A stretch of DNA of 64,000 bases from Deltaproteobacteria bacterium (GTDB lineage: Bacteria > Myxococcota > Myxococcia > Myxococcales > SZAS-1), in contig JAFEBB010000040.1 of NCBI GenBank assembly GCA_018266075.1, positions 1 through 64,000 of the forward strand. Reading direction: 5' to 3'. Below are positions 1-64,000 of the stretch, piece after piece. The position numbers and the translations under genes are program-made. Below the pieces are notes generated by a model. That model ran no database searches. It was not told the origin of the DNA and saw nothing but the letters and a program-made list of their open reading frames with translations. Each line of letters starts with the position of its first letter. Position 1 is the first letter of the stretch.

Positions 1-23
1 AAGAGCCGGCCCAAACGCAAAGA

Positions 24-872
24 TCAGGGTGGTCGGAAAAACGGGGTCCACTTCAGGGTGAAGTACAGGTGGTCGAGAGCGGCCTCCGTCGTTCCGTGTC
101 GAATGACCAAATCATCCCGCTGTCGAATTGCTGCCTGCCGAAGCCGCGACATCAGGTTGACCCTGGTCCGGCTCACCTCGTGACCGCTTTCACCTCGCCT
201 CGAACGATGAGCCCAGAGCGGTGTGACCTTCAGCTCGTGAAGATCCTGGAATGTAGTGAGCCGCTCCTGCCTCTTCGTGGCGGCCTCGAAAACGCGCCAG
301 AAGCAGAGAATTCGAGCCGGAATGAGCACGGACAGAAGCCCTCCCCAATATACGGAAAGCAGTCGCCAAGTGAGAGGAGCGACTGGAAGCGCGAGGTAGG
401 CCCATTTCGTCCAAGTCGAGGGCACGATCGGGTAGAGCGTCTCGCGACGACGGTCGCGATTGACGCCAAACCTGGTCGATGCGTCGAGGGTCTCAAAGAG
501 TGCCTCGAAGTACCCGCCCACGCCGTCACGCACCAAGCGATGCAGTGCACGGTTGCCGCTACCAGCTTCTACTCGCCCCCAGCGTCCCCGGCCCTCGCCA
601 ACGGACGGGATGACTGGAGAGTCGAGAGCAAATGACAGCAGAGCGCAGAGATCGGTCGCCTTGCGAAGGTTCAGTGGCGTTTGGGCGTTTCGTTCCAAGA
701 GGAATGAGCAAGCATCAACGTGTGCTCCGAGACTGACGAAGTACTGGTCGCCAAGCGAGAGTACGTCGTCGGTCTCGGGTGCCCCTTGAATCGTTACGAA
801 TTGCCGCCACGCCTTAGGCCAGTTCGGGAAAAGCCGCTCGTTTCGTGGTCGCAGCTCGAATCCTGGCCGCAT
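24..872 (-). CDS. Hypothetical protein, possible single membrane segment
   Basis: I do not recognise a family for this 282-residue protein. The ATG at 872 is chosen because a good ribosome-binding site (AGGAGAG) lies just upstream; the frame stays open further upstream but that stretch overlaps the next gene antiparallel to nothing useful and reads like non-coding sequence. The middle of the protein has a hydrophobic stretch (residues about 165-200, rich in Leu, Val, Trp and Pro) that could be a membrane segment, flanked by an N-terminal half with scattered acidic residues and a very basic C-terminal tail. It is the last visible gene of a minus-strand run downstream of dnaE, and its base composition is lower in GC than the core genes, which suggests accessory origin. 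Function unknown. Confidence 0.55.
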   Translation of the reverse strand: MRPGFELRPRNERLFPNWPKAWRQFVTIQGAPETDDVLSLGDQYFVSLGAHVDACSFLLERNAQTPLNLRKATDLCALLSFALDSPVIPSVGEGRGRWGRVEAGSGNRALHRLVRDGVGGYFEALFETLDASTRFGVNRDRRRETLYPIVPSTWTKWAYLALPVAPLTWRLLSVYWGGLLSVLIPARILCFWRVFEAATKRQERLTTFQDLHELKVTPLWAHRSRRGESGHEVSRTRVNLMSRLRQAAIRQRDDLVIRHGTTEAALDHLYFTLKWTPFFRPP

Positions 873-903
873 CGGCTCTCTCCTGCGATTGACGAGGTCT
901 TCG

Positions 904-1506
904 CTAGTAGAGGCCGAACCGGAGCTCAACAGCTCTCGGTGGTGCGCCGCCGTCTCGCATCGCCATCCACTGTGGCCCCACATCGCCAGGGCAAATCCGG
1001 ACGCTTGGAGGCTGGTCGCCCTGACATACCAGCAACGCACGACCGCCAGGCCCGAGTCCGCGGGCAAACTCAAATCCGCTGTCAGTCGAGTGGACAGCGG
1101 TGAGGCCACCAACGTACGTGCCACCATCGCCGTACCACTCGAGGTTCATCTGCGAGACCGAGAGATCGGTCTGCCCGTTGGGCCACCACAAAGAACCGCC
1201 ATCGTCCGCGAACAGTTTCACGAAGCCGCGGCCGATTTCCGCCCTGCCTGACTCAAGGACGAAATCGGTGCAGGTCGACCGAGTCAGCAGCCAGCCACCG
1301 TCTGTATTGAGCTGAAAGTTGATGACACCGCGAAACGATCTGTCGTCGGAGACAGCAAACGAAATGAATGGGCCAAATAGAGTCGAGTCCTTTGTCGAGG
1401 TGGAACACTCGATCTCATCTTGTTGATGAGACCGAGTCGCCTGACTACACGCAAAGGCGGCGCTCAATATTGCGGCGACACCGATGGCGCCCAATGGTCG
1501 CGACAT
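904..1506 (-). CDS. Putative lipoprotein of unknown function
   Basis: A 200-residue protein beginning MSRPLGAIGVAAILSAAFAC: a short hydrophobic signal peptide with a lipobox-like AFAC, so lipidation at the Cys and export are likely. The mature part has many Gly, Asp and Trp residues and six or more Cys, with no family I recognise. The ATG at 1506 is preferred over the longer frame (from 1548), because the extra residues QKCAEVS repeat the C-terminus of dnaE and appear to be a relic of that gene. A GAGGT ribosome-binding site for this start lies inside the relic. It sits 31 bp upstream of the next minus-strand gene. Function unknown. Confidence 0.6.
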   Translation of the reverse strand: MSRPLGAIGVAAILSAAFACSQATRSHQQDEIECSTSTKDSTLFGPFISFAVSDDRSFRGVINFQLNTDGGWLLTRSTCTDFVLESGRAEIGRGFVKLFADDGGSLWWPNGQTDLSVSQMNLEWYGDGGTYVGGLTAVHSTDSGFEFARGLGPGGRALLVCQGDQPPSVRICPGDVGPQWMAMRDGGAPPRAVELRFGLY

Positions 1507-1510
1507 CTGA

Positions 1511-1560
1511 CTGACCTCAGCGCACTTCTGCGCAACAACTTTCCGCAAACACGACTTGAT
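1511..1560. repeat. Diverged second copy of the dnaE 3' end
   Basis: About 45-50 bp here match the last coding bases of dnaE (2463-2512) at roughly three positions in four, with one small gap. On the minus strand both copies read QKCAEVS, followed by a stop in dnaE and by Gln-Met in the copy. The two copies are direct repeats about 950 bp apart and flank two unknown genes. This could be a partial tandem duplication or the displaced end left when DNA inserted at the end of dnaE. Confidence 0.6.
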
Positions 1561-1588
1561 TATCGCGCAGCTCGCGTTCGCCTCAGCC

Positions 1589-1954
1589 TCAAGACCTGTC
1601 GCAGCCCCAGCTCACGTGCCATCGGGGATGCACCTGAATGCACAGCGGGTGGGCGCGTGCGCTCTCGCCGAATCGCGCCTCGAGATAGGTACGCGTCTTT
1701 CCGTTCTCAATGTGCCACGAGGCCACGCCATCCAAACGCAAATCGAGGATTGGCGAATCGCCGCGTGTCCACGTCAGCGAGAGCGCACCCTCACCGGGCC
1801 AGATGGTGACCAAAAGGGTTTCATCGCCAGTCTTCAGTTCGTAGCTGTTGGGTCGGTACAGCCATACCTCTTCCGCCGATGCCGAATCGGTCGTCGGCTC
1901 GACCATGAAGAGCTGGAGAAAGTCCGACTCGTGGGGGACGTCAGTGGGATTCAT
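1589..1954 (-). CDS. Hypothetical small protein
   Basis: A 121-residue soluble-looking protein without signal peptide or membrane segment. It is acidic in the first half and contains alternating hydrophobic/polar stretches (around residues 25-90) suggesting mostly beta structure. I do not recognise the family. It lies 12 bp downstream of the 148-residue gene and is probably co-transcribed with it. Both lie between two imperfect copies of the dnaE 3' end, so the pair may have arrived together as a small insertion. Size and pairing are reminiscent of immunity or accessory proteins, but nothing in the sequence demonstrates that. Confidence 0.5.
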   Translation of the reverse strand: MNPTDVPHESDFLQLFMVEPTTDSASAEEVWLYRPNSYELKTGDETLLVTIWPGEGALSLTWTRGDSPILDLRLDGVASWHIENGKTRTYLEARFGESARAHPLCIQVHPRWHVSWGCDRS

Positions 1955-1966
1955 CTCGGCCGTCGA

Positions 1967-2413
1967 TTACTGGCGTTGGGCGCGTGGGCAAATCGTCTCG
2001 ACGATGTGATCGAAATCGCTAGCTCGTCGGTCCGAGAACGGAGCTTCGAAGGTCAGAAGAAGAACGGAATTGTCATCGCAAGCCACGATGCCTGCGAAGA
2101 AGGTGACGCCGTCGGTGGAACGAGCGTCGCCCCGCCAGAGCCGGCAATTGTTTCGAACGTACGTCGCGAGCGCCGGAGCCGTCCTTCGCAGGCCCGGGTC
2201 ATCGAGTGTGCCGGTCAGAGCATCCAGCGCATTTCCGAGGAGCTTTTCGGAAATGCCCGGTCGCTCGTCAGGGGCGCCTTGACCTTGGACACTCGCGACG
2301 CTGCCAATGACTTCCTCTCCGCTGGGGCCATGAAGAATGAGCTGGCGAGCGTCTGAGTCGTCACTCCAGGAATCTGGGACCTCAAATGACAAGGTCTCCG
2401 AGAGCTTGACCAT
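1967..2413 (-). CDS. Hypothetical protein, possibly DcrB-like fold
   Basis: A 148-residue protein starting at an ATG with GGGGATC 3-9 nt upstream. It opens with a strand-like segment (LSETLSFEVPDSW) and ends with a strand plus helix (LLTFEAPFSDRRASDFDHIV). That overall pattern resembles small DcrB/PsbP-like proteins, but this is only a visual impression, not a demonstrated relationship. There is no signal peptide. It begins 45 bp after the dnaE stop and is followed after 12 bp by another unknown gene. GC content is lower than that of dnaE. Function unknown. Confidence 0.5.
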   Translation of the reverse strand: MVKLSETLSFEVPDSWSDDSDARQLILHGPSGEEVIGSVASVQGQGAPDERPGISEKLLGNALDALTGTLDDPGLRRTAPALATYVRNNCRLWRGDARSTDGVTFFAGIVACDDNSVLLLTFEAPFSDRRASDFDHIVETICPRAQRQ

Positions 2414-2458
2414 GTGATCCCCACAGCTTGCGAATTCAGACGTGCGACGCGATCGGGC

Positions 2459-6049
<3,591 letters not shown>

Positions 6050-6185
6050 GGCGCGTCCGGGCAGGAGGGCGGCCCTCGGCAAGCGAGGGTGAATCCCTCT
6101 TACTACGCGATGGGTCTGACAGGATCAGGAGGGCGTGGAACGGGTGTTTCACGCGGTTCTGGGCGGAGAACGGCGGGCAGTCGAT

Positions 6186-7125
6186 TCAGGCTTCCGGCGG
6201 CTTGGGCGAGGTGAACCAGAGTCGGCTCGCCAAGATCAGCGCGTAGGGCGCGCGGATCGCAGTCACGAGGGACATGAAACCCGCGACGGAGAGGTTCAAG
6301 AGCAGCCGTGAACCACGATCTGGGTTGCAGGTCACTTGGTAGAAGTGCGTGGCCTCCAGGCGATGGCCGATCAACCGCCAGGCCCCGCTGCCAACGAGAA
6401 ATGCCGCGACCGCGAGCACGAACGTCCAAAGCCGCCGTCCCCGGGTCCAAGCGATGAGCTCCGACCATCCGAGCGGCCCACGAATTTACCAGCGCCGCTC
6501 CCACCAGGAGCAGGAGCGCCTTCGGGACCACCTCAATGGCGGAGGCAACGATCATGAGTCGGTTGCTCGGAGTGCCGTTTTCGAGTTCGAGCCCGCTCCC
6601 CAGGAGGAGCCCAAACGGCAGGAAGAGCGCCAGGGTGGTCACCATCGACACCAGAATGGCCACGAGCATTCGCGCGATCGTGCCTGCGCTGGGTCTGATG
6701 AGTCCTGGAATCGCAAAGCTGGTAGCGACGCACGCGATGAGTGGGCTGGTGAAGTCCCAGAACTGCTGGGCTCCCTGGAGCACGAACCAAGGAACCAGTC
6801 GGTCTCCCTTCGAGGGCCAGCCGAGCGGTCCGTCGTCGTCGAGGACGTTCGTCACGAGACCGCCGACAATCGCGTACGCCGCGAGAAAGGGCAGTGCCTG
6901 TCCGTAGAGCACGAGCCCCTTTCGGCAGAGCTCCGCGAACGATGAGGCGCTTGGAAGAAGCGAGACGTACTCGCGCCCCTTGCAGGCTGAGCACAGAAAC
7001 GGCGTGCGGCCCGCGCTGCACTCGCCGCACACGAACCGTCAGCATCGCGCGCACGTCCCAACGGCCTCCCGCTCGGGATGCTCGGGACATCGAGCAGCTT
7101 CCGCCTTGGCCGCTTCCGTCGTCAT
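6186..7125 (-). pseudogene. Decayed B-box zinc-finger membrane protein (third paralog)
   Basis: This is the downstream, broken member of three tandem paralogs. The ATG at 7125 overlaps the stop of the preceding gene (ATGA). The first 28 codons encode the same CPEHPEREAVGTCARC zinc-finger start as the intact paralog. An in-frame TGA then follows at 7041-7039, where the paralog has Gly (GGC). Reading resumes in the same frame with RFVCGEC...CSAC and several hydrophobic segments. A second lesion, a one-base frameshift near 6465-6490, moves the last about 90 residues (WTFVLAVAAFLVGSG onwards, ending at 6186) into another frame. Two independent lesions argue for a pseudogene rather than a sequencing error or recoding. 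Any surviving product would be a 28-residue peptide or an internally started membrane fragment. Confidence 0.75.
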
Positions 7126-8024
7126 GCCGCGCGTCCGCCTGGCTGCTGCGCCTTGGGTTGCTCGTTGAACCGCGCCGCTCGAAGACCGCCGTAGATGGCG
7201 ACGCTGATGGCCACCGAGGCCACGCTCCCAAGCTCCATCGCGGCATTGAGCAGGAGGTTGAGAGCGTGTGCGACGAGTCCTGGGTGCCACATGCCGTCGC
7301 GCAGCAGGTCTGCCGGAATGGTGCCGATCACCATCGCCACCAACCACACCAGGAAGCCGACCGACTGGAGCGCGAAGACCGACCACAGTCTGCCCTCGGA
7401 GAGCTGTCGGGCGCGCGCGAGCGGCTTGCCCACAGAAGGTTCGAGCAGGGCCACGGGTACGGCGACACCGTAGCGTGCCCAGTCGATGAGGCCAGGAACG
7501 GCGAGGAGGCGAAGCCCCCAGACCACCGCGTACGCCATGCGCACCCAGGTGCCGATGATTCGCCCTGCGAGGGCTCTGACGATGCGGATGGCAGACGTGA
7601 TGGACAACGGAGCGCCGCGCCCGACCGAGCAGATGAGGACGAGCTCGACGCTCTGGGTGAGGATGCCCACCAGCACGACGAGGACGAGCGTCGCTGCATC
7701 CACGGCCCAGTGGCTGGCGTGGAGCGACGCGGCGCCGATGAACACGATGCCGCGCAGGAGCCCGGACACGAGCGCAACGGGAATCACCAGATGCAAGGCG
7801 CCCGTGAGCAAGCGGCTGGCGGAGCTCATCCCCGAGGTGAAGGTGAGCGGCGGCGAGCCAAAGGTGAGGGCGTCGATCTGAGCGGCTCGACAGCCTGGGC
7901 AAAGGATGGGCTTCTTCTCGGCGACACAGGCCTCGCAGACGAACCGGCCACACCGCGCGCACGTCCCCACGGCCTCCCGCTCGGGATGCTCGGGACAGCG
8001 CGCCTGCAGAGCCGGGACGGTCAC
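7122..8024 (-). CDS. B-box-type zinc-finger multipass membrane protein
   Basis: A 300-residue protein whose first 45 residues form a B-box-like zinc module (C-P-E-H-P...C-A-R-C...C-E-A-C...C-P-G-C). About six hydrophobic segments fill the rest (roughly residues 65-285). The GTG at 8024 is chosen because it overlaps the stop of the upstream paralog (GTGA), indicating translational coupling; its own stop overlaps the start of the decayed third copy. Bacterial B-box/membrane fusions of this kind are familiar from myxobacterial genomes, but their role is not established. Zinc binding and an inner-membrane location are inferred from sequence only. Confidence 0.75.
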   Translation of the reverse strand: MTVPALQARCPEHPEREAVGTCARCGRFVCEACVAEKKPILCPGCRAAQIDALTFGSPPLTFTSGMSSASRLLTGALHLVIPVALVSGLLRGIVFIGAASLHASHWAVDAATLVLVVLVGILTQSVELVLICSVGRGAPLSITSAIRIVRALAGRIIGTWVRMAYAVVWGLRLLAVPGLIDWARYGVAVPVALLEPSVGKPLARARQLSEGRLWSVFALQSVGFLVWLVAMVIGTIPADLLRDGMWHPGLVAHALNLLLNAAMELGSVASVAISVAIYGGLRAARFNEQPKAQQPGGRAA

Positions 8025-8866
8025 GTCGTCCCACGCTGTCGAGCCGCGGCCACCAGCCCCGTGTACATCCCGTAGCCGAGCAGGGCCGCGTACGCCGCGG
8101 CGGTCCACTGCAGCGCGTAGAGCCCCGCCGCCAGCGTGAAGGCCGGCACGTGGCCAGAGAGCAGGGGAGCCAGCGCGTGGCGGACGCTCGGGAGGCCGAA
8201 GATGAGCGCCACCTGCATGAGCCCCAGCGCGAGCGTCTTGCCCCGATTCCCTTTCGAGAGCTCGACGGCCCGCAGCGCCGCCTTCGACCCGGGCTCGAAC
8301 ACGGCCACCGCCGGCGCGACGGCGAAGTGCGAGAGCACCATCAAGCCTGGCGCGACGAGCAGGACCAGCCCCAGCGCGGCGACCACGCCCAGGAAGATCA
8401 TGGCGGTGAGGGCCGTGTCCGCGAGCTTGGCGGTCTCTTGCAGGCAGAAGAGGACCTTGGGCTCGTGGCCCGCTCGACGCTCCCGCGCGAGGCACATCAC
8501 GTACACGGCGAACACCGCTCCGGTGAGCAGCTCCATGACCCGGGTCACCACCGGGACGGCCAGGTGGCTCACGCCCAGGATCAGCGCCAGCACCAGCTGC
8601 ACGCCAAACAAGATCACCATCCCGATGAGGAGCTGCGGTGCGAGCTCGGCCAGCAGCGACGCCGACTGCTTCAGCACATGAACGACGTCCAGCGGCGGCT
8701 CGTCGGCCACGACGTCCGGCTCTCGGAGCGCGCAGTCCAAGCACACCGGCGGCGAGCTGCTGGCGGCGCAGCGCTCGCAGAGTGGCTTGTGGCAGCGGCT
8801 ACAAACGAGCGTCGCCACCGCGTCGGGATGTTCGGGACATCGTGGGCCGGAAGCCGCTGCCACCAT
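8021..8866 (-). CDS. B-box-type zinc-finger multipass membrane protein
   Basis: The first and least similar of the three tandem paralogs, 281 residues, starting at an ATG. The N-terminus carries the same metal-ligand spacing (CPEHPDAVATLVCSRC...CERC...CLDC, residues 9-47). Five or six hydrophobic segments follow and span most of residues 70-270. The four Cys pairs and the His of the B-box are all present, so zinc binding is expected. It is the promoter-proximal gene of the coupled trio and begins 14 bp after the preceding minus-strand gene, with which it may also be co-transcribed. Function unknown; a membrane-bound scaffold or sensor is possible. Confidence 0.75.
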   Translation of the reverse strand: MVAAASGPRCPEHPDAVATLVCSRCHKPLCERCAASSSPPVCLDCALREPDVVADEPPLDVVHVLKQSASLLAELAPQLLIGMVILFGVQLVLALILGVSHLAVPVVTRVMELLTGAVFAVYVMCLARERRAGHEPKVLFCLQETAKLADTALTAMIFLGVVAALGLVLLVAPGLMVLSHFAVAPAVAVFEPGSKAALRAVELSKGNRGKTLALGLMQVALIFGLPSVRHALAPLLSGHVPAFTLAAGLYALQWTAAAYAALLGYGMYTGLVAAARQRGTT

Positions 8867-8880
8867 CGGCCGATTCTACG

Positions 8881-10203
8881 TCATCGGCTCGCGGGCACCC
8901 GATCGAGCTGCCATCCCATCGGCGCATGGTCGAGCCACTCGGTCCGCTCGATCTTCGGCGGCTCGGGCGGCACCGGAACTTGATAGAGCGCCTCGAGCTT
9001 CCGCCCACGCAGGTCCGCGAGCAGCACCTCGAGCTCGGCCTTCTCGCTCTCGCTCGCGGTCTTCTTGCGCGCTTCGGCCAGCTCTTCCAGGTCGCCCAAG
9101 ATGGGATGCGGATCGTGTCGTGACACGGCCTCCGCGATCGCCCGCAGCGTCGACGGCCTCGGCTCGGGTGGCAGCGCCTTGATGCACTCCGGCAGCCCGA
9201 AGACCCACATCTTGTCGCCGAGCTGCCGCTCCATCGACGGCAGCACCGCGATCAGCGCGGCCTCGGGATCCGGCGTCGCACGCACCGCGGCCCCAAGCCC
9301 CGACATCATCTCGGTCTTGCAGTCCGGCGCCAGCTGGAGCACCGCCAGCATCGACGGCAGGTGTCCCGAGGCCGTGCGCACGAACGCGTCGAGCGATTCG
9401 CAGAGCTCGTTCTTGGCGAGGTCGCGCTTGGCCAGGCGCACGAGCTCGGGCATCGCCCGATCGCCGAGCCCCAGCATGTACGCGCGCTCGAGCAGGTCGT
9501 CGCGATCGTGGAGGTCCTTGAACGGGCGCTTGCTGAACGTGCTCTGCACCAGCTTCTTCTCGCGCGGGTCGTGGTGCGCCGCGAGGATCGCGTGCATCTC
9601 GCCGAACGCGTAGGAGGAGTCGTCGCGATGCGCCCAGAGGAAGTCGAGGTCGTCGGGGCGCAGCACGATGCCCGGAGACCAATCGAGGCTGTCCTTGAGG
9701 TGCACCATCGTCCACATGTCGTGGGCGATGACCTTCTTTGCATCGAGCATGTAGCGCGCGGCCTCTTCCGACTTCGGGAACCAGCCGAAGAGCAGGCTCA
9801 TCTTCGCCTCGACGACCGCCTGCGAGACCTCCTTGCTGGCTTGCGCGTCCCACTTCTCGCGGTCGCCGGGTTTCAGCTCGAAGTCGTTCAGGTCGGGGAC
9901 GTCCTGGTGGAAGAAGAGCAGGAAGCTCTCGGTGTGCCAGCTCTTCACCCGGAAGCGCGTGAAGTACGCGGCGCCGGCGAGCCGCTCGGTCGGGTCGTCC
10001 GAGCCGAGCCACGCGACAGCTTGCGCCGCACAGGCTTCGTCGTAGCCGACCGCGAAGATCGGCGCGGCCGCGTTGAGGTCTTCCGAGCGGCTCGTGTTGC
10101 CCTTGCGGAACGCGGCCGCGAGCTCATGCGACCTGCCTGCGACGGCGCATGTCGTCGGGGCGGCGAGCGCCACGAGCGGCAGCAACAAGGGGAGGGCGAG
10201 CAT
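8881..10203 (-). CDS. Secreted hypothetical protein
   Basis: A 440-residue protein with an N-terminal signal peptide (MLALPLLLPLVALAAPTTC), so it is exported; the Cys after the hydrophobic stretch could be lipidated, but the lipobox is imperfect. The ATG at 10203 is chosen because it opens directly onto the signal peptide. The mature protein is helical-looking and charged. Segments such as RLAGAAYFTRF, MPELVRLAKRDLAKNE and LGDLEELAEARKKTASE could form a HEAT-like helical array, but I see no catalytic motif. The adjacent B-box genes lie 14 bp downstream on the same strand, so they may share a transcript. Function unknown. Confidence 0.65.
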   Translation of the reverse strand: MLALPLLLPLVALAAPTTCAVAGRSHELAAAFRKGNTSRSEDLNAAAPIFAVGYDEACAAQAVAWLGSDDPTERLAGAAYFTRFRVKSWHTESFLLFFHQDVPDLNDFELKPGDREKWDAQASKEVSQAVVEAKMSLLFGWFPKSEEAARYMLDAKKVIAHDMWTMVHLKDSLDWSPGIVLRPDDLDFLWAHRDDSSYAFGEMHAILAAHHDPREKKLVQSTFSKRPFKDLHDRDDLLERAYMLGLGDRAMPELVRLAKRDLAKNELCESLDAFVRTASGHLPSMLAVLQLAPDCKTEMMSGLGAAVRATPDPEAALIAVLPSMERQLGDKMWVFGLPECIKALPPEPRPSTLRAIAEAVSRHDPHPILGDLEELAEARKKTASESEKAELEVLLADLRGRKLEALYQVPVPPEPPKIERTEWLDHAPMGWQLDRVPASR

Positions 10204-10330
10204 CCATGCGCAGTCTACGGGGACCTCGAAAATCCGCGACGGACCTCGAAGGACCAGCGCGGCTCGGCGTCGCAGCCCCTTGAGATCACACGGGCTCCGC
10301 GCAGGCACGCACGTTGCTCAACATGCGCGG

Positions 10331-10972
10331 ATGTCCCGCGTGTCGGCCCTTGGCGTCGCGTTCGTGCTCCTCGCGGGCTGCAGCAGTTCCACGCTCAAGG
10401 CGACCTCCAACTTCCCGCCCGACACGGGCTCCTTCGACGGCGGCACCACCGGCGGTGGCAACATCGACTGCCGCGACATCGACGCTGGCGCAGGCAACCT
10501 CGGCACCGGCACGGCGGTCGGCGCGTTGGGCTTTCCGGTGATGTCGGCGCAGGAGAGCACGAGCGTCTCGACGTACACGTCGAACGGCGCCGACACCTTC
10601 GCCATCCAGGTCGACTTCCGCCTCGACGCCAAGCCGCGCACGTGCACCGGCTTTCTGCCCACGGCCAACGAGAACGCCGTCGAGGCCGAAGGGACGCTCT
10701 ACGGCACGCTCTTCGTCGCCGCGGGCGGACAGCTCGCGCCTGGCGACTACGGCGTGGGCAGCGACGCGAACACCAGCGCAGGCACAGCGTCGATGTGGCT
10801 CGATGTCTCGACCGATGCTGGCGCGGCGCAGTTCGCCACGAGCGGCGTGGTGCGATTGCTCGAGGTCGAGGCGTGCAGCTTCAGCGGCGTCTACGACATC
10901 GTGCTCGGTGCGCCGGATGGCGGAGCGGGCGAAGAGCTCTCGGGGACGTTCGAGCCGGTGTTTTGTCCCTAG
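10331..10972 (+). CDS. Putative lipoprotein
   Basis: A 213-residue protein starting MSRVSALGVAFVLLAGCSSS: a classical lipoprotein signal peptide with the lipobox LAGC at residues 13-16. The mature part is rich in Gly, Thr, Ser, Asp and Ala, with four scattered Cys residues that may form disulfides, and looks beta-rich. The upstream in-frame extension is antisense to the neighbouring secreted protein and is rejected. The gene is divergent from that neighbour across about 127 bp and is followed by a nested C-rich palindrome that probably ends its transcript. No family recognised. Confidence 0.7.
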   Translation: MSRVSALGVAFVLLAGCSSSTLKATSNFPPDTGSFDGGTTGGGNIDCRDIDAGAGNLGTGTAVGALGFPVMSAQESTSVSTYTSNGADTFAIQVDFRLDAKPRTCTGFLPTANENAVEAEGTLYGTLFVAAGGQLAPGDYGVGSDANTSAGTASMWLDVSTDAGAAQFATSGVVRLLEVEACSFSGVYDIVLGAPDGGAGEELSGTFEPVFCP

Positions 10973-10989
10973 GCTCCAGCCCTTCGCGA

Positions 10990-11118
10990 CGCCCCATCCC
11001 CCCAGCCCCTTCCCCGTCTCACGCGGGGAAGGGGAGTCTGATTTGTGATCAAAACGTTAACACCCAATTGGACCCCTCCTCCCCGCGTGAGACTGGGAGG
11101 AGGTCGGGAGGTGGGGGG
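10990..11118. repeat. Nested C-rich palindrome (two inverted copies of a ~45-bp repeat)
   Basis: The left unit (about 10992-11037) contains an 11-bp perfect stem, CCCCTTCCCCG at 11006-11016 pairing with 11024-11034 across a 7-nt loop. The right unit (about 11073-11118) is an inverted, slightly diverged copy with a CCTCCTCCC/GGGAGGAGG stem. An AT-richer spacer separates them. The pair lies between convergent genes and could act as a bidirectional terminator. A further unit of the same family lies at about 17362-17412. Such C-rich dispersed repeats are familiar in myxobacterial intergenic DNA. Confidence 0.7.
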
Positions 11119-11319
11119 TCAGCAGGCCGAAGCCTTCTCCAGCTCCTCCAACCCATGCAGCAGCGCCATCCGCACCACGAGCTCGCGCGTGAAGCGCAGA
11201 TGCAGCCCGAGATCCTGGTGCTGCATGCGCTCCACGAGCGCGTCCACCCGACGCATCAGCTCTCCCGAGAGCTCGACCGTCGCTCGCTCCTGCTGCTGCA
11301 CCAGCTCTTCGAATTCCAT
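11119..11319 (-). CDS. Small ribbon-helix-helix-like protein
   Basis: A 66-residue protein. The ATG at 11319 is preferred to a GTG at 11358 that would add 13 atypical residues. After a short N-terminal helix the pattern is strand (RATVELS), helix (GELMRRVDALVERMQ), then a second helix (FTRELVVRMALLHGLEELE). This is the usual order of a ribbon-helix-helix DNA-binding fold, with the strand providing DNA contacts in a dimer. No toxin partner sits next to it, so it is probably a stand-alone regulator rather than an antitoxin. It begins 60 bp after the stop of the RNA methyltransferase gene and may share its transcript. Confidence 0.5.
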   Translation of the reverse strand: MEFEELVQQQERATVELSGELMRRVDALVERMQHQDLGLHLRFTRELVVRMALLHGLEELEKASAC

Positions 11320-11379
11320 GTTCGACCCCGCGCGCCCCGGCTCGCTCACGGTAGCCACGGACTCGCGAGGGGGAAGCCC

Positions 11380-12087
11380 TCACTTCTTCAGCGCGCGATC
11401 GAGCTTGGCGAAGGCAGTCAACAACAGCTGCGCCTCGCGCTCGCTGGGCTGGGCACGATCGAGCAGCCGACGGAGCTCGTCGAGGATGTCTTCCGGATTC
11501 TGCGGATTGAGAAACCCCGCCTGGAGCAACGCTTTCTGCATCGAGCCGAACAGCGCCTCCATGCGCTCCCGGGTCGCCAGCGTCGTGGCTGCAGCCGGCG
11601 CCAACTCCGGCGCGGCGAGCTTGCCAATCTCGTACGCGATGATCGCCGCGGACTGCGCGACATTGATCGACGGCTGCGGCGGCTGCGAGGGCAGGGTGAC
11701 CACCGCCTGACAGAGATCGAGCTCGGCGTCGGAGAGCCCGCGCTTCTCGCTTCCGAAGAGCACCGCCACCGGCCCGCGTTGACGCTCTTCGTGGAGGCGC
11801 TTCGCGAGCTGCTCGCCATTCAGTGACGGTCGGTCGGGCAAGGTGCGCGACGTCGTCCCGGCGACGAAGACGTACGGCCCCAGCGCCGGCGGGAGCTCGC
11901 GCTCCACGCGCATGCGATCGAGCAGATCGGCACTCTTCACCGCGAGCTTCTCGGCTTCGCCGAATGCGTAGGTGAGCGGCGCCGCGAGCACCAGATCGGT
12001 GACGCCGAAGTTCTTCATCGCCCGCGCGATGGAGCCCAGGTTCTCCGGGCTGCGCAGCTCGTGGAAGACGAAGGCGACGGGATGCAT
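11380..12087 (-). CDS. trmJ: TrmJ-like tRNA/rRNA 2'-O-methyltransferase (SpoU family)
   Basis: A 235-residue SPOUT methyltransferase that transfers a methyl group from SAM to a ribose 2'-OH of RNA. The three family motifs are present in TrmJ-like form: SPENLGSIARAMKNFG near residue 14, VLFGSEKRGLSDAEL near residue 130 and SINVAQSAAIIAYEI near residue 160. A C-terminal helical region follows, as in TrmJ (E. coli protein about 245 residues), which modifies position 32 of the tRNA anticodon loop. The ATG at 12087 gives MHPVAFVFHELRSPEN; the frame upstream of it is encoded by a palindromic repeat (12107-12203) and is not part of the gene. The exact target cannot be read from sequence alone. Confidence 0.8.
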   Translation of the reverse strand: MHPVAFVFHELRSPENLGSIARAMKNFGVTDLVLAAPLTYAFGEAEKLAVKSADLLDRMRVERELPPALGPYVFVAGTTSRTLPDRPSLNGEQLAKRLHEERQRGPVAVLFGSEKRGLSDAELDLCQAVVTLPSQPPQPSINVAQSAAIIAYEIGKLAAPELAPAAATTLATRERMEALFGSMQKALLQAGFLNPQNPEDILDELRRLLDRAQPSEREAQLLLTAFAKLDRALKK

Positions 12088-12106
12088 GGCGGGCAGCTTA
12101 GTTTGG

Positions 12107-12203
12107 TCGGCGCTGGGAAGCGCCTCCCACAGACTCACTTTCTCGATTTGGTTGGGAAATCACTGGGAGAACTGAGGTTGTGGGAGGCGCTTCCCAGCGC
12201 CGA
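12107..12203. repeat. REPIN-like inverted-repeat element, copy 1
   Basis: Two perfectly complementary 25-bp arms (12107-12131 and 12179-12203) enclose a 47-bp unique centre. Each arm is itself a mini-hairpin, with GGCGCT and AGCGCC around GGGA. The outer ends are TCGG and CCGA. It lies between the divergent trmJ-like and glycosyltransferase genes. Confidence 0.85.
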
Positions 12204-12272
12204 CTCCCCTCGACTTGGGTGCCGCCCCTTCCCTCGCGCTCCAAGCGACCTAGCTTTTCCTTGGGGGATCGC

Positions 12273-13532
12273 TTGGACACCGTCCCGACGTTGGCAGTGC
12301 CCGTCTCGCCGCCCGTGCGCGCCCGCGAAGCGCGCGTCGACGTGCGCACGCCGCTTCGCGTGCTCGCCGTCCTTCCGGCCGTGCCCTTCCCGAGCAACTC
12401 CGGCGGCCTGCTGCGCTCACTCACCCAGCTTCGCTCCCTCGACGCCCACTTCCAGCTCACCGTGCTCGCGCTCCAGCGCCCGCTGCAGGACGCCGAGGCG
12501 CTTCGACGCTCGCTCACCGCGCGGGTCATCACCGTTCCCTTTCAAGCCGGCGGGCCGGAAGCCATGGCCGCCGAGCTCGGTGCGCTCACCCTGGGCAAGC
12601 CGCTCTTCTACGCGCGCTATGCGCCGCGCGCGCTCGCCCGCGCGCTCGAGGAGGCGCTGCGGAAAGAGCCCTTCGACGTCGTGCACTTCGATCACCTGCA
12701 CACCGCGCAGCTCGTGCCGCTCGTCCGCAAGCTGCAGCCGCGGGCGAGGGTGGTGCTCGATCAGCACAACGTGGAGGCGCAGCTCGTGGAGCGCATGGCT
12801 CCTTTGGCCGCGCCACATCTTCGACTGGGGTTGCGCTGGCAGGCGCGGCGGCTGCGCAAGCTGGAGACCCAGATCGTGCGCGAGGTGGACGCGGTGCTCG
12901 CGTGCTCGTCGCTCGATGCGGCGCAGTTCCACAAGATGGGCGCGCGCTGTGTGGAGGTCGTGCCCAATCCCGCGACGGTGGATGTCCACACGACGGGACG
13001 GCTGCCCCGCCGCGACATCGCCTACGTGGGCTCCTTCGACTGGTGGCCGAACATCGACGCCGCGCTGGTGCTCGCCAAGGACATCTGGCCGCGCTGCGAG
13101 GGCAAGCTCCCCGACGCGCGCTTGATGATCGTGGGCCGCGATCCGCCCGAAGCCATCCTTCAGCTCGCGAGTCCACGGGTGATCGTCACCGGTCGCGTGC
13201 CGAGCGTGGGCCCGTACCTCGACGGCGCGCGTGTGGCGGCCGTTCCATTGCGTGCGGGCTCGGGCACGCGGCTGAAGATCCTCGAGGCCTGGGCGCACGG
13301 CGTGCCCGTGGTGTCGACGCCGCTCGGCGCCGAAGGCCTGCCCGTGCGCGACGGCGAGAACGTGCTCCTCGCCGAGAAGCCCGAGCACTTCGCGCGGGCG
13401 TTGTTACGTGTCTTCGAGGAGCCGTCGTTGGCGGCGCAGCTGACGGAGGGTGCGCTCCGAAGTGCGCGCGCGTATCACCCGGCGAGGATTGGGGAGCAGC
13501 TGGCGGCCTTCTATCGAGAGCGGCTCGGGTAG
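12273..13532 (+). CDS. GT4-family glycosyltransferase
   Basis: A GT-B fold glycosyltransferase of about 419 residues, transferring a sugar from an activated donor onto a glycan or lipid acceptor, probably at the cytoplasmic membrane. The N-terminal half begins LRVLAVLPAVPFPSNSGG, the acceptor-side Rossmann start. The C-terminal half has the donor-site motifs IAYVGSFDWWPN, a loop with AGSGTRLKILEAWAHG and VVSTPLGAEGL, the usual E-x7-E region of GT4. The start is uncertain: no ATG is available, and the TTG at 12273 is chosen because GGGGGA lies just upstream. The frame extends back into repeat copy 1, which is rejected as coding. A second element of that family begins directly after the stop codon. 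Substrate unknown. Confidence 0.8.
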   Translation: MDTVPTLAVPVSPPVRAREARVDVRTPLRVLAVLPAVPFPSNSGGLLRSLTQLRSLDAHFQLTVLALQRPLQDAEALRRSLTARVITVPFQAGGPEAMAAELGALTLGKPLFYARYAPRALARALEEALRKEPFDVVHFDHLHTAQLVPLVRKLQPRARVVLDQHNVEAQLVERMAPLAAPHLRLGLRWQARRLRKLETQIVREVDAVLACSSLDAAQFHKMGARCVEVVPNPATVDVHTTGRLPRRDIAYVGSFDWWPNIDAALVLAKDIWPRCEGKLPDARLMIVGRDPPEAILQLASPRVIVTGRVPSVGPYLDGARVAAVPLRAGSGTRLKILEAWAHGVPVVSTPLGAEGLPVRDGENVLLAEKPEHFARALLRVFEEPSLAAQLTEGALRSARAYHPARIGEQLAAFYRERLG

Positions 13533-13616
13533 TCGGCGCCGGGAAGCGCCTCACAAACTCGAGTGAACCCACCAGCGGGCGAAAGAGGCCTTGTGGGAGG
13601 CGCTTCCCAGCGCCGA
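13533..13616. repeat. REPIN-like inverted-repeat element, copy 2
   Basis: The right arm (13592-13616) is identical to those of copies 1 and 4. The left arm (13533-13557) has a few substitutions. The centre is 34 bp and unrelated to the other copies. The element starts at the base after the glycosyltransferase stop codon. Confidence 0.8.
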
Positions 13617-13759
13617 CAGCTTGCTTGCCCGAGCGTCGTCCATCCAGGCATCAACAATTCCCACCTCTGCCATTTCACAGCCCCAGTGGTCGCCTCCCCG
13701 GCCCTCGCGCGCTCCGGGGCTCGTCCCCACCGTTTTCCCCGGAGGGAAAGGAGAGGACC

Positions 13760-14191
13760 ATGAACATCAAAAAGACTCTGCTCGTGGCCGCCATCGCGGC
13801 CGCGGGGACGGTGGGTGCGGCGACGGCGGCGCGGGCGGCGGATGACGCCAACGTCGATCCGAACATGCAGAACCAGAACCAGCCTGGGATGAACCCCTCG
13901 GGTGCCGACCAGATGAACCAGGGCATGAAGGACCAGGGCATGAAGGAGCAGGGCATGGAGCAGGGCAACCTGCGCGAGGCCACCATCACCGTGCTCAAGG
14001 TCGACAAGGCCACGCACACCGTGACCTTCAAGGCCAAGGTGCAGCCGGAGGCGAACCTCACCAAGGATGGTCAGCCCATCAAGCTCGACCAGCTCAAGGA
14101 AGGCGACCAGGTTCGCGCCAGCTTCGACCCGGCCACGGGCGACGTGAAGAGCCTGGAGGTCAGCCGCAAGGTGAAGGGCGGCGGCATGTAA
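13760..14191 (+). CDS. Exported Met/Gln-rich small protein
   Basis: A 143-residue protein with a clear signal peptide (MNIKKTLLVAAIAAAGT..., cleavage probably after ATAARA). The ATG at 13760 has GGAGAGGACC directly upstream. The mature N-terminus is a low-complexity Met/Gln/Gly region with repeats of the type QGMKDQGMKEQGME (about residues 38-72). The C-terminal 70 residues look like a small beta barrel (ATITVLKVDKATHTVTFKA...KEGDQVRASFDPATG). Met-rich plus small-barrel architecture is seen in periplasmic copper-handling proteins such as CusF, but the characteristic CusF ligands are not evident, so metal binding is speculative. It stands alone between two palindromic elements. Confidence 0.75.
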   Translation: MNIKKTLLVAAIAAAGTVGAATAARAADDANVDPNMQNQNQPGMNPSGADQMNQGMKDQGMKEQGMEQGNLREATITVLKVDKATHTVTFKAKVQPEANLTKDGQPIKLDQLKEGDQVRASFDPATGDVKSLEVSRKVKGGGM

Positions 14192-14267
14192 TCGGAGTCG
14201 TCGCGAGCATTGGCCCGCTGCTGGGTGAAAGCCCGGCAGCGGGCCCTCGCGTTTTCAGGGCGATGTG

Positions 14268-14363
14268 TCGGGGCTTGGAAGCCCCTCCCCACAACACAAG
14301 CCGACGAAGCCGTCCTGACTGCTCGCTCAACTCGAGGTTGTGGGAGGCGCTTCCCAGCGCCGA
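14268..14363. repeat. REPIN-like inverted-repeat element, copy 3
   Basis: The right arm (14339-14363) is identical to the family consensus. The left arm (14268-14293) is diverged, with compensated changes in its internal mini-hairpin (GGGGCTTGGAAGCCCC). The right arm lies inside the 3' end of the minus-strand lipoprotein gene and encodes its last residues. Confidence 0.8.
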
Positions 14364-15034
14364 CGGAGCCCGAGCATCAACACCGCGAAGAGCAGCGCCA
14401 CCAGCACGCCCAGCAGGAACGCGCCCAGCAGCAAGGGCCAGCGCAGCGCGGCCATCGCCCCCTCCATGAAGCCCGCCCCGGCGGTCCGACTGGCCGAGCC
14501 CACGAGCTGGTCCATGCACGTCTGCCGGTCCTTGCCCTGGCAGCGATCGGCGAAGTGCGAAGCCGCTTCGTCGATGCCGCGCGCCGCGCCTTCGGTGGCG
14601 TGCTCCGTCGTGGCCGCGACGCTTCTCGCCAGCGGCCCGTTCCCCTCGGGGCCGAGGACGAGGATGAGCTGTCGTCCCAGGCTCGCGGCGAAGGCGTTGC
14701 CGAACTGGTCGCCGAGCTGCTCGAAGGCCGTCGCATGGATGGCACCTGGCTGACCACCGACCTCCGCTCCGGACCGCGGCGCGAGCAAGGCATCGATCGC
14801 GCCCAGGGAGAGCGTGCCAGCGAGCAAGCGCTGGCGCTCGAGCTGCGGCGGCTGGGTGAGCATCTCCAGCGCGCCCTTGGTGACGTTGTTGGCGATGACC
14901 TCCGTGGGCGCCACACCTGTCTCGGCCTTGGTCTCCTGCGCGGCCTGCAGGGTGCCCTTCGCCGCGCTCTTGCCGAAGAGGGCGCATCCCGTGAGGCCGA
15001 GCAGCACGATCCCCAGGTGTCGACTGCCCGCCAT
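14327..15034 (-). CDS. Membrane-anchored lipoprotein-like protein
   Basis: A 235-residue protein starting MAGSRHLGIVLLGLTGCALF, a lipoprotein signal peptide with lipobox LTGC. The ATG at 15034 has GGGAGG just upstream. The middle is Ala/Gly-rich and helical. A strong hydrophobic segment near the C-terminus (ALRWPLLLGAFLLGVLVALL) would add a second membrane anchor. The final residues RRRWEAPPTTSS are encoded by palindromic element copy 3, so the native C-terminus was probably replaced when that element inserted. Three Cys lie in the mature part, two of them (DRCQGKDRQTCMDQ) possibly paired. No family recognised. Confidence 0.65.
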   Translation of the reverse strand: MAGSRHLGIVLLGLTGCALFGKSAAKGTLQAAQETKAETGVAPTEVIANNVTKGALEMLTQPPQLERQRLLAGTLSLGAIDALLAPRSGAEVGGQPGAIHATAFEQLGDQFGNAFAASLGRQLILVLGPEGNGPLARSVAATTEHATEGAARGIDEAASHFADRCQGKDRQTCMDQLVGSASRTAGAGFMEGAMAALRWPLLLGAFLLGVLVALLFAVLMLGLRRRWEAPPTTSS

Positions 15035-15097
15035 CGCCGCCTCCCGCGCACACGCCCGCTCCAACGCTTGGTCGCCTGCTCGGTTGGCGCAAGGGGA

Positions 15098-16237
15098 CTA
15101 GCCGATGGCGTCGCGCGTGGCGCGGTGGAGCTCGAGGTCCGGCGCGAGCGACTCGCGCGTGCCCAGCGCGCGCACGTACACGCGCGCGTAGGCCTCGGCC
15201 ATGGCCTTGGCGTCGTGCCGCGCGTGGACGGCCTCGTGCAGCTGGGCTGCGCGTGCCTCGCGCAGCTTGGGATCCGAAAAGAGCCGCTCGAGCTCGCGCG
15301 CCAGGTCGTCCACTTCGCCCGGCTCGATGAGCGCGTTCGCCTCCGGACCGAAGAGCTGCTCGAGATCGCCCACCCGCGTGGCGATCAACGGACGACGATG
15401 CAGTCCCGCCTCGAGCGCCACCAGCGGCGACGCCTCTCGCAGCGACGGCATCACGATCACGTCGGCTGCCGCGTAGAGCTGCCGCGTGTTCGACACGAAG
15501 CCGAGAAGCCGAACGGGCAGGGTGCCCGCGAGCTGCGCGAGCTCGTCACGAAGCGGACCATCACCGGCGAAGAGCGTCAGCGGCGGCTGCTTCAGCTTCG
15601 ACAGCGCTTCGATCAGCGTGCGCTGGCCCTTCTCCGGCGAGAGCCGTCCGATGCACGCGAGCACCGGCGCCTGGGCATCGAGCTTGAGCGCGTGCCGCGC
15701 GGCTCGGCGTTCGGACTCACCCGGCGGCGCAAGGTCATCCAAGCCATTCGGAATGAGCTCGACCGGCGCCGTCTTCACCCAGCGTGAAAGCCGCTGCTGC
15801 AGACTGCGCGACGGCGCCACGACGCCTCGCGTGCGGTTTCCGAGAAGCCGCCCGTACGCTTCGTACGCGCGCAGCTTGAGTCCAGCAGCGGTGTCGCCGT
15901 GGTACGTCGCGACGACTGGAACGCCCTCGCGTCGGGCGGCCCGCAGCCCGAGCGCGAGGCTCTTGAAGTCGTGCGCGTGAACGAGATCCACGCTTGCCCA
16001 GTGAATGAACCGCGCGATGCGCCGCGCACACGCGAGATCCAGGCGGCGATCGAACGTGAACCGCTGCGCGTCGAGCCCGCGCTTCATGGCCTCGTCGACG
16101 AGCGCGGACTCCTCGTCGGGCCCGAGCGCGCCCACGATGGCTTGAAACGGCGCTCTCGTCGCAGGGGCCAGCGCGAGCAGCGCCCGATCCGCGCCGTACA
16201 GGCCGCTCCCCGACCGCAAGTGCAAGACCGTGATCAC
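15098..16237 (-). CDS. GT4-family glycosyltransferase
   Basis: A 379-residue GT-B glycosyltransferase. The N-terminal domain begins ITVLHLRSGSGLYGADRALL, and HAHDFKS near residue 90 is a typical acceptor-domain motif. The donor domain shows CIGRLSPEKGQRTLIEA, LFAGDGPLRDEL and the GT4 E-x7-E region in PSLREASPLVALEAGL. Its GTG start overlaps the stop of the upstream glycosyltransferase (GTGA), so the two are translationally coupled and probably act on the same glycan. There is no signal peptide; a cytoplasmic enzyme acting at the membrane is expected. Sugar and acceptor cannot be deduced. Confidence 0.88.
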   Translation of the reverse strand: MITVLHLRSGSGLYGADRALLALAPATRAPFQAIVGALGPDEESALVDEAMKRGLDAQRFTFDRRLDLACARRIARFIHWASVDLVHAHDFKSLALGLRAARREGVPVVATYHGDTAAGLKLRAYEAYGRLLGNRTRGVVAPSRSLQQRLSRWVKTAPVELIPNGLDDLAPPGESERRAARHALKLDAQAPVLACIGRLSPEKGQRTLIEALSKLKQPPLTLFAGDGPLRDELAQLAGTLPVRLLGFVSNTRQLYAAADVIVMPSLREASPLVALEAGLHRRPLIATRVGDLEQLFGPEANALIEPGEVDDLARELERLFSDPKLREARAAQLHEAVHARHDAKAMAEAYARVYVRALGTRESLAPDLELHRATRDAIG

Positions 16238-17358
16238 GCGTGCACCTCGCTGGGCAACGGCGCGCGCAACGCGAGCGCGCGATAGAGATCGGCGTAGGCG
16301 CAGAGCGTCGTGTTGAAGTCGAAGCGCTGGCTGGCGTTCATCGCGGCCTCGCCGAGCCGCGCGCGAAGCGAAGCGTCGCCGACGAGCTCCGTCAACGCGT
16401 GCTGCAGCTTCTCCGCATGGCGCAACGGCACGAGCCGCGCCGTCGACGCGGTGTGAATCTCGCGAACGCCGGGCAGGTCATGGGCGATCGTCGGCAGCCC
16501 GACGGCCATCGCCTCGAGCATCGCCAGCGAGCGTCCTTCGGTGAGCGAGGTCTGCGCGTAGAGGTCGAAGCCCGGCAGCAGCTCGCGCGCATCCACGATC
16601 GCGCCGAGGACATGCACGTTCGCGTGGCCCTTCGCCTGCGCGCGCAAGATGCCTTCCATCGGCCCGGGACCGACGAGCGCCAGGTGCACCTCCGCACGAT
16701 TCGCGAATGCAGCCAGGAACGCCTGCAGCAGGAGATCGGGCCCTTTCACTTCCGCCATCCGCCCGAGGTAGCCGACGACGATGGCGTCGTGCGGAAGGCC
16801 GAGTCGCTCGCGCGCGTGCGCCCGCGAGGCCTCGCTCGGCGGCGGCGGGAGGTGAACGCCATTGCCGATGGTGATGACGCGCGGATGTCCGGGCAGCCAG
16901 GTGTCGAGCATCGTGCGCACCTCCGAGCCGCACGCCACGAGCGCATTCGCACGCATGGCCGCAGCGCGCGCGGCGAGCCGCATCGCGCCCGTGGGCGACT
17001 CCAGCTGGTGAAACGTGGCCACCAGCGGCTTCCCCGGTCGCAGCGCGCACACGGCGGCGCCGTTGAGCAGCGGCCCGAGATCGTGGGCGTGGAGCACGTC
17101 GGCGTCGAAGGTCGAGAGCGCCTGGTGCACCTCGCCCAGCATCGACGGCCGCATCCCCGCGCTCGGAATCCATCGCGTGGGCACGCCGCGCGCACCCGCG
17201 GCCGCACGCATCGGGCCGTCGGGACCGAAGGAGATGATGAGCGACTCGAGACCTGCGGCGCGCCCCTCGACGCAGAGCTGCACCACGAGCTGTTCCAGCC
17301 CGCCCAGCGTCCAGCCGTAGATGAGGTGCGCGATGCGGAGGGGCCGTTCGCGTGTCAT
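16234..17358 (-). CDS. GT4-family glycosyltransferase
   Basis: A 374-residue GT-B enzyme, first gene of a coupled pair. The N-terminus LRIAHLIYGWTLGGLEQLVV is the common GT4 opening with its Gly-rich loop. HAHDLGPLLNG and a His-containing FHQL lie in the acceptor domain. VVGYLGRMAEVKGPDLLLQA, LVGPGPMEGIL and SLTEGRSLAMLEAMAVGLP make up the donor site with the E-x7-E pattern. The ATG at 17358 is preferred because upstream in-frame codons run through a C-rich repeat (17362-17412). It is divergent from purC. Together with the downstream enzyme it suggests a small polysaccharide or glycolipid pathway. Confidence 0.87.
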   Translation of the reverse strand: MTRERPLRIAHLIYGWTLGGLEQLVVQLCVEGRAAGLESLIISFGPDGPMRAAAGARGVPTRWIPSAGMRPSMLGEVHQALSTFDADVLHAHDLGPLLNGAAVCALRPGKPLVATFHQLESPTGAMRLAARAAAMRANALVACGSEVRTMLDTWLPGHPRVITIGNGVHLPPPPSEASRAHARERLGLPHDAIVVGYLGRMAEVKGPDLLLQAFLAAFANRAEVHLALVGPGPMEGILRAQAKGHANVHVLGAIVDARELLPGFDLYAQTSLTEGRSLAMLEAMAVGLPTIAHDLPGVREIHTASTARLVPLRHAEKLQHALTELVGDASLRARLGEAAMNASQRFDFNTTLCAYADLYRALALRAPLPSEVHA

Positions 17359-17361
17359 CGC

Positions 17362-17412
17362 CCCCATCTCCCCGAACCCCTTCCCCGACTCGAGCGGGGA
17401 AGGGGAGTCCAC
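17362..17412. repeat. C-rich palindromic repeat, third unit
   Basis: It has the same arrangement as the left unit at 10992-11037: CCCATCTCCCC followed by an 11-bp stem (CCCCTTCCCCG/CGGGGAAGGGG) around a short loop that differs in sequence. Unlike the other units it lies in the space between divergent genes, next to a start codon, so it cannot serve only as a terminator. Confidence 0.7.
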
Positions 17413-17533
17413 GTGCGATTCCAGGCGGTCCAGCCCCTCGCCGGGCCTCCGAGCCGCTCCCAGAAAGGTACGCATCGTCGACGGATTCGAAAGTCACGCC
17501 GCCGCGTCCGGGCCTGGCTAGACTTCGCCCGCC

Positions 17534-18496
17534 ATGGACCACCTCGAACGCGTCCGAAGCCAGCTGCCGCACACCCTCCGCGAGACCAACTTCGCGACCG
17601 CCGGGGAGCTGTACCGCGGCAAGGTCCGCGACGTTTACAAGCAAGCCGATCGTCTCCTGCTGGTCACCACCGATCGCATCTCGGCCTTTGATCACGTGCT
17701 CGGAACCATTCCCTTCAAGGGCGAGCTGCTCACTCGGCTGGCCGCGTTCTGGTTCGAGAAGACCAAGGACGTGTGCAAGAGCCACCTCCTCGACGTGCCC
17801 GATCCGAACGTGCTCGTCGGCAAGCCCACGAACGCGATCGCCGTCGAGGTCGTGGTGCGCGGGTACCTCACCGGCTCGCTCTGGCGCGACTACGTGGCGA
17901 AGAAGCACGGCGTGTACGGCGTGCCCATCCCCGATGGCATGAAGAAGGACCAGGCCTTCGAGCGCCCGATCATCACGCCGGCCACCAAGGAAGCGGTCGG
18001 CAAGCACGACGAGCCGACCTCCGGCGAGGACCTGGTTCAGCGCGGCGTGCTCGACGCGAAGACCTGGGATGCGTGCTGCGAAAAGGCGCTCGCGCTCTTC
18101 GCGGCGGGGCAGGCCTGGGCCAAGACGCAAGGCCTCATCTTCGTGGACACGAAGTACGAGTTCGGGCTCGCGGGCAACGAGCTCATCGTCATCGACGAGA
18201 TCCACACCATGGACAGCTCGCGCTACTGGGAGGCGAGCGAGTACGAAGCGCGCTTCGCCAAGGGCGACGACCAGCGCATGCTCGACAAGGAGAACGTGCG
18301 CCAGTGGCTCATCCGCGAGAAGGGCTTCGACGGCCACGGGACGCCGCCGCCGATCGATGACGCGATTCGCACGGAGATCGCGCTCACGTACATCAAGGCA
18401 TTCGAGCGGATCACCGGGCAGAAGTTCGAGAGCGCGCCGGGTGATGTGACGCCGAGGTTGGAGAAGAACCTGCGGGCGAAGGGATATCTGCGCTGA
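17534..18496 (+). CDS. purC: Phosphoribosylaminoimidazole-succinocarboxamide synthase
   Basis: SAICAR synthetase, which joins aspartate to CAIR using ATP in purine synthesis. It is 320 residues long, typical of the longer PurC type. Recognisable segments: YRGKVRDVYKQADRLLLVTT and DRISAFD near the N-terminus (nucleotide and substrate binding), VVVRGYLTGSLWRDY (substrate loop), GLIFVDTKYEFGL and IDEIHTMDSSRYW (metal-binding acidic region). It is divergent from the glycosyltransferase pair. Its stop codon is followed after 3 bp by palindromic element copy 4, which fills the gap to the convergent HD-GYP gene. Confidence 0.97.
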   Translation: MDHLERVRSQLPHTLRETNFATAGELYRGKVRDVYKQADRLLLVTTDRISAFDHVLGTIPFKGELLTRLAAFWFEKTKDVCKSHLLDVPDPNVLVGKPTNAIAVEVVVRGYLTGSLWRDYVAKKHGVYGVPIPDGMKKDQAFERPIITPATKEAVGKHDEPTSGEDLVQRGVLDAKTWDACCEKALALFAAGQAWAKTQGLIFVDTKYEFGLAGNELIVIDEIHTMDSSRYWEASEYEARFAKGDDQRMLDKENVRQWLIREKGFDGHGTPPPIDDAIRTEIALTYIKAFERITGQKFESAPGDVTPRLEKNLRAKGYLR

Positions 18497-18499
18497 ATG

Positions 18500-18585
18500 T
18501 CGGCGCTGGGAAGCGCCTCCCACAGGGCCTCTTTCACCAATTGATGTGTCCAACAGGGTTTGTGGGAGGCGCTTCCCAGCGCCGA
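18500..18585. repeat. REPIN-like inverted-repeat element, copy 4
   Basis: Perfect 25-bp arms (18500-18524 and 18561-18585) enclose a 36-bp centre. The arms are identical to those of copy 1, while the centre differs. It occupies nearly the whole 93-bp gap between two convergent stop codons, so it is well placed to act as a bidirectional terminator. Confidence 0.85.
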
Positions 18586-18589
18586 CCCA

Positions 18590-19534
18590 CTATGCCGCCG
18601 TCGGCGCCGGCGTCTGCCGCTTCATCTTGTTCTCGATGACGCGAATCAGCGCTTCAGCGACCTTCGGATCCAGCTGCGCGCCCGAGAGATTGCGGATGAC
18701 GTCGATGGCCTCGGCGTTGCCCATCGCCTTCGAGTACGGCCGGGTGCTGGTGCAGGCATCCCACGTGTCCGCCGCGGTCACGATGCGCGCGATGATTGGA
18801 ATCTCGTCGCCCTTGAGGCCCTTGGGATAGCCGGCGCCGTCCCAGCGCTCGTGGTGGCTCTCCACCGCCGGCAGCACGCCCGCGAGGAAACCCACCGGCG
18901 CCACGATCTGCGCGCCCGCCTTCGGGTGCTCGCGCATGACCTTCATCTCGTCGTCGGTGAGGCGCTCCTTCTTGAGCAGGATGTGCTCGGGCGCGCCGAT
19001 CTTGCCGATGTCGTGGAGGATGCCGCCGTAGCGGAGGTCGTCGAGCGCCTTGCCGTCGAGGCCGAGCTCCTTGCCCACCTCCATCGCCAGATCGCCCACG
19101 CGCTGGCTGTGGCCGCGCGTGTAGCGGTCCTTGGAGTCGATGCTGTTCGCGAGCGCGACGATCGTCTGGACGTAGCCCTTCTCCAGGCGCTCGATGAGCT
19201 CCTTGTTCTCGCCGTCGTAACGCGCGAGCTCCAGGCTCATGAAGTTGAAGGTGTGCGCCAGATCGGAGAGCTCGTTCTTGCCCTCCACCGGCACCTGCGC
19301 GCCGAAGTGACCGCGTGCGATCTCCAGCGCGCCGTCGATGCTCGCGCGCACCGGCTTGCCCAAGCGCAAGGCCTGGAACCACGCGAGGGCAATCGCGGCG
19401 AGCGCGCCCAGGCCGAGCGCCGCCAGCATCCACGCGCGCGGGGCGCCCACGAGCACGAGGACAGCGGTCGTGCCCAAGGGGATGAGGGCAGTCAGCGAGA
19501 TCGCGATGGCCGTGCGGCGAAGGAGCGTGACCAC
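18590..19534 (-). CDS. Membrane HD-GYP domain protein (putative c-di-GMP phosphodiesterase)
   Basis: A 314-residue protein with two N-terminal membrane segments (about residues 10-30 and 35-55), a HAMP-like linker (about 55-110) and an HD-GYP domain. The metal site HDIGKIG, the second histidine pair HHERWDG and the family signature GYPKGLKGDEIP are all present, so it should be a catalytically competent c-di-GMP phosphodiesterase. It starts at GTG 12 bp after the response-regulator stop, forming a two-gene unit. The receiver protein may regulate this enzyme in trans, since the usual REC-HD-GYP fusion is here split. The C-terminus ends five bases from repeat copy 4. Confidence 0.9.
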   Translation of the reverse strand: MVTLLRRTAIAISLTALIPLGTTAVLVLVGAPRAWMLAALGLGALAAIALAWFQALRLGKPVRASIDGALEIARGHFGAQVPVEGKNELSDLAHTFNFMSLELARYDGENKELIERLEKGYVQTIVALANSIDSKDRYTRGHSQRVGDLAMEVGKELGLDGKALDDLRYGGILHDIGKIGAPEHILLKKERLTDDEMKVMREHPKAGAQIVAPVGFLAGVLPAVESHHERWDGAGYPKGLKGDEIPIIARIVTAADTWDACTSTRPYSKAMGNAEAIDVIRNLSGAQLDPKVAEALIRVIENKMKRQTPAPTAA

Positions 19535-19546
19535 GGTCTGCCCATT

Positions 19547-19909
19547 CTACTGCGTGTTCGGAAGCAGCCGCTTCAACACGGCATCCAAGTCTGCCGGTTT
19601 GAACGGTTTCTCCAAATACGCGTCCGGCTCTGCCCGGTTACCGAGCCGCTCGACCATGCTGTCGGACAGTGCGGTCAGCAATGCCACCTTGGCGCCATGC
19701 TTCTCCGCGCGAATCTTGTGCATCGCGTCGAAGCCGTTGAGCTTGGGCATCAAGAGGTCGAGGAGCACCAGGTCGGGCTTCTCCTTGGCGCAGGTGTCGA
19801 CGGCGGCCTGGCCATCGCTGGCCTCGACCACGGTGTGCCCGCGTTCGCGGAGGAGGTCGCCGAGGTAGGCGCGGATGAGCCGGTCGTCGTCGGCGATGAG
19901 GACCTTCAC
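19547..19909 (-). CDS. Single-domain response regulator
   Basis: A 120-residue stand-alone receiver domain. Acidic residues D7-D9 bind Mg2+, D51 in LLDLLMP is the phosphorylation site, T79 the switch residue and K101 (EKPF) the conserved lysine. There is no output domain, so it must act by protein-protein contact. The start is the GTG at 19909, preceded by AGGGAGG; a longer frame upstream crosses the intergenic region and is rejected. It is followed after 12 bp by the membrane HD-GYP gene and is divergent from the large coiled-coil gene. No histidine kinase is nearby. Confidence 0.92.
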   Translation of the reverse strand: MKVLIADDDRLIRAYLGDLLRERGHTVVEASDGQAAVDTCAKEKPDLVLLDLLMPKLNGFDAMHKIRAEKHGAKVALLTALSDSMVERLGNRAEPDAYLEKPFKPADLDAVLKRLLPNTQ

Positions 19910-20102
19910 GCACCCTCCCTGCACCGCGACGATAGCCAATGACCCCAAGACCGCCAATCCGGGCGCCTGACGCATCGCGCCTTGTTCGCGACCAGCAGGC
20001 GACCGTCCCGGCCCTCGGCTGGGAAGGCAAACTTGCGTCGGCCCGTATACTCGCTCCCGAGTCGTGCCCTCGACGCCCCTTGGCCTCGAGGCGGGGACAT
20101 CC

Positions 20103-23100
20103 ATGGCCCAGCCCAACCTCCAGCGCCTGTCCTCCCTCGCCGCGCGCGCCGGCGAGGATGCGCTCGGGCCGGGCGAGCTCTTGCCGCGCTACGTGTTCCT
20201 GGAGCCGCTGATCGCCGAACGTCGCGTGCTCGAGGTGGGGCTGGTCGCGGCCACGCGCGGTGCGGGCGCGCGGTTTCTGGCGGAGAAGGGCGCGCGCTCG
20301 GTCACGGCGCTCGATCCGGATCCGGAAGCCGTCCAGGCTGCGCGCGCGAACGCGTCGCCCGGCGTCGAGTACCAATGTGGCGGGCTCGCCGATGTGCCGG
20401 ATGGTCAGTTCGATCTGGTGATCGTCGCGCTCGAGCGGTCGATTGAGCGCGCTGCGGGCTTCCTGGACAAGCTGGCGCTGAAGCTCGGGCCGCGCGGGCA
20501 CATGGTGCTGGCGCTGCGCAATCCCGCGGGGGTGACGCTCGCGCAGGTGGCGCGCGGCGAAGAGCGTGAGGTGCCGCCGACGTACGGCGAGGTCGCGGGT
20601 GCGCTCGCGATTCGCTTCCGTTCGGTCGAAGTGGTGAGCCAGACGGTGCTGCTCGGCTACCACGTCGGGCCCGCAGGCGTGGACGCGCCGCCGACGCTCG
20701 ATCTCGATCTCGCGGGCAACCTCGAGGCCGCGTACTTCCTCTTCGTCGCGGGGGCCGAGCCGTCGCATCTGGGCGAGCCGGTGCTGGTCACGCTCCCTGC
20801 TGCGCCCGTCGCCGTGGCGTCCGGAGCGCGCGACGAGCTGCGCGAGAAGCTGCGTGGCTTCGAGCGTCGGCAGGCTGAGCTCTTGAACGAGCGCGGCGAG
20901 CTGGACACCATTCTTCACGCGCGGCTCACCGAGCTCACCGATTTCAAGGCGCGCGTCGACGAGGCCAATCGGCGCACGCAGCTGCTCCGCGATCAGCTCG
21001 ACGGCGCCGAGAAGCGCACCGCCGATGCCGAGGCCGCGCTGCGCCAGTCGCGCGCCGAAGCGGCCCACCTCGATCGCGCGCTGACCGACGCGCAGAAGCA
21101 GCTGGAGCTCGAGCGCACGGCCGTCACCGCGCGCGGCGGCGAGCTCGCGGAAGCCGTCCGTCTGCGCGAGGCCGTGGATGCCGAGCTGCGCCGCGCCCAG
21201 GCGGATCGCGAGGCGCTCGCGGGTGAGCGCGATCGCATCGCGCGCGAGCACAGCGAAGCGATTCGCATCCGGCAAGAGCTGCAATCGCGCGCGGAAGGGC
21301 TCGAGAAGGCCATCTCGCTGCGCGAGCAGGAGCTGGCCGAGCTTCGCGCGGCGGCGCGTGGATTCCAGGCCCAGGCCGAGCGCGCGCAAGTGGAGCTGAC
21401 CGAAGTTCGTCGCGAGGTGCAGGACGCGCTCGCGGGACGCACCAAGCTTCAAGAAGAGCTCGAGCGCGAGCGGACCGAGACGAGCGCGGCACTCGTCGCG
21501 GCGCGTTCGCGGACGAGTGAGCTCGCGGCGCAGGTCGAGAGCGCGGAGACGGAAGCCGCTTCGGCGCACGCGAGGGCCGACTCGCTTCAGGCCGAGCTGG
21601 ATGCCGAGCGCAATCAGCACACCGCAGATGCCGAATCGGCGCATGGCCAGGCCGAGACGCTTCAGGCCGAGCTCGCTTCCGAGCGCGAGCACCGCGCCGC
21701 CGACGCCGCCGAGGCCAAGGCGCAGCTCGAGTCGCTGCGTCGCGAGCTCGGCAATGCGGAAGCCGAGCGCGATCGCCAGTCGCACGCGCTCGAGGCGTTG
21801 CACCACGAGCACGAGGCGCTCTCGGCCGTTCGCGACGCGGGCGTCGAGTCCATTCGCACCTTGCAGATCGAGCGGGACACGCTGCAGGTGAAACTCCAGG
21901 GCGCCGAGCTCGAGCGCGATAAGTACTTCGAGGCCACGGGCAGCTTGCTGGCCGAGCGCGACGCCCTCCAGGCCAAGCTCAAGGACGCCGAGACCGAGCG
22001 CGACGAGTGGGCCGCCGCGCTGCACGACGCCGATGTCGAGAAGGCGCACCTCGCCGACGAGGTCGCCAAGCTCAAGACGCAGCTCGAGAATGCGTCCGCC
22101 GCGCACACCAAGCTCGACGAAGATCGCCAGCTCGTCGGGATGGAGCTGGAGGAGCTTCGCAAGGAGCTCGCGCAGACCAAGGCCGACGCTCAGTCGCGTC
22201 TCGCTCAGCTGCAGGTGGACACCGAAGCGCGCGAGGCGCAGCTCAAGGCCGACGCCGACGCGCGCCACGCGGAGTTCATGGCCGAGGTCGCTGCCCGTCA
22301 CGCCGAGTTCAAGTCCGAGGCCGAAGCGCGCCAAGCCGAGACCGAAGCCGAGTCCGAGCGCCGTCGCGTCGAGCTGGAAGGGCTTCGCAGCGAGCTCGAG
22401 ATCGCGCACCAGCAGCTCGCTTCCGCGCGGCAGGAGCTGCAAGCGCTGGTCGAGCGCCACAGCCTCGACGACGCCGAGCACCACCGGCTCGAGACCGAGA
22501 CGCGGAACGCGCTGCAGGCCAAGCTCGACGCGCTGACGGCCGAGCTGCAGCAGCGCGAGGAACTTCAGCGCGAAGAGCGCGCGCACAGCGGCGAGCTCGA
22601 GGCTGCGCTCGTCGAGGAGCGCATTCGTCGTGGCGATCTCGAGCGGCTGATCGATCAGGAGCAGGTGGCGCGCACCCGCGTCGAGGCCAAGCTGCTCGAG
22701 ACCGAGACCGCGGGTCGCGCTGCGCTCGATGCGGAGCGCCTCAACGCTCGCGAGGATCGCGCGGCCATCGTGGCCGAGCTGGATGCGCTTCAGAGCGCGT
22801 TCAATGACGCGCAGTCCAAGGCCGCCGCGGAGATCACCGAGCTGCGCGCCAAGCTGGATGAGCGGACGCGCGAGCACGAGGCCCTCCAGACGCGCGCCGG
22901 GAACGATCGCAGCGAAGCGGAGCTGCTCCGCCAGGAACGCGACGACGCCCGCTCGCAACTGGAAGCGCGCACAGAAGAGCTCCACGACCTTCGCGTCGAG
23001 CTCGATGCGCAGCGCGGCCTCTCGGCGGAGACGTCGAGCGCGCTCATGCAGGCCGAGGCCAAGGCCCGCGATCTCGACGCGCGCGTCAAAGAGCTCGATG

Positions 23101-24686
23101 AGCAGCGCGTCGCCGTCGAGCGCCAGCTCGAGGATTCGCGCGTGGAAGCCGCGACGGTGCGCGCCGGCGCGGGCGAGGCCGAACGCGGCCTTCGCGACGA
23201 GCTCGAACGGCTTCAGGCCGCGCATTCCCAGCTGCGTGAGCAGCTCCAGGCCCAGGTCGAGCACCGCCGCGATCTGGAGCACGAGCTCGAGCAGGCCGAA
23301 GAGCGCCTCGCAGAAGTGCGCACGGGGCGCGCGACGATCGAAGGCCGCATCCAGGCGCTCGAAGCCGAGCTGAATGCGTCGGCGCAAGTTCGCAAAGACG
23401 CCGTCGACGCCGCGATGGTCGCCCAGGAGCGCGTCACCCAGCTCGAGGCCGAGCTCGCCGCCGCGCACGCGCACTCCGCCGAGAAGTTGGCGGCCGCAGA
23501 GCAGGGCAGCGCCGAAGTCGACGCCCTTCGCGAGACGCTCGCCGCGCGCGAGAACGAGCTCGTGGCCGAGAAGAATCGGCTCGTGCAGCAGGCCGAGGAG
23601 CTCGCGCGGCTGCAGGTCGAGGTGGCTGCGTTGGCTGCGGTTCGCGCCGAGTTGGCGGCGCGCGAGGGTGAGCTCGCCGAGGCCCACACGCGCGCGCATG
23701 GCGTCAGTGAGTCGCGCTCGCAGCTCGAGGCGGAGCTCGATTCGCTCAAGGCGTCCCGCGCGAGCCTCGAGTCCGAGCTGGCGGCGGTCACCCAAGCGCG
23801 CGACGAGCAGGAAGCGCAGACGCGCACGCTCCGCGAGGCGCTCGAGAGGGCCGAGTCGGCCCAGCGCGACGCGGTGGAGAACGCTGAGCTCGCCAAGCGC
23901 GAGGCACTCGAGAAGGCCGAAGCCGAGAAGCGCGCCGCGGTCGAGAAGGCCGAAGCCTCCGTGCGCGAAGCGCTGGCGAGCCACGAGACCGCGAAGGCCG
24001 AGCACGCGGACGAGCGCGAGGCGCTGGAGAAGGAGCTCTCGCTCTTGCGGCTCCAGGTCGCCGAGGTGGCCGAGGTCGGTCCGGAGCTGGAGCTCAAGCT
24101 CAAGGCTGCCGAGGTCCGCGCCGACGCGCTGCAGAAGGAGCGCGAGCGGCTCATGCGCGAGCTGGACGAGCTGGGCGGCGTGCAGCGTCAGACCGAGCGC
24201 GAGCGGCTCAAGCTCGCCGAGATCGCCGCCAAGACCGAAGCCATCCAGAAAGACCTCGAGAAGTCGCGCGTGGAGCGGGAGCAGGTCGAAGGACGCTTCC
24301 AGCAGGAGCGCAACGCTCACGCCCAGACGCGCGCGGCGCTGGAGCTGGAGAAGGGCAAGGCCGCCGAGGGCCTGGCCAAGGCCGCGTCGAAGGCGAACGT
24401 GGAGGCCAAGATGCTGCGCGAGCTCTCCGAGCGGCAAGAGGGCGAGCTCAAGGAGCTGCGCGTGAAGTGGGCGCGCGCGTCGACGGAGCTGAATCGCCTG
24501 CAGCTCGCGCACGCCGAGCTGATGGAGAGCGAAAAGGAGTCCCGCGCCGAGCTGGGCAAGCTCAAGAGCGGCCAGGGCATCCTCGCCGCGAGCGACCTGG
24601 TCGATGCGATGGGCTTGGACACGACCAAGGTCAAGAAGCTCGAGGCGCGCGTCAAAGAGCTCGAAGGACAGTTGGCGAAGAAATAG
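20103..24686 (+). CDS. Giant coiled-coil protein with methyltransferase-like N-terminal domain
   Basis: A 1,527-residue protein. Residues about 25-235 look like a class I SAM-methyltransferase fold: a strand with glycine loop (RRVLEVGLVAATRGAGA), an acidic end of strand 2 (VTALDPDPEAV) and a later FDLVIVAL strand. The usual GxGxG loop is altered, so catalysis is doubtful. From about residue 255 to the end it is an uninterrupted, Glu/Ala/Arg/Leu-rich coiled coil with heptad spacing, about 1,260 residues, potentially well over 150 nm long if extended. The ATG at 20103 opens directly on the folded domain. Head-plus-long-coil architecture recalls the Myxococcus polarity proteins AglZ and FrzS, which carry pseudo-receiver heads, but the head here is different. 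A cytoskeletal or scaffold role is inference. Confidence 0.85.
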   Translation: MAQPNLQRLSSLAARAGEDALGPGELLPRYVFLEPLIAERRVLEVGLVAATRGAGARFLAEKGARSVTALDPDPEAVQAARANASPGVEYQCGGLADVPDGQFDLVIVALERSIERAAGFLDKLALKLGPRGHMVLALRNPAGVTLAQVARGEEREVPPTYGEVAGALAIRFRSVEVVSQTVLLGYHVGPAGVDAPPTLDLDLAGNLEAAYFLFVAGAEPSHLGEPVLVTLPAAPVAVASGARDELREKLRGFERRQAELLNERGELDTILHARLTELTDFKARVDEANRRTQLLRDQLDGAEKRTADAEAALRQSRAEAAHLDRALTDAQKQLELERTAVTARGGELAEAVRLREAVDAELRRAQADREALAGERDRIAREHSEAIRIRQELQSRAEGLEKAISLREQELAELRAAARGFQAQAERAQVELTEVRREVQDALAGRTKLQEELERERTETSAALVAARSRTSELAAQVESAETEAASAHARADSLQAELDAERNQHTADAESAHGQAETLQAELASEREHRAADAAEAKAQLESLRRELGNAEAERDRQSHALEALHHEHEALSAVRDAGVESIRTLQIERDTLQVKLQGAELERDKYFEATGSLLAERDALQAKLKDAETERDEWAAALHDADVEKAHLADEVAKLKTQLENASAAHTKLDEDRQLVGMELEELRKELAQTKADAQSRLAQLQVDTEAREAQLKADADARHAEFMAEVAARHAEFKSEAEARQAETEAESERRRVELEGLRSELEIAHQQLASARQELQALVERHSLDDAEHHRLETETRNALQAKLDALTAELQQREELQREERAHSGELEAALVEERIRRGDLERLIDQEQVARTRVEAKLLETETAGRAALDAERLNAREDRAAIVAELDALQSAFNDAQSKAAAEITELRAKLDERTREHEALQTRAGNDRSEAELLRQERDDARSQLEARTEELHDLRVELDAQRGLSAETSSALMQAEAKARDLDARVKELDEQRVAVERQLEDSRVEAATVRAGAGEAERGLRDELERLQAAHSQLREQLQAQVEHRRDLEHELEQAEERLAEVRTGRATIEGRIQALEAELNASAQVRKDAVDAAMVAQERVTQLEAELAAAHAHSAEKLAAAEQGSAEVDALRETLAARENELVAEKNRLVQQAEELARLQVEVAALAAVRAELAAREGELAEAHTRAHGVSESRSQLEAELDSLKASRASLESELAAVTQARDEQEAQTRTLREALERAESAQRDAVENAELAKREALEKAEAEKRAAVEKAEASVREALASHETAKAEHADEREALEKELSLLRLQVAEVAEVGPELELKLKAAEVRADALQKERERLMRELDELGGVQRQTERERLKLAEIAAKTEAIQKDLEKSRVEREQVEGRFQQERNAHAQTRAALELEKGKAAEGLAKAASKANVEAKMLRELSERQEGELKELRVKWARASTELNRLQLAHAELMESEKESRAELGKLKSGQGILAASDLVDAMGLDTTKVKKLEARVKELEGQLAKK

Positions 24687-24728
24687 GTACCGGGAAGCAT
24701 TCGGCGGCTTCGGCGTTAGAGTGGCGGC

Positions 24729-26990
24729 ATGCGCAAGCGCCTCGCGTTCGCCGGCGTGGCCGGACTGGCGGCCTTGGCGCTCGGGTTCTGGCTCTGGCCC
24801 AGCTCCGGGCCAGACGCGACCTCGTCGGCGTCGAGCGAGCCTTCGGTGGCGGTGCGCGATGCGGCCAAGCGCCGCGCGGCGCTCGCCAACCTCGCGCGGT
24901 TCGCGGTGGCTCCGGCACAAGCGGGCGAGCTCTCGGGCAAGGTCGTCGGGCCGGGCGCTGCGGGCGCGCACGTGGCGCTCGCGGGCATGCGGCTGAACAA
25001 GACGGTTACAACGGACGCTGAAGGAGCGTTCAAGATCGGCGAGCTCCCGCCCGGCGAGTACAAGCTCGACGCGAGCGCGGGCGAGATGGCCGCCGAGACG
25101 CTCGGGCCGATTCCGCTGGGCGCGGGCGAGCAGATCGGCGGGCTGGTGCTCCAGCTCGTCCAGACCGGATCGGTGTCCGGTCAGGTGCTCGACGCGGCGA
25201 CGCGCGGGCCGGTGCCGAACGCGCTGTTGACCGCGGGCGGCGCGTCGGCCGCGACCGGCGACGACGGCAGCTTCGATCTTCGCGGGCTGCCTCCGGGCGA
25301 AGCGACGCTCTCCGTCGCGTGTGCGGGCTACGTCTCGAGCTCGACCCACATCACCGTCCCGCGCGGAAAGAAGCAGACCGGCGTCACCCTCGTGCTCACG
25401 CGGGCCGCGCACGTGGCGGGCACCGTGTCGAGGTCGGATGGAACGCCGGTGGCGGGCGCGATGGTCTTCGCCGAGCGCTACGACTTTGGCGCCGTGGCCG
25501 ACGCGAGCGTGCTCGGAACGACGGCGGATGATGGGACGTTCGCGGGTGACGTCGCGCCGGGACGGGTGACCTTGCGCGCGACCGCTCAGACGGGCGAGGC
25601 CAAGAGCAACGAGCTCGAGCTGCATGCGGGCGATGTGCTGGAAGGCCAGAAGCTGGTGCTCGACGTGGGCGGTGACATCGTCGGCCAGATCTTCGAAGCG
25701 GACGGCTCGCCTGCCGCCGGCGCGACCGTGCTCGCGGTGGAGATCGAGAGCCAGCGCGCGTCGGGCGCGGTGTCGGCGGGTCCGGATGGGCGCTACCAGA
25801 TCTCCGGCTTGCCAGCGGGCGTGTACGCGGTCGTGGCTCGCAGCGGCCCGCGCGCGGCCCAGCAGGCGGGAATTCGCATCGAGCCCGGCGACACCCAGAA
25901 GGCCGACGTGCGCTTTGGCGGCGCGACCGTGGAAGGCGTGGTGGTCGACGCGTCCAACCAGCCGCTGGTGGGCGCGCAGGTGTCGGCGTCGCCGGAGGGC
26001 GCGGCGATGGTGGCCGCGACCGGCGTCGAGGCTGGCCCGGGCGGACACTTCAAGCTCGAGGGGCTCTCGGGCACGCGCTTCGCGCTCAAGGCCACGCACC
26101 CCTCGGGCACGGCCGAGCTTCACGGCGTGGCGGCCGATGCACGCGGCGTCGTGTTGAAGGTCGCGGCCCAGAGCGAGCTCTGGGGCACCGTCTTCGACGA
26201 CCAGGGCCAGGCGGTGACGGATCTGCAAGTCGTCGCGGATCCGCTGGTGACGACCGACGGCGCCGCGCGGGCGATGGGCCACTTCGCGAGCGTATCGGGC
26301 GAGTTTCACTTGCCGTGCGCGCCGGGCAAGTACCGCGTGCGCGTGGCCGCGACCGGCTACTCCACCGAGACCACGCAGTCCGAAGCGCCGGCGCACGGGA
26401 AGTCGAACGAGATCCGGCTCACGCTTCGGCACGATCGGACCATCACCGGTACGGTCGTCGACGGGCGCAACAACGCTCCCGTCGCGGGCGCGCACGTGGC
26501 CACGCGCTCGACGCTGCTCTACGCGTTTGGTCGCGCGAGCCCCGCGCACCAGGGCGGTTGGACAGCGACCGATGCCACCGGCCACTTCACGCTTCGCGAC
26601 GCCGAGCCGGGCCAGGTGACCCTCTTCGCGAGCGCCGAGGGCCACGGGTTTGCGCGGCCGCTGCAGGTGGGCGCGGAGTCGTCGGGGCCGGTGCAGCTCG
26701 TGCTTCAGGGCGGCGGACAGAACCAGCCGGAGGACTTCGCGGGCGTCGGGATGCAGCTCGATCCGAGCTTCCACATCACGCAGGTCTTCGACAGCGGCCC
26801 GGCGGATCTCGCGGGCGTGCGCGCGGGCGACACCATCGTGAGCATCGACGGGCAACCGGTGGCCGGGCGGCCGTTGGGCGACGTGATCAACGAGATCCGC
26901 GGCGAGGTGGGAACGCCGGTCGCGGTCACGGTTCAGCGCGATGGGCAGACGCTCACGCTGGTGCCGACTCGGGCGCAGGTGAAGTTCTAG
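24729..26990 (+). CDS. Multi-domain carboxypeptidase-regulatory-like protein with C-terminal PDZ
   Basis: A 753-residue exported protein. A signal anchor lies at residues 4-24. Next come about seven consecutive beta-sandwich modules of the carboxypeptidase regulatory-like type, each with a V-x-G-x-V strand and a G-x-F/Y...L/P-G-x-Y pattern (for example FKIGELPPGEYKL and YQISGLPAGVYAV). A PDZ domain closes the protein from about residue 672 (GVGMQLDPSFHITQVFDSGPADLAGVRAGDTI written here in two parts: GVGMQLD...DSGPADLAGVRAGDTIVSI). No protease domain is present, so it is likely an envelope scaffold or adaptor binding peptide C-termini. It begins 42 bp after the coiled-coil gene, probably in the same operon. 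Confidence 0.85.
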   Translation: MRKRLAFAGVAGLAALALGFWLWPSSGPDATSSASSEPSVAVRDAAKRRAALANLARFAVAPAQAGELSGKVVGPGAAGAHVALAGMRLNKTVTTDAEGAFKIGELPPGEYKLDASAGEMAAETLGPIPLGAGEQIGGLVLQLVQTGSVSGQVLDAATRGPVPNALLTAGGASAATGDDGSFDLRGLPPGEATLSVACAGYVSSSTHITVPRGKKQTGVTLVLTRAAHVAGTVSRSDGTPVAGAMVFAERYDFGAVADASVLGTTADDGTFAGDVAPGRVTLRATAQTGEAKSNELELHAGDVLEGQKLVLDVGGDIVGQIFEADGSPAAGATVLAVEIESQRASGAVSAGPDGRYQISGLPAGVYAVVARSGPRAAQQAGIRIEPGDTQKADVRFGGATVEGVVVDASNQPLVGAQVSASPEGAAMVAATGVEAGPGGHFKLEGLSGTRFALKATHPSGTAELHGVAADARGVVLKVAAQSELWGTVFDDQGQAVTDLQVVADPLVTTDGAARAMGHFASVSGEFHLPCAPGKYRVRVAATGYSTETTQSEAPAHGKSNEIRLTLRHDRTITGTVVDGRNNAPVAGAHVATRSTLLYAFGRASPAHQGGWTATDATGHFTLRDAEPGQVTLFASAEGHGFARPLQVGAESSGPVQLVLQGGGQNQPEDFAGVGMQLDPSFHITQVFDSGPADLAGVRAGDTIVSIDGQPVAGRPLGDVINEIRGEVGTPVAVTVQRDGQTLTLVPTRAQVKF

Positions 26991-26996
26991 CCCCGC

Positions 26997-27671
26997 TCAC
27001 TCGATGTGAACGGGAATCCCCACCTCGGCGTAGTGCTCGAACAGCTCGAGGATGTCGGCGTCGCGCAGGCCCACGCAGCCCAGCGTCCAATCGACCAGCT
27101 CGTACTTGCCGCCCTCGTGCTGCCAGCCGCCCTTGCCGTGGATGCCCACCATGCCGCCGAGCTTGGTCACCTGCGGCGGACAGGTCTTCTTGTCCTTCCA
27201 CGCGGCGCGGATGGCCTCGGCGTCGGACTTGGCGAGGCGGCCGGCCTTGAGCCCGCGATCGGCGTCGGCGGGCGTGGGGTAGGCGAGCGCCAGGAAGCGC
27301 GTGAACTGCGAGACCTTGTTCACCGAGCACACGTAGTAGTCGCCTTCGGGGGTCTTGCCGTCGCCCTCCCAGGACTTCGGGCCGCTCGCGTCGGGCCCGA
27401 GGTTGACCACGTAGCTCTTGAGGAGCACGTCGTCCGCGTAGACGTCCATGCGACGGCGCGCCTTGAAGACGGTGATGCGCTTCTTCCACTTCTTCTTTCC
27501 GGACTTCTTCTCGAATGCGGCGATCGCGTCCGTGAGCGGCGCGTCGAGGGAGCTGGCCTGGGCGCCGTCGGTGCCGGGGAAGACCTGGGCGTCGGGCAGG
27601 GCGAGCACGGTCTGCTGGGCGGCGGCGCTGCTGGCCAGACCCAGGGCGAGGGCGATGGTCAGCGCTCTCAT
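26997..27671 (-). CDS. L,D-transpeptidase (YkuD family)
   Basis: A 224-residue periplasmic enzyme with signal peptide MRALTIALALGLASSAAA. The YkuD domain spans about residues 65-224: a strand-rich start (ITVFKARRRMDVYADD), the substrate-site GKTPEGDYYV, then the active-site region GIHGKGGW and the catalytic Cys near residue 199 in DWTLGCVGLRD. These enzymes form 3-3 peptidoglycan cross-links or attach proteins to peptidoglycan. Its ATG overlaps the stop of the GIY-YIG gene (ATGA). It is convergent with the PDZ protein, only 6 bp apart. Confidence 0.9.
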   Translation of the reverse strand: MRALTIALALGLASSAAAQQTVLALPDAQVFPGTDGAQASSLDAPLTDAIAAFEKKSGKKKWKKRITVFKARRRMDVYADDVLLKSYVVNLGPDASGPKSWEGDGKTPEGDYYVCSVNKVSQFTRFLALAYPTPADADRGLKAGRLAKSDAEAIRAAWKDKKTCPPQVTKLGGMVGIHGKGGWQHEGGKYELVDWTLGCVGLRDADILELFEHYAEVGIPVHIE

Positions 27672-27919
27672 GCGGCGGTCCGGGCCAGGCGGAGCTTGTC
27701 GCGCCGGGTGAGCTTCTTGATCTCCAGCTCGCGCCGGAGGGCGTCGCCGCGGAGGCCCGCGTGCTCGACGTAGATCAGCCGCAGCGGCCCGCGACCCCGC
27801 GTATAGCGGGCGCCTTTGCCCTGGCGGTGGGCGCGGATCCGCTCCTGAAGCCGATTGGTGACGCCCGTATAGAGCGTCCCGTCGCCGCAGCGCAGCATGT
27901 AGACCACCCAGGGGGCCAT
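27668..27919 (-). CDS. GIY-YIG domain protein (UPF0213 / YhbQ-like)
   Basis: An 83-residue single-domain GIY-YIG protein. The two signature strands are VVYMLRC and LYTGVTN, followed by a conserved Arg (RLQERIRAHRQG) and a C-terminal Glu-containing helix (RRELEIKKLTR). Stand-alone members of this family (UPF0213) are widespread and are thought to be small nucleases in DNA metabolism, but their function is poorly defined. It is translationally coupled to the L,D-transpeptidase downstream; no functional link is obvious. Confidence 0.88.
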   Translation of the reverse strand: MAPWVVYMLRCGDGTLYTGVTNRLQERIRAHRQGKGARYTRGRGPLRLIYVEHAGLRGDALRRELEIKKLTRRDKLRLARTAA

Positions 27920-28018
27920 GACCTCAGGCTAGCAAACGGGCGCCTGCCTTGAATGCAAAGGCGGTTCCCGGCGTACAATCACCAGGTCGGCCGGTGGGGC
28001 CACCGGGGAGCACTGATC

Positions 28019-28246
28019 ATGCGGCGGTACATTCCTCTTTTGGCGCTGGCGTTGGCGGGGATGTTGCCTGCGACGCGGGCGCACCGCACGGTCCTCCGCG
28101 CGCCTCACCCCCAGAAGGCCCAGGGACCGACCGTGATCGGCGACGACGACGATGACGGTGACAGTGATCCCCCGCCGCCACCCAAGCAGGACGACGACCC
28201 GCCGCCTCCTCCGCCGCCCCCCGAGGACGACGGCGACGGGGATTAG
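28019..28246 (+). CDS. Exported Pro/Asp-rich small protein
   Basis: A 75-residue protein with a signal peptide (MRRYIPLLALALAGMLPATRA), then a short basic stretch, then a low-complexity tail of alternating Asp runs and Pro runs up to eight prolines long. The mature form would be strongly acidic and unstructured. GGGGAG lies 9 nt before the ATG. I do not recognise a family; calcium binding or cell-surface adhesion are conceivable for such tails but unsupported. The signal peptide and ribosome-binding site make it more than a chance frame. Confidence 0.55.
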   Translation: MRRYIPLLALALAGMLPATRAHRTVLRAPHPQKAQGPTVIGDDDDDGDSDPPPPPKQDDDPPPPPPPPEDDGDGD

Positions 28247-28444
28247 AAGGGCAGGGCGCACGGGGCCTGCGAAGGCGCCAGGCTTCCCCTGAAACGCTCG
28301 GTCACTCCGTACCTGGGAAACGGTGACGGTGGTCGGTTCTCGGTGAACGGACCGATCACCGCACACCGATCACCTTTGCCGTTCCCCAAGCACGCGCGCA
28401 TCAGAGCGCAGCAGGGAAACCCGCGCACCCAGATCCCGTGCACC

Positions 28445-28870
28445 TCACGACTTGCGTGTGGGCGCTGCGGTGACGGGTCCATCCGGCCGGTACTGACTCG
28501 CGTCTGCCACCGGCGCCACCCGCTCGCCGCCCTCGCGCAGCGCCGTGAACCCCGCCTCGCCGGGCCCGCGCAGGTTGCCGTCCACGCGGCGCAGATCCAC
28601 CGGCAGCTCGTCGTCGGTGAGATCCGCGTCTTCGGCGGTGGAGACGTCATCGCGCTCGAGCTGATCCGCGCGAATGTCCGCGGGCAGCGGCTCCAGCTTC
28701 TCCTCTTCGCTCGGGCCGCCCTGGCCCAGCTCGCCGTCGGCCATTCCCGTGGCGCCGTCCTCCATGCGATCCGCGAGATCCGTCTCCTGCTCGAGCTCGC
28801 GCGAGCGGTAGGCCACCCCACCGCCAGTGAGGACCTCGGTCAGCTCGGGCGTCTCGTCCGGGTCGCGCAT
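28445..28870 (-). CDS. Acidic hypothetical protein
   Basis: A 141-residue, strongly acidic and probably disordered protein without signal peptide or membrane segment. Asp and Glu dominate the central part (SEEEKLEPLPADIRADQLERDDV). The opposite-strand frame is also open but has a composition typical of a shadow. I recognise no family. It lies alone, divergent from the large ASH/VWA lipoprotein gene across about 210 bp. Confidence 0.5.
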   Translation of the reverse strand: MRDPDETPELTEVLTGGGVAYRSRELEQETDLADRMEDGATGMADGELGQGGPSEEEKLEPLPADIRADQLERDDVSTAEDADLTDDELPVDLRRVDGNLRGPGEAGFTALREGGERVAPVADASQYRPDGPVTAAPTRKS

Positions 28871-29083
28871 GGCGCCATCTCCACGGCTTCAGTTAGGTCC
28901 TTGCCACGTGGAAAGCCCGCGCGCCCGCGCGCCCGTCAAAGGAGCAACCTGGCGTTTGCCGGGCCTGCTTGAGGTGCCTACCGTTCAGCCGGCGCTGAGT
29001 GGCCAGGCAGGGAGGAAAAGGCGAGCGCGCGGCGCTGCGGGTTTTGCCCGCGGCGGGGACGGAAGGCGGGGTCGGGGGGAGCC

Positions 29084-32044
29084 ATGCGCGGGAGGTGGGG
29101 CGCCGCCGCGGGCGTGTTGGCGCTCGCGCTCTGGGGCTGCAGCAAGACCGAGCTCATGGACGTCGACGGCCAGCTGGTGGTGGCCCCGACCCAGATCGAG
29201 TTCGGCATGGTGCCCCTGCACGGTCAGGCGGTGCAGAGCCTGCACATGACCAACGCCGGTCGCGCGCCCTTGCGCGTGTCCGACGTTTCCGCGCTGCTCG
29301 GTCAGCCGCACGCGCTCCTGGCTACGGCGCCGTCGCCGTTCAAGGCCATCTCCGCCGCGCACATGCCGCTGAGCCTGGTGACCAACGAGATCTCGGTGGT
29401 GAGCGTGACCTTCACGCCCACGGCCGTCGGCGACATCCGCGGCACGCTCATGGTCACCGACGACGCCGACAGCCAGCCGGTGGCGGTCGCCACGTTGCAC
29501 GGCATCGCGGTGGACGCCGAGGCCACGATCGAGCCCTCGCAGCTCGACTTCGGACGAATCGAGGTGGGCACGCAGGCCCTGCAGGCGCTCACCGTGCGCA
29601 ACGACTCGCCGCTGCCGGTGCAGGTCACGCCCACGCCCTTCGGCACCGACTCGGACGAGTTCTCCGCCCGGCCGATGACCGTCCCGGCACACCAGTCGCG
29701 GCAGCTTCCGGTGACCTTCGCGCCCACGCGAATCGCAAAGGTCGCGAGCGCGATGTGGGTCACGACGTGTCAGGGCTGCGCGGCGGTGGCGGTGAACCTC
29801 TACGGCGAAGGGCTCGACTCGGCGCTCGTCGTGGATCCGAACCCGATGGTGTACGGCGCGGTGCCCATCGACGCGTCGGCCGAGGTGGACTGCCGGTTGA
29901 TCAACGTGTCGAGCCTGCCGCTGGAGCTGAAGGGCGTGGCGCTCGCGCCCGGCACCGACGGCGACTACCAGCTCTTGCAGCCCATCCCCGACTTCATCTT
30001 GCAGCCCGGCGGCTGGCTGGCCACGGGCGTGCGCTACACGCCGTCGCACCTGGGCGTGGCGCAGGGCGGGATGATCGCCTTCAGCTCGTCGCATCGACAT
30101 CCGCGCCTCGAGGTGCCGTTCCAGGGCGAGGGCGGCGGCGCGGAGCTCGCGGTGGCGCCCACGCCCATCGACTTTGGCGACGTGCCGGTGGGCGCCGAGG
30201 CCACCGCGATCCTCCACGTCCGCAACGCGGGCAGCGGCACGGATCTCCTCACCGTGACCGGAGCGACCGCGCAGGGCGCGAGCTTCGGCCTCGTCGCCGG
30301 CGGGCTGCCCCAGACGCTCGCCGCAGGCCAGGCCGTGGACCTCACGGTGACGTTCGATCCCACCCAGGCTGGCAACGTCGCGGGCAGCATCACCGTGGAC
30401 TCGAGCGACGGCAGCGCGCCGCACAAGGTCGTGCCGCTCACGGGCAACGGCCTGCCCATCGCGCCCTGCCAGTACACGCTCACGCCGCAGCCGGCCATCG
30501 AGTTCGGCAACGTGCCGCCAGGTACAGGCGCCGTGCTCGGCTTCCGCTTCTCGAACGTGGGCAATGACCTCTGCGTGCTGCGCAACGTGCACGTGGCCCA
30601 GGACGCGAACGGCGCCTTCTTCCTGCCGGGCGGTCCGGTGAACAGCACCGTGGTCTGGCCCGGCGATGCGTTCGAGGCCCAGGTCGCGTACGTGTCGAAG
30701 GGCGATGCGAGCGCCGTGGGCAGCGTCACCATGACCGTGAGCGACCCGGCGAATCCGGTGCTCACCTTGCCGCTCACCGCGAGCTCGCTCACGAATTGCC
30801 TCGTGGCCGCGCCGCCCTTCATCGACTTCGGCGCGCTGCGCAGCGACTGCCCGCATCCGCCGCAGAGCACGCACGTCACCAATGCCTGCGCCGCCCCGGT
30901 GCAGGTGGACCCGATTTGGATTGGCACGGGCACGAGCAACGAGTTCTCGCTGGTGAATGCGCCGCCGACGCCGCTCACCATGCAGCCAGGCCAGGGGATC
31001 ACGCTGACCGTCGCGTACGCGGCGCAGGAGAAGGGCCAGAACTTCAGCCCGCTCTTCCTCGGCGAGAGCGACGTCCCCGCCGCGCCGCTGCTGGTGCCAT
31101 TGCTCGGCGAAGGCCTGGAGACGGGCAACACCACGGACCGCTTCATCCAGGCCGATGGCACCAAGGCGGACGTGCTCTTCATCGTCGACAACTCGAACTC
31201 CATGGCCGAGGAGCAGCCGCGCCTGCAGGCCGCGATTCCCGACTTCATCGCCGCCGCGCGCGCGCAGGGCATGGACCTGCACGTGGCCGTGACCACGACC
31301 GGCATCGATCCCGTCGCGCAATCGGGCTGCAAGGGTGGCGTGAATGGCGGCGAAGCGGGGCGCCTGTTCCCGGTCGATCACTCGAACGTGCGCATCGTGG
31401 ACCTCACCCAGAGCACGCCCGAGAGCGTGGTGCAGGACGACATCGACGTGGGGCTCTGCACGCACCTGGAGCAGGGCCTCGAAGCGACGCGGCGCGCGCT
31501 CTCGTCGCCGCTCATCGACCACGCCGACGATCCCGCCACGCCGCAGTCGCTCGACGGCAACCTCGGCTTCCTCCGCGACGATGCGCAGCTCTCGGTGGTC
31601 GTGGTCAGCGACGAGGACGACCACTCCGGCGATGACGTGAGCGCCTACGCCTCGTTCCTGCGCTCGGTGCACGGGCTCACCCAGCCGCAGCGCGTGGGGT
31701 TCTTCGGGCTGGTGCCGCTGTCGGCGTGCGCGACGTCGTCGGGCTCGAGTGCGCCGCGCTATGCGCAGATGGCCCAGGCGACGGGCGGCGCCGTCTGGGA
31801 CGTGTGCAGCAGCGACTACGGCCCTGCGCTCGCCCAGGTCGCCGATCGCAGCTTCGGACCGCAGACGCACTTTCCGCTCACGCAGCTGGCGGATGCGTCG
31901 ACCATCGTCGTGACCGTCAACGGCAGCCCGGCGCCGGCCGGCAGCTGGAGCTACGACCCCTCGACGAACGCCATCGTCTTCAACAACGCGCCCGTGCCGG
32001 GGACGGCCATCGACGTGGCGTACACGGCCATGTGTCCGCCGTGA
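29084..32044 (+). CDS. Surface lipoprotein with choice-of-anchor D (ASH-like) repeats and VWA domain
   Basis: A 986-residue protein. The N-terminus MRGRWGAAAGVLALALWGCS ends in a lipobox-like LWGC, so it is probably lipid-anchored. Five to six immunoglobulin-like choice-of-anchor/ASH modules follow, each with an IDFG or IEFG strand and a V-x-N-x-G strand (for example ATIEPSQLDFGRIEVG, TPIDFGDVPVG, PAIEFGNVPPG). From about residue 693 a von Willebrand A domain carries an intact metal site (DVLFIVDNSNS). GGGGGGAG precedes the ATG. Such proteins are common in Myxococcota and are presumed to act in surface adhesion. Six or more Cys in the C-terminal half may form disulfides. Confidence 0.88.
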   Translation: MRGRWGAAAGVLALALWGCSKTELMDVDGQLVVAPTQIEFGMVPLHGQAVQSLHMTNAGRAPLRVSDVSALLGQPHALLATAPSPFKAISAAHMPLSLVTNEISVVSVTFTPTAVGDIRGTLMVTDDADSQPVAVATLHGIAVDAEATIEPSQLDFGRIEVGTQALQALTVRNDSPLPVQVTPTPFGTDSDEFSARPMTVPAHQSRQLPVTFAPTRIAKVASAMWVTTCQGCAAVAVNLYGEGLDSALVVDPNPMVYGAVPIDASAEVDCRLINVSSLPLELKGVALAPGTDGDYQLLQPIPDFILQPGGWLATGVRYTPSHLGVAQGGMIAFSSSHRHPRLEVPFQGEGGGAELAVAPTPIDFGDVPVGAEATAILHVRNAGSGTDLLTVTGATAQGASFGLVAGGLPQTLAAGQAVDLTVTFDPTQAGNVAGSITVDSSDGSAPHKVVPLTGNGLPIAPCQYTLTPQPAIEFGNVPPGTGAVLGFRFSNVGNDLCVLRNVHVAQDANGAFFLPGGPVNSTVVWPGDAFEAQVAYVSKGDASAVGSVTMTVSDPANPVLTLPLTASSLTNCLVAAPPFIDFGALRSDCPHPPQSTHVTNACAAPVQVDPIWIGTGTSNEFSLVNAPPTPLTMQPGQGITLTVAYAAQEKGQNFSPLFLGESDVPAAPLLVPLLGEGLETGNTTDRFIQADGTKADVLFIVDNSNSMAEEQPRLQAAIPDFIAAARAQGMDLHVAVTTTGIDPVAQSGCKGGVNGGEAGRLFPVDHSNVRIVDLTQSTPESVVQDDIDVGLCTHLEQGLEATRRALSSPLIDHADDPATPQSLDGNLGFLRDDAQLSVVVVSDEDDHSGDDVSAYASFLRSVHGLTQPQRVGFFGLVPLSACATSSGSSAPRYAQMAQATGGAVWDVCSSDYGPALAQVADRSFGPQTHFPLTQLADASTIVVTVNGSPAPAGSWSYDPSTNAIVFNNAPVPGTAIDVAYTAMCPP

Positions 32045-32127
32045 TTCCCCGGGCGGGGCTGGCCTGTAGCACGCTGCAGCAATCGCCCCAAAGTTGTGGG
32101 GTCGGTCTCGCGTGCTAGATCGATCGC

Positions 32128-32511
32128 ATGGACAAGCCGCCTCGGCAGCTCGAGTTGCCCCTCACAGGACGCGTCGAGCAGGCCGAGCCCAAGCAGGCGG
32201 AGCGCGTCGTCCCGCGTGAGGCGCCGCCGGCGCCGCGCTCGCTGCGGCTGATCCAGGGCGAGGGCAAGGGGCGTCAGGAGAAGCTGCGCTCGCGCGACGA
32301 CCTGGCGCGCGTGCTGGTGGGCGCGGCCGGCGACATGCTGCTCAAGCGCATCAGCGCGCCGCGCGCGAACGAGATCACCAAGCGCGTGGAGAAGCTGCTG
32401 GCGCTCTTCGACCGCGTGGATCGCGAGCCGATGCTGGAGCCCGTGCTGCGCCGCGAGCTGGATGTGCTCGAGGAGCTGCTGCGCGACTCGAAGGCGAAGG
32501 CGAAGCGCTGA
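32128..32511 (+). CDS. Conserved hypothetical protein
   Basis: A 127-residue cytoplasmic protein. The first 50 residues are Pro/Arg/Gln-rich and probably disordered. The rest forms predicted helices (LARVLVGAAGDMLLKRISAPRA..., ITKRVEKLLALFDRVDR, LEPVLRRELDVLEELLRD) with a basic tail ending KAKAKR. No domain recognised. It is convergent with the Sel1-like gene with essentially no gap. Confidence 0.6.
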   Translation: MDKPPRQLELPLTGRVEQAEPKQAERVVPREAPPAPRSLRLIQGEGKGRQEKLRSRDDLARVLVGAAGDMLLKRISAPRANEITKRVEKLLALFDRVDREPMLEPVLRRELDVLEELLRDSKAKAKR

Positions 32512-32913
32512 TCAGCCGCCGGCGTCGGGCGCGCTCGGACACGCCTCTTTGATGCCCAGCTTGCAGGCCTTCTCGAGCATCGCGTGGCCGTGCTTCTCGT
32601 CGGCCTTGCCCGAGGTGGGCTGCAAGAGCCGCTTGCCCGCGTCGAAGCAGCTTTGCGCGTGGTCCTTGGCGCAGGCCGCGCGGAGGATGCTCAGCGCCCG
32701 CTTGGCGTCGAGCTCTACGCCCTTGCCCAGGTCGTAGAGCTTCGCGAGCGCGTGACACGAATCCAGCAGGCCCGCATCGCACGCGCGGTGGCAGGCCTGG
32801 GCAGTGTCCGCCGTCCCATCGGCCTTGGTGCAGTGGTCCGCGTCGGCCTTGGCCAGCGCGGCCTTGTCCGGAGCGCCGGCGACCAGCACCAGCGCCATCA
32901 CGAGCGACGTCAT
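32512..32913 (-). CDS. Exported Sel1-like repeat protein
   Basis: A 133-residue protein with a short signal peptide (MTSLVMALVLVAGAP). The mature part contains two to three Sel1/TPR-like helical repeats: CHALAKLYDLGKGVELDAKRALSILRA is the clearest, with the typical A-x-L-Y-x-x-G-x-G-V pattern. Paired Cys residues lie in each repeat, as in HcpA-type secreted Sel1 proteins. Its ATG overlaps the stop of the upstream nuclease gene (ATGA). A periplasmic protein-interaction role is likely. Confidence 0.7.
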   Translation of the reverse strand: MTSLVMALVLVAGAPDKAALAKADADHCTKADGTADTAQACHRACDAGLLDSCHALAKLYDLGKGVELDAKRALSILRAACAKDHAQSCFDAGKRLLQPTSGKADEKHGHAMLEKACKLGIKEACPSAPDAGG

Positions 32914-34271
32914 TCCTGGCTGGCCCCGTTGTTCCCGCCCTCGGTCGGCGCTGCGGGCTCAGCCGGCGCAGAGGGCTCGGCCGGCGCCTCGGGCTCCGGC
33001 TCCGAGGCGATGGCCGCGAACGGCTTGAACGTGAGCTTCACCTCGCCCTTCGGCGCGCGCGGCTCACGCGGCGGGCGATCGGGACGCGCCTCGCGGGGCG
33101 GGCGATCCTCGCGCGGCGGGCGGTCCTCGCGCGGGGGACGATTCTCACGCGGCGGACGATTCTCGCGCGGCGGACGCTCGGGGCGCTCGTGCTTGTGCTC
33201 GCCGCCGCCATCGCCCGACGCGGCCGCGGGCACCTTGTGCCGCTTCTTGCCGCCGATGCGCGACTCCACCGGCCGCTTGCCGCCCTGCGTGGGCGCGGGG
33301 CCCTTCCAGAAGTGCCGCTCGTAGAGCTTGTCGAAGCTGGTCCAGTTGTCGCCCTGGTCGCGCTGCATGATGCCCAGCCAGCTGTTCACGCGGCTGTCGA
33401 GCTCGTCGAGCGCGTGCACCAGCAGCGCCTCGAGCGTGGCCGGAATCTTGGGCGAGCCGTACTCGAGCGAGCCGTGGTGCGCGAGCACGATGTGGGTGAC
33501 GTGCTGCTCCAGCAGCGCCGGGAAGCCCTCGATGGCGCGCGCGCGCGCGTGGATCTGCTGCGCGGTCATCACCAGGTGGCCCACCAGCCGGCCCTCGTCG
33601 GTGTACTCGGTGCCGCGCTCGAAGCTGAGCTCCTTCACCTTCATCACGTCGTGCAGGAACGCGCCCGCCACGACGAGATCGCGGTCCACCATTGGGTAGT
33701 GGTCGGCCAGGCGGTGCGCGAGCTTCATGCACGAGAGCGTGTGCTCCAGCAGGCCGCCCGGATACGCGTGGTGGATCGTCTTCGCTGCGGGCGCGCGCTT
33801 GATGAGCGGCGCGAGCTCGGCGTCGTCGGTGAAGCTGCGCAGGAGTTGGCGCAGGTGCGGATCGCCGATGCGGTCGATGAGCGAGACCACCTCGGAGAAG
33901 CGGCGCTCGGCGGCGCCCCCGGCGTGCGGCACCTCCTTCGCGGGCTCCTCGCGCGGCGGCGGCTGGGCGAAGTCGTCGGCGGTGAGCTCACCCAGCTCGC
34001 CCTTGGCGATGCTGTCGAGCTTGAGCTGCGGGTGGCCCTGGTGCACCACCGTGCTGGCCACGACCGTCACCAGGTCGCCCACCTCGAAGGTCTTCTCGAT
34101 GTCGGCGGCGTTGTCCCAGACGCGCGCGTCGATCTCGCCCGTCTTGTCGAAGAGCACCACGGCCAGGTAGGGCTTGCCGCTCTTGCCCGTGGGCAGGCTC
34201 TTCTTGCCGACTTTGAAGATGGACTCCACACGCTCCCCAGCTTGGATGTCCTTGACGAAGACCTTGGCCAC
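32910..34271 (-). CDS. YhaM-like 3'-5' exoribonuclease (OB-fold plus HD domain)
   Basis: A 453-residue protein. An N-terminal OB-fold (about residues 1-85; DIQAGERVESIFKVGKKSL, KTGEIDARVWD) binds nucleic acid. An HD domain follows (about 150-310), with YPGGLLEHTL, the metal motif HDVMK near residue 205 and a later AHHG. This is the YhaM/Cbf1 arrangement, known as a 3'-5' exoribonuclease. The last 140 residues are unlike YhaM of Firmicutes: a disordered region with at least eight P-P-R-E units (about residues 375-425), probably an RNA- or protein-binding tail. The GTG at 34271 has GAGGAG upstream, and the coding sequence starts with the conserved VKDI segment. It is coupled to the downstream Sel1-like gene. 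Confidence 0.85.
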   Translation of the reverse strand: MAKVFVKDIQAGERVESIFKVGKKSLPTGKSGKPYLAVVLFDKTGEIDARVWDNAADIEKTFEVGDLVTVVASTVVHQGHPQLKLDSIAKGELGELTADDFAQPPPREEPAKEVPHAGGAAERRFSEVVSLIDRIGDPHLRQLLRSFTDDAELAPLIKRAPAAKTIHHAYPGGLLEHTLSCMKLAHRLADHYPMVDRDLVVAGAFLHDVMKVKELSFERGTEYTDEGRLVGHLVMTAQQIHARARAIEGFPALLEQHVTHIVLAHHGSLEYGSPKIPATLEALLVHALDELDSRVNSWLGIMQRDQGDNWTSFDKLYERHFWKGPAPTQGGKRPVESRIGGKKRHKVPAAASGDGGGEHKHERPERPPRENRPPRENRPPREDRPPREDRPPREARPDRPPREPRAPKGEVKLTFKPFAAIASEPEPEAPAEPSAPAEPAAPTEGGNNGASQE

Positions 34272-34383
34272 GGCGCTGCTCCTCGGAAAAAAGTCGGCGG
34301 ACCGTAGCACGCACCCTGCGCGGCGGGCGAGCGCTCGCGCAAAGGGCTGCTTGCAGTTATGAACGTTGCCGGGAGGGTGGACC

Positions 34384-34839
34384 GTGCTTCACGTCGGCGA
34401 CCGCGCGCCCGAGTTTCATGCGCTCACCACCACCGGTGTGCGCATCGACCTCGATGCCTACTCGGGCAAGTGGTTGGTGCTCTACTTCTTCCCCAAGGCG
34501 TTCACGCCGGGCTGCACCGCCGAGGCGCGCCGGTTCCGCGACAACTTCCCGGAGATCCAGTCGCTGGGCGCGGAGGTCCTGGGCGTCTCGCACGACGACC
34601 ACGCCACCCAGTGCGACTTCGCCAAGACGATGGCCGTGACCTTTCCGCTCGTCGCCGACGCGGACCGCAAGATCGCGCGCGACTACGGCGTGAGCCGCGC
34701 GTTGCTGCCGTTCGACAAGCGGGTCACGTACGTCATCGACCCGCAGCGCAGGGTGCGCGCGGTGTTCCACCACGAGTTCCAGGTGAGCAAGCACCTCGAC
34801 GACGTGCTGCTGTTCCTGCAGCGCAACGCCAAGCGCTGA
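34384..34839 (+). CDS. bcp: Peroxiredoxin, BCP/PrxQ type
   Basis: A 151-residue thiol peroxidase that reduces hydroperoxides. The fold starts VGDRAPEFHALTTTG. The peroxidatic Cys is residue 44 in FTPGCTAEARRF. The PrxQ resolving Cys five residues later is missing (Arg is there), so it is either 1-Cys or uses the Cys near residue 77 (ATQCDFA). The GTG at 34384 is preferred because GGGAGG lies upstream; an earlier TTG would add six residues. The gene is divergent from the exoribonuclease. Confidence 0.9.
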   Translation: MLHVGDRAPEFHALTTTGVRIDLDAYSGKWLVLYFFPKAFTPGCTAEARRFRDNFPEIQSLGAEVLGVSHDDHATQCDFAKTMAVTFPLVADADRKIARDYGVSRALLPFDKRVTYVIDPQRRVRAVFHHEFQVSKHLDDVLLFLQRNAKR

Positions 34840-34854
34840 CGCCTGCTGTTGCTC

Positions 34855-35529
34855 TTAGCGCGGCGCCGGCGCATGCATTGGCCGCGGATAGAAGACCGTG
34901 ACCTGCGCGGCCACGACCGGCGCTTCTTCGGGCGCGCCGTCGAGCTTGGCCTGGCACGGTGCGCAGCGCTCCGCGGCAGCCACGATCTGCATGCGGCCCA
35001 CCGGGATGGGCTTGCCGCACGACTCGCAGGTGCCGAACTGCTCGCCGCGGCCCAGCGACTTGCGGACGCGCTCCAGCAGCACCGGATCCGAGCCGCGCAT
35101 GCCCGCAGCGGCCGCACGAACGCGTTGCTGCTCCGTGGGATCCATGGCGCCCCAGATGTCGGACGTCGGCTCGTCGCCCGAGAGCGCGAACTCGAGGAGC
35201 TGCAGCTCGCGACGCACCTCCAGCAGCAGCCCCGGTCGACGCAGCTCCATCACCGCGGGCGCTTGGAGGAGCACGCGCATCACGCTCTCGAGCTGGCGCT
35301 GCGCACTGCGGTCGTGCTCGAAGTTCCGGAAGTACTCCGCGAGCGCCACATTCTGCGATTGGCACACCTGCGCGAGGAGCCCGTTCACCATCTGCTCGAG
35401 GGTCACGCCCTGGAGCGCGGCGGTGAGGCGCGGCTCGTCGTTGAGCAGGGCCTTGAGCTGCCCGAGGAACTCGCGGTGCACGAGTCGCCACGGCTCTTGA
35501 GGCTTCTCGGGCTGGCTGGGCTCGCTCAC
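34855..35529 (-). CDS. TraR/DksA-type zinc-finger protein with long helical N-terminus
   Basis: A 224-residue protein starting at GTG with AGAGG upstream. The N-terminal 140 residues are helical (HREFLGQLKALLNDEPRL, MRVLLQAPAVMELRRPG). The C-terminus has a DksA/TraR-like four-Cys zinc finger (CESCGKPIPVGRM...CAPC, about residues 166-190). The order helix region then C4 finger matches DksA, which enters the RNA polymerase secondary channel. The N-terminal part is much longer than in DksA, however, and I see no DxxDxA coiled-coil tip, so polymerase binding is uncertain. It is convergent with the peroxiredoxin, 15 bp apart. Confidence 0.65.
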   Translation of the reverse strand: MSEPSQPEKPQEPWRLVHREFLGQLKALLNDEPRLTAALQGVTLEQMVNGLLAQVCQSQNVALAEYFRNFEHDRSAQRQLESVMRVLLQAPAVMELRRPGLLLEVRRELQLLEFALSGDEPTSDIWGAMDPTEQQRVRAAAAGMRGSDPVLLERVRKSLGRGEQFGTCESCGKPIPVGRMQIVAAAERCAPCQAKLDGAPEEAPVVAAQVTVFYPRPMHAPAPR

Positions 35530-35617
35530 GGGTGGGGACCTCTTCGGCAGGGCGCCATTCTGGCACGTCTCAGGCGCCGCGACGATGACCGAAAATTTCC
35601 AGGCGTCAAGGTGGGAC

Positions 35618-35905
35618 CTACGCGGGGGCCGAGGTGTTCACTTCTCGTGCGAGCTCGTCGAGGGTCTCCCGGAGGAGCACGGCGTCACCCACGGCGTGGA
35701 CGTGGATGATCTTGAGGGCGAGCAGGCTGGGCGCGAGGAAGCGCTTCGCACCCAGGCGTTCAGCCGCACGCCGTTCCAGGCGGACCACGAGGGCCTTCAC
35801 GGTCCAGTCCGCGGGATCGATCTGCAGATCCACGACCTTGCCGAGGTGGCCGCCGCTCGCGTCGATGACGGCCAGGCGCTGCAGGTCGGCGAACGTCGCA
35901 TTCAT
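35618..35905 (-). CDS. PRC-barrel-like protein
   Basis: A 95-residue single-domain protein. The sequence LQRLAVIDASGGHLGKVVDLQID...WTVKALVV has the strand-turn-strand pattern of PRC-barrel domains, known from RimM and photosynthetic reaction-centre H subunits, and LLRETLDELAREV forms the terminal helix. A small RNA- or protein-binding adaptor is likely. It sits alone downstream of the PHP lipoprotein on the opposite side of a short gap. Confidence 0.65.
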   Translation of the reverse strand: MNATFADLQRLAVIDASGGHLGKVVDLQIDPADWTVKALVVRLERRAAERLGAKRFLAPSLLALKIIHVHAVGDAVLLRETLDELAREVNTSAPA

Positions 35906-35947
35906 GCCCGGACGGTAGGCACTGCCGGTCCGCCTCCGCTCGACTGG

Positions 35948-38900
35948 CTACTTGGCGGTCATGATCTCCATGAACTCGCGCAGGCCGCGCCTGGGATCCG
36001 GCGGCGGGGGCTTGGCCACGGGCAGCGGCGCGCTCGCGCTCGACGGCGGTGTGAAGGGCGGGTGGTCGTAGCCGTTGCCGTCGGCGTCGATGAAGATGGG
36101 GTTCGCGAGCGCGAAGGGGATCGCCGGGACGCGCTGCCCCGTGGAGTCGACCTTCGCGTACACGAGCGGGAAGAGGTCCGTGGTCCCGTAGACGAACGGC
36201 ACGATCCACGTGTCGCCCGCGGGCGCCGGAATCTGGAAGGTCTCGAGGTGGTGGTAGCGATGCACCGCCTGCCCATCGACGGTCCCCACCGTCTCCAGAT
36301 CATTCGGCCCGAGCACGATGTCGCGCGAGGCGAGGATGCTGTTCGCCGGCCAGTGCGTGTTGGAGACGCCGTTGCACGCCACGCGCTCGGTGGCCGCGTT
36401 GGGACCGCTGGGGTCGAGCGGGCAGGTGGCATCGTCGCCTGGCGAGTGCGTGTAGAGCTCGATGCGACTCAGGTCCATGTACTCCGGCACCTGCACGTCG
36501 ATCGTGAATTCCACGTCGCCGGCGCCGGGCGGAATCACCTCGCCCGGGCCGACGTCCGCGCTCGCGGGATTGCCGTTGGCGTCCAGCCGATGGCCCGTGA
36601 AGAGGATGAACGGCCCGTCGCTGACGGTGGCCTTCATGGTGTTCACCGCGCTCGAGAGCTGCGCGGGCTGCAAGTTCGCCGGTGAGTCCACGCCGGTCTG
36701 CACCCAGGTGCGCCAATAGCCCGCGGCCGTCGCGAACTGCATGTGGGTGTCCGAGACGCCCGTGCCCGTGGCCTTGAGTCCCTCGGAGAGCAGCGTGAAC
36801 CAGTCGTTGAAGTTCGCGTGGGCCGCGTCGCTGTTGCCATCGAAGCCGTCGATGCCGGGGTTCAAGAGCTCGAACGAGTCGAAGTTCGAGCTCATCAGGC
36901 CCGTGTCGTTGGGCGGCGTGGTGCCCGGGTCCATGCGGAAGTCCGACGCCGGTGCGTGCGTGGCGAGGGTGTCCATGTCCACGTGGAGGTAGCTCAGGCC
37001 GCCCAGGAAGCCGCGCGGGTGGTTGAACTGGATGGTGCCCACGCCGGCGTTCCTCGCCGCGGCGAACATCTGGCCCAACGTGAACGTCGGCCCCGAGCCG
37101 CCGGCCCAGTCGAGCGCGCCGCCATTCAAGTCGCCGCGGACGATCGGGTACGGGTAGAGGATGTAGTGGCCGAAGTTCATCGGGCTGCACTCCTCGCCGA
37201 TGACCGTCGCCAGCAGGCTCTGTCCGCCGAGCGCCTGGTTGTAGGGCGCGAGGTCGGTCACGAACTCGTGGTCGGTGGAGACGAGCACCTCCATGCCCTC
37301 GGCGAGGTAGCTCTCCACGCGGTCCACGTTGGGCACGTACGAGTCCGGCGAGTTGATGGCGTGCACGTGGAAGTCGCTGGCCAGCCAGCCGGTGGTGTCC
37401 ACCACGCGCACCAGCGTGGCCGCGAGCGACTTGTCCGCCACGCGCAGGTCCAGGAGTTGCCCCGAGCCGGGCCAGCTGGGCGGGTAGATGCTGTACGCCG
37501 GCCCGCGCGAGACCAGCGCCTCGTACTCGCCCGGCGGCACCTGGAACGTCGCCGTCCCCGAGGGCGGCACGAAGCCCTGCAGCGCCACGTCGTTCGGGAG
37601 CGGGTCGCGGGTGATGTCGGTGTAGAGCCCGAGCTGCGCGTTCGGCGTGGGGCAGCCGCCGCTCTCCACGCAGAGCAGGGTGACCTTCGCGGGCAGCGGG
37701 TTCGACGCGTCGTCCTGCACGGTGACGCTCAAGCTCCGGGTGAGCGAGAGCGTGAAGTTCTGCGTCACCGGCGAGCCGCTGAGCGCGACCGGTTGGGGGC
37801 TGGCGATGGGGCGGCCAGGCGCCCACGCGGACACGCTGTAGCTGCCGGGATAGAGCGCGCCCTGGTACTGGCCGTTCGCGTCGGTGGTGAAGATGGTCTC
37901 CACGCCGATGGCGCTGCCCGCGCGCTCCACGGCCACGCGCGCGCCAGCGACCGGTGCGCCGAGCGTGTCGATGACCGTGCCCGAGAGCGGGACGGTGGTG
38001 CGGTTCAGGATCGGGGCGCGCGTCTTCTCGATCGTGGATGCCACGTCGCCGAGGTCACGGCCCACCACGAAGTCGCGCGCCATCACCGCCTGGCCGCTCG
38101 CGGGCACGTCGAGCTCGCCCTGGCGGCCATCTGGGCCGGCGTCGTTGAACCACGAGAGCAAGCCCGGGATGCCGGTCGCGCCGAGCACCGAGCCCGTCAC
38201 GCCGGCCACGGTGAGCGACACCGAGTTCTCCTCGGGCTGGGTCGCCGAGCCGGGATGGTAGGGCGCGTAGCCGTACGCGACGCCCGTGCCCAGGTAGCCG
38301 TACCAGCTCAAGCCGTCGAGGCCGAAGCAGAAGGTGTTCGAGTAGCCGAAGCCGTGCACGCAGGCGTCGGGGTTGAAGAACTCCACGTTGCCGCCGGGGT
38401 CGGTCAGGTCGCCCACCTCGAGGCCCACGGGCTGCGCGCCGTCGTTGCAGAACGCGGTGATCTCCTTCACCCGCTTCTCGCCCGGCGCGAGCACGAAGTA
38501 GTTGGTGATGCGCAGGGGCAGCGCTTGCTCGGGGTCCACCAGCGGCGGCGAGCCCAGCTTCTGCTGAAGCTGCGTCTTCACCGCCACCCAGTCGTTGAGC
38601 GCGTCCTGGCCGCTCGCGGCGATGACGGCCGGTCCGCCCTCGGAGCCGTCGCGGAGGATCTCGAAGTGCTGCGCGTCGACGGTCCGGCCGAAGTTGTAGA
38701 AGAGCCCCACCTCGCCGAACTCGTCGTGCATGTCATCGCCCACGAGCGCGGCGTCGATGATGTTGCCGCCGAAGGGCTGCGGCCCCAGGTGCCGGTCCGG
38801 GCCCTGGACGATCACGTGAATGGTCTCGTTGCCGATGAGGTAGTCGCCGAGCTTTCCCTGGGCGGCGTCACCGGTGAGGAGGTCGCTCGCGTCGGTGATG

Positions 38901-39103
38901 GGCCGCGCGAAGGCGCCGCCGGCGGTGCTCGCGAGGAACGGCGAGAGGTCGATGTCGCAGCGGAACGCGGGCGGCGGGGGGCCTGAGTCAGGCGGGCCCG
39001 CATCAACGGGACCGGCATCAATGGGGCCGGCGTCGGTGGTGGAGGTTCCGTGGTGGCAGGCCGCGAGCAAGAGCGCGGCGCAGAGGCCAAGCCAGATGCG
39101 CAT
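35948..39103 (-). CDS. Large lipoprotein with carboxypeptidase-regulatory-like and PHP (CehA/McbA-like) domains
   Basis: A 1,051-residue lipoprotein: MRIWLGLCAALLLAACHH has the lipobox LAAC, followed by a DAGPIDAGPVDAGPPDSG linker. A carboxypeptidase-regulatory-like module lies at about residues 375-450 (VIDTLGAPVAGARVAVERAG). A PHP metal-dependent hydrolase domain starts near residue 575 (SDFHVHAIN, an H-x-H metal pair; VSTDHEFVTDL; FNHPRG further on). CehA/McbA proteins are PHP-type hydrolases, but they are shorter and act on carbamates or phosphoesters. Here the domain is exported and the substrate unknown. Calcium- or metal-dependent phosphodiester or amide hydrolysis is plausible. It is divergent from a parvulin lipoprotein gene. 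Confidence 0.82.
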   Translation of the reverse strand: MRIWLGLCAALLLAACHHGTSTTDAGPIDAGPVDAGPPDSGPPPPAFRCDIDLSPFLASTAGGAFARPITDASDLLTGDAAQGKLGDYLIGNETIHVIVQGPDRHLGPQPFGGNIIDAALVGDDMHDEFGEVGLFYNFGRTVDAQHFEILRDGSEGGPAVIAASGQDALNDWVAVKTQLQQKLGSPPLVDPEQALPLRITNYFVLAPGEKRVKEITAFCNDGAQPVGLEVGDLTDPGGNVEFFNPDACVHGFGYSNTFCFGLDGLSWYGYLGTGVAYGYAPYHPGSATQPEENSVSLTVAGVTGSVLGATGIPGLLSWFNDAGPDGRQGELDVPASGQAVMARDFVVGRDLGDVASTIEKTRAPILNRTTVPLSGTVIDTLGAPVAGARVAVERAGSAIGVETIFTTDANGQYQGALYPGSYSVSAWAPGRPIASPQPVALSGSPVTQNFTLSLTRSLSVTVQDDASNPLPAKVTLLCVESGGCPTPNAQLGLYTDITRDPLPNDVALQGFVPPSGTATFQVPPGEYEALVSRGPAYSIYPPSWPGSGQLLDLRVADKSLAATLVRVVDTTGWLASDFHVHAINSPDSYVPNVDRVESYLAEGMEVLVSTDHEFVTDLAPYNQALGGQSLLATVIGEECSPMNFGHYILYPYPIVRGDLNGGALDWAGGSGPTFTLGQMFAAARNAGVGTIQFNHPRGFLGGLSYLHVDMDTLATHAPASDFRMDPGTTPPNDTGLMSSNFDSFELLNPGIDGFDGNSDAAHANFNDWFTLLSEGLKATGTGVSDTHMQFATAAGYWRTWVQTGVDSPANLQPAQLSSAVNTMKATVSDGPFILFTGHRLDANGNPASADVGPGEVIPPGAGDVEFTIDVQVPEYMDLSRIELYTHSPGDDATCPLDPSGPNAATERVACNGVSNTHWPANSILASRDIVLGPNDLETVGTVDGQAVHRYHHLETFQIPAPAGDTWIVPFVYGTTDLFPLVYAKVDSTGQRVPAIPFALANPIFIDADGNGYDHPPFTPPSSASAPLPVAKPPPPDPRRGLREFMEIMTAK

Positions 39104-39174
39104 GGCAGGAGTGTAGCAGCCGCGTGGCGCGACGGTGACGGTGTGCCGCGGCGACTCTCATGCGAGAGTGGGGC

Positions 39175-39639
39175 ATGCGCCGCATCCCGGTCGCGCTCCT
39201 GCTCGCGCTCGCTGCCTGTCCCAAGCCGCCACCGGCCGTGGTCGACGCTGGCCCGCCGCCGGTCATCAGCCAGGACATCCTGGTGCGCCCGGTGGTCACG
39301 CACCGCGCGCGGGTGCAGCACGTGCTCATCGGCTGGGGTGATTTGTCGGCCGTGTACCGCGGGGCCATGGACGAGCGGGCCAAGCTGCGCACCCAGGCCG
39401 GCGCCGAAGATGTCGTCCGCTCGGTGCTCCAGCGCGTGAAGGAGGGCGAGTCCTTCGAGCAGCTCATGAGCGAGTACTCGGAGGATCTCCGCAGCTCGCA
39501 CAACGGCTCGAGCTACGAGGTCCTCCCCGACGGCAAGCTCCAGCCCGGGTTCCAGGCGCTCTCGCTGCGGCTGAACGTGGGCGAGGTGGGCGTGTGCCGG
39601 AGCGAGTTCGGCTACCACATCATCAAGCGCGTCGAGTGA
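39175..39639 (+). CDS. Parvulin-type peptidyl-prolyl isomerase lipoprotein
   Basis: A 154-residue protein beginning MRRIPVALLLALAACPKPPP with lipobox LAAC and a VDAGPPP linker. The parvulin (PpiC/SurA) domain is seen in RVQHVLIGWGD, LQRVKEGESFEQLMSEYSED and the C-terminal GEVGVCRSEFGYHIIKRVE, the usual end of the fold. It probably assists folding of outer-membrane or secreted proteins from an envelope-anchored position. The ATG at 39175 opens the signal peptide directly. The 3' end overlaps the convergent hydrolase gene by 17 bp. Confidence 0.9.
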   Translation: MRRIPVALLLALAACPKPPPAVVDAGPPPVISQDILVRPVVTHRARVQHVLIGWGDLSAVYRGAMDERAKLRTQAGAEDVVRSVLQRVKEGESFEQLMSEYSEDLRSSHNGSSYEVLPDGKLQPGFQALSLRLNVGEVGVCRSEFGYHIIKRVE

Positions 39640-40525
39640 GCGGCGCGGCAGCGAACACGCGGGCCAGGAACTGCTCGGCGGCGAGCTCCACCAGCCCCGG
39701 CATCTCCAGCGGCGCGCAGTGGCTCGCGTTGGGCACGATCACCAGCTCGCTCCCGGGGATGTGCACGTGCATGCGCTCCGAGAGCCACACTGGCGTGAAG
39801 CGGTCCTTCTCGCCGGCGATGATCAGCGTGGGCACGTCGACCTCCGGCAGGTGCTCCCACGCCGAGTGCTTGCTCGCCACTTCCAGCGTGCGCACGAACG
39901 CCACCGGATCCATCTCGCCCAGGTGGCGGAAGTAGGGCCAGAAGTCCTCGCGGCGCAGGAACTCGGCCTGCGACTCGAAGTGCCGCCCGATGAAGATCGA
40001 CATCTCCGTCGGCAGGATCTTCGTCCACACGCGCTTCACCAGCGAAGGGAAGCGCTCCACCACCTCGCGCAGGATCGGGAAGGCGCGCTTGAGCATGGTG
40101 TCGTCGTGCCAGGTGTCGAGGACGTTGCCGTAGCTGCCGCACACGGGCACCAGCGCCGCCACGCGATCCCGGTGCCGCCGATGGAACTCGAGGATCACCT
40201 GCACGCCCATCGAGTGGCCGAAGATGGCGGCGCGCGGCACGCGCAGCTCGTCCAGGATCTGCGCGAGATCGTCGGCGAAGTGCTGCACCGAGAGCCGCGC
40301 AGGATCGCGCGGGAGCCCGCTCTTGCCGTGCCCCCGGTAGTGAAACCGAACCACGCGGTACTTCTGCGCCAGGTGCGGCTCCAGGTACTTCCAGATGAAG
40401 CCGTCGCAGCCCAGGCCGTCGGCCAGCACCACCGCGTGCTCCCCTTCGCCTTCGAGCTGGCACCAGAGCTCGGCGCCGTCGGGGGTGGTGATGTAGCGCG
40501 CGCTGAAGAGCTGCGGCTGGCTCAC
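39623..40525 (-). CDS. Alpha/beta hydrolase
   Basis: A 300-residue alpha/beta hydrolase. The nucleophile Ser is in GHSMG (near residue 105), the oxyanion-side motif is VVLADGLGCDG, RFHYRGHGKS follows strand 4, an acid Asp lies in IIAGEKDRFTP and the catalytic His in NASHCAPLE. The nearest known groups are epoxide hydrolase-, haloperoxidase- and esterase-like enzymes; the substrate is not predictable. The GTG start overlaps the stop of the sigma54 activator gene (GTGA), so it is coupled to that regulator. Confidence 0.85.
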   Translation of the reverse strand: MSQPQLFSARYITTPDGAELWCQLEGEGEHAVVLADGLGCDGFIWKYLEPHLAQKYRVVRFHYRGHGKSGLPRDPARLSVQHFADDLAQILDELRVPRAAIFGHSMGVQVILEFHRRHRDRVAALVPVCGSYGNVLDTWHDDTMLKRAFPILREVVERFPSLVKRVWTKILPTEMSIFIGRHFESQAEFLRREDFWPYFRHLGEMDPVAFVRTLEVASKHSAWEHLPEVDVPTLIIAGEKDRFTPVWLSERMHVHIPGSELVIVPNASHCAPLEMPGLVELAAEQFLARVFAAAPLTRRA

Positions 40526-42111
40526 GCCTCGTCACCCTGGGGCATGCCGGGGCGGTCGAGGCCGAACTTCTCGATCTTCAAGATCAGGTTCGAGCGGCTG
40601 ATGCCCAGCTCTCGCGCGAGCTGGCTCTTGTTGTACTTGGTGCGCACCAGGCCGTCCCAGATCATCTGGCGCTCGAGCTGCTCGACAGCTTCATGCAGGT
40701 TCGCGATCGGCACGCCGGCGGCGGCCTGGAGCGCGGTGGTGGCGTTGGGCGTGCGCAGCGCGTCGCGGATGCGGGAGGAGATGAGCTCCTCGGCGATGGT
40801 GTCGCCTTCGCTGCTGAGCACCAGCAGCCGCTCAATCTCGTTCTCCAGCTCGCGGATGTTGCCGGGCCAGGCGTAGCTGAGCAGCGACTGCATCGCCCGA
40901 GGCGAGAGCTGCGGCGAGCGCTCACCGTTGCGCACGTGCTTGCGCAGGAAGTGCTCGATGAGCACGGGGATGTCGTCCTTGCGCTCGCGCAGGGGCGGCA
41001 CGGTCACCTTGATCACGTTGATTCGGTAGAAGAGGTCCTCGCGGAACTCACTGCGCTCCACCATCTTCGACAGGTCTTTGTGCGTCGCCGCGATCACGCG
41101 CACGTCGACTTCTTTCGTCGCGGTGCCGCCCACGGGCGTGAAGGTGCCCTCCTGGAGCACGCGCAAGAGCTTCACTTGAAGGGCGGGCGACATGTCGCCG
41201 ACTTCGTCGAGGAAGAACGTGCCGCCGTCGGCGACCTCGAAGAGCCCCTTCTTGTCGCGCAGCGCCCCGGTGAACGCGCCCTTCACGTGGCCGAAGAGCG
41301 CGCTCTCGAGGAGGTTGTCGTTGAAGGCGCTGCAGTTCTGCACCACGAAGGGCTTGTCCTTGCGCGGCCCGTTGAAGTGGATGGCGCGCGCCACCAGCTC
41401 TTTTCCGGTGCCGCTCTCGCCGTTCACGAGCACGGTCGAGTCGCTCTGGGCGACCTTCTCCAGCAGCCGGAAGACCTCGAGCATCGGGCCGCTCTTGCCG
41501 ATGATGTTCTCGAACCGGTAGCGGCTGGAGAGCTCGTCGCTGAGCGTGGCGATGGCTTCCTCTTTGCGGTTCATCTCCGAGTCGAAGTTGGCGATCTCCG
41601 AGACCGCGAACTCGAGCAGGTCGGTGAGCTTCTCCACCTCGGCGCCGCTGAGGACGGGGATCTTGGTGATGGCCCGGTCGAGGTCGGTGGCGCCGGCGTT
41701 GAGCTCGCGGATCTTGCTCTTGAGGGTGTCGCCCTCCTGGGGGCTCGGCAGTGCGCGCGAGAAGCCCTCCACGAAGACCATGCCCTCGTACTCGCCAGCC
41801 AGGTAGAGCGGCGCGCCCACGATCACGAAGCCGAGGTGGCAGTCGTGAAAGAGGCAGGAGCGCGTCTTCTTCGAGGTCTTGAACTTCTCGTGGAGCACCC
41901 GCACCGACTGGTTGCAGCGCCGGTAGCCCTCCTTCGAGAAGAGCGAGAGCCGGCAGAAGTCGTTCTGCGGCGGGGTGATCTCACCCTTGGCGTGATCGAG
42001 GACCTGGCCGTCTTTGCCCGCGAACGAAAGCTCCACCCGCCACCACTTGCGGATGACGTCCTTGAGCATGATGATCGTGTGGAGATTCTGATATTTTTCG
42101 TAGTCGAGCAT
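40522..42111 (-). CDS. Sigma54-dependent transcriptional activator with PocR sensory domain
   Basis: A 529-residue enhancer-binding protein. Residues about 1-165 resemble the PocR ligand-sensing domain, with its clustered Cys and His (FCRLSLF, RRCNQSV, SCLFHDCHLGF). A short helical linker leads to the AAA+ domain: Walker A GESGTGKE near residue 232, the sigma54-contacting GAFTGA loop, Walker B GGTFFLDEVGD and the R-finger region. The C-terminus has a Fis-type helix-turn-helix (NKSQLARELGISRSNLILKIEKFG). The ATG at 42111 starts the conserved domain; the longer upstream frame is not supported. It is coupled to an alpha/beta hydrolase and divergent from a metal exporter, either of which may be its target. 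Confidence 0.92.
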   Translation of the reverse strand: MLDYEKYQNLHTIIMLKDVIRKWWRVELSFAGKDGQVLDHAKGEITPPQNDFCRLSLFSKEGYRRCNQSVRVLHEKFKTSKKTRSCLFHDCHLGFVIVGAPLYLAGEYEGMVFVEGFSRALPSPQEGDTLKSKIRELNAGATDLDRAITKIPVLSGAEVEKLTDLLEFAVSEIANFDSEMNRKEEAIATLSDELSSRYRFENIIGKSGPMLEVFRLLEKVAQSDSTVLVNGESGTGKELVARAIHFNGPRKDKPFVVQNCSAFNDNLLESALFGHVKGAFTGALRDKKGLFEVADGGTFFLDEVGDMSPALQVKLLRVLQEGTFTPVGGTATKEVDVRVIAATHKDLSKMVERSEFREDLFYRINVIKVTVPPLRERKDDIPVLIEHFLRKHVRNGERSPQLSPRAMQSLLSYAWPGNIRELENEIERLLVLSSEGDTIAEELISSRIRDALRTPNATTALQAAAGVPIANLHEAVEQLERQMIWDGLVRTKYNKSQLARELGISRSNLILKIEKFGLDRPGMPQGDEA

Positions 42112-42220
42112 CACGCGACCAGGGCAACAGGGAGGCGCAAGCGCCCCCGTCTCAACGCCGGACAGCAGTGTAAACGACCCTATCCCTGTCGTAAACCGAG
42201 ACAGCCGCCGTCCGAAAAAC

Positions 42221-43237
42221 GTGCACGCCCACACCCACCATCACGGCCACGAGCACGAGGATGCCGAGCACGACCACGGCGCTGGGCCGTCGGGGCACGA
42301 GCTCTCGCACCACCCGCGCAAAGGGCACTCGCGCTCGACGGATCGCGGGCGGCTGTGGATCACGCTGGGGTTGTCGGTGGGCACGCTCATCGCCGAGGCG
42401 GTGGGCGGCTGGGTGACGCACTCGCTGGCGCTGCTCTCCGACGCCGGTCACATGCTCACCGATGTCTCCGCGATCGTGCTGAGCATGCTCGCGCTGTGGT
42501 TCGGCTCGCGTCCGGCCGACGAGAAGAAGAGCTTCGGCTACTACCGATTGGAGATCCTCGCAGCGCTCACCAACGGCGTGGCGCTCATCGCGATCAGCAT
42601 CCTCATCGCGTGGGAAGCCATCGCGCGCATCCGCAATCCGGTCGAGGTGCACGTCGGGCCGATGATCTGGGTGGCGGCCGGCGGCTTCATCGCCAACGGG
42701 CTGGGCGCGCAGCTCTTGAGCCACTCGCACAACCTCAACGTGCGCGGCGTCTTCTTGCACATGCTCGGCGATCTGCTCGCGAGCGCGGGCGTGCTCGCGG
42801 CGGCCGTGGTGATGTGGTTCACCGGCTGGTATCGCGCGGACCCGCTTATCTCGATCGGCGTGTCGCTGGTGATCCTGTACGGCAGCTACGGGCTGGTGCG
42901 CGAGGCGGTGGACGTGCTGCTGGAGTCGGTGCCTGCGCACCTCGACACCGAGGCCATCGAGAAGGCCATGGCCGCGGTGCCGCGGGTGAAGGCCGTTCAC
43001 GACCTGCACGTGTGGACCATCGCCACGGGCATGTACGCGCTCAGCGCGCACGTGGTGGTGGAGCGCGCCGCCTGCGCCGACTCCGACGAGATCCTCCGCC
43101 AGCTCAAAGCCGAGGTGGCGTCGAAGTTCCACATCGATCACACCACGCTCCAGATCGAGAGCGAGGTCTACGAGCACCACGGCGAGGCCGACGACGACGG
43201 GCACGGCCACGACCACCCCGGGCACGAGCACGCCTGA
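42221..43237 (+). CDS. Cation diffusion facilitator (CzcD/ZitB-type) metal exporter
   Basis: A 338-residue CDF protein with six membrane segments. The N-terminus is His-rich (HAHTHHHGHEHEDAEHDHG) and the C-terminus is also His/Asp-rich, both typical of zinc-cobalt exporters. The metal transport sites are visible in TM2 (LLSDAGHMLTDV) and TM5 (LHMLGDLLAS), and the cytoplasmic C-terminal domain (about residues 225-310) holds DLHVWTI. It exchanges Zn2+/Co2+/Cd2+ for protons. The start is a GTG. It is divergent from the PocR-sigma54 activator across 109 bp. Confidence 0.93.
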   Translation: MHAHTHHHGHEHEDAEHDHGAGPSGHELSHHPRKGHSRSTDRGRLWITLGLSVGTLIAEAVGGWVTHSLALLSDAGHMLTDVSAIVLSMLALWFGSRPADEKKSFGYYRLEILAALTNGVALIAISILIAWEAIARIRNPVEVHVGPMIWVAAGGFIANGLGAQLLSHSHNLNVRGVFLHMLGDLLASAGVLAAAVVMWFTGWYRADPLISIGVSLVILYGSYGLVREAVDVLLESVPAHLDTEAIEKAMAAVPRVKAVHDLHVWTIATGMYALSAHVVVERAACADSDEILRQLKAEVASKFHIDHTTLQIESEVYEHHGEADDDGHGHDHPGHEHA

Positions 43238-43242
43238 TCGCG

Positions 43243-43920
43243 CTACTTGAAGACGACCGAGCCGCCGCCGCTGACGTTCTGGGTGACCGCGCTGGGATGT
43301 CCCTGAACCACGACCTTCGCGCCGCCGGAAGCGGTGACCGCGAGCGCCTCGGTGGCCGCGACCTCGAACCGCCCGCCGCCCGAGCCCTCGACGCTCACTG
43401 CGCGAGCGGGGAGGCCGAACGCGTGCACGTCGGCGCCGCCGGAGCCCTCGATGGCGAGGTTGTCGACGCCGGGACCGGACACCGTGGCCGAAGCGCCGCC
43501 CGAGAGCTCGAGCTTCAGCTTGCCCTTCTGATCGGTCGCTTCAATGGACCCGCCGCCGGACGCTTCGGCGCGCTCGAGCGGAAGCCCGGTCACCTTGGCG
43601 CTGGCGCCGCCGCTCGCCTCGACGCGGTCGAGCTTGGGCACCGCCACGACCACGGAAACGCCGCTGTGCGTGGTGAAGCCGAAGTGCGTCTTCCACGAGA
43701 GCTCCAGCACGCCATCCTTGACCTCGGTGACGAGGTCGGCGCGATCCGATGCACTGCCGTGCACCTCGACCTTCTGCGTGGGCGCCGCGCTGGCGACGAC
43801 GTGGATGCCGCCGGACGTGTCGACGGCGTGGAACGGCGCGAGCTGCCGCTCTTCCGATTCCTCGGACGCGTGGGCGGCAAGTGGGACGGCAAGCAGCAGG
43901 GCAATCAGGGCAGGGCGCAT
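43243..43920 (-). CDS. Exported DUF2807 (head GIN domain) protein
   Basis: A 225-residue protein with signal peptide MRPALIALLLAVPLAAHA; GGAGG precedes the ATG at 43920, so the longer frame is rejected. The mature part is a repetitive right-handed beta-type DUF2807 domain: alternating strands and V/E-A-S-G-G-A/S turns recur about every 20 residues (VEASGGASAK, AEASGGGSIE, LELSGGASAT, IEGSGGADVH, VEGSGGGRFE, VTASGGAKVV). Such domains are called putative auto-transporter adhesins; the function is not established. It is convergent with the CDF gene, 5 bp apart. Confidence 0.87.
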   Translation of the reverse strand: MRPALIALLLAVPLAAHASEESEERQLAPFHAVDTSGGIHVVASAAPTQKVEVHGSASDRADLVTEVKDGVLELSWKTHFGFTTHSGVSVVVAVPKLDRVEASGGASAKVTGLPLERAEASGGGSIEATDQKGKLKLELSGGASATVSGPGVDNLAIEGSGGADVHAFGLPARAVSVEGSGGGRFEVAATEALAVTASGGAKVVVQGHPSAVTQNVSGGGSVVFK

Positions 43921-44003
43921 GGTTGGCCTCCGGGCAGCCGTACGAAGTCGCGTCAGGGGGCATTTCACCATGCGTCGACCTGTGACAATTCGCGGTGTTG
44001 GGG

Positions 44004-44031
44004 TTGACAGGCCGGCCGGGATCTGTAACTA
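44004..44031 (+). promoter_or_regulatory. Candidate sigma70-type promoter for the infC operon
   Basis: TTGACA at 44004-44009 is a perfect -35 hexamer. The best -10-like match is TAACTA at 44026-44031, 16 bp further on, which is weak. Transcription starting near 44038 would leave a leader of about 60 nt. Within it, GGGCC (44069-44073) can pair with GGCCC (44078-44082), followed by ATTTTC, a small terminator-like hairpin just upstream of the Shine-Dalgarno. Confidence 0.5.
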
Positions 44032-44100
44032 AGCCCGGTCCCGAAGAGGGATTGATGCAGCGCACAACGGGCCGCGGGGCCCATTTTCAGGAGTCGTCAC

Positions 44101-44886
44101 ATCGCTAGGGACGCACGCACGGATCGCCGCATTCGCGCTCGAGAGGTTCGAGTCATCGGACCTCAGGGCGAGAAGATTGGTGTCCTGCCGATCGAGCAGG
44201 CGCTGGCCAGGGCTCAAGAGCTCGGGATGAACCTCGTCGAGGTCTCCCCGATGGAGAAGCCCCCGGTCTGCAAGATCATGGACTACGGCCGCTTCAAGTA
44301 TGAGCAGAAGAAGAAGGCCAACGAGTCCAAGAAGAAGCAGGCGGTCGTGCACCTGAAGGAGATCAAGCTCCGCCCGAAGACGGAGGAGCACGACTACGAC
44401 TTCAAGGTGAAGGCCGTCCGCGCGTTCCTCCAGGAAGGCAACAAGGCGCGCATCACCATCATGTTCCGCGGCCGTGAGATCACCCACCGCGACATCGGCC
44501 AGCGCATCCTCATGGAGGTCGTGGAAGACGTGCGCGACTGCGGCATCGTGGAGCAGCAGCCGCGGCTCGAGGGTCGCCAGATGTTCATGATCCTCTCGCC
44601 CAACCCCAAGTGGAAGCCGGGGACGCCTCCGCCTCCGCCGCGCAAGCACTCCATCGCCCAGGCCATCGCCGGTGCGCGCGGGCCGTTCAAGCCCAGCACG
44701 CCGTCGATTCCGGCTCCCGCTCCGGCAGCGGCTCCGAGCGCGGCGCCCACTGCCTCGGCGACGCCGCCGGGGGCTCCGGCTCCGGCCGCGACGCCTGCCC
44801 CGGCTCCGGCTCCGGCCGCTGCACCCGTTTCCACTCCGGCCCCTGCGCCGGCGCAGGCCGCGCCGCCCGCGCAGCCCAAGCACTGA
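44101..44886 (+). CDS. infC: Translation initiation factor IF-3
   Basis: A 261-residue IF-3 if started at the ATC at 44101: AGGAG lies at 44089-44093, 7 nt upstream, and the frame then reads the IF-3 N-terminus (DRRIRAREVRVIGPQGEKIG). No ATG or GTG is in frame until 44227, which would remove the N-terminal domain. Rare starts (AUU, AUC) are the known basis of infC autoregulation, and I recall AUC for Myxococcus dsg/infC. The core (residues 1-170) includes NLVEVSPMEKPPVCKIMDYG and the C-terminal domain ending LSPNPKWKPG. About 90 residues of Ala/Pro-rich tail follow, absent from E. coli IF-3. It is the first gene of the infC-rpmI-rplT-pheS-pheT-ihfA block. Confidence 0.95.
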   Translation: MARDARTDRRIRAREVRVIGPQGEKIGVLPIEQALARAQELGMNLVEVSPMEKPPVCKIMDYGRFKYEQKKKANESKKKQAVVHLKEIKLRPKTEEHDYDFKVKAVRAFLQEGNKARITIMFRGREITHRDIGQRILMEVVEDVRDCGIVEQQPRLEGRQMFMILSPNPKWKPGTPPPPPRKHSIAQAIAGARGPFKPSTPSIPAPAPAAAPSAAPTASATPPGAPAPAATPAPAPAPAAAPVSTPAPAPAQAAPPAQPKH

Positions 44887-44917
44887 TCCTCAACCCGCTT
44901 TCTTCTGGAGAAGCACG

Positions 44918-45127
44918 ATGCCCAAGCTCAAGACCAAGCGCGCTGCCGTGAAGCGGCTCAGCGTGAACAAGAACGGCAAGGTCAAGTTTTCCAAGGCCGG
45001 CGCCAAGCACAACTTCATGCCCAAGAACGCCAAGCGCAGCCGTCGCCTGCGCGGCTCCGGCTTCATGAAGGACATGGACGCCGCCAAGGTCCGCAAGGAG
45101 CTCTTCCCCTACGGGTCGCCCCGCTAG
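44918..45127 (+). CDS. rpmI: Ribosomal protein bL35
   Basis: A 69-residue large-subunit protein, typical in length and composition. It has the bL35 pattern MPKLKTKRAAVKRLSVNKNG with conserved basic residues, KAGAKHNF and KRSRRLRG. CTGGAG lies 7-12 nt before the ATG. It follows infC in the usual order. Confidence 0.97.
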   Translation: MPKLKTKRAAVKRLSVNKNGKVKFSKAGAKHNFMPKNAKRSRRLRGSGFMKDMDAAKVRKELFPYGSPR

Positions 45128-45276
45128 GTTTCGTTTTCGCTCCGCTCGTCGGAGCGAATGATGCGGCTGCGCAGGTTGCAGCCGCACCCGCTGGAAGCCG
45201 GGTCTCAAGTGGTCGAAGGTTCGACCCTCCGTCTTCCGCACTGTGAGCGCCGTTTGAGCGCTCGTTGGAGTCGAAG
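45128..45276 (+). promoter_or_regulatory. Structured rpmI-rplT intergenic leader
   Basis: This 149-nt gap is unusually rich in hairpins. A 9-bp stem lies at 45136-45158 (TTCGCTCCG/CGGAGCGAA), a 9-bp stem at 45162-45185 (TGCGGCTGC with GCAGCCGCA), a stem GGTCGA/TCGACC at 45211-45226 enclosed by GGAAG/CTTCC, and GAGCGC/GCGCTC near 45246-45263. None is followed by a T run. In other bacteria L20 represses this operon by binding a structured mRNA site, so a comparable control element is plausible. Confidence 0.45.
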
Positions 45277-45624
45277 ATGCGCGTCAAGAAGGGTGTGAAG
45301 GCTCGTCGTCGCCGCAATCGCATTCTGAAGTTGGCCAAGGGTTTCCGCGGCCGCCGGAAGAATTGCTACAAGCGCGCCAACCAGGCCGTGGAGCGGGCGT
45401 TGGACTACGCCACCCGCGACCGCCGCGCTCGCAAGCGCAACTTCCGCGCGCTGTGGATCGTGCGCATCAACGCGGCCGCGCGGCAGGTGGGCCTCTCGTA
45501 CAGCAAGCTCATCGCTGGGCTGACCAAGGCCAACGTGCAGGTGGACCGCAAGATCCTCGCGGACCTCGCGTGGGCCGACCCGGCCGGCTTTAAGGCGATC
45601 GCCGAGATCGCCCGGGCCGCCTAG
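45277..45624 (+). CDS. rplT: Ribosomal protein bL20
   Basis: A 115-residue 50S assembly protein. The N-terminal basic extension [20 protein letters not shown] and [13 protein letters not shown] match the rRNA-binding tail. [18 protein letters not shown] and [11 protein letters not shown] are the conserved globular part. GGAG lies 7 nt before the ATG at 45277; an upstream in-frame start four codons earlier is unlikely. L20 is the known autogenous repressor of this operon in other bacteria. Confidence 0.97.
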
Positions 45625-45649
45625 CCAAACCATTTCGGATGAAGCACTC

Positions 45650-45686
45650 CGAGGGCGGGCCCCAACGGGCCTGCCCTCGTTTTTTC
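45650..45686 (+). terminator. Intrinsic terminator / possible attenuator before pheS
   Basis: A 13-bp GC-rich stem (CGAGGGCGGGCCC at 45650-45662 pairing with 45667-45679, one G-T pair) around CAAC, followed directly by six T. It ends 12 nt before the pheS ATG, so the T run merges with the pheS ribosome-binding site. Confidence 0.85.
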
Positions 45687-45697
45687 TGGAGTTGTGA

Positions 45698-46744
<1,047 letters not shown>

Positions 46745-46765
46745 TTCGACATATCGAGATACATC

Positions 46766-49177
46766 ATGAGAATCTCACTCAATTGGCTCGCGGACTACGT
46801 GAAGCTCCCGGCTGCGGATGAGCTGGCGAAGCGGCTGACCATGGCTGGGCTCGAAATCGAGGGCCGCGAGGCGCTCGGCGCCGGGCTGGACAAGGTCGTG
46901 GTCGGGCAGATCGTGGAGTCGAGCGCGCACCCCAACGCGGAGAAGCTCTCCGTCACCCGCGTGGACGTGGGGCAGGGCGCGCCGCTGCAGATCGTGTGCG
47001 GCGCCAAGAACTACAAGGCCGGCGACAAGGTGCCCGCGGCGCTCGCGGGCGCGAAGTTGCCGGGTGGAATTGAAATCAAGCAGGCCGCGCTCCGCGGCGT
47101 CGACAGCTTCGGCATGCTCTGCAGCGCCAAGGAATTGGGCATCGCCGAGGACGCGAGCGGCTTGCTCATCCTCGACGCGTCGCTCAAGCCGGGCACGCCC
47201 ATCGCGGATGCGCTGATGCTGCGCGACACCGCGTTCGAGGTGAACGTCACGCCGAACCGACCGGACGCGCTCTCGCACCTGGGCATCGCGCGCGAGGTGC
47301 ACGCGCTCACCGGCGTGGAGCTCAAGCTGCCCGACGGCAAGGTGTCGGAAGGCGGCGGCGCAGCGTCGTCGAAGGCGAGCGTGCGCATCGACGCACCCGA
47401 TCGCTGCCCGCGCTATCTCGCGCGCGTGATCGAGGGCGTGAAGGTGGGGCCTTCGCCGCAGTGGATGCAGGCCCGGCTGCGCGCGGCGGGTGTGCGGCCC
47501 ATCTCGAACATCGTCGACGTCACCAACTACGTGCTGCTCGAGTACGGCCACCCGCTGCACGCGTTCGATCTCGATCACGTGAAGGGCGCGCAGATCGTGG
47601 TGCGCATGGCCAAGCAGGGCGAGAAGCTCACCACGCTCGACGGAAAGGAGCGCGAGCTGTCCACGGACGATCTCGTCATCGCCGACGGCGATCGCGCGGT
47701 GGCGCTCGCGGGCGTGATGGGCGGCGGCAACTCCGAGGTCAGCGACAAGACCACGCGGATCCTGCTCGAGAGCGCGTACTTCAACCCGGGCTCGATTCGG
47801 CGCAGCTCGCGTCGACACGGCTTGCACACCGAGGCGAGCCATCGCTTCGAGCGCGGCACCGATGTCGACGGCGCGCCGCTCGCGCTGGATCGCGCGGCCA
47901 AGCTCATCGCGGAGCTCGGCGGCGGCCAGGTGCTCTCGGGCGCCATCGACGTGTACCCGACCAAGCTGCCGCGCCGCTCGGCAACGCTCCGCTTCTTGAA
48001 GCTGGCCGACGTGCTCGGGCTCGTGGTGCCTCAGGAGGCGTGCTCGCGAATCCTGAAGGCGCTTGGCTTCAACGTGACCGACGAGCGCCGCGATCAGCTC
48101 ACGGTCGAAATCCCGATGCGGCGCGTGGACGTCGAGCGCGAAGAGGACCTCATCGAAGAAGTCGCGCGCATCCACGGCTATGACCAGGTGCCGTCGCAGG
48201 TGCCGCGGATTGCGTCGCCGAAGCCGGTGGAGCCGATCGCGCGCGCGGCCGAGCGTCGCGTGCGCGCGGCGCTGAACGCGGCCGGGCTCTCCGAGGTGCT
48301 CAACTACTCGTTCGTGTCGACCAAGGAGCTGCAGTTCGTCGATCCGGAGCAGACGCTGGGCAAGCCCATCGCGCTCAAGAACCCGCTCTCGGCCGAGCAG
48401 GCCGTGATGCGCACGAGCCTGCTGCCCGGGTTGCTCCAGAACCTCGCGCGCAGCCTCAACCACCAGAGCGAGGACGTGCGGTTCTACGAGCTCGGTCGCG
48501 TCTATCGGCCACACGCGGATGCCAAGAACGCCAGCCAGCCCGCGGTCGAAGAGCTGCGCGTGAGCGGGCTCGTGTTCGGGCACCGGAGCGCGCCCGCGTG
48601 GAACGCGTCGCGCGAGAACGTGGACTTCTACGACGCGAAGGGCGCGGTCGAAGGCCTGCTCCAGGCGCTCGGGATCTCGGCGCGCTTCGAGCCCGCACGC
48701 GACGTGGCCTCGCTGCACCCGCGCGCGTCGGCGGCGGTGATCGCCGGCGACAAGCGACTGGGCACCGTGGGTGAGCTGCACCCGCGCATCGCCGAGGCGC
48801 TCGATCTGCCCGCGGGCATTTTCGTCTTCGACCTCTCCCAGGAGGCGCTCGCCACGGCCGCGCAGCTCGTGCCCCATTACCGCGGGCTGCCGAAGTTCCC
48901 GTCGGCGCTGCGCGATCTGGCGGTCGTCGTCGACGAGGGCGTGACCCACGAGAAGCTCGAGGCCGTGGCCCGGCAGGCGGGTGGCGAGATCGTCCAGGGC
49001 GTGCAGCTCTTCGACGTCTACCGCGGCCAGAACATCCCCACGGGCCGCAAGAGCCTGGCCTACGCGATCCGCTACCAGCACCCTGATCGCACGCCGACGG
49101 ACGCCGAGGTCAACGCCGCGCACGAGCGCATCGTGGCCGCGCTCGCCAAGGAGGCCGGGGCCGAGCTGCGCGCGTAA
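46766..49177 (+). CDS. pheT: Phenylalanyl-tRNA synthetase beta subunit
   Basis: 803 residues, the normal bacterial length. The N-terminal tRNA-binding OB domain (VVGQIVESSAHPNAEKLSVTRVDVG begins near residue 46; shown here as VVGQIVESSAHPN...LSVTRVDVG) is followed by the B3/B4 editing domain, the B5 domain and the catalytic-like core. A C-terminal FDX-ACB domain (LPKFPSALRDLAVVVDEGV to the end) closes it. It forms the alpha2-beta2 enzyme with PheS and edits Tyr-tRNA-Phe. Confidence 0.98.
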   Translation: MRISLNWLADYVKLPAADELAKRLTMAGLEIEGREALGAGLDKVVVGQIVESSAHPNAEKLSVTRVDVGQGAPLQIVCGAKNYKAGDKVPAALAGAKLPGGIEIKQAALRGVDSFGMLCSAKELGIAEDASGLLILDASLKPGTPIADALMLRDTAFEVNVTPNRPDALSHLGIAREVHALTGVELKLPDGKVSEGGGAASSKASVRIDAPDRCPRYLARVIEGVKVGPSPQWMQARLRAAGVRPISNIVDVTNYVLLEYGHPLHAFDLDHVKGAQIVVRMAKQGEKLTTLDGKERELSTDDLVIADGDRAVALAGVMGGGNSEVSDKTTRILLESAYFNPGSIRRSSRRHGLHTEASHRFERGTDVDGAPLALDRAAKLIAELGGGQVLSGAIDVYPTKLPRRSATLRFLKLADVLGLVVPQEACSRILKALGFNVTDERRDQLTVEIPMRRVDVEREEDLIEEVARIHGYDQVPSQVPRIASPKPVEPIARAAERRVRAALNAAGLSEVLNYSFVSTKELQFVDPEQTLGKPIALKNPLSAEQAVMRTSLLPGLLQNLARSLNHQSEDVRFYELGRVYRPHADAKNASQPAVEELRVSGLVFGHRSAPAWNASRENVDFYDAKGAVEGLLQALGISARFEPARDVASLHPRASAAVIAGDKRLGTVGELHPRIAEALDLPAGIFVFDLSQEALATAAQLVPHYRGLPKFPSALRDLAVVVDEGVTHEKLEAVARQAGGEIVQGVQLFDVYRGQNIPTGRKSLAYAIRYQHPDRTPTDAEVNAAHERIVAALAKEAGAELRA

Positions 49178-49232
49178 GTGCCGAATGTCTTGTCGGTGAT
49201 GCCTGGCTGCCCGAGGGGCGATCGTCCCGCGC

Positions 49233-49261
49233 TTGACACGGGAAATGAACGTAAGTTTGAT
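49233..49261 (+). promoter_or_regulatory. Candidate sigma70-type promoter for ihfA
   Basis: TTGACA at 49233-49238 is a perfect -35 hexamer; TTTGAT at 49256-49261 is a fair -10 at 17-bp spacing. The surrounding 40 bp are clearly AT-richer than the rest of the window. The start codon follows at 49299, so ihfA can be transcribed independently of pheT. Confidence 0.65.
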
Positions 49262-49298
49262 AGGTTATCTTGCGCTGCGTGCCCGGGAGCCGTCTGCC

Positions 49299-49640
49299 AT
49301 GACGAAGGCTGACATCATCGAGAGCGTCTACAAGAAGGTCGGGTTCTCCAAGAAGGAGAGCGCCGAGATCGTGGAGATGGTCTTCGACACCATCAAGGAG
49401 ACGCTCGAGCGCGGCGAGAAGATCAAGATCTCCGGCTTCGGCAACTTCATCGTCCGCGACAAGAAGGCGCGCGTGGGCCGCAACCCCCAGACCGGCAAGG
49501 AGATCGAGATCTCCGCGCGGCGCGTGCTCACCTTCCGCGCGAGCCAGGTCTTGAAGAACGTGCTCAACGGCCTCGACGAGAGCGGCAAGCCGAAGGACGG
49601 CAGTGAGCCCCCGGCCACGCCGTCGGTGTCGAACGGCTGA
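49299..49640 (+). CDS. ihfA: Integration host factor alpha-type DNA-bending protein
   Basis: A 113-residue HU/IHF-family protein. MTKADIIESVYKKVGFSKKE starts the helical body. The beta arms contain KISGFGNFIVRDKKARVGRNPQTG with the intercalating Pro in RNPQTG and end ISARRVLTFRAS. The position after pheT and the sequence favour IHF-alpha over HU. The C-terminal tail (GSEPPATPSVSNG) is about 14 residues longer than usual. The ATG at 49299 has GGGAG upstream; the longer frame is rejected. It bends DNA for replication, recombination and sigma54 promoters. Confidence 0.92.
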   Translation: MTKADIIESVYKKVGFSKKESAEIVEMVFDTIKETLERGEKIKISGFGNFIVRDKKARVGRNPQTGKEIEISARRVLTFRASQVLKNVLNGLDESGKPKDGSEPPATPSVSNG

Positions 49641-49672
49641 GAAGTACACGCCAGATCGCGTTGACATCCCTT

Positions 49673-49702
49673 GGCCCGCGTGCGAAACACGCGGGCCCTT
49701 TT
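49673..49702 (+). terminator. Intrinsic terminator of ihfA
   Basis: A perfect 10-bp stem (GGCCCGCGTG at 49673-49682 with CACGCGGGCC at 49688-49697) with loop CGAAA, followed by CTTTTG. It separates ihfA from the tRNA gene. Confidence 0.85.
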
Positions 49703-49711
49703 GTACCGGGC

Positions 49712-49788
<77 letters not shown>

Positions 49789-49794
49789 AAGAAG

Positions 49795-49832
49795 GCCTCT
49801 GGAGCTTCGGCTCCGGGGGCTTTCTCCTTTTT
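49795..49832 (+). terminator. Intrinsic terminator after tRNA-Pro
   Basis: An 11-bp stem with two G-T pairs (GCCTCTGGAGC at 49795-49805, GCTCCGGGGGC at 49810-49820) closed by the stable TTCG tetraloop, then a T-rich tail (TTTCTCCTTTTT). Confidence 0.85.
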
Positions 49833-49966
49833 GGGCCTCCGATTTCGCGGACGTTCGAATTCGCGAAACCGCGCGGGATCGGTCCGGAATCGGCCGGTTT
49901 GCGGGCGCGATTTCCGGGCATGCCGCTTGACTGCCTGGAAAACGGACGCTTATTAGACCGCGTCCC

Positions 49967-51151
49967 ATGGCCTCCGAACTGCACAGCGCACTTCGCGACC
50001 CCGAGCAGCACGCCACGCTCGCCTTCCTGGCGGTGAAGGGCGTGGGCGCCGTTACGTGTGTGCGCTTGCGCAAGAAGTTCGGCTCGCTCGCTGCGGCCAT
50101 CGAGGCTGGGCCCGCTCATTACATGGAGTTCTTCCGAGGCGACGCGCGCGAGGAGCACGACACGCGCGGCTCGCTCGATGGGCTCGCCGAAGAGATCGTG
50201 GCCGACTGCGAGAAGCGCGGCGTGCACATCCTCTTCCGGGGAGCGCCCGGCTGGCCGAAGTCGCTCGAGGACCTGGGCGATGGCGAGCCGGAGCTTCTCT
50301 TCGTTCGCGGGACGCTCGCCGAGCGCGCGCATGCGGTGGCTGTGGTGGGAACCCGTCAGGCCGACACGCGTGGCGTGAACGTCGCGACGCGCATCGGTCA
50401 GAAGATGGCCGAGGCAGGCGTGCTCGTCGTGAGCGGCGGCGCGCTGGGCATCGACGCGGCGTCGCACCAGGGCGCGCTCATCGGCAAGGGGCCGACCTGG
50501 GCCGTGCTGGGCGGTGGCTTCAAGCGCCTGTACCCGCCTCAGAACCGCGAGCTCTTCGAGAAGATCGTCGCTGAGGGCGGCGCGCTCATCTCCGAGACAC
50601 CGCCGCAGCACGAGGTGAAGGGCGGCCTCTTCCCACGGCGCAACCAGATCGTGGCCGCGCTCTCACAGGCCACGGTGGTGGTGCAGGGGGGCGAGAACTC
50701 GGGCGCGATGCTCACGGCGCAAGACGTCCTCAAGCTGAACAAGGCGAATCCCGAGCGGCTGCGCACGTTGCTCGCGGTGCCTGGAGATGTCGCCGACGCT
50801 TCCGCAGCGGGGCCACACCTGCTCCTTCGCATGGGCGCCGCCCGCGCGTGCTGGTACCCGACCGACCTCCTGCGCGCCCTGGGGCTGATGCCTGCATTGG
50901 ACTTCCCCAAGGACGGCGAGACGGCGAGCGAGCCAGAGCTCGAGCCCACGCCTGCAGCGCGTGCCACACCGCTCGACGCCTCGCTGGAGCCCGTGTTCCG
51001 CGCCATCGAGGCCGCGCCCAAGCACTTCGACGCGCTCGCCAGCCAGGTGCGCTGGCCGGCGCCGGAGCTGCTCGCCGCACTCACGCAGCTCGAGTTGTTA
51101 GGGATGGTGGAGCAGAAGCCGGGAAAGTTTTTTGTCCGTAAGGGCGGTTAG
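49967..51151 (+). CDS. dprA: DNA-processing protein DprA
   Basis: A 394-residue protein that loads RecA onto single-stranded DNA during transformation. An N-terminal helix-hairpin-helix/SAM-like region (LAFLAVKGVGAVTCVRLRKKFG) precedes the Rossmann fold (VAVVGTRQAD, VVSGGALGIDAASHQGAL, LFPRRNQIVAALSQ). A C-terminal winged-helix (about residues 325-394; VFRAIEAAPKHFDALASQ, LAALTQLELLGMVEQKPG) completes the longer type of DprA. It lies between tRNA-Pro and topA, a common pairing of dprA and topA. Confidence 0.95.
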   Translation: MASELHSALRDPEQHATLAFLAVKGVGAVTCVRLRKKFGSLAAAIEAGPAHYMEFFRGDAREEHDTRGSLDGLAEEIVADCEKRGVHILFRGAPGWPKSLEDLGDGEPELLFVRGTLAERAHAVAVVGTRQADTRGVNVATRIGQKMAEAGVLVVSGGALGIDAASHQGALIGKGPTWAVLGGGFKRLYPPQNRELFEKIVAEGGALISETPPQHEVKGGLFPRRNQIVAALSQATVVVQGGENSGAMLTAQDVLKLNKANPERLRTLLAVPGDVADASAAGPHLLLRMGAARACWYPTDLLRALGLMPALDFPKDGETASEPELEPTPAARATPLDASLEPVFRAIEAAPKHFDALASQVRWPAPELLAALTQLELLGMVEQKPGKFFVRKGG

Positions 51152-51278
51152 GGATTGGGATTGCGGTCGTCGAAGGATGCCCGGTGGACGGGCGGGCGAC
51201 CAAGGGCAGGACAGGGCGGGTCAGTTCGGCGCAGCCTCAAGCGTCTGATTCGATCCGCGATTTTTCAGGACCGGAGCC

Positions 51279-53633
51279 ATGGCCAATAACTTTCTCGTCG
51301 TCGTCGAGTCGCCCGCGAAGGCCAAGACGATCAAGAAGTACCTGGGGAGCAAGTACACCGTGAAGGCGTCGGTGGGGCACCTCATGGACTTGCCCAAGTC
51401 GAAGATCGGCGTCGACGTGGAGCGCGACTTCGAGCCGCACTACGAAGTCATCCGCGGCAAGAAGAAGGTCCTCGACGAGATCAAGAAGGCCGCCGGCAAG
51501 GCCGAGAAGGTCTTCCTCGCCACCGACCCCGACCGCGAGGGTGAGGCCATCGCCTTCCACATCGCGGAGCAGATCAAGGATCAGGTGGGCGGCAAGAAGA
51601 ACATCCACCGCGTGCTCTTCAACGAGATCACCAAGAAGGCGATCCAGGAAGCCATCAAGAAGCCCCAGAAGCTCGACGCCAAGAAGTTCGACGCCCAGCA
51701 GGCGCGCCGCGTGCTCGATCGCCTCGTGGGCTACCAGATCTCGCCGATCCTCTGGGCCAAGGTGCGCCGCGGTCTTTCGGCCGGTCGCGTGCAGAGCGTC
51801 GCGGTTCGCCTGGTCGTGGAGCGCGAGGCAGAGATCAAAGCCTTCAAGCCCGAGGAGTACTGGAGCCTGGAGGCGGATCTCGCCGCCAAGCTGCCGCCGC
51901 AGTTCCGCGCGCGGCTCACCAAGCTCGACGGCAACAAGGCCGACCTCACCAACAAAGCCCAGACCGACGGCCTGCTCGAGGAGCTGAACGCCGCGAGCTA
52001 CGTGGTCGCGAAGGTGGACCGCAAGGAGCGCAAGCGCAACGCGCCCGCGCCCTTCACCACCAGCAAGATGCAGCAGGACGCCGCGAACCGGCTGCACTTC
52101 TCGGCGAAGAAGACGATGACCATCGCCCAGCACCTGTACGAGGGTAAGGAGCTCGGCGAGGACGGCTCGGTCGGTCTCATCACCTACATGCGCACCGACT
52201 CCACGCGCCTCTCGAACGAGGCCGTGGACGCCGCGCGCGAGATGATCGGCAAGCAGTTCGGCAAGGACTACGTGCCCGCCGAGGCCAACATCTTCAAGAG
52301 CCGCAAGAACGCGCAGGACGCGCACGAGGCCATCCGGCCCACGTCGCTCGAGTACCCGCCGGAGCGCGTGAAGGACTTCCTCGACCGCGACGAGCTGCGC
52401 CTCTACGAGCTCATTTGGAACCGCTTCCTCGCGTGTCAGATGACGCCGGCCATCTACGACCAGACCGCGGTGGACATCACCGCCGGCCGCGCGATGTTCC
52501 GCGCCAACGGCAGCATCCTCAAGTTCCCCGGCTACCTGGCGGTGTACGGCGAGAAGATCGAGGTCGACGTCCAGAAGCGCAAGGACGCCGACGAGGCCGA
52601 GGGCGAGCTCGACGACTCCAGCCGCGAGCTGCCGGTGCTCGAGGTGGACGAGAAGCTCGAGCTCAAGAAGCTCATCCCCGAGCAGCACTTCACCCAGCCT
52701 CCGCCGCGCTTTACGGAAGCGTCGCTGGTGAAGGAGCTGGAAGAGCGCGGCATCGGCCGCCCGTCCACGTACGCGAGCATCCTCAGCGTCATCCAGGACA
52801 AGGAGTACGTGAAGAAGGGCGACGGCAACCGCTTCGCGCCCACCGATCTCGGCACGCTCGTCACCGGCGAGTTGGTGAAGAACTTCCCCACCGAGATGGA
52901 CGTGGCCTTCACCGCGGGCATGGAGGAGAAGCTCGACAAGGTGGAGGAGGGCGAGGCGAACTGGGTGCAGGTCCTCCGCGAGTTCTACAACCACTTCAAG
53001 GAGGACGTGGCCAAGGCCGAGGTGGCCATGCGCGACGTGAAGCGCGAGGAGATCGCCACCGATATCAACTGCGAGAAGTGCGGCAAGCCCATGGTGATCA
53101 AGTGGGGCAAGCTCGGCCAGTTCCTGGCGTGCTCGGGCTACCCCGACTGCAAGAGCACCAAGGACTTCAAGCGCACCGAGGACGGCAAGATCGTCCCCGT
53201 GACCGAAGAGGTCACCGACGAGAAGTGCGAGAAGTGCGGCAAGCCGATGATCATCAAGCGCGGCCGCTTCGGGCGCTTCATGGCCTGCTCGGGCTACCCC
53301 GAGTGCAAGACCAGCAAGCCCATCTCCATCGGCATGAACTGCCCGGCTTGCAAGATCGGCTATCTCACCGAGCGCCGCACGGGCCGCGGGAAGATCTTCT
53401 TCGGCTGCAGCCGCTACAAGCGCGATGACCCCACGGCGTGCACCTTCGCCGCGTGGGACCGACCGCTCAACGAGCCCTGCCCGGAGTGCGGCTCCACGTA
53501 CCTCCTGCAGAAGTACTCCAAGCGCGACGGCCCCACGATCGCGTGCCCGAACAAGGAGTGCGACTACAAGCGCATCGTGGAGCAGGACGCGCCCAGCGCC
53601 GGCGGCGACGAGGGCGAGGCCGCCGCGTCGTAG
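51279..53633 (+). CDS. topA: DNA topoisomerase I
   Basis: A 784-residue type IA topoisomerase that relaxes negative supercoils. The Toprim domain has VVVESPAKAKTIKKYLG and ATDPDREGEAIAFH with the Mg2+ acidic triad. The active-site Tyr is near residue 303 in GLITYMRTDSTRLS. HEAIRPT and GIGRPSTYASIL are further core motifs. Four C-terminal C4 zinc ribbons (about residues 598-770: CEKCGKPMVIKWG, CEKCGKPMIIKRG, CPACKIGYL, CPECGSTYL) replace or extend the E. coli three. GGAG precedes the ATG. It follows dprA after 127 bp. Confidence 0.98.
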   Translation: MANNFLVVVESPAKAKTIKKYLGSKYTVKASVGHLMDLPKSKIGVDVERDFEPHYEVIRGKKKVLDEIKKAAGKAEKVFLATDPDREGEAIAFHIAEQIKDQVGGKKNIHRVLFNEITKKAIQEAIKKPQKLDAKKFDAQQARRVLDRLVGYQISPILWAKVRRGLSAGRVQSVAVRLVVEREAEIKAFKPEEYWSLEADLAAKLPPQFRARLTKLDGNKADLTNKAQTDGLLEELNAASYVVAKVDRKERKRNAPAPFTTSKMQQDAANRLHFSAKKTMTIAQHLYEGKELGEDGSVGLITYMRTDSTRLSNEAVDAAREMIGKQFGKDYVPAEANIFKSRKNAQDAHEAIRPTSLEYPPERVKDFLDRDELRLYELIWNRFLACQMTPAIYDQTAVDITAGRAMFRANGSILKFPGYLAVYGEKIEVDVQKRKDADEAEGELDDSSRELPVLEVDEKLELKKLIPEQHFTQPPPRFTEASLVKELEERGIGRPSTYASILSVIQDKEYVKKGDGNRFAPTDLGTLVTGELVKNFPTEMDVAFTAGMEEKLDKVEEGEANWVQVLREFYNHFKEDVAKAEVAMRDVKREEIATDINCEKCGKPMVIKWGKLGQFLACSGYPDCKSTKDFKRTEDGKIVPVTEEVTDEKCEKCGKPMIIKRGRFGRFMACSGYPECKTSKPISIGMNCPACKIGYLTERRTGRGKIFFGCSRYKRDDPTACTFAAWDRPLNEPCPECGSTYLLQKYSKRDGPTIACPNKECDYKRIVEQDAPSAGGDEGEAAAS

Positions 53634-53957
53634 CGAGAACGCCTCCGCGTTCCCAAGGAGCCCGCCGCGCTCGCGCGGTTGGGCTCTTTCGCTTCTCTGG
53701 GCCCTCGCCGATTGCGCTTTGTGTCAAAGGCCAGCGCGGCTAGGCTCTCTGCCGCGCGTGCACGCTTTGAGACCGGCCGGGTCTTCGAGTGGTGTGCCGT
53801 GCGAAAGCAGGCGGTCGGCCGAGCGATGCGGAGCCACTTTTCTTGCAGTCATTCTGGTGGCTTGGCTGCTTCCTTGCGTTGACACTTCTCCAAATCGGGT
53901 GATATCAACCCCGAAATCCCTTCCTCCCTGCGCGCGGCAGCGAAAGGAATCATCGCG
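53634..53957 (+). promoter_or_regulatory. topA-ExbB intergenic region with candidate promoter
   Basis: This 324-bp gap holds the topA terminator at its left end and, in the middle, a hairpin (GCGCGGC/GCCGCGC near 53733-53757). A good -35 (TTGACA, 53879-53884) lies with an extended -10-like TGATATCAA (53900-53908) at 18-bp spacing, about 50 bp before the ExbB start. No open frame of note. Confidence 0.55.
53658..53692 (+). terminator. Intrinsic terminator of topA
   Basis: GAGCCC (53658-53663) pairs with GGGCTC (53681-53686), extended inward by CCGCG/CGCGG with a small bulge. It is followed by a short T run (TTTC). Confidence 0.7.
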
Positions 53958-54671
53958 ATGATTCATCTTCTGGCGGGCATTGCTGGCACAGGCCTGGCGG
54001 ATGCGTCCTTGGTCGACAACATCCACCAGTTCTTCTCCGATGGCGGCACGTTCATGTACGTGAACATCGCCTCGTCGGCGGTGGCCCTGGCGATCATCGT
54101 GGAGCGCTCGTACAGCCTGCTGTTCCGGTACAGCCTCAACGCGCCGCCGTTCATGGAGCAGATCACCAAGCTGGTGATGACCAACAACATCGACCGCGCG
54201 GTGAAGCTCTGCGGCGCCGCGCCGGCGGCCGCGCTCAGCAAGGTGGTGCGCTCGGGCCTCACCCGCGCCAACCGCGGCGAGCTCGAGGTCGCGAAGGCTG
54301 TCGAAGAGTCGATCCTCGAGGTGAACCCGCTGCTCTCCAAGCGCATCGCCTCGCTCTGGTCGCTCGCGAACATCGCGACCCTGCTCGGCCTCATCGGCAC
54401 CATTACCGGTCTGATTCACACCTTCCACTCCCTCGGCGCCATCAGCGATCCCGCGCAGAAGGCCAAGTTCCTCTCCAACGGTCTCTCCGAGGCCATGAAC
54501 AACACCGCCTTCGGTCTGGGCATCGCGGTGACCTGCATGATTGGCCACCTGCTGCTCACCAACCGCGCGAAGAACATGATCGAGGAGATCGAGATCAACG
54601 CGCTCAAGCTCGAGAACCTCCTCTCGCGGCGTGGTGCGGGTGAGGGCGATCTCGAGGCGAAGGCGTCGTAA
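53958..54671 (+). CDS. MotA/TolQ/ExbB-family proton channel protein
   Basis: A 237-residue inner-membrane protein with three membrane segments (about residues 33-52, 130-155 and 172-195). The last two hold the conserved channel residues in LATLLGLIGTITGLIHTF-type and NNTAFGLGIAVTC sequence. It forms a pentameric proton channel around an ExbD/TolR dimer and converts the proton gradient into force for Ton, Tol or gliding-type machines. Two ExbD genes follow immediately, making a motor operon comparable to TolQR and to AglRQS of Myxococcus. Which system it powers cannot be told from sequence. Confidence 0.93.
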   Translation: MIHLLAGIAGTGLADASLVDNIHQFFSDGGTFMYVNIASSAVALAIIVERSYSLLFRYSLNAPPFMEQITKLVMTNNIDRAVKLCGAAPAAALSKVVRSGLTRANRGELEVAKAVEESILEVNPLLSKRIASLWSLANIATLLGLIGTITGLIHTFHSLGAISDPAQKAKFLSNGLSEAMNNTAFGLGIAVTCMIGHLLLTNRAKNMIEEIEINALKLENLLSRRGAGEGDLEAKAS

Positions 54672-54727
54672 GGAACGCGGAACCTCCGGAGAGCACCGTT
54701 GTCGGTGCTCGAGAGGTGTGAAGCGCC

Positions 54728-55258
54728 ATGGCGTTCTATGCATCGCGCCGCAAGCTGCGGCCCAAAGAGCATGACGAGACGGGCGGTGAGCTCAACATCA
54801 TCCCGTACCTCGACATCATGATGAACCTCATCATGTTCATGCTGCTGTCGATCACGGGCTTCGCGATGCTGGGCATCATCAACGTCACCGCGCCCAGCTA
54901 CGGCGGCGCGCCGGCACAGCAGCAGAACCCGAGCGACAAGCCGCCGCTCACGCTCACCGTGGCCATCAGCGACAAGCCCGGAGCGCAGGGCGGCTTCATC
55001 CTCGCGGCCACGGGCGCGGTGCTGCCGGGCCTCAACACCAACGGGCCCACCATTCCCAAGAAGGGTGACGACTTCGACTACGCGGCGCTCACGGCCAAGA
55101 TGAAGGAGATCAAGGCCGCGTTCCCGAACGAGACCAAGCTCATCATCTCGGCCGACGCCACGGTGGAGTACTCGGTGCTGGTGCACACCATGGACGCCAC
55201 GCGCGAGACCGCCGATCACCAGAAGCTCTTCTTCGACGTCACGCTGGCGCAGATGTAG
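54728..55258 (+). CDS. ExbD/TolR-family protein
   Basis: A 176-residue protein with one N-terminal membrane segment carrying the essential Asp (PYLDIMMNLIMFMLLS, near residue 36) and a periplasmic domain ending YSVLVHTMDATRETADHQK. It partners the ExbB protein encoded 56 bp upstream. Its sequence is closely related to the separate ExbD gene at 56004 (same MMNLIMFMLLS segment and near-identical C-terminus), so the two arose by duplication. Confidence 0.92.
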   Translation: MAFYASRRKLRPKEHDETGGELNIIPYLDIMMNLIMFMLLSITGFAMLGIINVTAPSYGGAPAQQQNPSDKPPLTLTVAISDKPGAQGGFILAATGAVLPGLNTNGPTIPKKGDDFDYAALTAKMKEIKAAFPNETKLIISADATVEYSVLVHTMDATRETADHQKLFFDVTLAQM

Positions 55259-55275
55259 CGCGCGGATCTCTTGCT

Positions 55276-55908
55276 ATGGCGAAGCCTCAAGCCCCAGCCG
55301 TCGAAGCGCCCGCCCTCACCGAGGACGAGATCCGGCGCATGCAGTTCAAGAAGGCCCTCCGTCGCAAGCGCCGCAAGGACCGCGACACCGAGGGCGAGAT
55401 CCACGACCTGAACATCTACCCGATGCTCGACATGATGACGATCATCCTCGTCTTCTTGCTCAAGAGCTATTCGGCGAGCTCGGTCACCCTCGACGGCGTG
55501 GACAACCTCACGCCGCCCACTTCTTCGAGCACCACGAATCCCAAAGAGACCGTGGCGCTGACCATCTCGCGGCACCACGTGCTCATCGACAACAAGCCGG
55601 TGCTCTCGTTCCGCGACGACTTCAAGATCGACGCGGCCGACAAGCCCGACGGCGCCAACGGCATGCTCATCGCGCCGCTGAAGACCGCGCTCGATGACAA
55701 GGTGAAGCGCCTCAAGCACCTCGAGGAGCTGAACCCGGAGACGATGGCCTTCCAGGGCGAGCTCTCGGTGATTGCCGACCAGCACGTGCCGTATCGCCTG
55801 CTGATGGAAGTGCTCTACACGGCGGGCCAGGCCGAGCTCTCCAACTACCGCTTCGTGATCATCCAGGGCGAGAGCGGCGGGCCGCCACCGCCGAGTCCGG
55901 GCGGCTGA
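55276..55908 (+). CDS. ExbD/TolR-family protein
   Basis: A 210-residue second ExbD of the operon, 17 bp after the first. A basic N-terminus (FKKALRRKRRKDRDTEG) precedes a single membrane segment with the Asp in NIYPMLDMMTIILVFLL. The periplasmic part (residues 75-205) is longer than that of the neighbour and ends with a Pro/Gly-rich tail. Its sequence is distant from the first ExbD, so the motor probably has a hetero-dimeric plug, as in the one-TolQ/two-TolR AglRQS arrangement. Confidence 0.9.
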   Translation: MAKPQAPAVEAPALTEDEIRRMQFKKALRRKRRKDRDTEGEIHDLNIYPMLDMMTIILVFLLKSYSASSVTLDGVDNLTPPTSSSTTNPKETVALTISRHHVLIDNKPVLSFRDDFKIDAADKPDGANGMLIAPLKTALDDKVKRLKHLEELNPETMAFQGELSVIADQHVPYRLLMEVLYTAGQAELSNYRFVIIQGESGGPPPPSPGG

Positions 55909-55932
55909 GCCACGCGCCAGCGCAACCACGAA

Positions 55933-55962
55933 GGCTGGCTCCCCTCGGGCGCCGGCCTTTTC
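55933..55962 (+). terminator. Probable terminator of the motor operon
   Basis: GGCTGGC (55933-55939) pairs with GCCGGCC (55951-55957), one G-T pair, followed by TTTTC. It separates the operon from the third ExbD gene. Confidence 0.6.
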
Positions 55963-56003
55963 ATTTTCTGGAACCCGCTGCGCCGTCGCGTGTCGAAGTG
56001 GGC

Positions 56004-56483
56004 ATGGCCTACTTCGCGCGCTGGAAGCTGCGACCGCCGGAGCCGAGCGGAGGGCAGAGCGAGCTGAACGTCGTCCCGTACCTCGACATCATGATGAACC
56101 TCATCATGTTCATGCTGCTCTCGGTGACGGGCTTCGTGGCGCTGGGCATCATTCCGGTGAGCGCGATCCGGCCGCGGCCGCCAGCGTCCTCGCCGCAACC
56201 GACGCCGCGTGCGATCTCCGTGACCATCTCCGAGCACGACGGGTTTCTGGTCGATGCGCCGGTGGTGACCGCGAGCATTGCCAAGCGCGGCGACGCGTAC
56301 GACTTCGCGGCGCTCCGCGCCAAGCTGGTCGAGCTCAAGGCCGCGCTGCCGGGCGAGACGCGGGTGGTCGTCGCTGCGGATCCGGCCGTGGAGTACGCGG
56401 TGCTGGTGCACACGCTCGACGCCGCCCGCGAGACCGCCGACCACCAGCCGCTCTTCTTCGACGTGGCACTCGCGCAGCGCTGA
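56004..56483 (+). CDS. ExbD/TolR-family protein, duplicate
   Basis: A 159-residue ExbD paralog of the gene at 54728. It starts MAYFARWKLRPPE, like MAFYASRRKLRPKE there. It shares PYLDIMMNLIMFMLLS with the functional Asp and ends YAVLVHTLDAARETADHQP, nearly the same as the paralog. The ATG at 56004 is preferred over a GTG two codons earlier by this match. It lies beyond a terminator-like hairpin, so it may be regulated separately and exchange into the same motor. Confidence 0.88.
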   Translation: MAYFARWKLRPPEPSGGQSELNVVPYLDIMMNLIMFMLLSVTGFVALGIIPVSAIRPRPPASSPQPTPRAISVTISEHDGFLVDAPVVTASIAKRGDAYDFAALRAKLVELKAALPGETRVVVAADPAVEYAVLVHTLDAARETADHQPLFFDVALAQR

Positions 56484-56490
56484 TCCCCGG

Positions 56491-56871
56491 CTACATCGAC
56501 GCCGGGCTGTGCCGCGAGGTCCGCGACTCGCGCGCCGCCGCACAATCGGAGCAGCGGAGCGAGTAGGGAACGGCCATCAGCCGCTCCATGGGGATCTCCA
56601 GCTCGCAGTCCACGCAGACGCCGTAGTTGCCGGTGTCGATGCGGTTCAGGGCGGCGTCCACCATCTCCAGCTCGCGCTGGTGCGAGTCGTGGATGGTGGT
56701 GAGCGTGTACTCCGCCTGCGCGACCTGGGCCGTCTCTTCGTACTCGGGGTCGCGATCGGCGGCCTTGAGGGCGTCGAGCTCCGTGGTCATGCCGCGCTGG
56801 GTGGCCGAGAGCGCCTGCCGCCGGTCCTCGAGCATCTTGCGGATGACCTTCAAGTCGTCGCGTCGAGTCAT
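56491..56871 (-). CDS. DksA/TraR-family zinc-finger protein
   Basis: A 126-residue protein. Residues 1-75 form a helical hairpin ([17 protein letters not shown]..., [19 protein letters not shown]). The C-terminus has the four-Cys DksA finger ([19 protein letters not shown]...CSDC, residues 86-110). Length and order match DksA-like RNA polymerase secondary-channel factors. The canonical DxxDxA tip is not exact here (ADRDPEYEE lies near the expected turn), so a regulatory role on transcription is likely, but ppGpp synergy is uncertain. It is convergent with the third ExbD gene, 7 bp apart. Confidence 0.85.
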
Positions 56872-57158
56872 GGGTCACCTCGCAGAAAAGAAACACCGCG
56901 GCGCCGTCGGGGCAGTGCGGGCGCCCTTCGACGCCACACCCGCCCATCGCCCGTTGCTCCGGGCCCCGCTCGCGTCCCGACGGCGCGCGGTTGACCAAAG
57001 CTAGGGACGGTCCCGACCGGCGTCAGACCGGCCGTGACGCCGGGCAGCGAGCGGGGGTCAAAGCGCTCGCCTGCTTGCTCGCTTCCCGAGCAGCCGATCA
57101 CCGCACACGCGCGAAAAAAGAGCGCCGCAGGAAAAGCCGTGCCCCCAAGAAACCGGGG

Positions 57159-57782
57159 CTACTCGTTCTTGAGGATGATGGCCTCGACGAGGTTCGCGAC
57201 CGTCTCGCAACCGTCGACATTGTCCTCGAGGATCTCGAAGAGCTCTTTCCACTTGATGAGCTCCACGGCGTTCTGCTCGTCGGCGAACAGCGTCCCGATG
57301 GCGCCGCGCATCACCTTGTCGCCTTCGTTCTCCAGGCGATTCACCTCGACCACCGGCGCCAGGACGGCCTCCTTGTCCTTGCCGGTGCGCAGCGCGCGCA
57401 CGCACTTCACGATCTCCGCGCTGGCCTTCTCCAGGATCTCGCCCAGCTGCCGGGCCTCGGGCTTGATGGCCTTCACCCGGTAGAGCACCAGGCGGTGCGC
57501 GGCGGCGTCTGCGCCGTCGACCAGGTCGTCGAGCTCGGCGAGCAGCTGCACGATCTCGTCGCGGCCGATGGGAAAGTTGGTGCCCTTCTGCAGCATGGCC
57601 AGCGCCTCGTGGTTGGCGTCGTCGCCTGCCTGCTCCACGGCCTCCAGCTTGGGCAAGAGCTCGGCCGACCGCTCGGGGTGCGCCAGGAGCTGGTTGAGCA
57701 GGCCCGCGGCCTCCACCGCGTAGGTGGCGATTCGCTCGAAGCGCTCGAAGAGCTGCTGCTGCTTGGGCATCAAGCGGAACAC
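57159..57782 (-). CDS. DUF47 (PhoU-like) protein
   Basis: A 207-residue all-helical protein of the DUF47 family, PhoU-like regulators commonly encoded next to Pit phosphate transporters. The GTG at 57782 is chosen: AAGGAG lies 8 nt upstream and the protein then starts [17 protein letters not shown], matching the family opening MFRLLPK-x-E-x-FF. Acidic residues in the helices ([29 protein letters not shown]) are the metal-cluster ligands of PhoU folds. No pit gene adjoins it within the window. It is divergent from trmFO. Confidence 0.88.
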
Positions 57783-57899
57783 GGCGGGGGCTCCTTGTGT
57801 CTGTACGGGGCGCGGCGCGGCGTCGAATACCACGCTCGGCCCGGGTTGGATACGCCGGGCTTGTGCTACAAGGCCGCCTTTGCTGGACACGGGTTTTCC

Positions 57900-59249
57900 A
57901 TGAGCGAGACCACTCCCCAGGTGACGGTGATCGGCGGCGGGCTGGCCGGTTCCGAGTGCGCCTGGCAGCTTGCCGAGCGCGGCATCCAGGTCGAGCTGCG
58001 GGAGATGAAGCCGCACAAGCGCTCGCCGGCCCACAAGGCCGACACGCTCGCGGAGCTGGTCTGCTCCAACTCGCTGCGCAGCGACAACATCGAGAACGCC
58101 GTGGGCTTGCTGCACGCGGAGCTTCGGCGGCTGGGCTCGGTGATCCTCGGCTCGGCCGACGCCACCCGCGTGCCCGCCGGCGACGCGCTCGCGGTGGATC
58201 GCGACAAGTTTTCCGCCATGGTCACCGAGCGCGTGAAGCAGCACCCGCGCATTCGCGTCATCGATCAGGAAGTGACCGCGCTGCCGACGACGGGAATCAC
58301 GGTCGTGGCGACCGGGCCGCTCACCAGTGACGCGCTGGCGCAGGCGATCTCGGAGGCGGCGGGCGAGCGGCTCTACTTCTACGACGCCATCGCGCCCATC
58401 GTGCAGGCCGACACCATCGACATGGAGATCGCGTTCTCGGCCTCGCGCTACGGCAAGGGCGAGGGCGCGGACTACCTGAACCTCCCGATGACGGAGGCGC
58501 AGTACAAGGCGTTCGTGGAGGCGGTGCTCGCGGGCGAGAAGGTGAAGCCGCATGGCTTCGAAGAGCCGAAGTACTTCGAGGGCTGTCTGCCGATTGAGGT
58601 GATGGCCGAGCGTGGTCCGCAGACGCTCAGCTTCGGGCCGATGAAGCCGGTGGGCCTCGTCGATCCGCGCAAGCCGAACGAGAAGTTCGCGGCGGTGGTG
58701 CAGCTCCGTCGCGAGGACGCCGCGGGCAGCACGTACAACATGGTGGGCTTCCAGACGCGCCTCACCTGGCCGGAGCAGAAGCGCATCTTCCGCGCCTTCG
58801 TGCCCGGCTTGCAGAACGCCGAGTTCGCGCGGCTGGGTCAGGTGCATCGCAACACCTTCATCGACGCGCCGCGCCTGCTCGCGCCAGATCTCTCGCTGCG
58901 TGGCCGCGAGCACCTCTTCTTCGCCGGGCAGATCACCGGCGTCGAGGGCTATGTCGAGAGCTGCGCGTGCGGCTACCTGGTGGCGCTGGCGGTGTTGGCG
59001 CGGCTCGCGGGCAAGCCGTTCGTGGCGCCGCCGGCGACGACGGCCCTCGGCTCGCTCTACCGCCACGTGACCGGCGAGGCGCACCCGCCGGGCTACGACT
59101 ACCAGCCGACCAACGTCATCTTCGGCCTATTTCCGCCGCTCGAGGGTCGCGTGAAGAAGCACGATCGCAAGACGAAGATGGTGGAGCGCGCCCAGCGCGA
59201 TCTCGAGCCCTGGGCCGTGCACGCGGCGCGGCAGGAGGTGCGCCCGTGA
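57900..59249 (+). CDS. trmFO: Methylenetetrahydrofolate-tRNA-(uracil-5-)-methyltransferase TrmFO
   Basis: A 449-residue flavoprotein that makes m5U54 in tRNA using methylene-THF. The FAD-binding start [21 protein letters not shown] is followed by [19 protein letters not shown] (with a conserved Cys), [14 protein letters not shown] (second redox-active Cys) and [18 protein letters not shown] near the C-terminus. The ATG at 57900 starts the Rossmann fold; the longer open frame to the left is antisense to DUF47. Its stop overlaps the GTG of the next gene. Confidence 0.97.
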
Positions 59250-60952
59250 AGCGCGCGCTGGTGCTGGCTCTCTTCGCGCTCGCGGCATGCCAGAAGGGCG
59301 GCACGGCGCGCGACAACGATCCGCGCAAGACCTACGGCGTGCGCATCGCCGACGACGGCGAGGTCGCGCGCGTCACCACCTCGCCCGACGGCAAGTACGT
59401 CGCGTTTCTCGGCCAGGTGGAGCGGCCCAAGGAGCTCGGCGTTCCGGAAGGCATCCTCGTCGGCTTGCTCGAGCTCGTGCCCGCGGACGGCAGCGGCCCG
59501 GCGCGCCAGCTCCTCGGCGGGGTGACGAACCTGGAGGGGTCGTTCGCGTTCTCCAGCGACGGCGCGGTGCTCGCGGCCATCAAGAGCTTTCGCTTCGCGA
59601 GCCACAGCGGCACGCTCGAGACGGTGAAGGTCGCGGGCGGCGAGCCGGTGCACCTCGCGGACGACTGCTCGGGCTTCGCGTTCTCGGCCGACGCCAAGCA
59701 CCTCGCGTGGGTGTGCACCTCGGGCGGCTTCCTCGGAAACGCCGACGGCTCCGACGCGCGCAAGGTGACCGACGGCGCGGCGACGGTGGACTTCTCGCGC
59801 GACAGCACCAAGCTCCTCGTGCGCCGACTCGCGAGCGCGGGCGGCGATCTGCTCCTCGTCGACGTGGCCGGCAAAGGCGCCGACCGCACCATCGCCAAGA
59901 ACGTGGGCGACTACGCGTTCTCGCCCGACGGCGCCGACGTGGCCTTCACCATGCACTCCGCCGATCCGCGCGGCGGCTGGGAGCTCAAGCTCACCTCGAC
60001 CAAGGGCGGCGACATCCGCGCGCTCGGCGAGGCTGTGTCCAGCTTCCGCTTCTCGCCCGATGGAAAGTGGCTCGCGTACATCGGCGGCGTGACGCCGTCG
60101 AAGCCGTTCGGCGATCTCTTCGTCGCGCCCAGCACCGGCGGCGCGGGCACCAAGGTCGGCGAGCGCGTGGAGGAATACGACTTCGCGCCGAACAGCAAGG
60201 CCGTGGCCTACCTCGCCAAGTACAACGACAACGCGCGGTCCGGGACGATGATGCTGCAGACGCTGCCGCCCTCGACGCCCGCGCAGACGCTGCACAAGCC
60301 GGTGAAGAGCTTCGTCTGGTCGCCGGAGGGCGGCTACCTCGCGTACAGCGTGTTCCAGGTGAAGGACGCCTCGCTCGATCTCGATCTGCTCAAGCTCAGC
60401 GATCTGAAGCCGGGCGCCGCGCTGGCCGACGGCGGCACCAACTGGGCCGAGGGCTCGCGCGAGGTCGCCAACGGCGCGTACGGCTACCTCTTCGCCGGTG
60501 AGGACAAGCTCATCTACCGCACCGAGTGCATCATGGAGGGCCGCGCCTGCGACCTCTACGTGCTGCCCACCGATCACGCGGCGATGCCGGGGCGACTCAC
60601 CGGCGGCGTCTGGCGCTTCAGCATCTCCAAGGACGGCTCGCGGATGCTGATTACCTACCCGCGAGTCGATTCCGAGACCGTCGCAGATCTGGGCGTGATG
60701 AACCTCTCGGGCTATGGCGGCGCGGTGGGCGTCGATCACTCGGTGGAGCTCGGCGCCCAGTTCCTCGACGCGCACGGCGGCCGTGAGGCGTATGGCGTCA
60801 TCGACAAGCGGCGCCGCGGCGTCTACGTGGCCAAGAGCCCGCTGCCCGAGCCGGGACAGCTGCCGCCGTCGCTCGAGCCGCCCGGCTTCAAGGCGACCTA
60901 CCAGCCGTCGACGCCGCCGCAGCAGCCCCAGAAGACCGCGGGCGCGCACTGA
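59246..60952 (+). CDS. TolB/WD40-like beta-propeller lipoprotein
   Basis: A 568-residue lipoprotein: [19 protein letters not shown] has lipobox LAAC. The GTG start overlaps the trmFO stop (GTGA) with AGGAGG upstream. Repeating propeller blades have the form F-x-F-S-x-D-G-x-x-x-A/L (for example [52 protein letters not shown]), about eight in all. The C-terminus is Pro/Gln-rich. Such periplasmic propellers bind proteins at the outer membrane; the partner is unknown. Confidence 0.87.
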
Positions 60953-60988
60953 ACTTTCGTCCGCGCGCCGTCGGCCTATGATCGGATC

Positions 60989-61882
60989 GTGCGCCCCGAT
61001 GACGCCCAGAAGCTGGCCCAGTTCGAGAGCTACCTCGCGCAGGAGAAGCGCCGCTCGGCGCACACGGTCCGCGCCTACGTGAACGACGTGACGCAGCTCC
61101 TCGATTTTCTCGAGGCGCGAAAGCGTCCGCTGGAGACGCTCGACCTGCCCGCGCTCCGCGGCTTCCTGGTGGTGCGCGGCGAAGATGCGGCCACGAGTCG
61201 CGCGCGCAAGCTGTCCGCGCTGCGCACCTTCCTGGGCTTTCTGCGGCGCACGGGGAAAATCGCCAAGAACGCGGCCGACGATGTGCTGAGCCCCAAGCTC
61301 CCGAAGAGTCTTCCGAAGGCGCTTCCCGAAGCCGAGGCCGCCAAGCTCATGGACGCGCCGAGCGAAAGGTCCGCGCTCGGGCTGCGCGACCGGGCCATGC
61401 TGGAGCTGCTCTACGGCGGTGGGCTGCGCGTCGCCGAGCTCGTGGGCCTCGATCTGGGCGACTACGATGCGGGCGCGCGTGAAGTCCGCGTGGTGGGCAA
61501 GGGCAGCAAGGAGCGCGTCGTGCCCGTGACCGAGCAGGCGCGCGTGGCGCTCGCGGCGTATCTGCTGCGGCGCCTCGAGCTCGTTCCGAAGAAGAAGTCC
61601 GCATCGAGTGCGCTCTTCTTGAACAACCGCGGCGGACGCCTGACGGCGAGGACGATCGCGCGGCACCTCGAGAAGTACGCGCTGCAGGAGGCGCTGCCGC
61701 GCCACGTGAGCCCGCACGCGCTGCGCCACTCGTTCGCGACCCACCTGCTCAATGGCGGCGCCGACCTGCGCGCGATTCAAGAGCTGCTCGGCCACGCGTC
61801 GGTGTCGACGACGCAGCGCTACACCGCGGTGAGCTGGGAGCGCCTCCAGGACGTGTACCGCAAGGCGCACCCCAAGGCGTGA
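60989..61882 (+). CDS. xerC: Tyrosine recombinase XerC
   Basis: A 297-residue chromosomal recombinase that resolves chromosome dimers at dif. An N-terminal SAM-like DNA-binding domain (residues 1-100) precedes the catalytic domain with Arg near 148 (GGGLRVAELVGL), Lys in VVGKGSKERVVPV, H-x-x-R in HALRHSFATHLL near 244, His in LLGHASVSTTQ and the nucleophile Tyr near 278 (RYTAV). It starts at GTG 60989. Size and location beside hslVU are those of XerC, not of a phage integrase. Confidence 0.95.
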   Translation: MRPDDAQKLAQFESYLAQEKRRSAHTVRAYVNDVTQLLDFLEARKRPLETLDLPALRGFLVVRGEDAATSRARKLSALRTFLGFLRRTGKIAKNAADDVLSPKLPKSLPKALPEAEAAKLMDAPSERSALGLRDRAMLELLYGGGLRVAELVGLDLGDYDAGAREVRVVGKGSKERVVPVTEQARVALAAYLLRRLELVPKKKSASSALFLNNRGGRLTARTIARHLEKYALQEALPRHVSPHALRHSFATHLLNGGADLRAIQELLGHASVSTTQRYTAVSWERLQDVYRKAHPKA

Positions 61883-61909
61883 GCGCGCGTGGGTGATAAG
61901 GTGTCGGCG

Positions 61910-62839
61910 ATGTGGCGTTCACTCCTCGCGGTCGCGGTGGTGCTCTCGCTCGCGGCCTGCGGCCCCGACGACAGCCTGCCGCCGAGCGTGCCGCCGATCG
62001 TGCTGCCCGTCGTCGATGGCGGGCCGGATGCAGGTCCCGTCGATGGGGGCGCGGGCTTCCTGGCCCAGTGCGCCGACGCGGGTTGCGGCGCGGGAACGTG
62101 CGAGCCGCTCGCAGATGCCGGCGTGGCCTGCGGCGTGAAGTGCGGGAAGAGCTGCGGCACGCTCTGCGACGAGAGCCGCTGCGACGATCCGAACTCAGGC
62201 TGGGGCCGGGTCTTCTGCGGCCCGCTCCCCGACGGCGGCCTCGCGTGGACCTCGAGCCCCGACTGCGACGACGGCAACGACTGCACCGACTCCGACGTCT
62301 GCACCAACGGCACGTGCAAGGGCATGAGCTCGCCCACCAGCACGGGCTGCGACGACAACAACGTCTGCACCACCGGCGATCACTGCGACGGCAACGGCGG
62401 CTGCACCGGCACGCCTGCGAACGACGATCAGGATCGCTTCTACGACTCGGGCGCCGTGACCTACGCCTACGCCGCGCCTGGCGGCTGGAGCTTCTCGGGC
62501 TGGGACAGCGGCACGAAGATCTACGCGAGCGCGCCCGGCGGCCAGCCCATCTATCTGCTCTTCGACAACAGCGCGGTGGACCGAATCCTCTCCTTCTCCA
62601 CCAGTCAGAGCAGCTACGCATCGAACGCCACGCCTGACCAGGTGGGCACCGGCTACTCCACGCAGAAGCCGGGAACGATCGAGCTCAAGGTCGCGAGCTA
62701 CACCTGCGGCGCCGTGAGCGGGAGCTGCGGGACCATCGGCGGGAGCAGCGCCGCGCGGCACTACTTCTACACGGCAGGCAACGGCTCACCGCCCGCGGGC
62801 AGCGGAGCGGGCTCGGGCATCTTCGTCTGTCCGCCTTGA
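61910..62839 (+). CDS. Cys-rich repeat lipoprotein
   Basis: A 309-residue lipoprotein (MWRSLLAVAVVLSLAACGPD, lipobox LAAC) with a DGGPDAGPVDGG linker. The middle (about residues 50-175) is a Cys-rich domain with the myxobacterial/slime-mould-type repeat C-D-D-G-N-D-C-T-x-x-D-x-C-x-x-G-x-C, seen twice. The C-terminal 120 residues are Gly/Ser/Tyr-rich. The ATG at 61910 opens the signal peptide. It is probably a surface protein; function unknown. Confidence 0.78.
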   Translation: MWRSLLAVAVVLSLAACGPDDSLPPSVPPIVLPVVDGGPDAGPVDGGAGFLAQCADAGCGAGTCEPLADAGVACGVKCGKSCGTLCDESRCDDPNSGWGRVFCGPLPDGGLAWTSSPDCDDGNDCTDSDVCTNGTCKGMSSPTSTGCDDNNVCTTGDHCDGNGGCTGTPANDDQDRFYDSGAVTYAYAAPGGWSFSGWDSGTKIYASAPGGQPIYLLFDNSAVDRILSFSTSQSSYASNATPDQVGTGYSTQKPGTIELKVASYTCGAVSGSCGTIGGSSAARHYFYTAGNGSPPAGSGAGSGIFVCPP

Positions 62840-62893
62840 CGGCGCCCGGGTAGAACCCAGGTTATTCATTCGTCCGGGAACAGGGGCAGCACC

Positions 62894-63424
62894 ATGTCCA
62901 TGCACGCCACCACCATCCTCGCGGTGCGGAAGGCCGGCAAGGTCATCATCGCGGGCGACGGCCAGGTCACCCTCGACAAGATCGTGCTCAAGGCCAACGC
63001 GAAAAAAGTGAGGAGATTGGGCGACGGCTCCGTCATCGCCGGGTTCGCGGGCAGCACCGCCGATGCGTTCACGTTGTTCGAGCGCTTCGAGCTCAAGCTC
63101 GGCGAGCACCGCAAGAACCTCGCGCGCGCGTGCGTGGAGCTCGGCAAGGACTGGCGCACCGACCGCTATCTGCGAAAGCTCGAGGCCATGCTCCTCGTGG
63201 CCGACAAGGAGCGCACCTTCCTGCTCAGCGGCACCGGCGATGTGGTCGAGCCCGACGAGGGCGCCATCGCCATCGGCTCGGGTGGGCCGTACGCGTACGC
63301 CGCGGCGCGCGCCCTGCTGAAGCACTCGCAGCTCGACGCCCGACAGATCGCCGAAGAGGCGCTGAACATCGCCGCCGACGTGTGCATCTACACCAACCGG
63401 AATCTCGTCTTCGAGGAGCTCTGA
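62894..63424 (+). CDS. hslV: ATP-dependent protease subunit HslV (ClpQ)
   Basis: The 176-residue peptidase of the HslUV complex. After removal of the first residues the catalytic Thr is exposed in [38 protein letters not shown] and [15 protein letters not shown] are conserved. The start may be at 62894 or at the Met two codons on, which precedes HATT. hslU follows after a single base. Confidence 0.97.
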
Positions 63425-63425
63425 G

Positions 63426-64000
63426 ATGGCCAGCTCGCTCACGCCTCGCGAAATCGTCTCCGAGCTCGACCGCTACATCGTGGGGCAGCGCGCCGCCAAG
63501 CGCGCCGTGGCCATCGCGCTGCGCAACCGCTGGCGCCGCCAGCACGCGCCGCCCGAGCTCCGCGACGAGATCACGCCGAAGAACATCATCATGATTGGCC
63601 CTACCGGCGTGGGAAAGACGGAGATCGCGAGACGCCTGGCCAAGATGGCGGGCGCGCCTTTCGTGAAGGTCGAGGCGAGCAAGTTCACCGAGGTCGGTTA
63701 CGTGGGCCGCGACGTGGACTCCATGGTGCGCGACCTCGTCGAGAACGCGATTCAGCTCGTGCGCAGCGAAGAGACCGAGAAGGTGAAGACCCGCGCGCGC
63801 GACGCTGCCGAGGATCGCCTGCTCGACATCCTCTCCGGCGGCGGCGGCTCGTTCTTCCGGCAGCAGGGCGAGAGCAAGGACCGGCTGCGCGAGCGGCTGC
63901 GCGCGGGCACGCTCGACGACGAGCTCGTGGAGATCGATGTCGCCGAGAACGCGTTCCCGGTGATGCGCGGCTTCACGCCTGGCGGCATGGAGGAGATCAA
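63426..64000 (+). CDS. hslU: ATP-dependent protease ATPase subunit HslU (ClpY), 5' part
   Basis: 191 codons of the AAA+ unfoldase are present before the window ends; the full protein is about 450 residues. It begins [20 protein letters not shown]. The Walker [16 protein letters not shown] is at residues 58-72, then [20 protein letters not shown], the HslU-specific signature. The I-domain follows. It lies one base after hslV, so translation is coupled. It is left open only because the window is truncated. Confidence 0.95.

Follow-up and report, generated by a model that had tools for sequence, protein, structure and literature searches.

GTGG-headed REP dimers and a RAYT gene in a myxobacterium: a new family of a known type of bacterial repeat

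Most of what is known about REP/RAYT systems comes from gammaproteobacteria; a literature search for such systems described in myxobacteria found none. In Pseudomonas fluorescens, the GI REP (GTGGGAGGGGGCTTGCCCCCGAT) represents a GTAG/GTGG REP family with a RAYT gene, an arrangement called a REPtron (PMC2817692, PMC3116915). When Pseudomonas REPs are organized as REPINs, solo arms are more diverged than paired ones (PMC3116915). Tail-tail (TT) REP dimers have also been defined (PMC3733652). The repeat described here, from a myxobacterial stretch of 64,000 nucleotides (the window), is ordinary in kind, being a known type of bacterial repeat, but it belongs to a new REP/RAYT family.

Four elements with inverted arms, which a sequence-only reading of the window had described as a REPIN-like family, were confirmed at the following positions, each consisting of a left arm, a centre and a right arm ("consensus" refers to arm family F1, defined below).

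12107..12203, no strand: tail-tail REP dimer, copy 1, separating the divergent genes for a SpoU-type methylase and a glycosyltransferase
12107..12131, minus strand: left REP arm of copy 1, perfect F1 consensus
12179..12203, plus strand: right REP arm of copy 1, perfect F1 consensus
13533..13616, no strand: REP dimer copy 2, directly 3′ of the glycosyltransferase TAG stop
13533..13557, minus strand: left REP arm of copy 2, degenerate (altered in the loop/stem, with a deletion close to the head)
13592..13616, plus strand: right REP arm of copy 2, perfect
14268..14363, no strand: REP dimer copy 3, flanked by the ends of converging genes
14268..14292, minus strand: left REP arm of copy 3, degenerate, with a GGGGCT/AGCCCC stem (compensatory change)
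14339..14363, plus strand: right REP arm of copy 3, perfect
18500..18585, no strand: REP dimer copy 4, between convergent SAICAR synthetase and HD-GYP-type gene ends
18500..18524, minus strand: left REP arm of copy 4, perfect
18561..18585, plus strand: right REP arm of copy 4, perfect

The identity of the right arms in all four copies and the perfect complementarity of left and right arms in copies 1 and 4, here over 25-26 bp, are both as initially read. In copies 2 and 3 the left arm is degenerate. Read 5′ to 3′, the window arm is TGTGGGAGGCGCTTCCCAGCGCCGAC, in which the GTGG head is followed by two further bases and then by a stem, GGCGCT/AGCGCC, that closes a TCCC loop. Each arm by itself folds into a mini-hairpin, as had been proposed, with a stem of 6 bp. 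The arms are inverted in tail-tail fashion, so that the GTGG heads point to the centre in all four elements. As single-stranded DNA, the whole elements fold far better than shuffled sequences (z of -13.6, -4.7, -4.6 and -10.8 for copies 1-4). The 18-base arm core, with up to 3 mismatches allowed, matches the window nine times where 0.56 matches are expected, and eight of these matches lie inside the four elements; none of 100 shuffled windows contained nine or more. An Rfam search of the window returned only tRNA.

Evidence for the hairpin also comes from the variation between copies found throughout the genome. In an alignment of 32 distinct arms, 8 sequences have G-C instead of C-G as the third pair of the stem, and 96.8% of the cells are paired. 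The stem covariation score is 0.205 versus 0.089 for shuffled alignments, none of which (0 of 500) scored as high, while slid controls reached at most 0.05. The feature of the arm that has been kept is the hairpin, beyond the sequence alone.

The genome that was searched comprises 7.84 Mb in 166 contigs and is 96.6% complete. It contains 54 arm matches with up to 3 mismatches, while a reversed-pattern control gave none. A covariance model of the arm produced 78 matches at E<=1, of which 73 were kept, namely the strong matches and three weak ones that adjoin strong ones. With about 73 copies the arm is not confined to the 6.5-kb stretch in which it was first noticed. The arms fall into two related families, F1 (57 arms, the window type) and F2 (16 arms), both of which are dispersed in the genome. 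The F2 type is GTGGTGGAT-GTAGGAGG, where GTGGTGGAT is found immediately 5′ of a GTAG-type head, and its stems are more varied than those of F1. At contig ends, F2 REPs are split by an element. Most F1 arms have a GTGG head and F2 arms have GTAG and variants thereof; the loop has 4 nt in F1 versus 3 nt in the GTAG-type arms that flank the RAYT gene described below. As is characteristic of REPs, a GT(A/G)G tetranucleotide precedes a short GC-rich palindrome on its 5′ side, and there are many dispersed, chiefly extragenic copies. The window arm is a textbook REP. A search of the phylum's other 194 genomes found no F1-type arm (<=1 mismatch), as would be expected for a lineage-specific dispersed family. 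A search of viral contigs, plasmids and phages detected no arms.

Pairing is far from random. When neighbours within 200 bp are considered among the 73 arms, there are 19 tail-tail pairs with heads inward, one head-head pair and five tandem (head-tail) arrangements, where a random distribution predicts 0.17; 26 arms are solo. Inverted doublets are thus over-represented and form a long hairpin, as in REPINs. The centres had been considered different in each copy and of 34-47 bp. The lengths are correct (47, 34, 46 and 36 bp for copies 1-4), but the view that the centres are simply different sequences was rejected because they have a degenerate consensus in common across the genome. In F1 dimers, about 20 nt adjoining the head of each arm conform to the degenerate consensus CCAATTTGNCGAAGTGGGTTT, and the inner 26 nt carry 11.8 bits versus 3.6 ± 0.24 bits when shuffled. 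The centres are diverged copies of one degenerate, roughly palindromic sequence, and the dimer is therefore a homologous unit. On the other side, the flank beyond CCGAC has almost no information, outer flanks being unrelated, so that the dimer unit ends at ...CCGAC with a sharp outer boundary. Solo arms have far less of the inner sequence than dimer arms, and no trace of a lost partner was found on their head side. Paired F1 arms have 0.91 differences on average versus 0.94 for solo arms (p=0.44, in a small sample of 34 and 16 arms), so that doublets are not more conserved than singlets. "REPIN-like" is a fair label, but strict membership among the REPINs fails on this comparison. When arm orientation was checked against the replication strand, GC skew was too weak for strand assignment.

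A RAYT-type (Y1 transposase) gene had been named as the expected companion of such a family, and one was found. RAYTs are REP-associated tyrosine transposases, HUH enzymes that act on single strands. The genome has two Y1_Tnp genes, on contigs C10 and C28. The gene on C10 (16821-17231) is a RAYT (NF047646, 119 bits, cut-off 80), with 34 bits to the IS200 family (cut-off 55). In the PDB it matches a single structure, 4er8 (TnpA_REP from E. coli), to which both the HVH motif and the catalytic Tyr align. Pseudomonas RAYTs that are flanked by TGTGGGAGG-headed REPs are its best sequence matches (about 40% identity); a tree did not resolve its deep placement. The gene on C28 was considered as a REP-linked transposase and rejected, as it is an ordinary IS200-type gene (NF033573, 127 bits), and there is no REP arm in the 7 kb around it.

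The RAYT gene sits between two inverted repeats of 37 bp which are 475 bp apart and read CGTGGTGGATGTAGGAGGCGTTTC(C/T)AACGCCGACCG. These are F2 REP arms, with heads inward like the dimers in the window. One of them is located about 12 bp upstream of the RAYT start codon; at the 3′ end, the reading frame runs into the second. As in a REPtron, the RAYT is flanked by inverted REPs of a dispersed family, in this case F2, and two F1 dimers are found 1.5-2.5 kb away. Because the flanking arms are from the sister family, action of this RAYT on F1 would follow from the relatedness of F1 and F2 and from their adjacency.

We are confident that the elements are GTGG-headed REP dimers (BIME/REPIN-type, non-autonomous), most likely dispersed in trans by the single RAYT. 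The proposal of a REPIN-like family with a RAYT is thus supported by about 73 arms, 19 inverted pairs and one RAYT flanked by REP arms. REP anatomy, stem covariation, copy number and inverted pairing with fixed polarity are established for these elements. So are their defined outer ends, homologous centres and extragenic placement, and the enclosure of the RAYT by sister-family arms of the same polarity. By analogy to TnpA_REP from E. coli and Stenotrophomonas (PMC8266576), the RAYT would recognise the folded REP hairpin and the GT(A/G)G head on single-stranded DNA; its tyrosine would nick near the REP and rejoin strands elsewhere, mostly in intergenic regions. The elements would accordingly be mobile. 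Three observations count against this reading: the RAYT is flanked by GTAG (F2) and not by GTGG (F1) arms, the copy number is modest (73 arms), and decay in F1 is no greater in solo than in paired arms, unlike in published REPINs.

The first of these raises the possibility, which we consider doubtful, that F1 was dispersed by another transposase, since lost or unassembled (e.g. a second, GTGG-specific RAYT), and that the present RAYT is inactive on F1. The sole RAYT has GTAG arms with a 3-nt loop at its sides, in contrast to the GTGG head and 4-nt loop of F1; RAYTs are usually family-specific in species with several REP families (PMC3733652), and an assembly in 166 contigs that is 96.6% complete could lack a gene. 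However, intermediate arms exist which combine features of both families: an F1 stem with a GTAG head (C27:54883), a 3-nt loop with a GTGG head (C10:18914) and an F1 arm with an F2-like flank (C32:55096). In addition, F1 and F2 arms adjoin as hybrid neighbours at four places (contigs C18, C22, C27 and C85), where about 0.05 are expected by simple arithmetic. A search for a second RAYT in the genome (E<=1) returned only the IS200-type gene and two marginal matches (<12 bits). On these grounds we consider it likely that the F2-flanked RAYT also moves F1.

Gene context was derived from genome stretches with a simple home-made gene finder. Although about 89% of the sequence is coding, 42 of the 48 arm clusters are extragenic; the genes on either side are convergent for 13 clusters, codirectional for 21 and divergent for 7. 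The sequence-only reading had all four copies abutting gene ends or starts. Copies 2-4 do abut gene 3′ ends, but the genes on the two sides of copy 1 both start there and diverge from it. To its left, the gene for the SpoU-type (rRNA-methylase-type) methylase starts at about 12087 on the minus strand; to its right, the glycosyltransferase gene on the plus strand ends at 13532 with TAG, followed by copy 2. The right arm of copy 3 encodes the last residues of a minus-strand ORF (14327-15034). Copy 4 is bordered by the genes for SAICAR synthetase (plus strand, ends at 18496) and an HD-GYP-type protein (minus strand, ends at 18590). A comparison for empty sites had no genome of the same genus or family to draw on among the 40-60 nearest. 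In 29 loci from relatives (of the same order at nearest, about 60% protein identity), the SAICAR synthetase gene has no adjoining HD-GYP gene. Elsewhere in the genome, a neighbouring gene codes for a metalloprotease that is myxosortase-dependent and of the MYXO-CTERM type (NF041905, 261 bits, cut-off 250), which points to a myxobacterial host.

Such placement might suggest that the dimers are not mobile but serve at gene ends as RNA or DNA signals selected by the host, such as 3′-end stabilisers, bidirectional terminators or transcription-collision insulators. Three window copies out of four adjoin stop codons, the gene before the element takes its TAG stop from the left arm in four cases, the elements form strong hairpins, and convergent gaps hold 13 of 42 extragenic clusters versus 33 of 181 background gaps. 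Nevertheless, we regard this explanation as very unlikely. Intrinsic terminators have a GC hairpin followed by a T-tract; a T-tract is missing here, none of the four copies contains a terminator-like site, and the region has as many such sites as shuffled sequences, so that the terminator role which had been suggested is unsupported. Moreover, copy 1 and six more clusters are located in divergent (5′) regions, and the near-identical arms, the defined outer ends, a RAYT with similar arms and the restriction to one genome favour dispersal. A host role of REP dimers at gene 3′ ends, acquired after insertion, is possible. That ordinary intergenic inverted repeats have arisen by chance or by local duplication, as four copies in 6.5 kb might suggest, can practically be dismissed given arms on more than 25 contigs, outer flanks that are unrelated and not one match among 100 shuffles.

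The system is small: a single RAYT, two REP families that are related, one defined dimer polarity and intermediate arms. In it, the GTAG-guide model of REP recognition can be put to the test. As a speculation, rather unlikely to hold as a whole, one RAYT may keep, in the same genome, two REP families that differ in head (GTAG, GTGG) and loop size. The GTAG family would be the older one and would have given rise, through a switch of head, to the young GTGG family; inserted arms would also have been adopted as host stop codons and 3′ ends. If true, the switch from GTAG to GTGG would be a natural case of a transposase changing its DNA guide with mobility retained.

In comparison with known systems, the repeats have much in common with the GTAG/GTGG REPtrons: a GT(A/G)G head, a short GC-rich palindrome with a loop of 2-4 nt, high copy number, extragenic location, pairing in inverted orientation and two inverted REPs around a RAYT gene. 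They share the head TGTGGGAGG with the Pseudomonas type. They differ from the Pseudomonas GI REP in the stem (GGCGCT-TCCC-AGCGCC) and in having about 73 copies rather than hundreds, and from the Pseudomonas REPtrons in their myxobacterial host and in RAYT-flanking arms that are from a sister family. Unlike in the TT REP dimers (PMC3733652), the variable spacers retain a common degenerate sequence beside both arms. With the REPINs of P. fluorescens SBW25 (PMC3116915) they share inverted REP doublets with a spacer, the long hairpin, a unit of more than one REP and the presence of a RAYT. However, the polarity is opposite according to our reading of the published 16-mers (PMC3116915), with heads inward here, and solo arms are no more diverged than paired ones. 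Finally, they resemble the MITE-like derivatives of IS200/IS605 elements in the Y1 HUH transposase, the hairpin ends and the arms that enclose either a transposase gene or a short spacer, but here the transposase is from the RAYT family (NF047646) and not from the IS200 family.

F1 dimers are each formed by two inverted REP arms of the window type around a short centre. Four in all have CTAG in place of CTGG in the loop of the left arm, and in every one of them the gene before the dimer uses that TAG as its stop codon:

L035:2889-2898, CTAG left-arm loop with TAG stop
L033:7284-7293, CTAG left-arm loop with TAG stop
L040:2325-2334, CTAG left-arm loop with TAG stop
L041:2655-2664, CTAG left-arm loop with TAG stop

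The inserted arms seem to have been taken over as ends of genes.

Genome-wide, asymmetric F1 dimers nearly always carry their degenerate arm on the left, as read along the contig, opposite a perfect right arm. The orientation of a contig is expected to be arbitrary; a replication-strand explanation for the bias was sought and none was found, and the bias may be due to chance. Within a small window ORF (13760-14191), short 15-bp tandem repeats of the GATGAACCAGGGCATGAAG type (13912-13960) encode a Met/Gln-rich stretch.

A relative's genome from the same order (G019) carries at L143 another RAYT-like gene (NF047646, 106 bits), with ACGTAGGGCGGGGCCTTGTGCCCCGCCAT, an inverted repeat perfect over 29 bp, on its two sides. 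This is a separate GTAG-type REPtron, found in a different family of the order.

In the genome to which the window belongs (G000), REPs of the sister family F2 are broken at one point by an unassembled repeat. At four contig ends GTGGTGGATGTAGGAG is followed by CAACTGTAATCAACGCGATGCAGCC, and at three further sites ...CACGCCCTATAAGCAAG runs into GGGCTTCC(A)AGCCCCGAC:

C1:1-50 (L172), GTGGTGGATGTAGGAG/CAACTGTAATCAACGCGATGCAGCC junction
C8:1-50 (L173), same junction
C85:30364-30447 (L179), same junction
C121:54-96 (L107), same junction
C91 end (L226), CACGCCCTATAAGCAAG to GGGCTTCC(A)AGCCCCGAC junction
C112 start (L227), as for C91
C18:43841 (L039), as for C91

No link was made between these contig ends and the sole IS110-type gene of the genome (C10:74551). 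The interrupting repeat looks like an insertion sequence with REPs as its target, and such targeting is already known behaviour of insertion sequences (PMC1525189).
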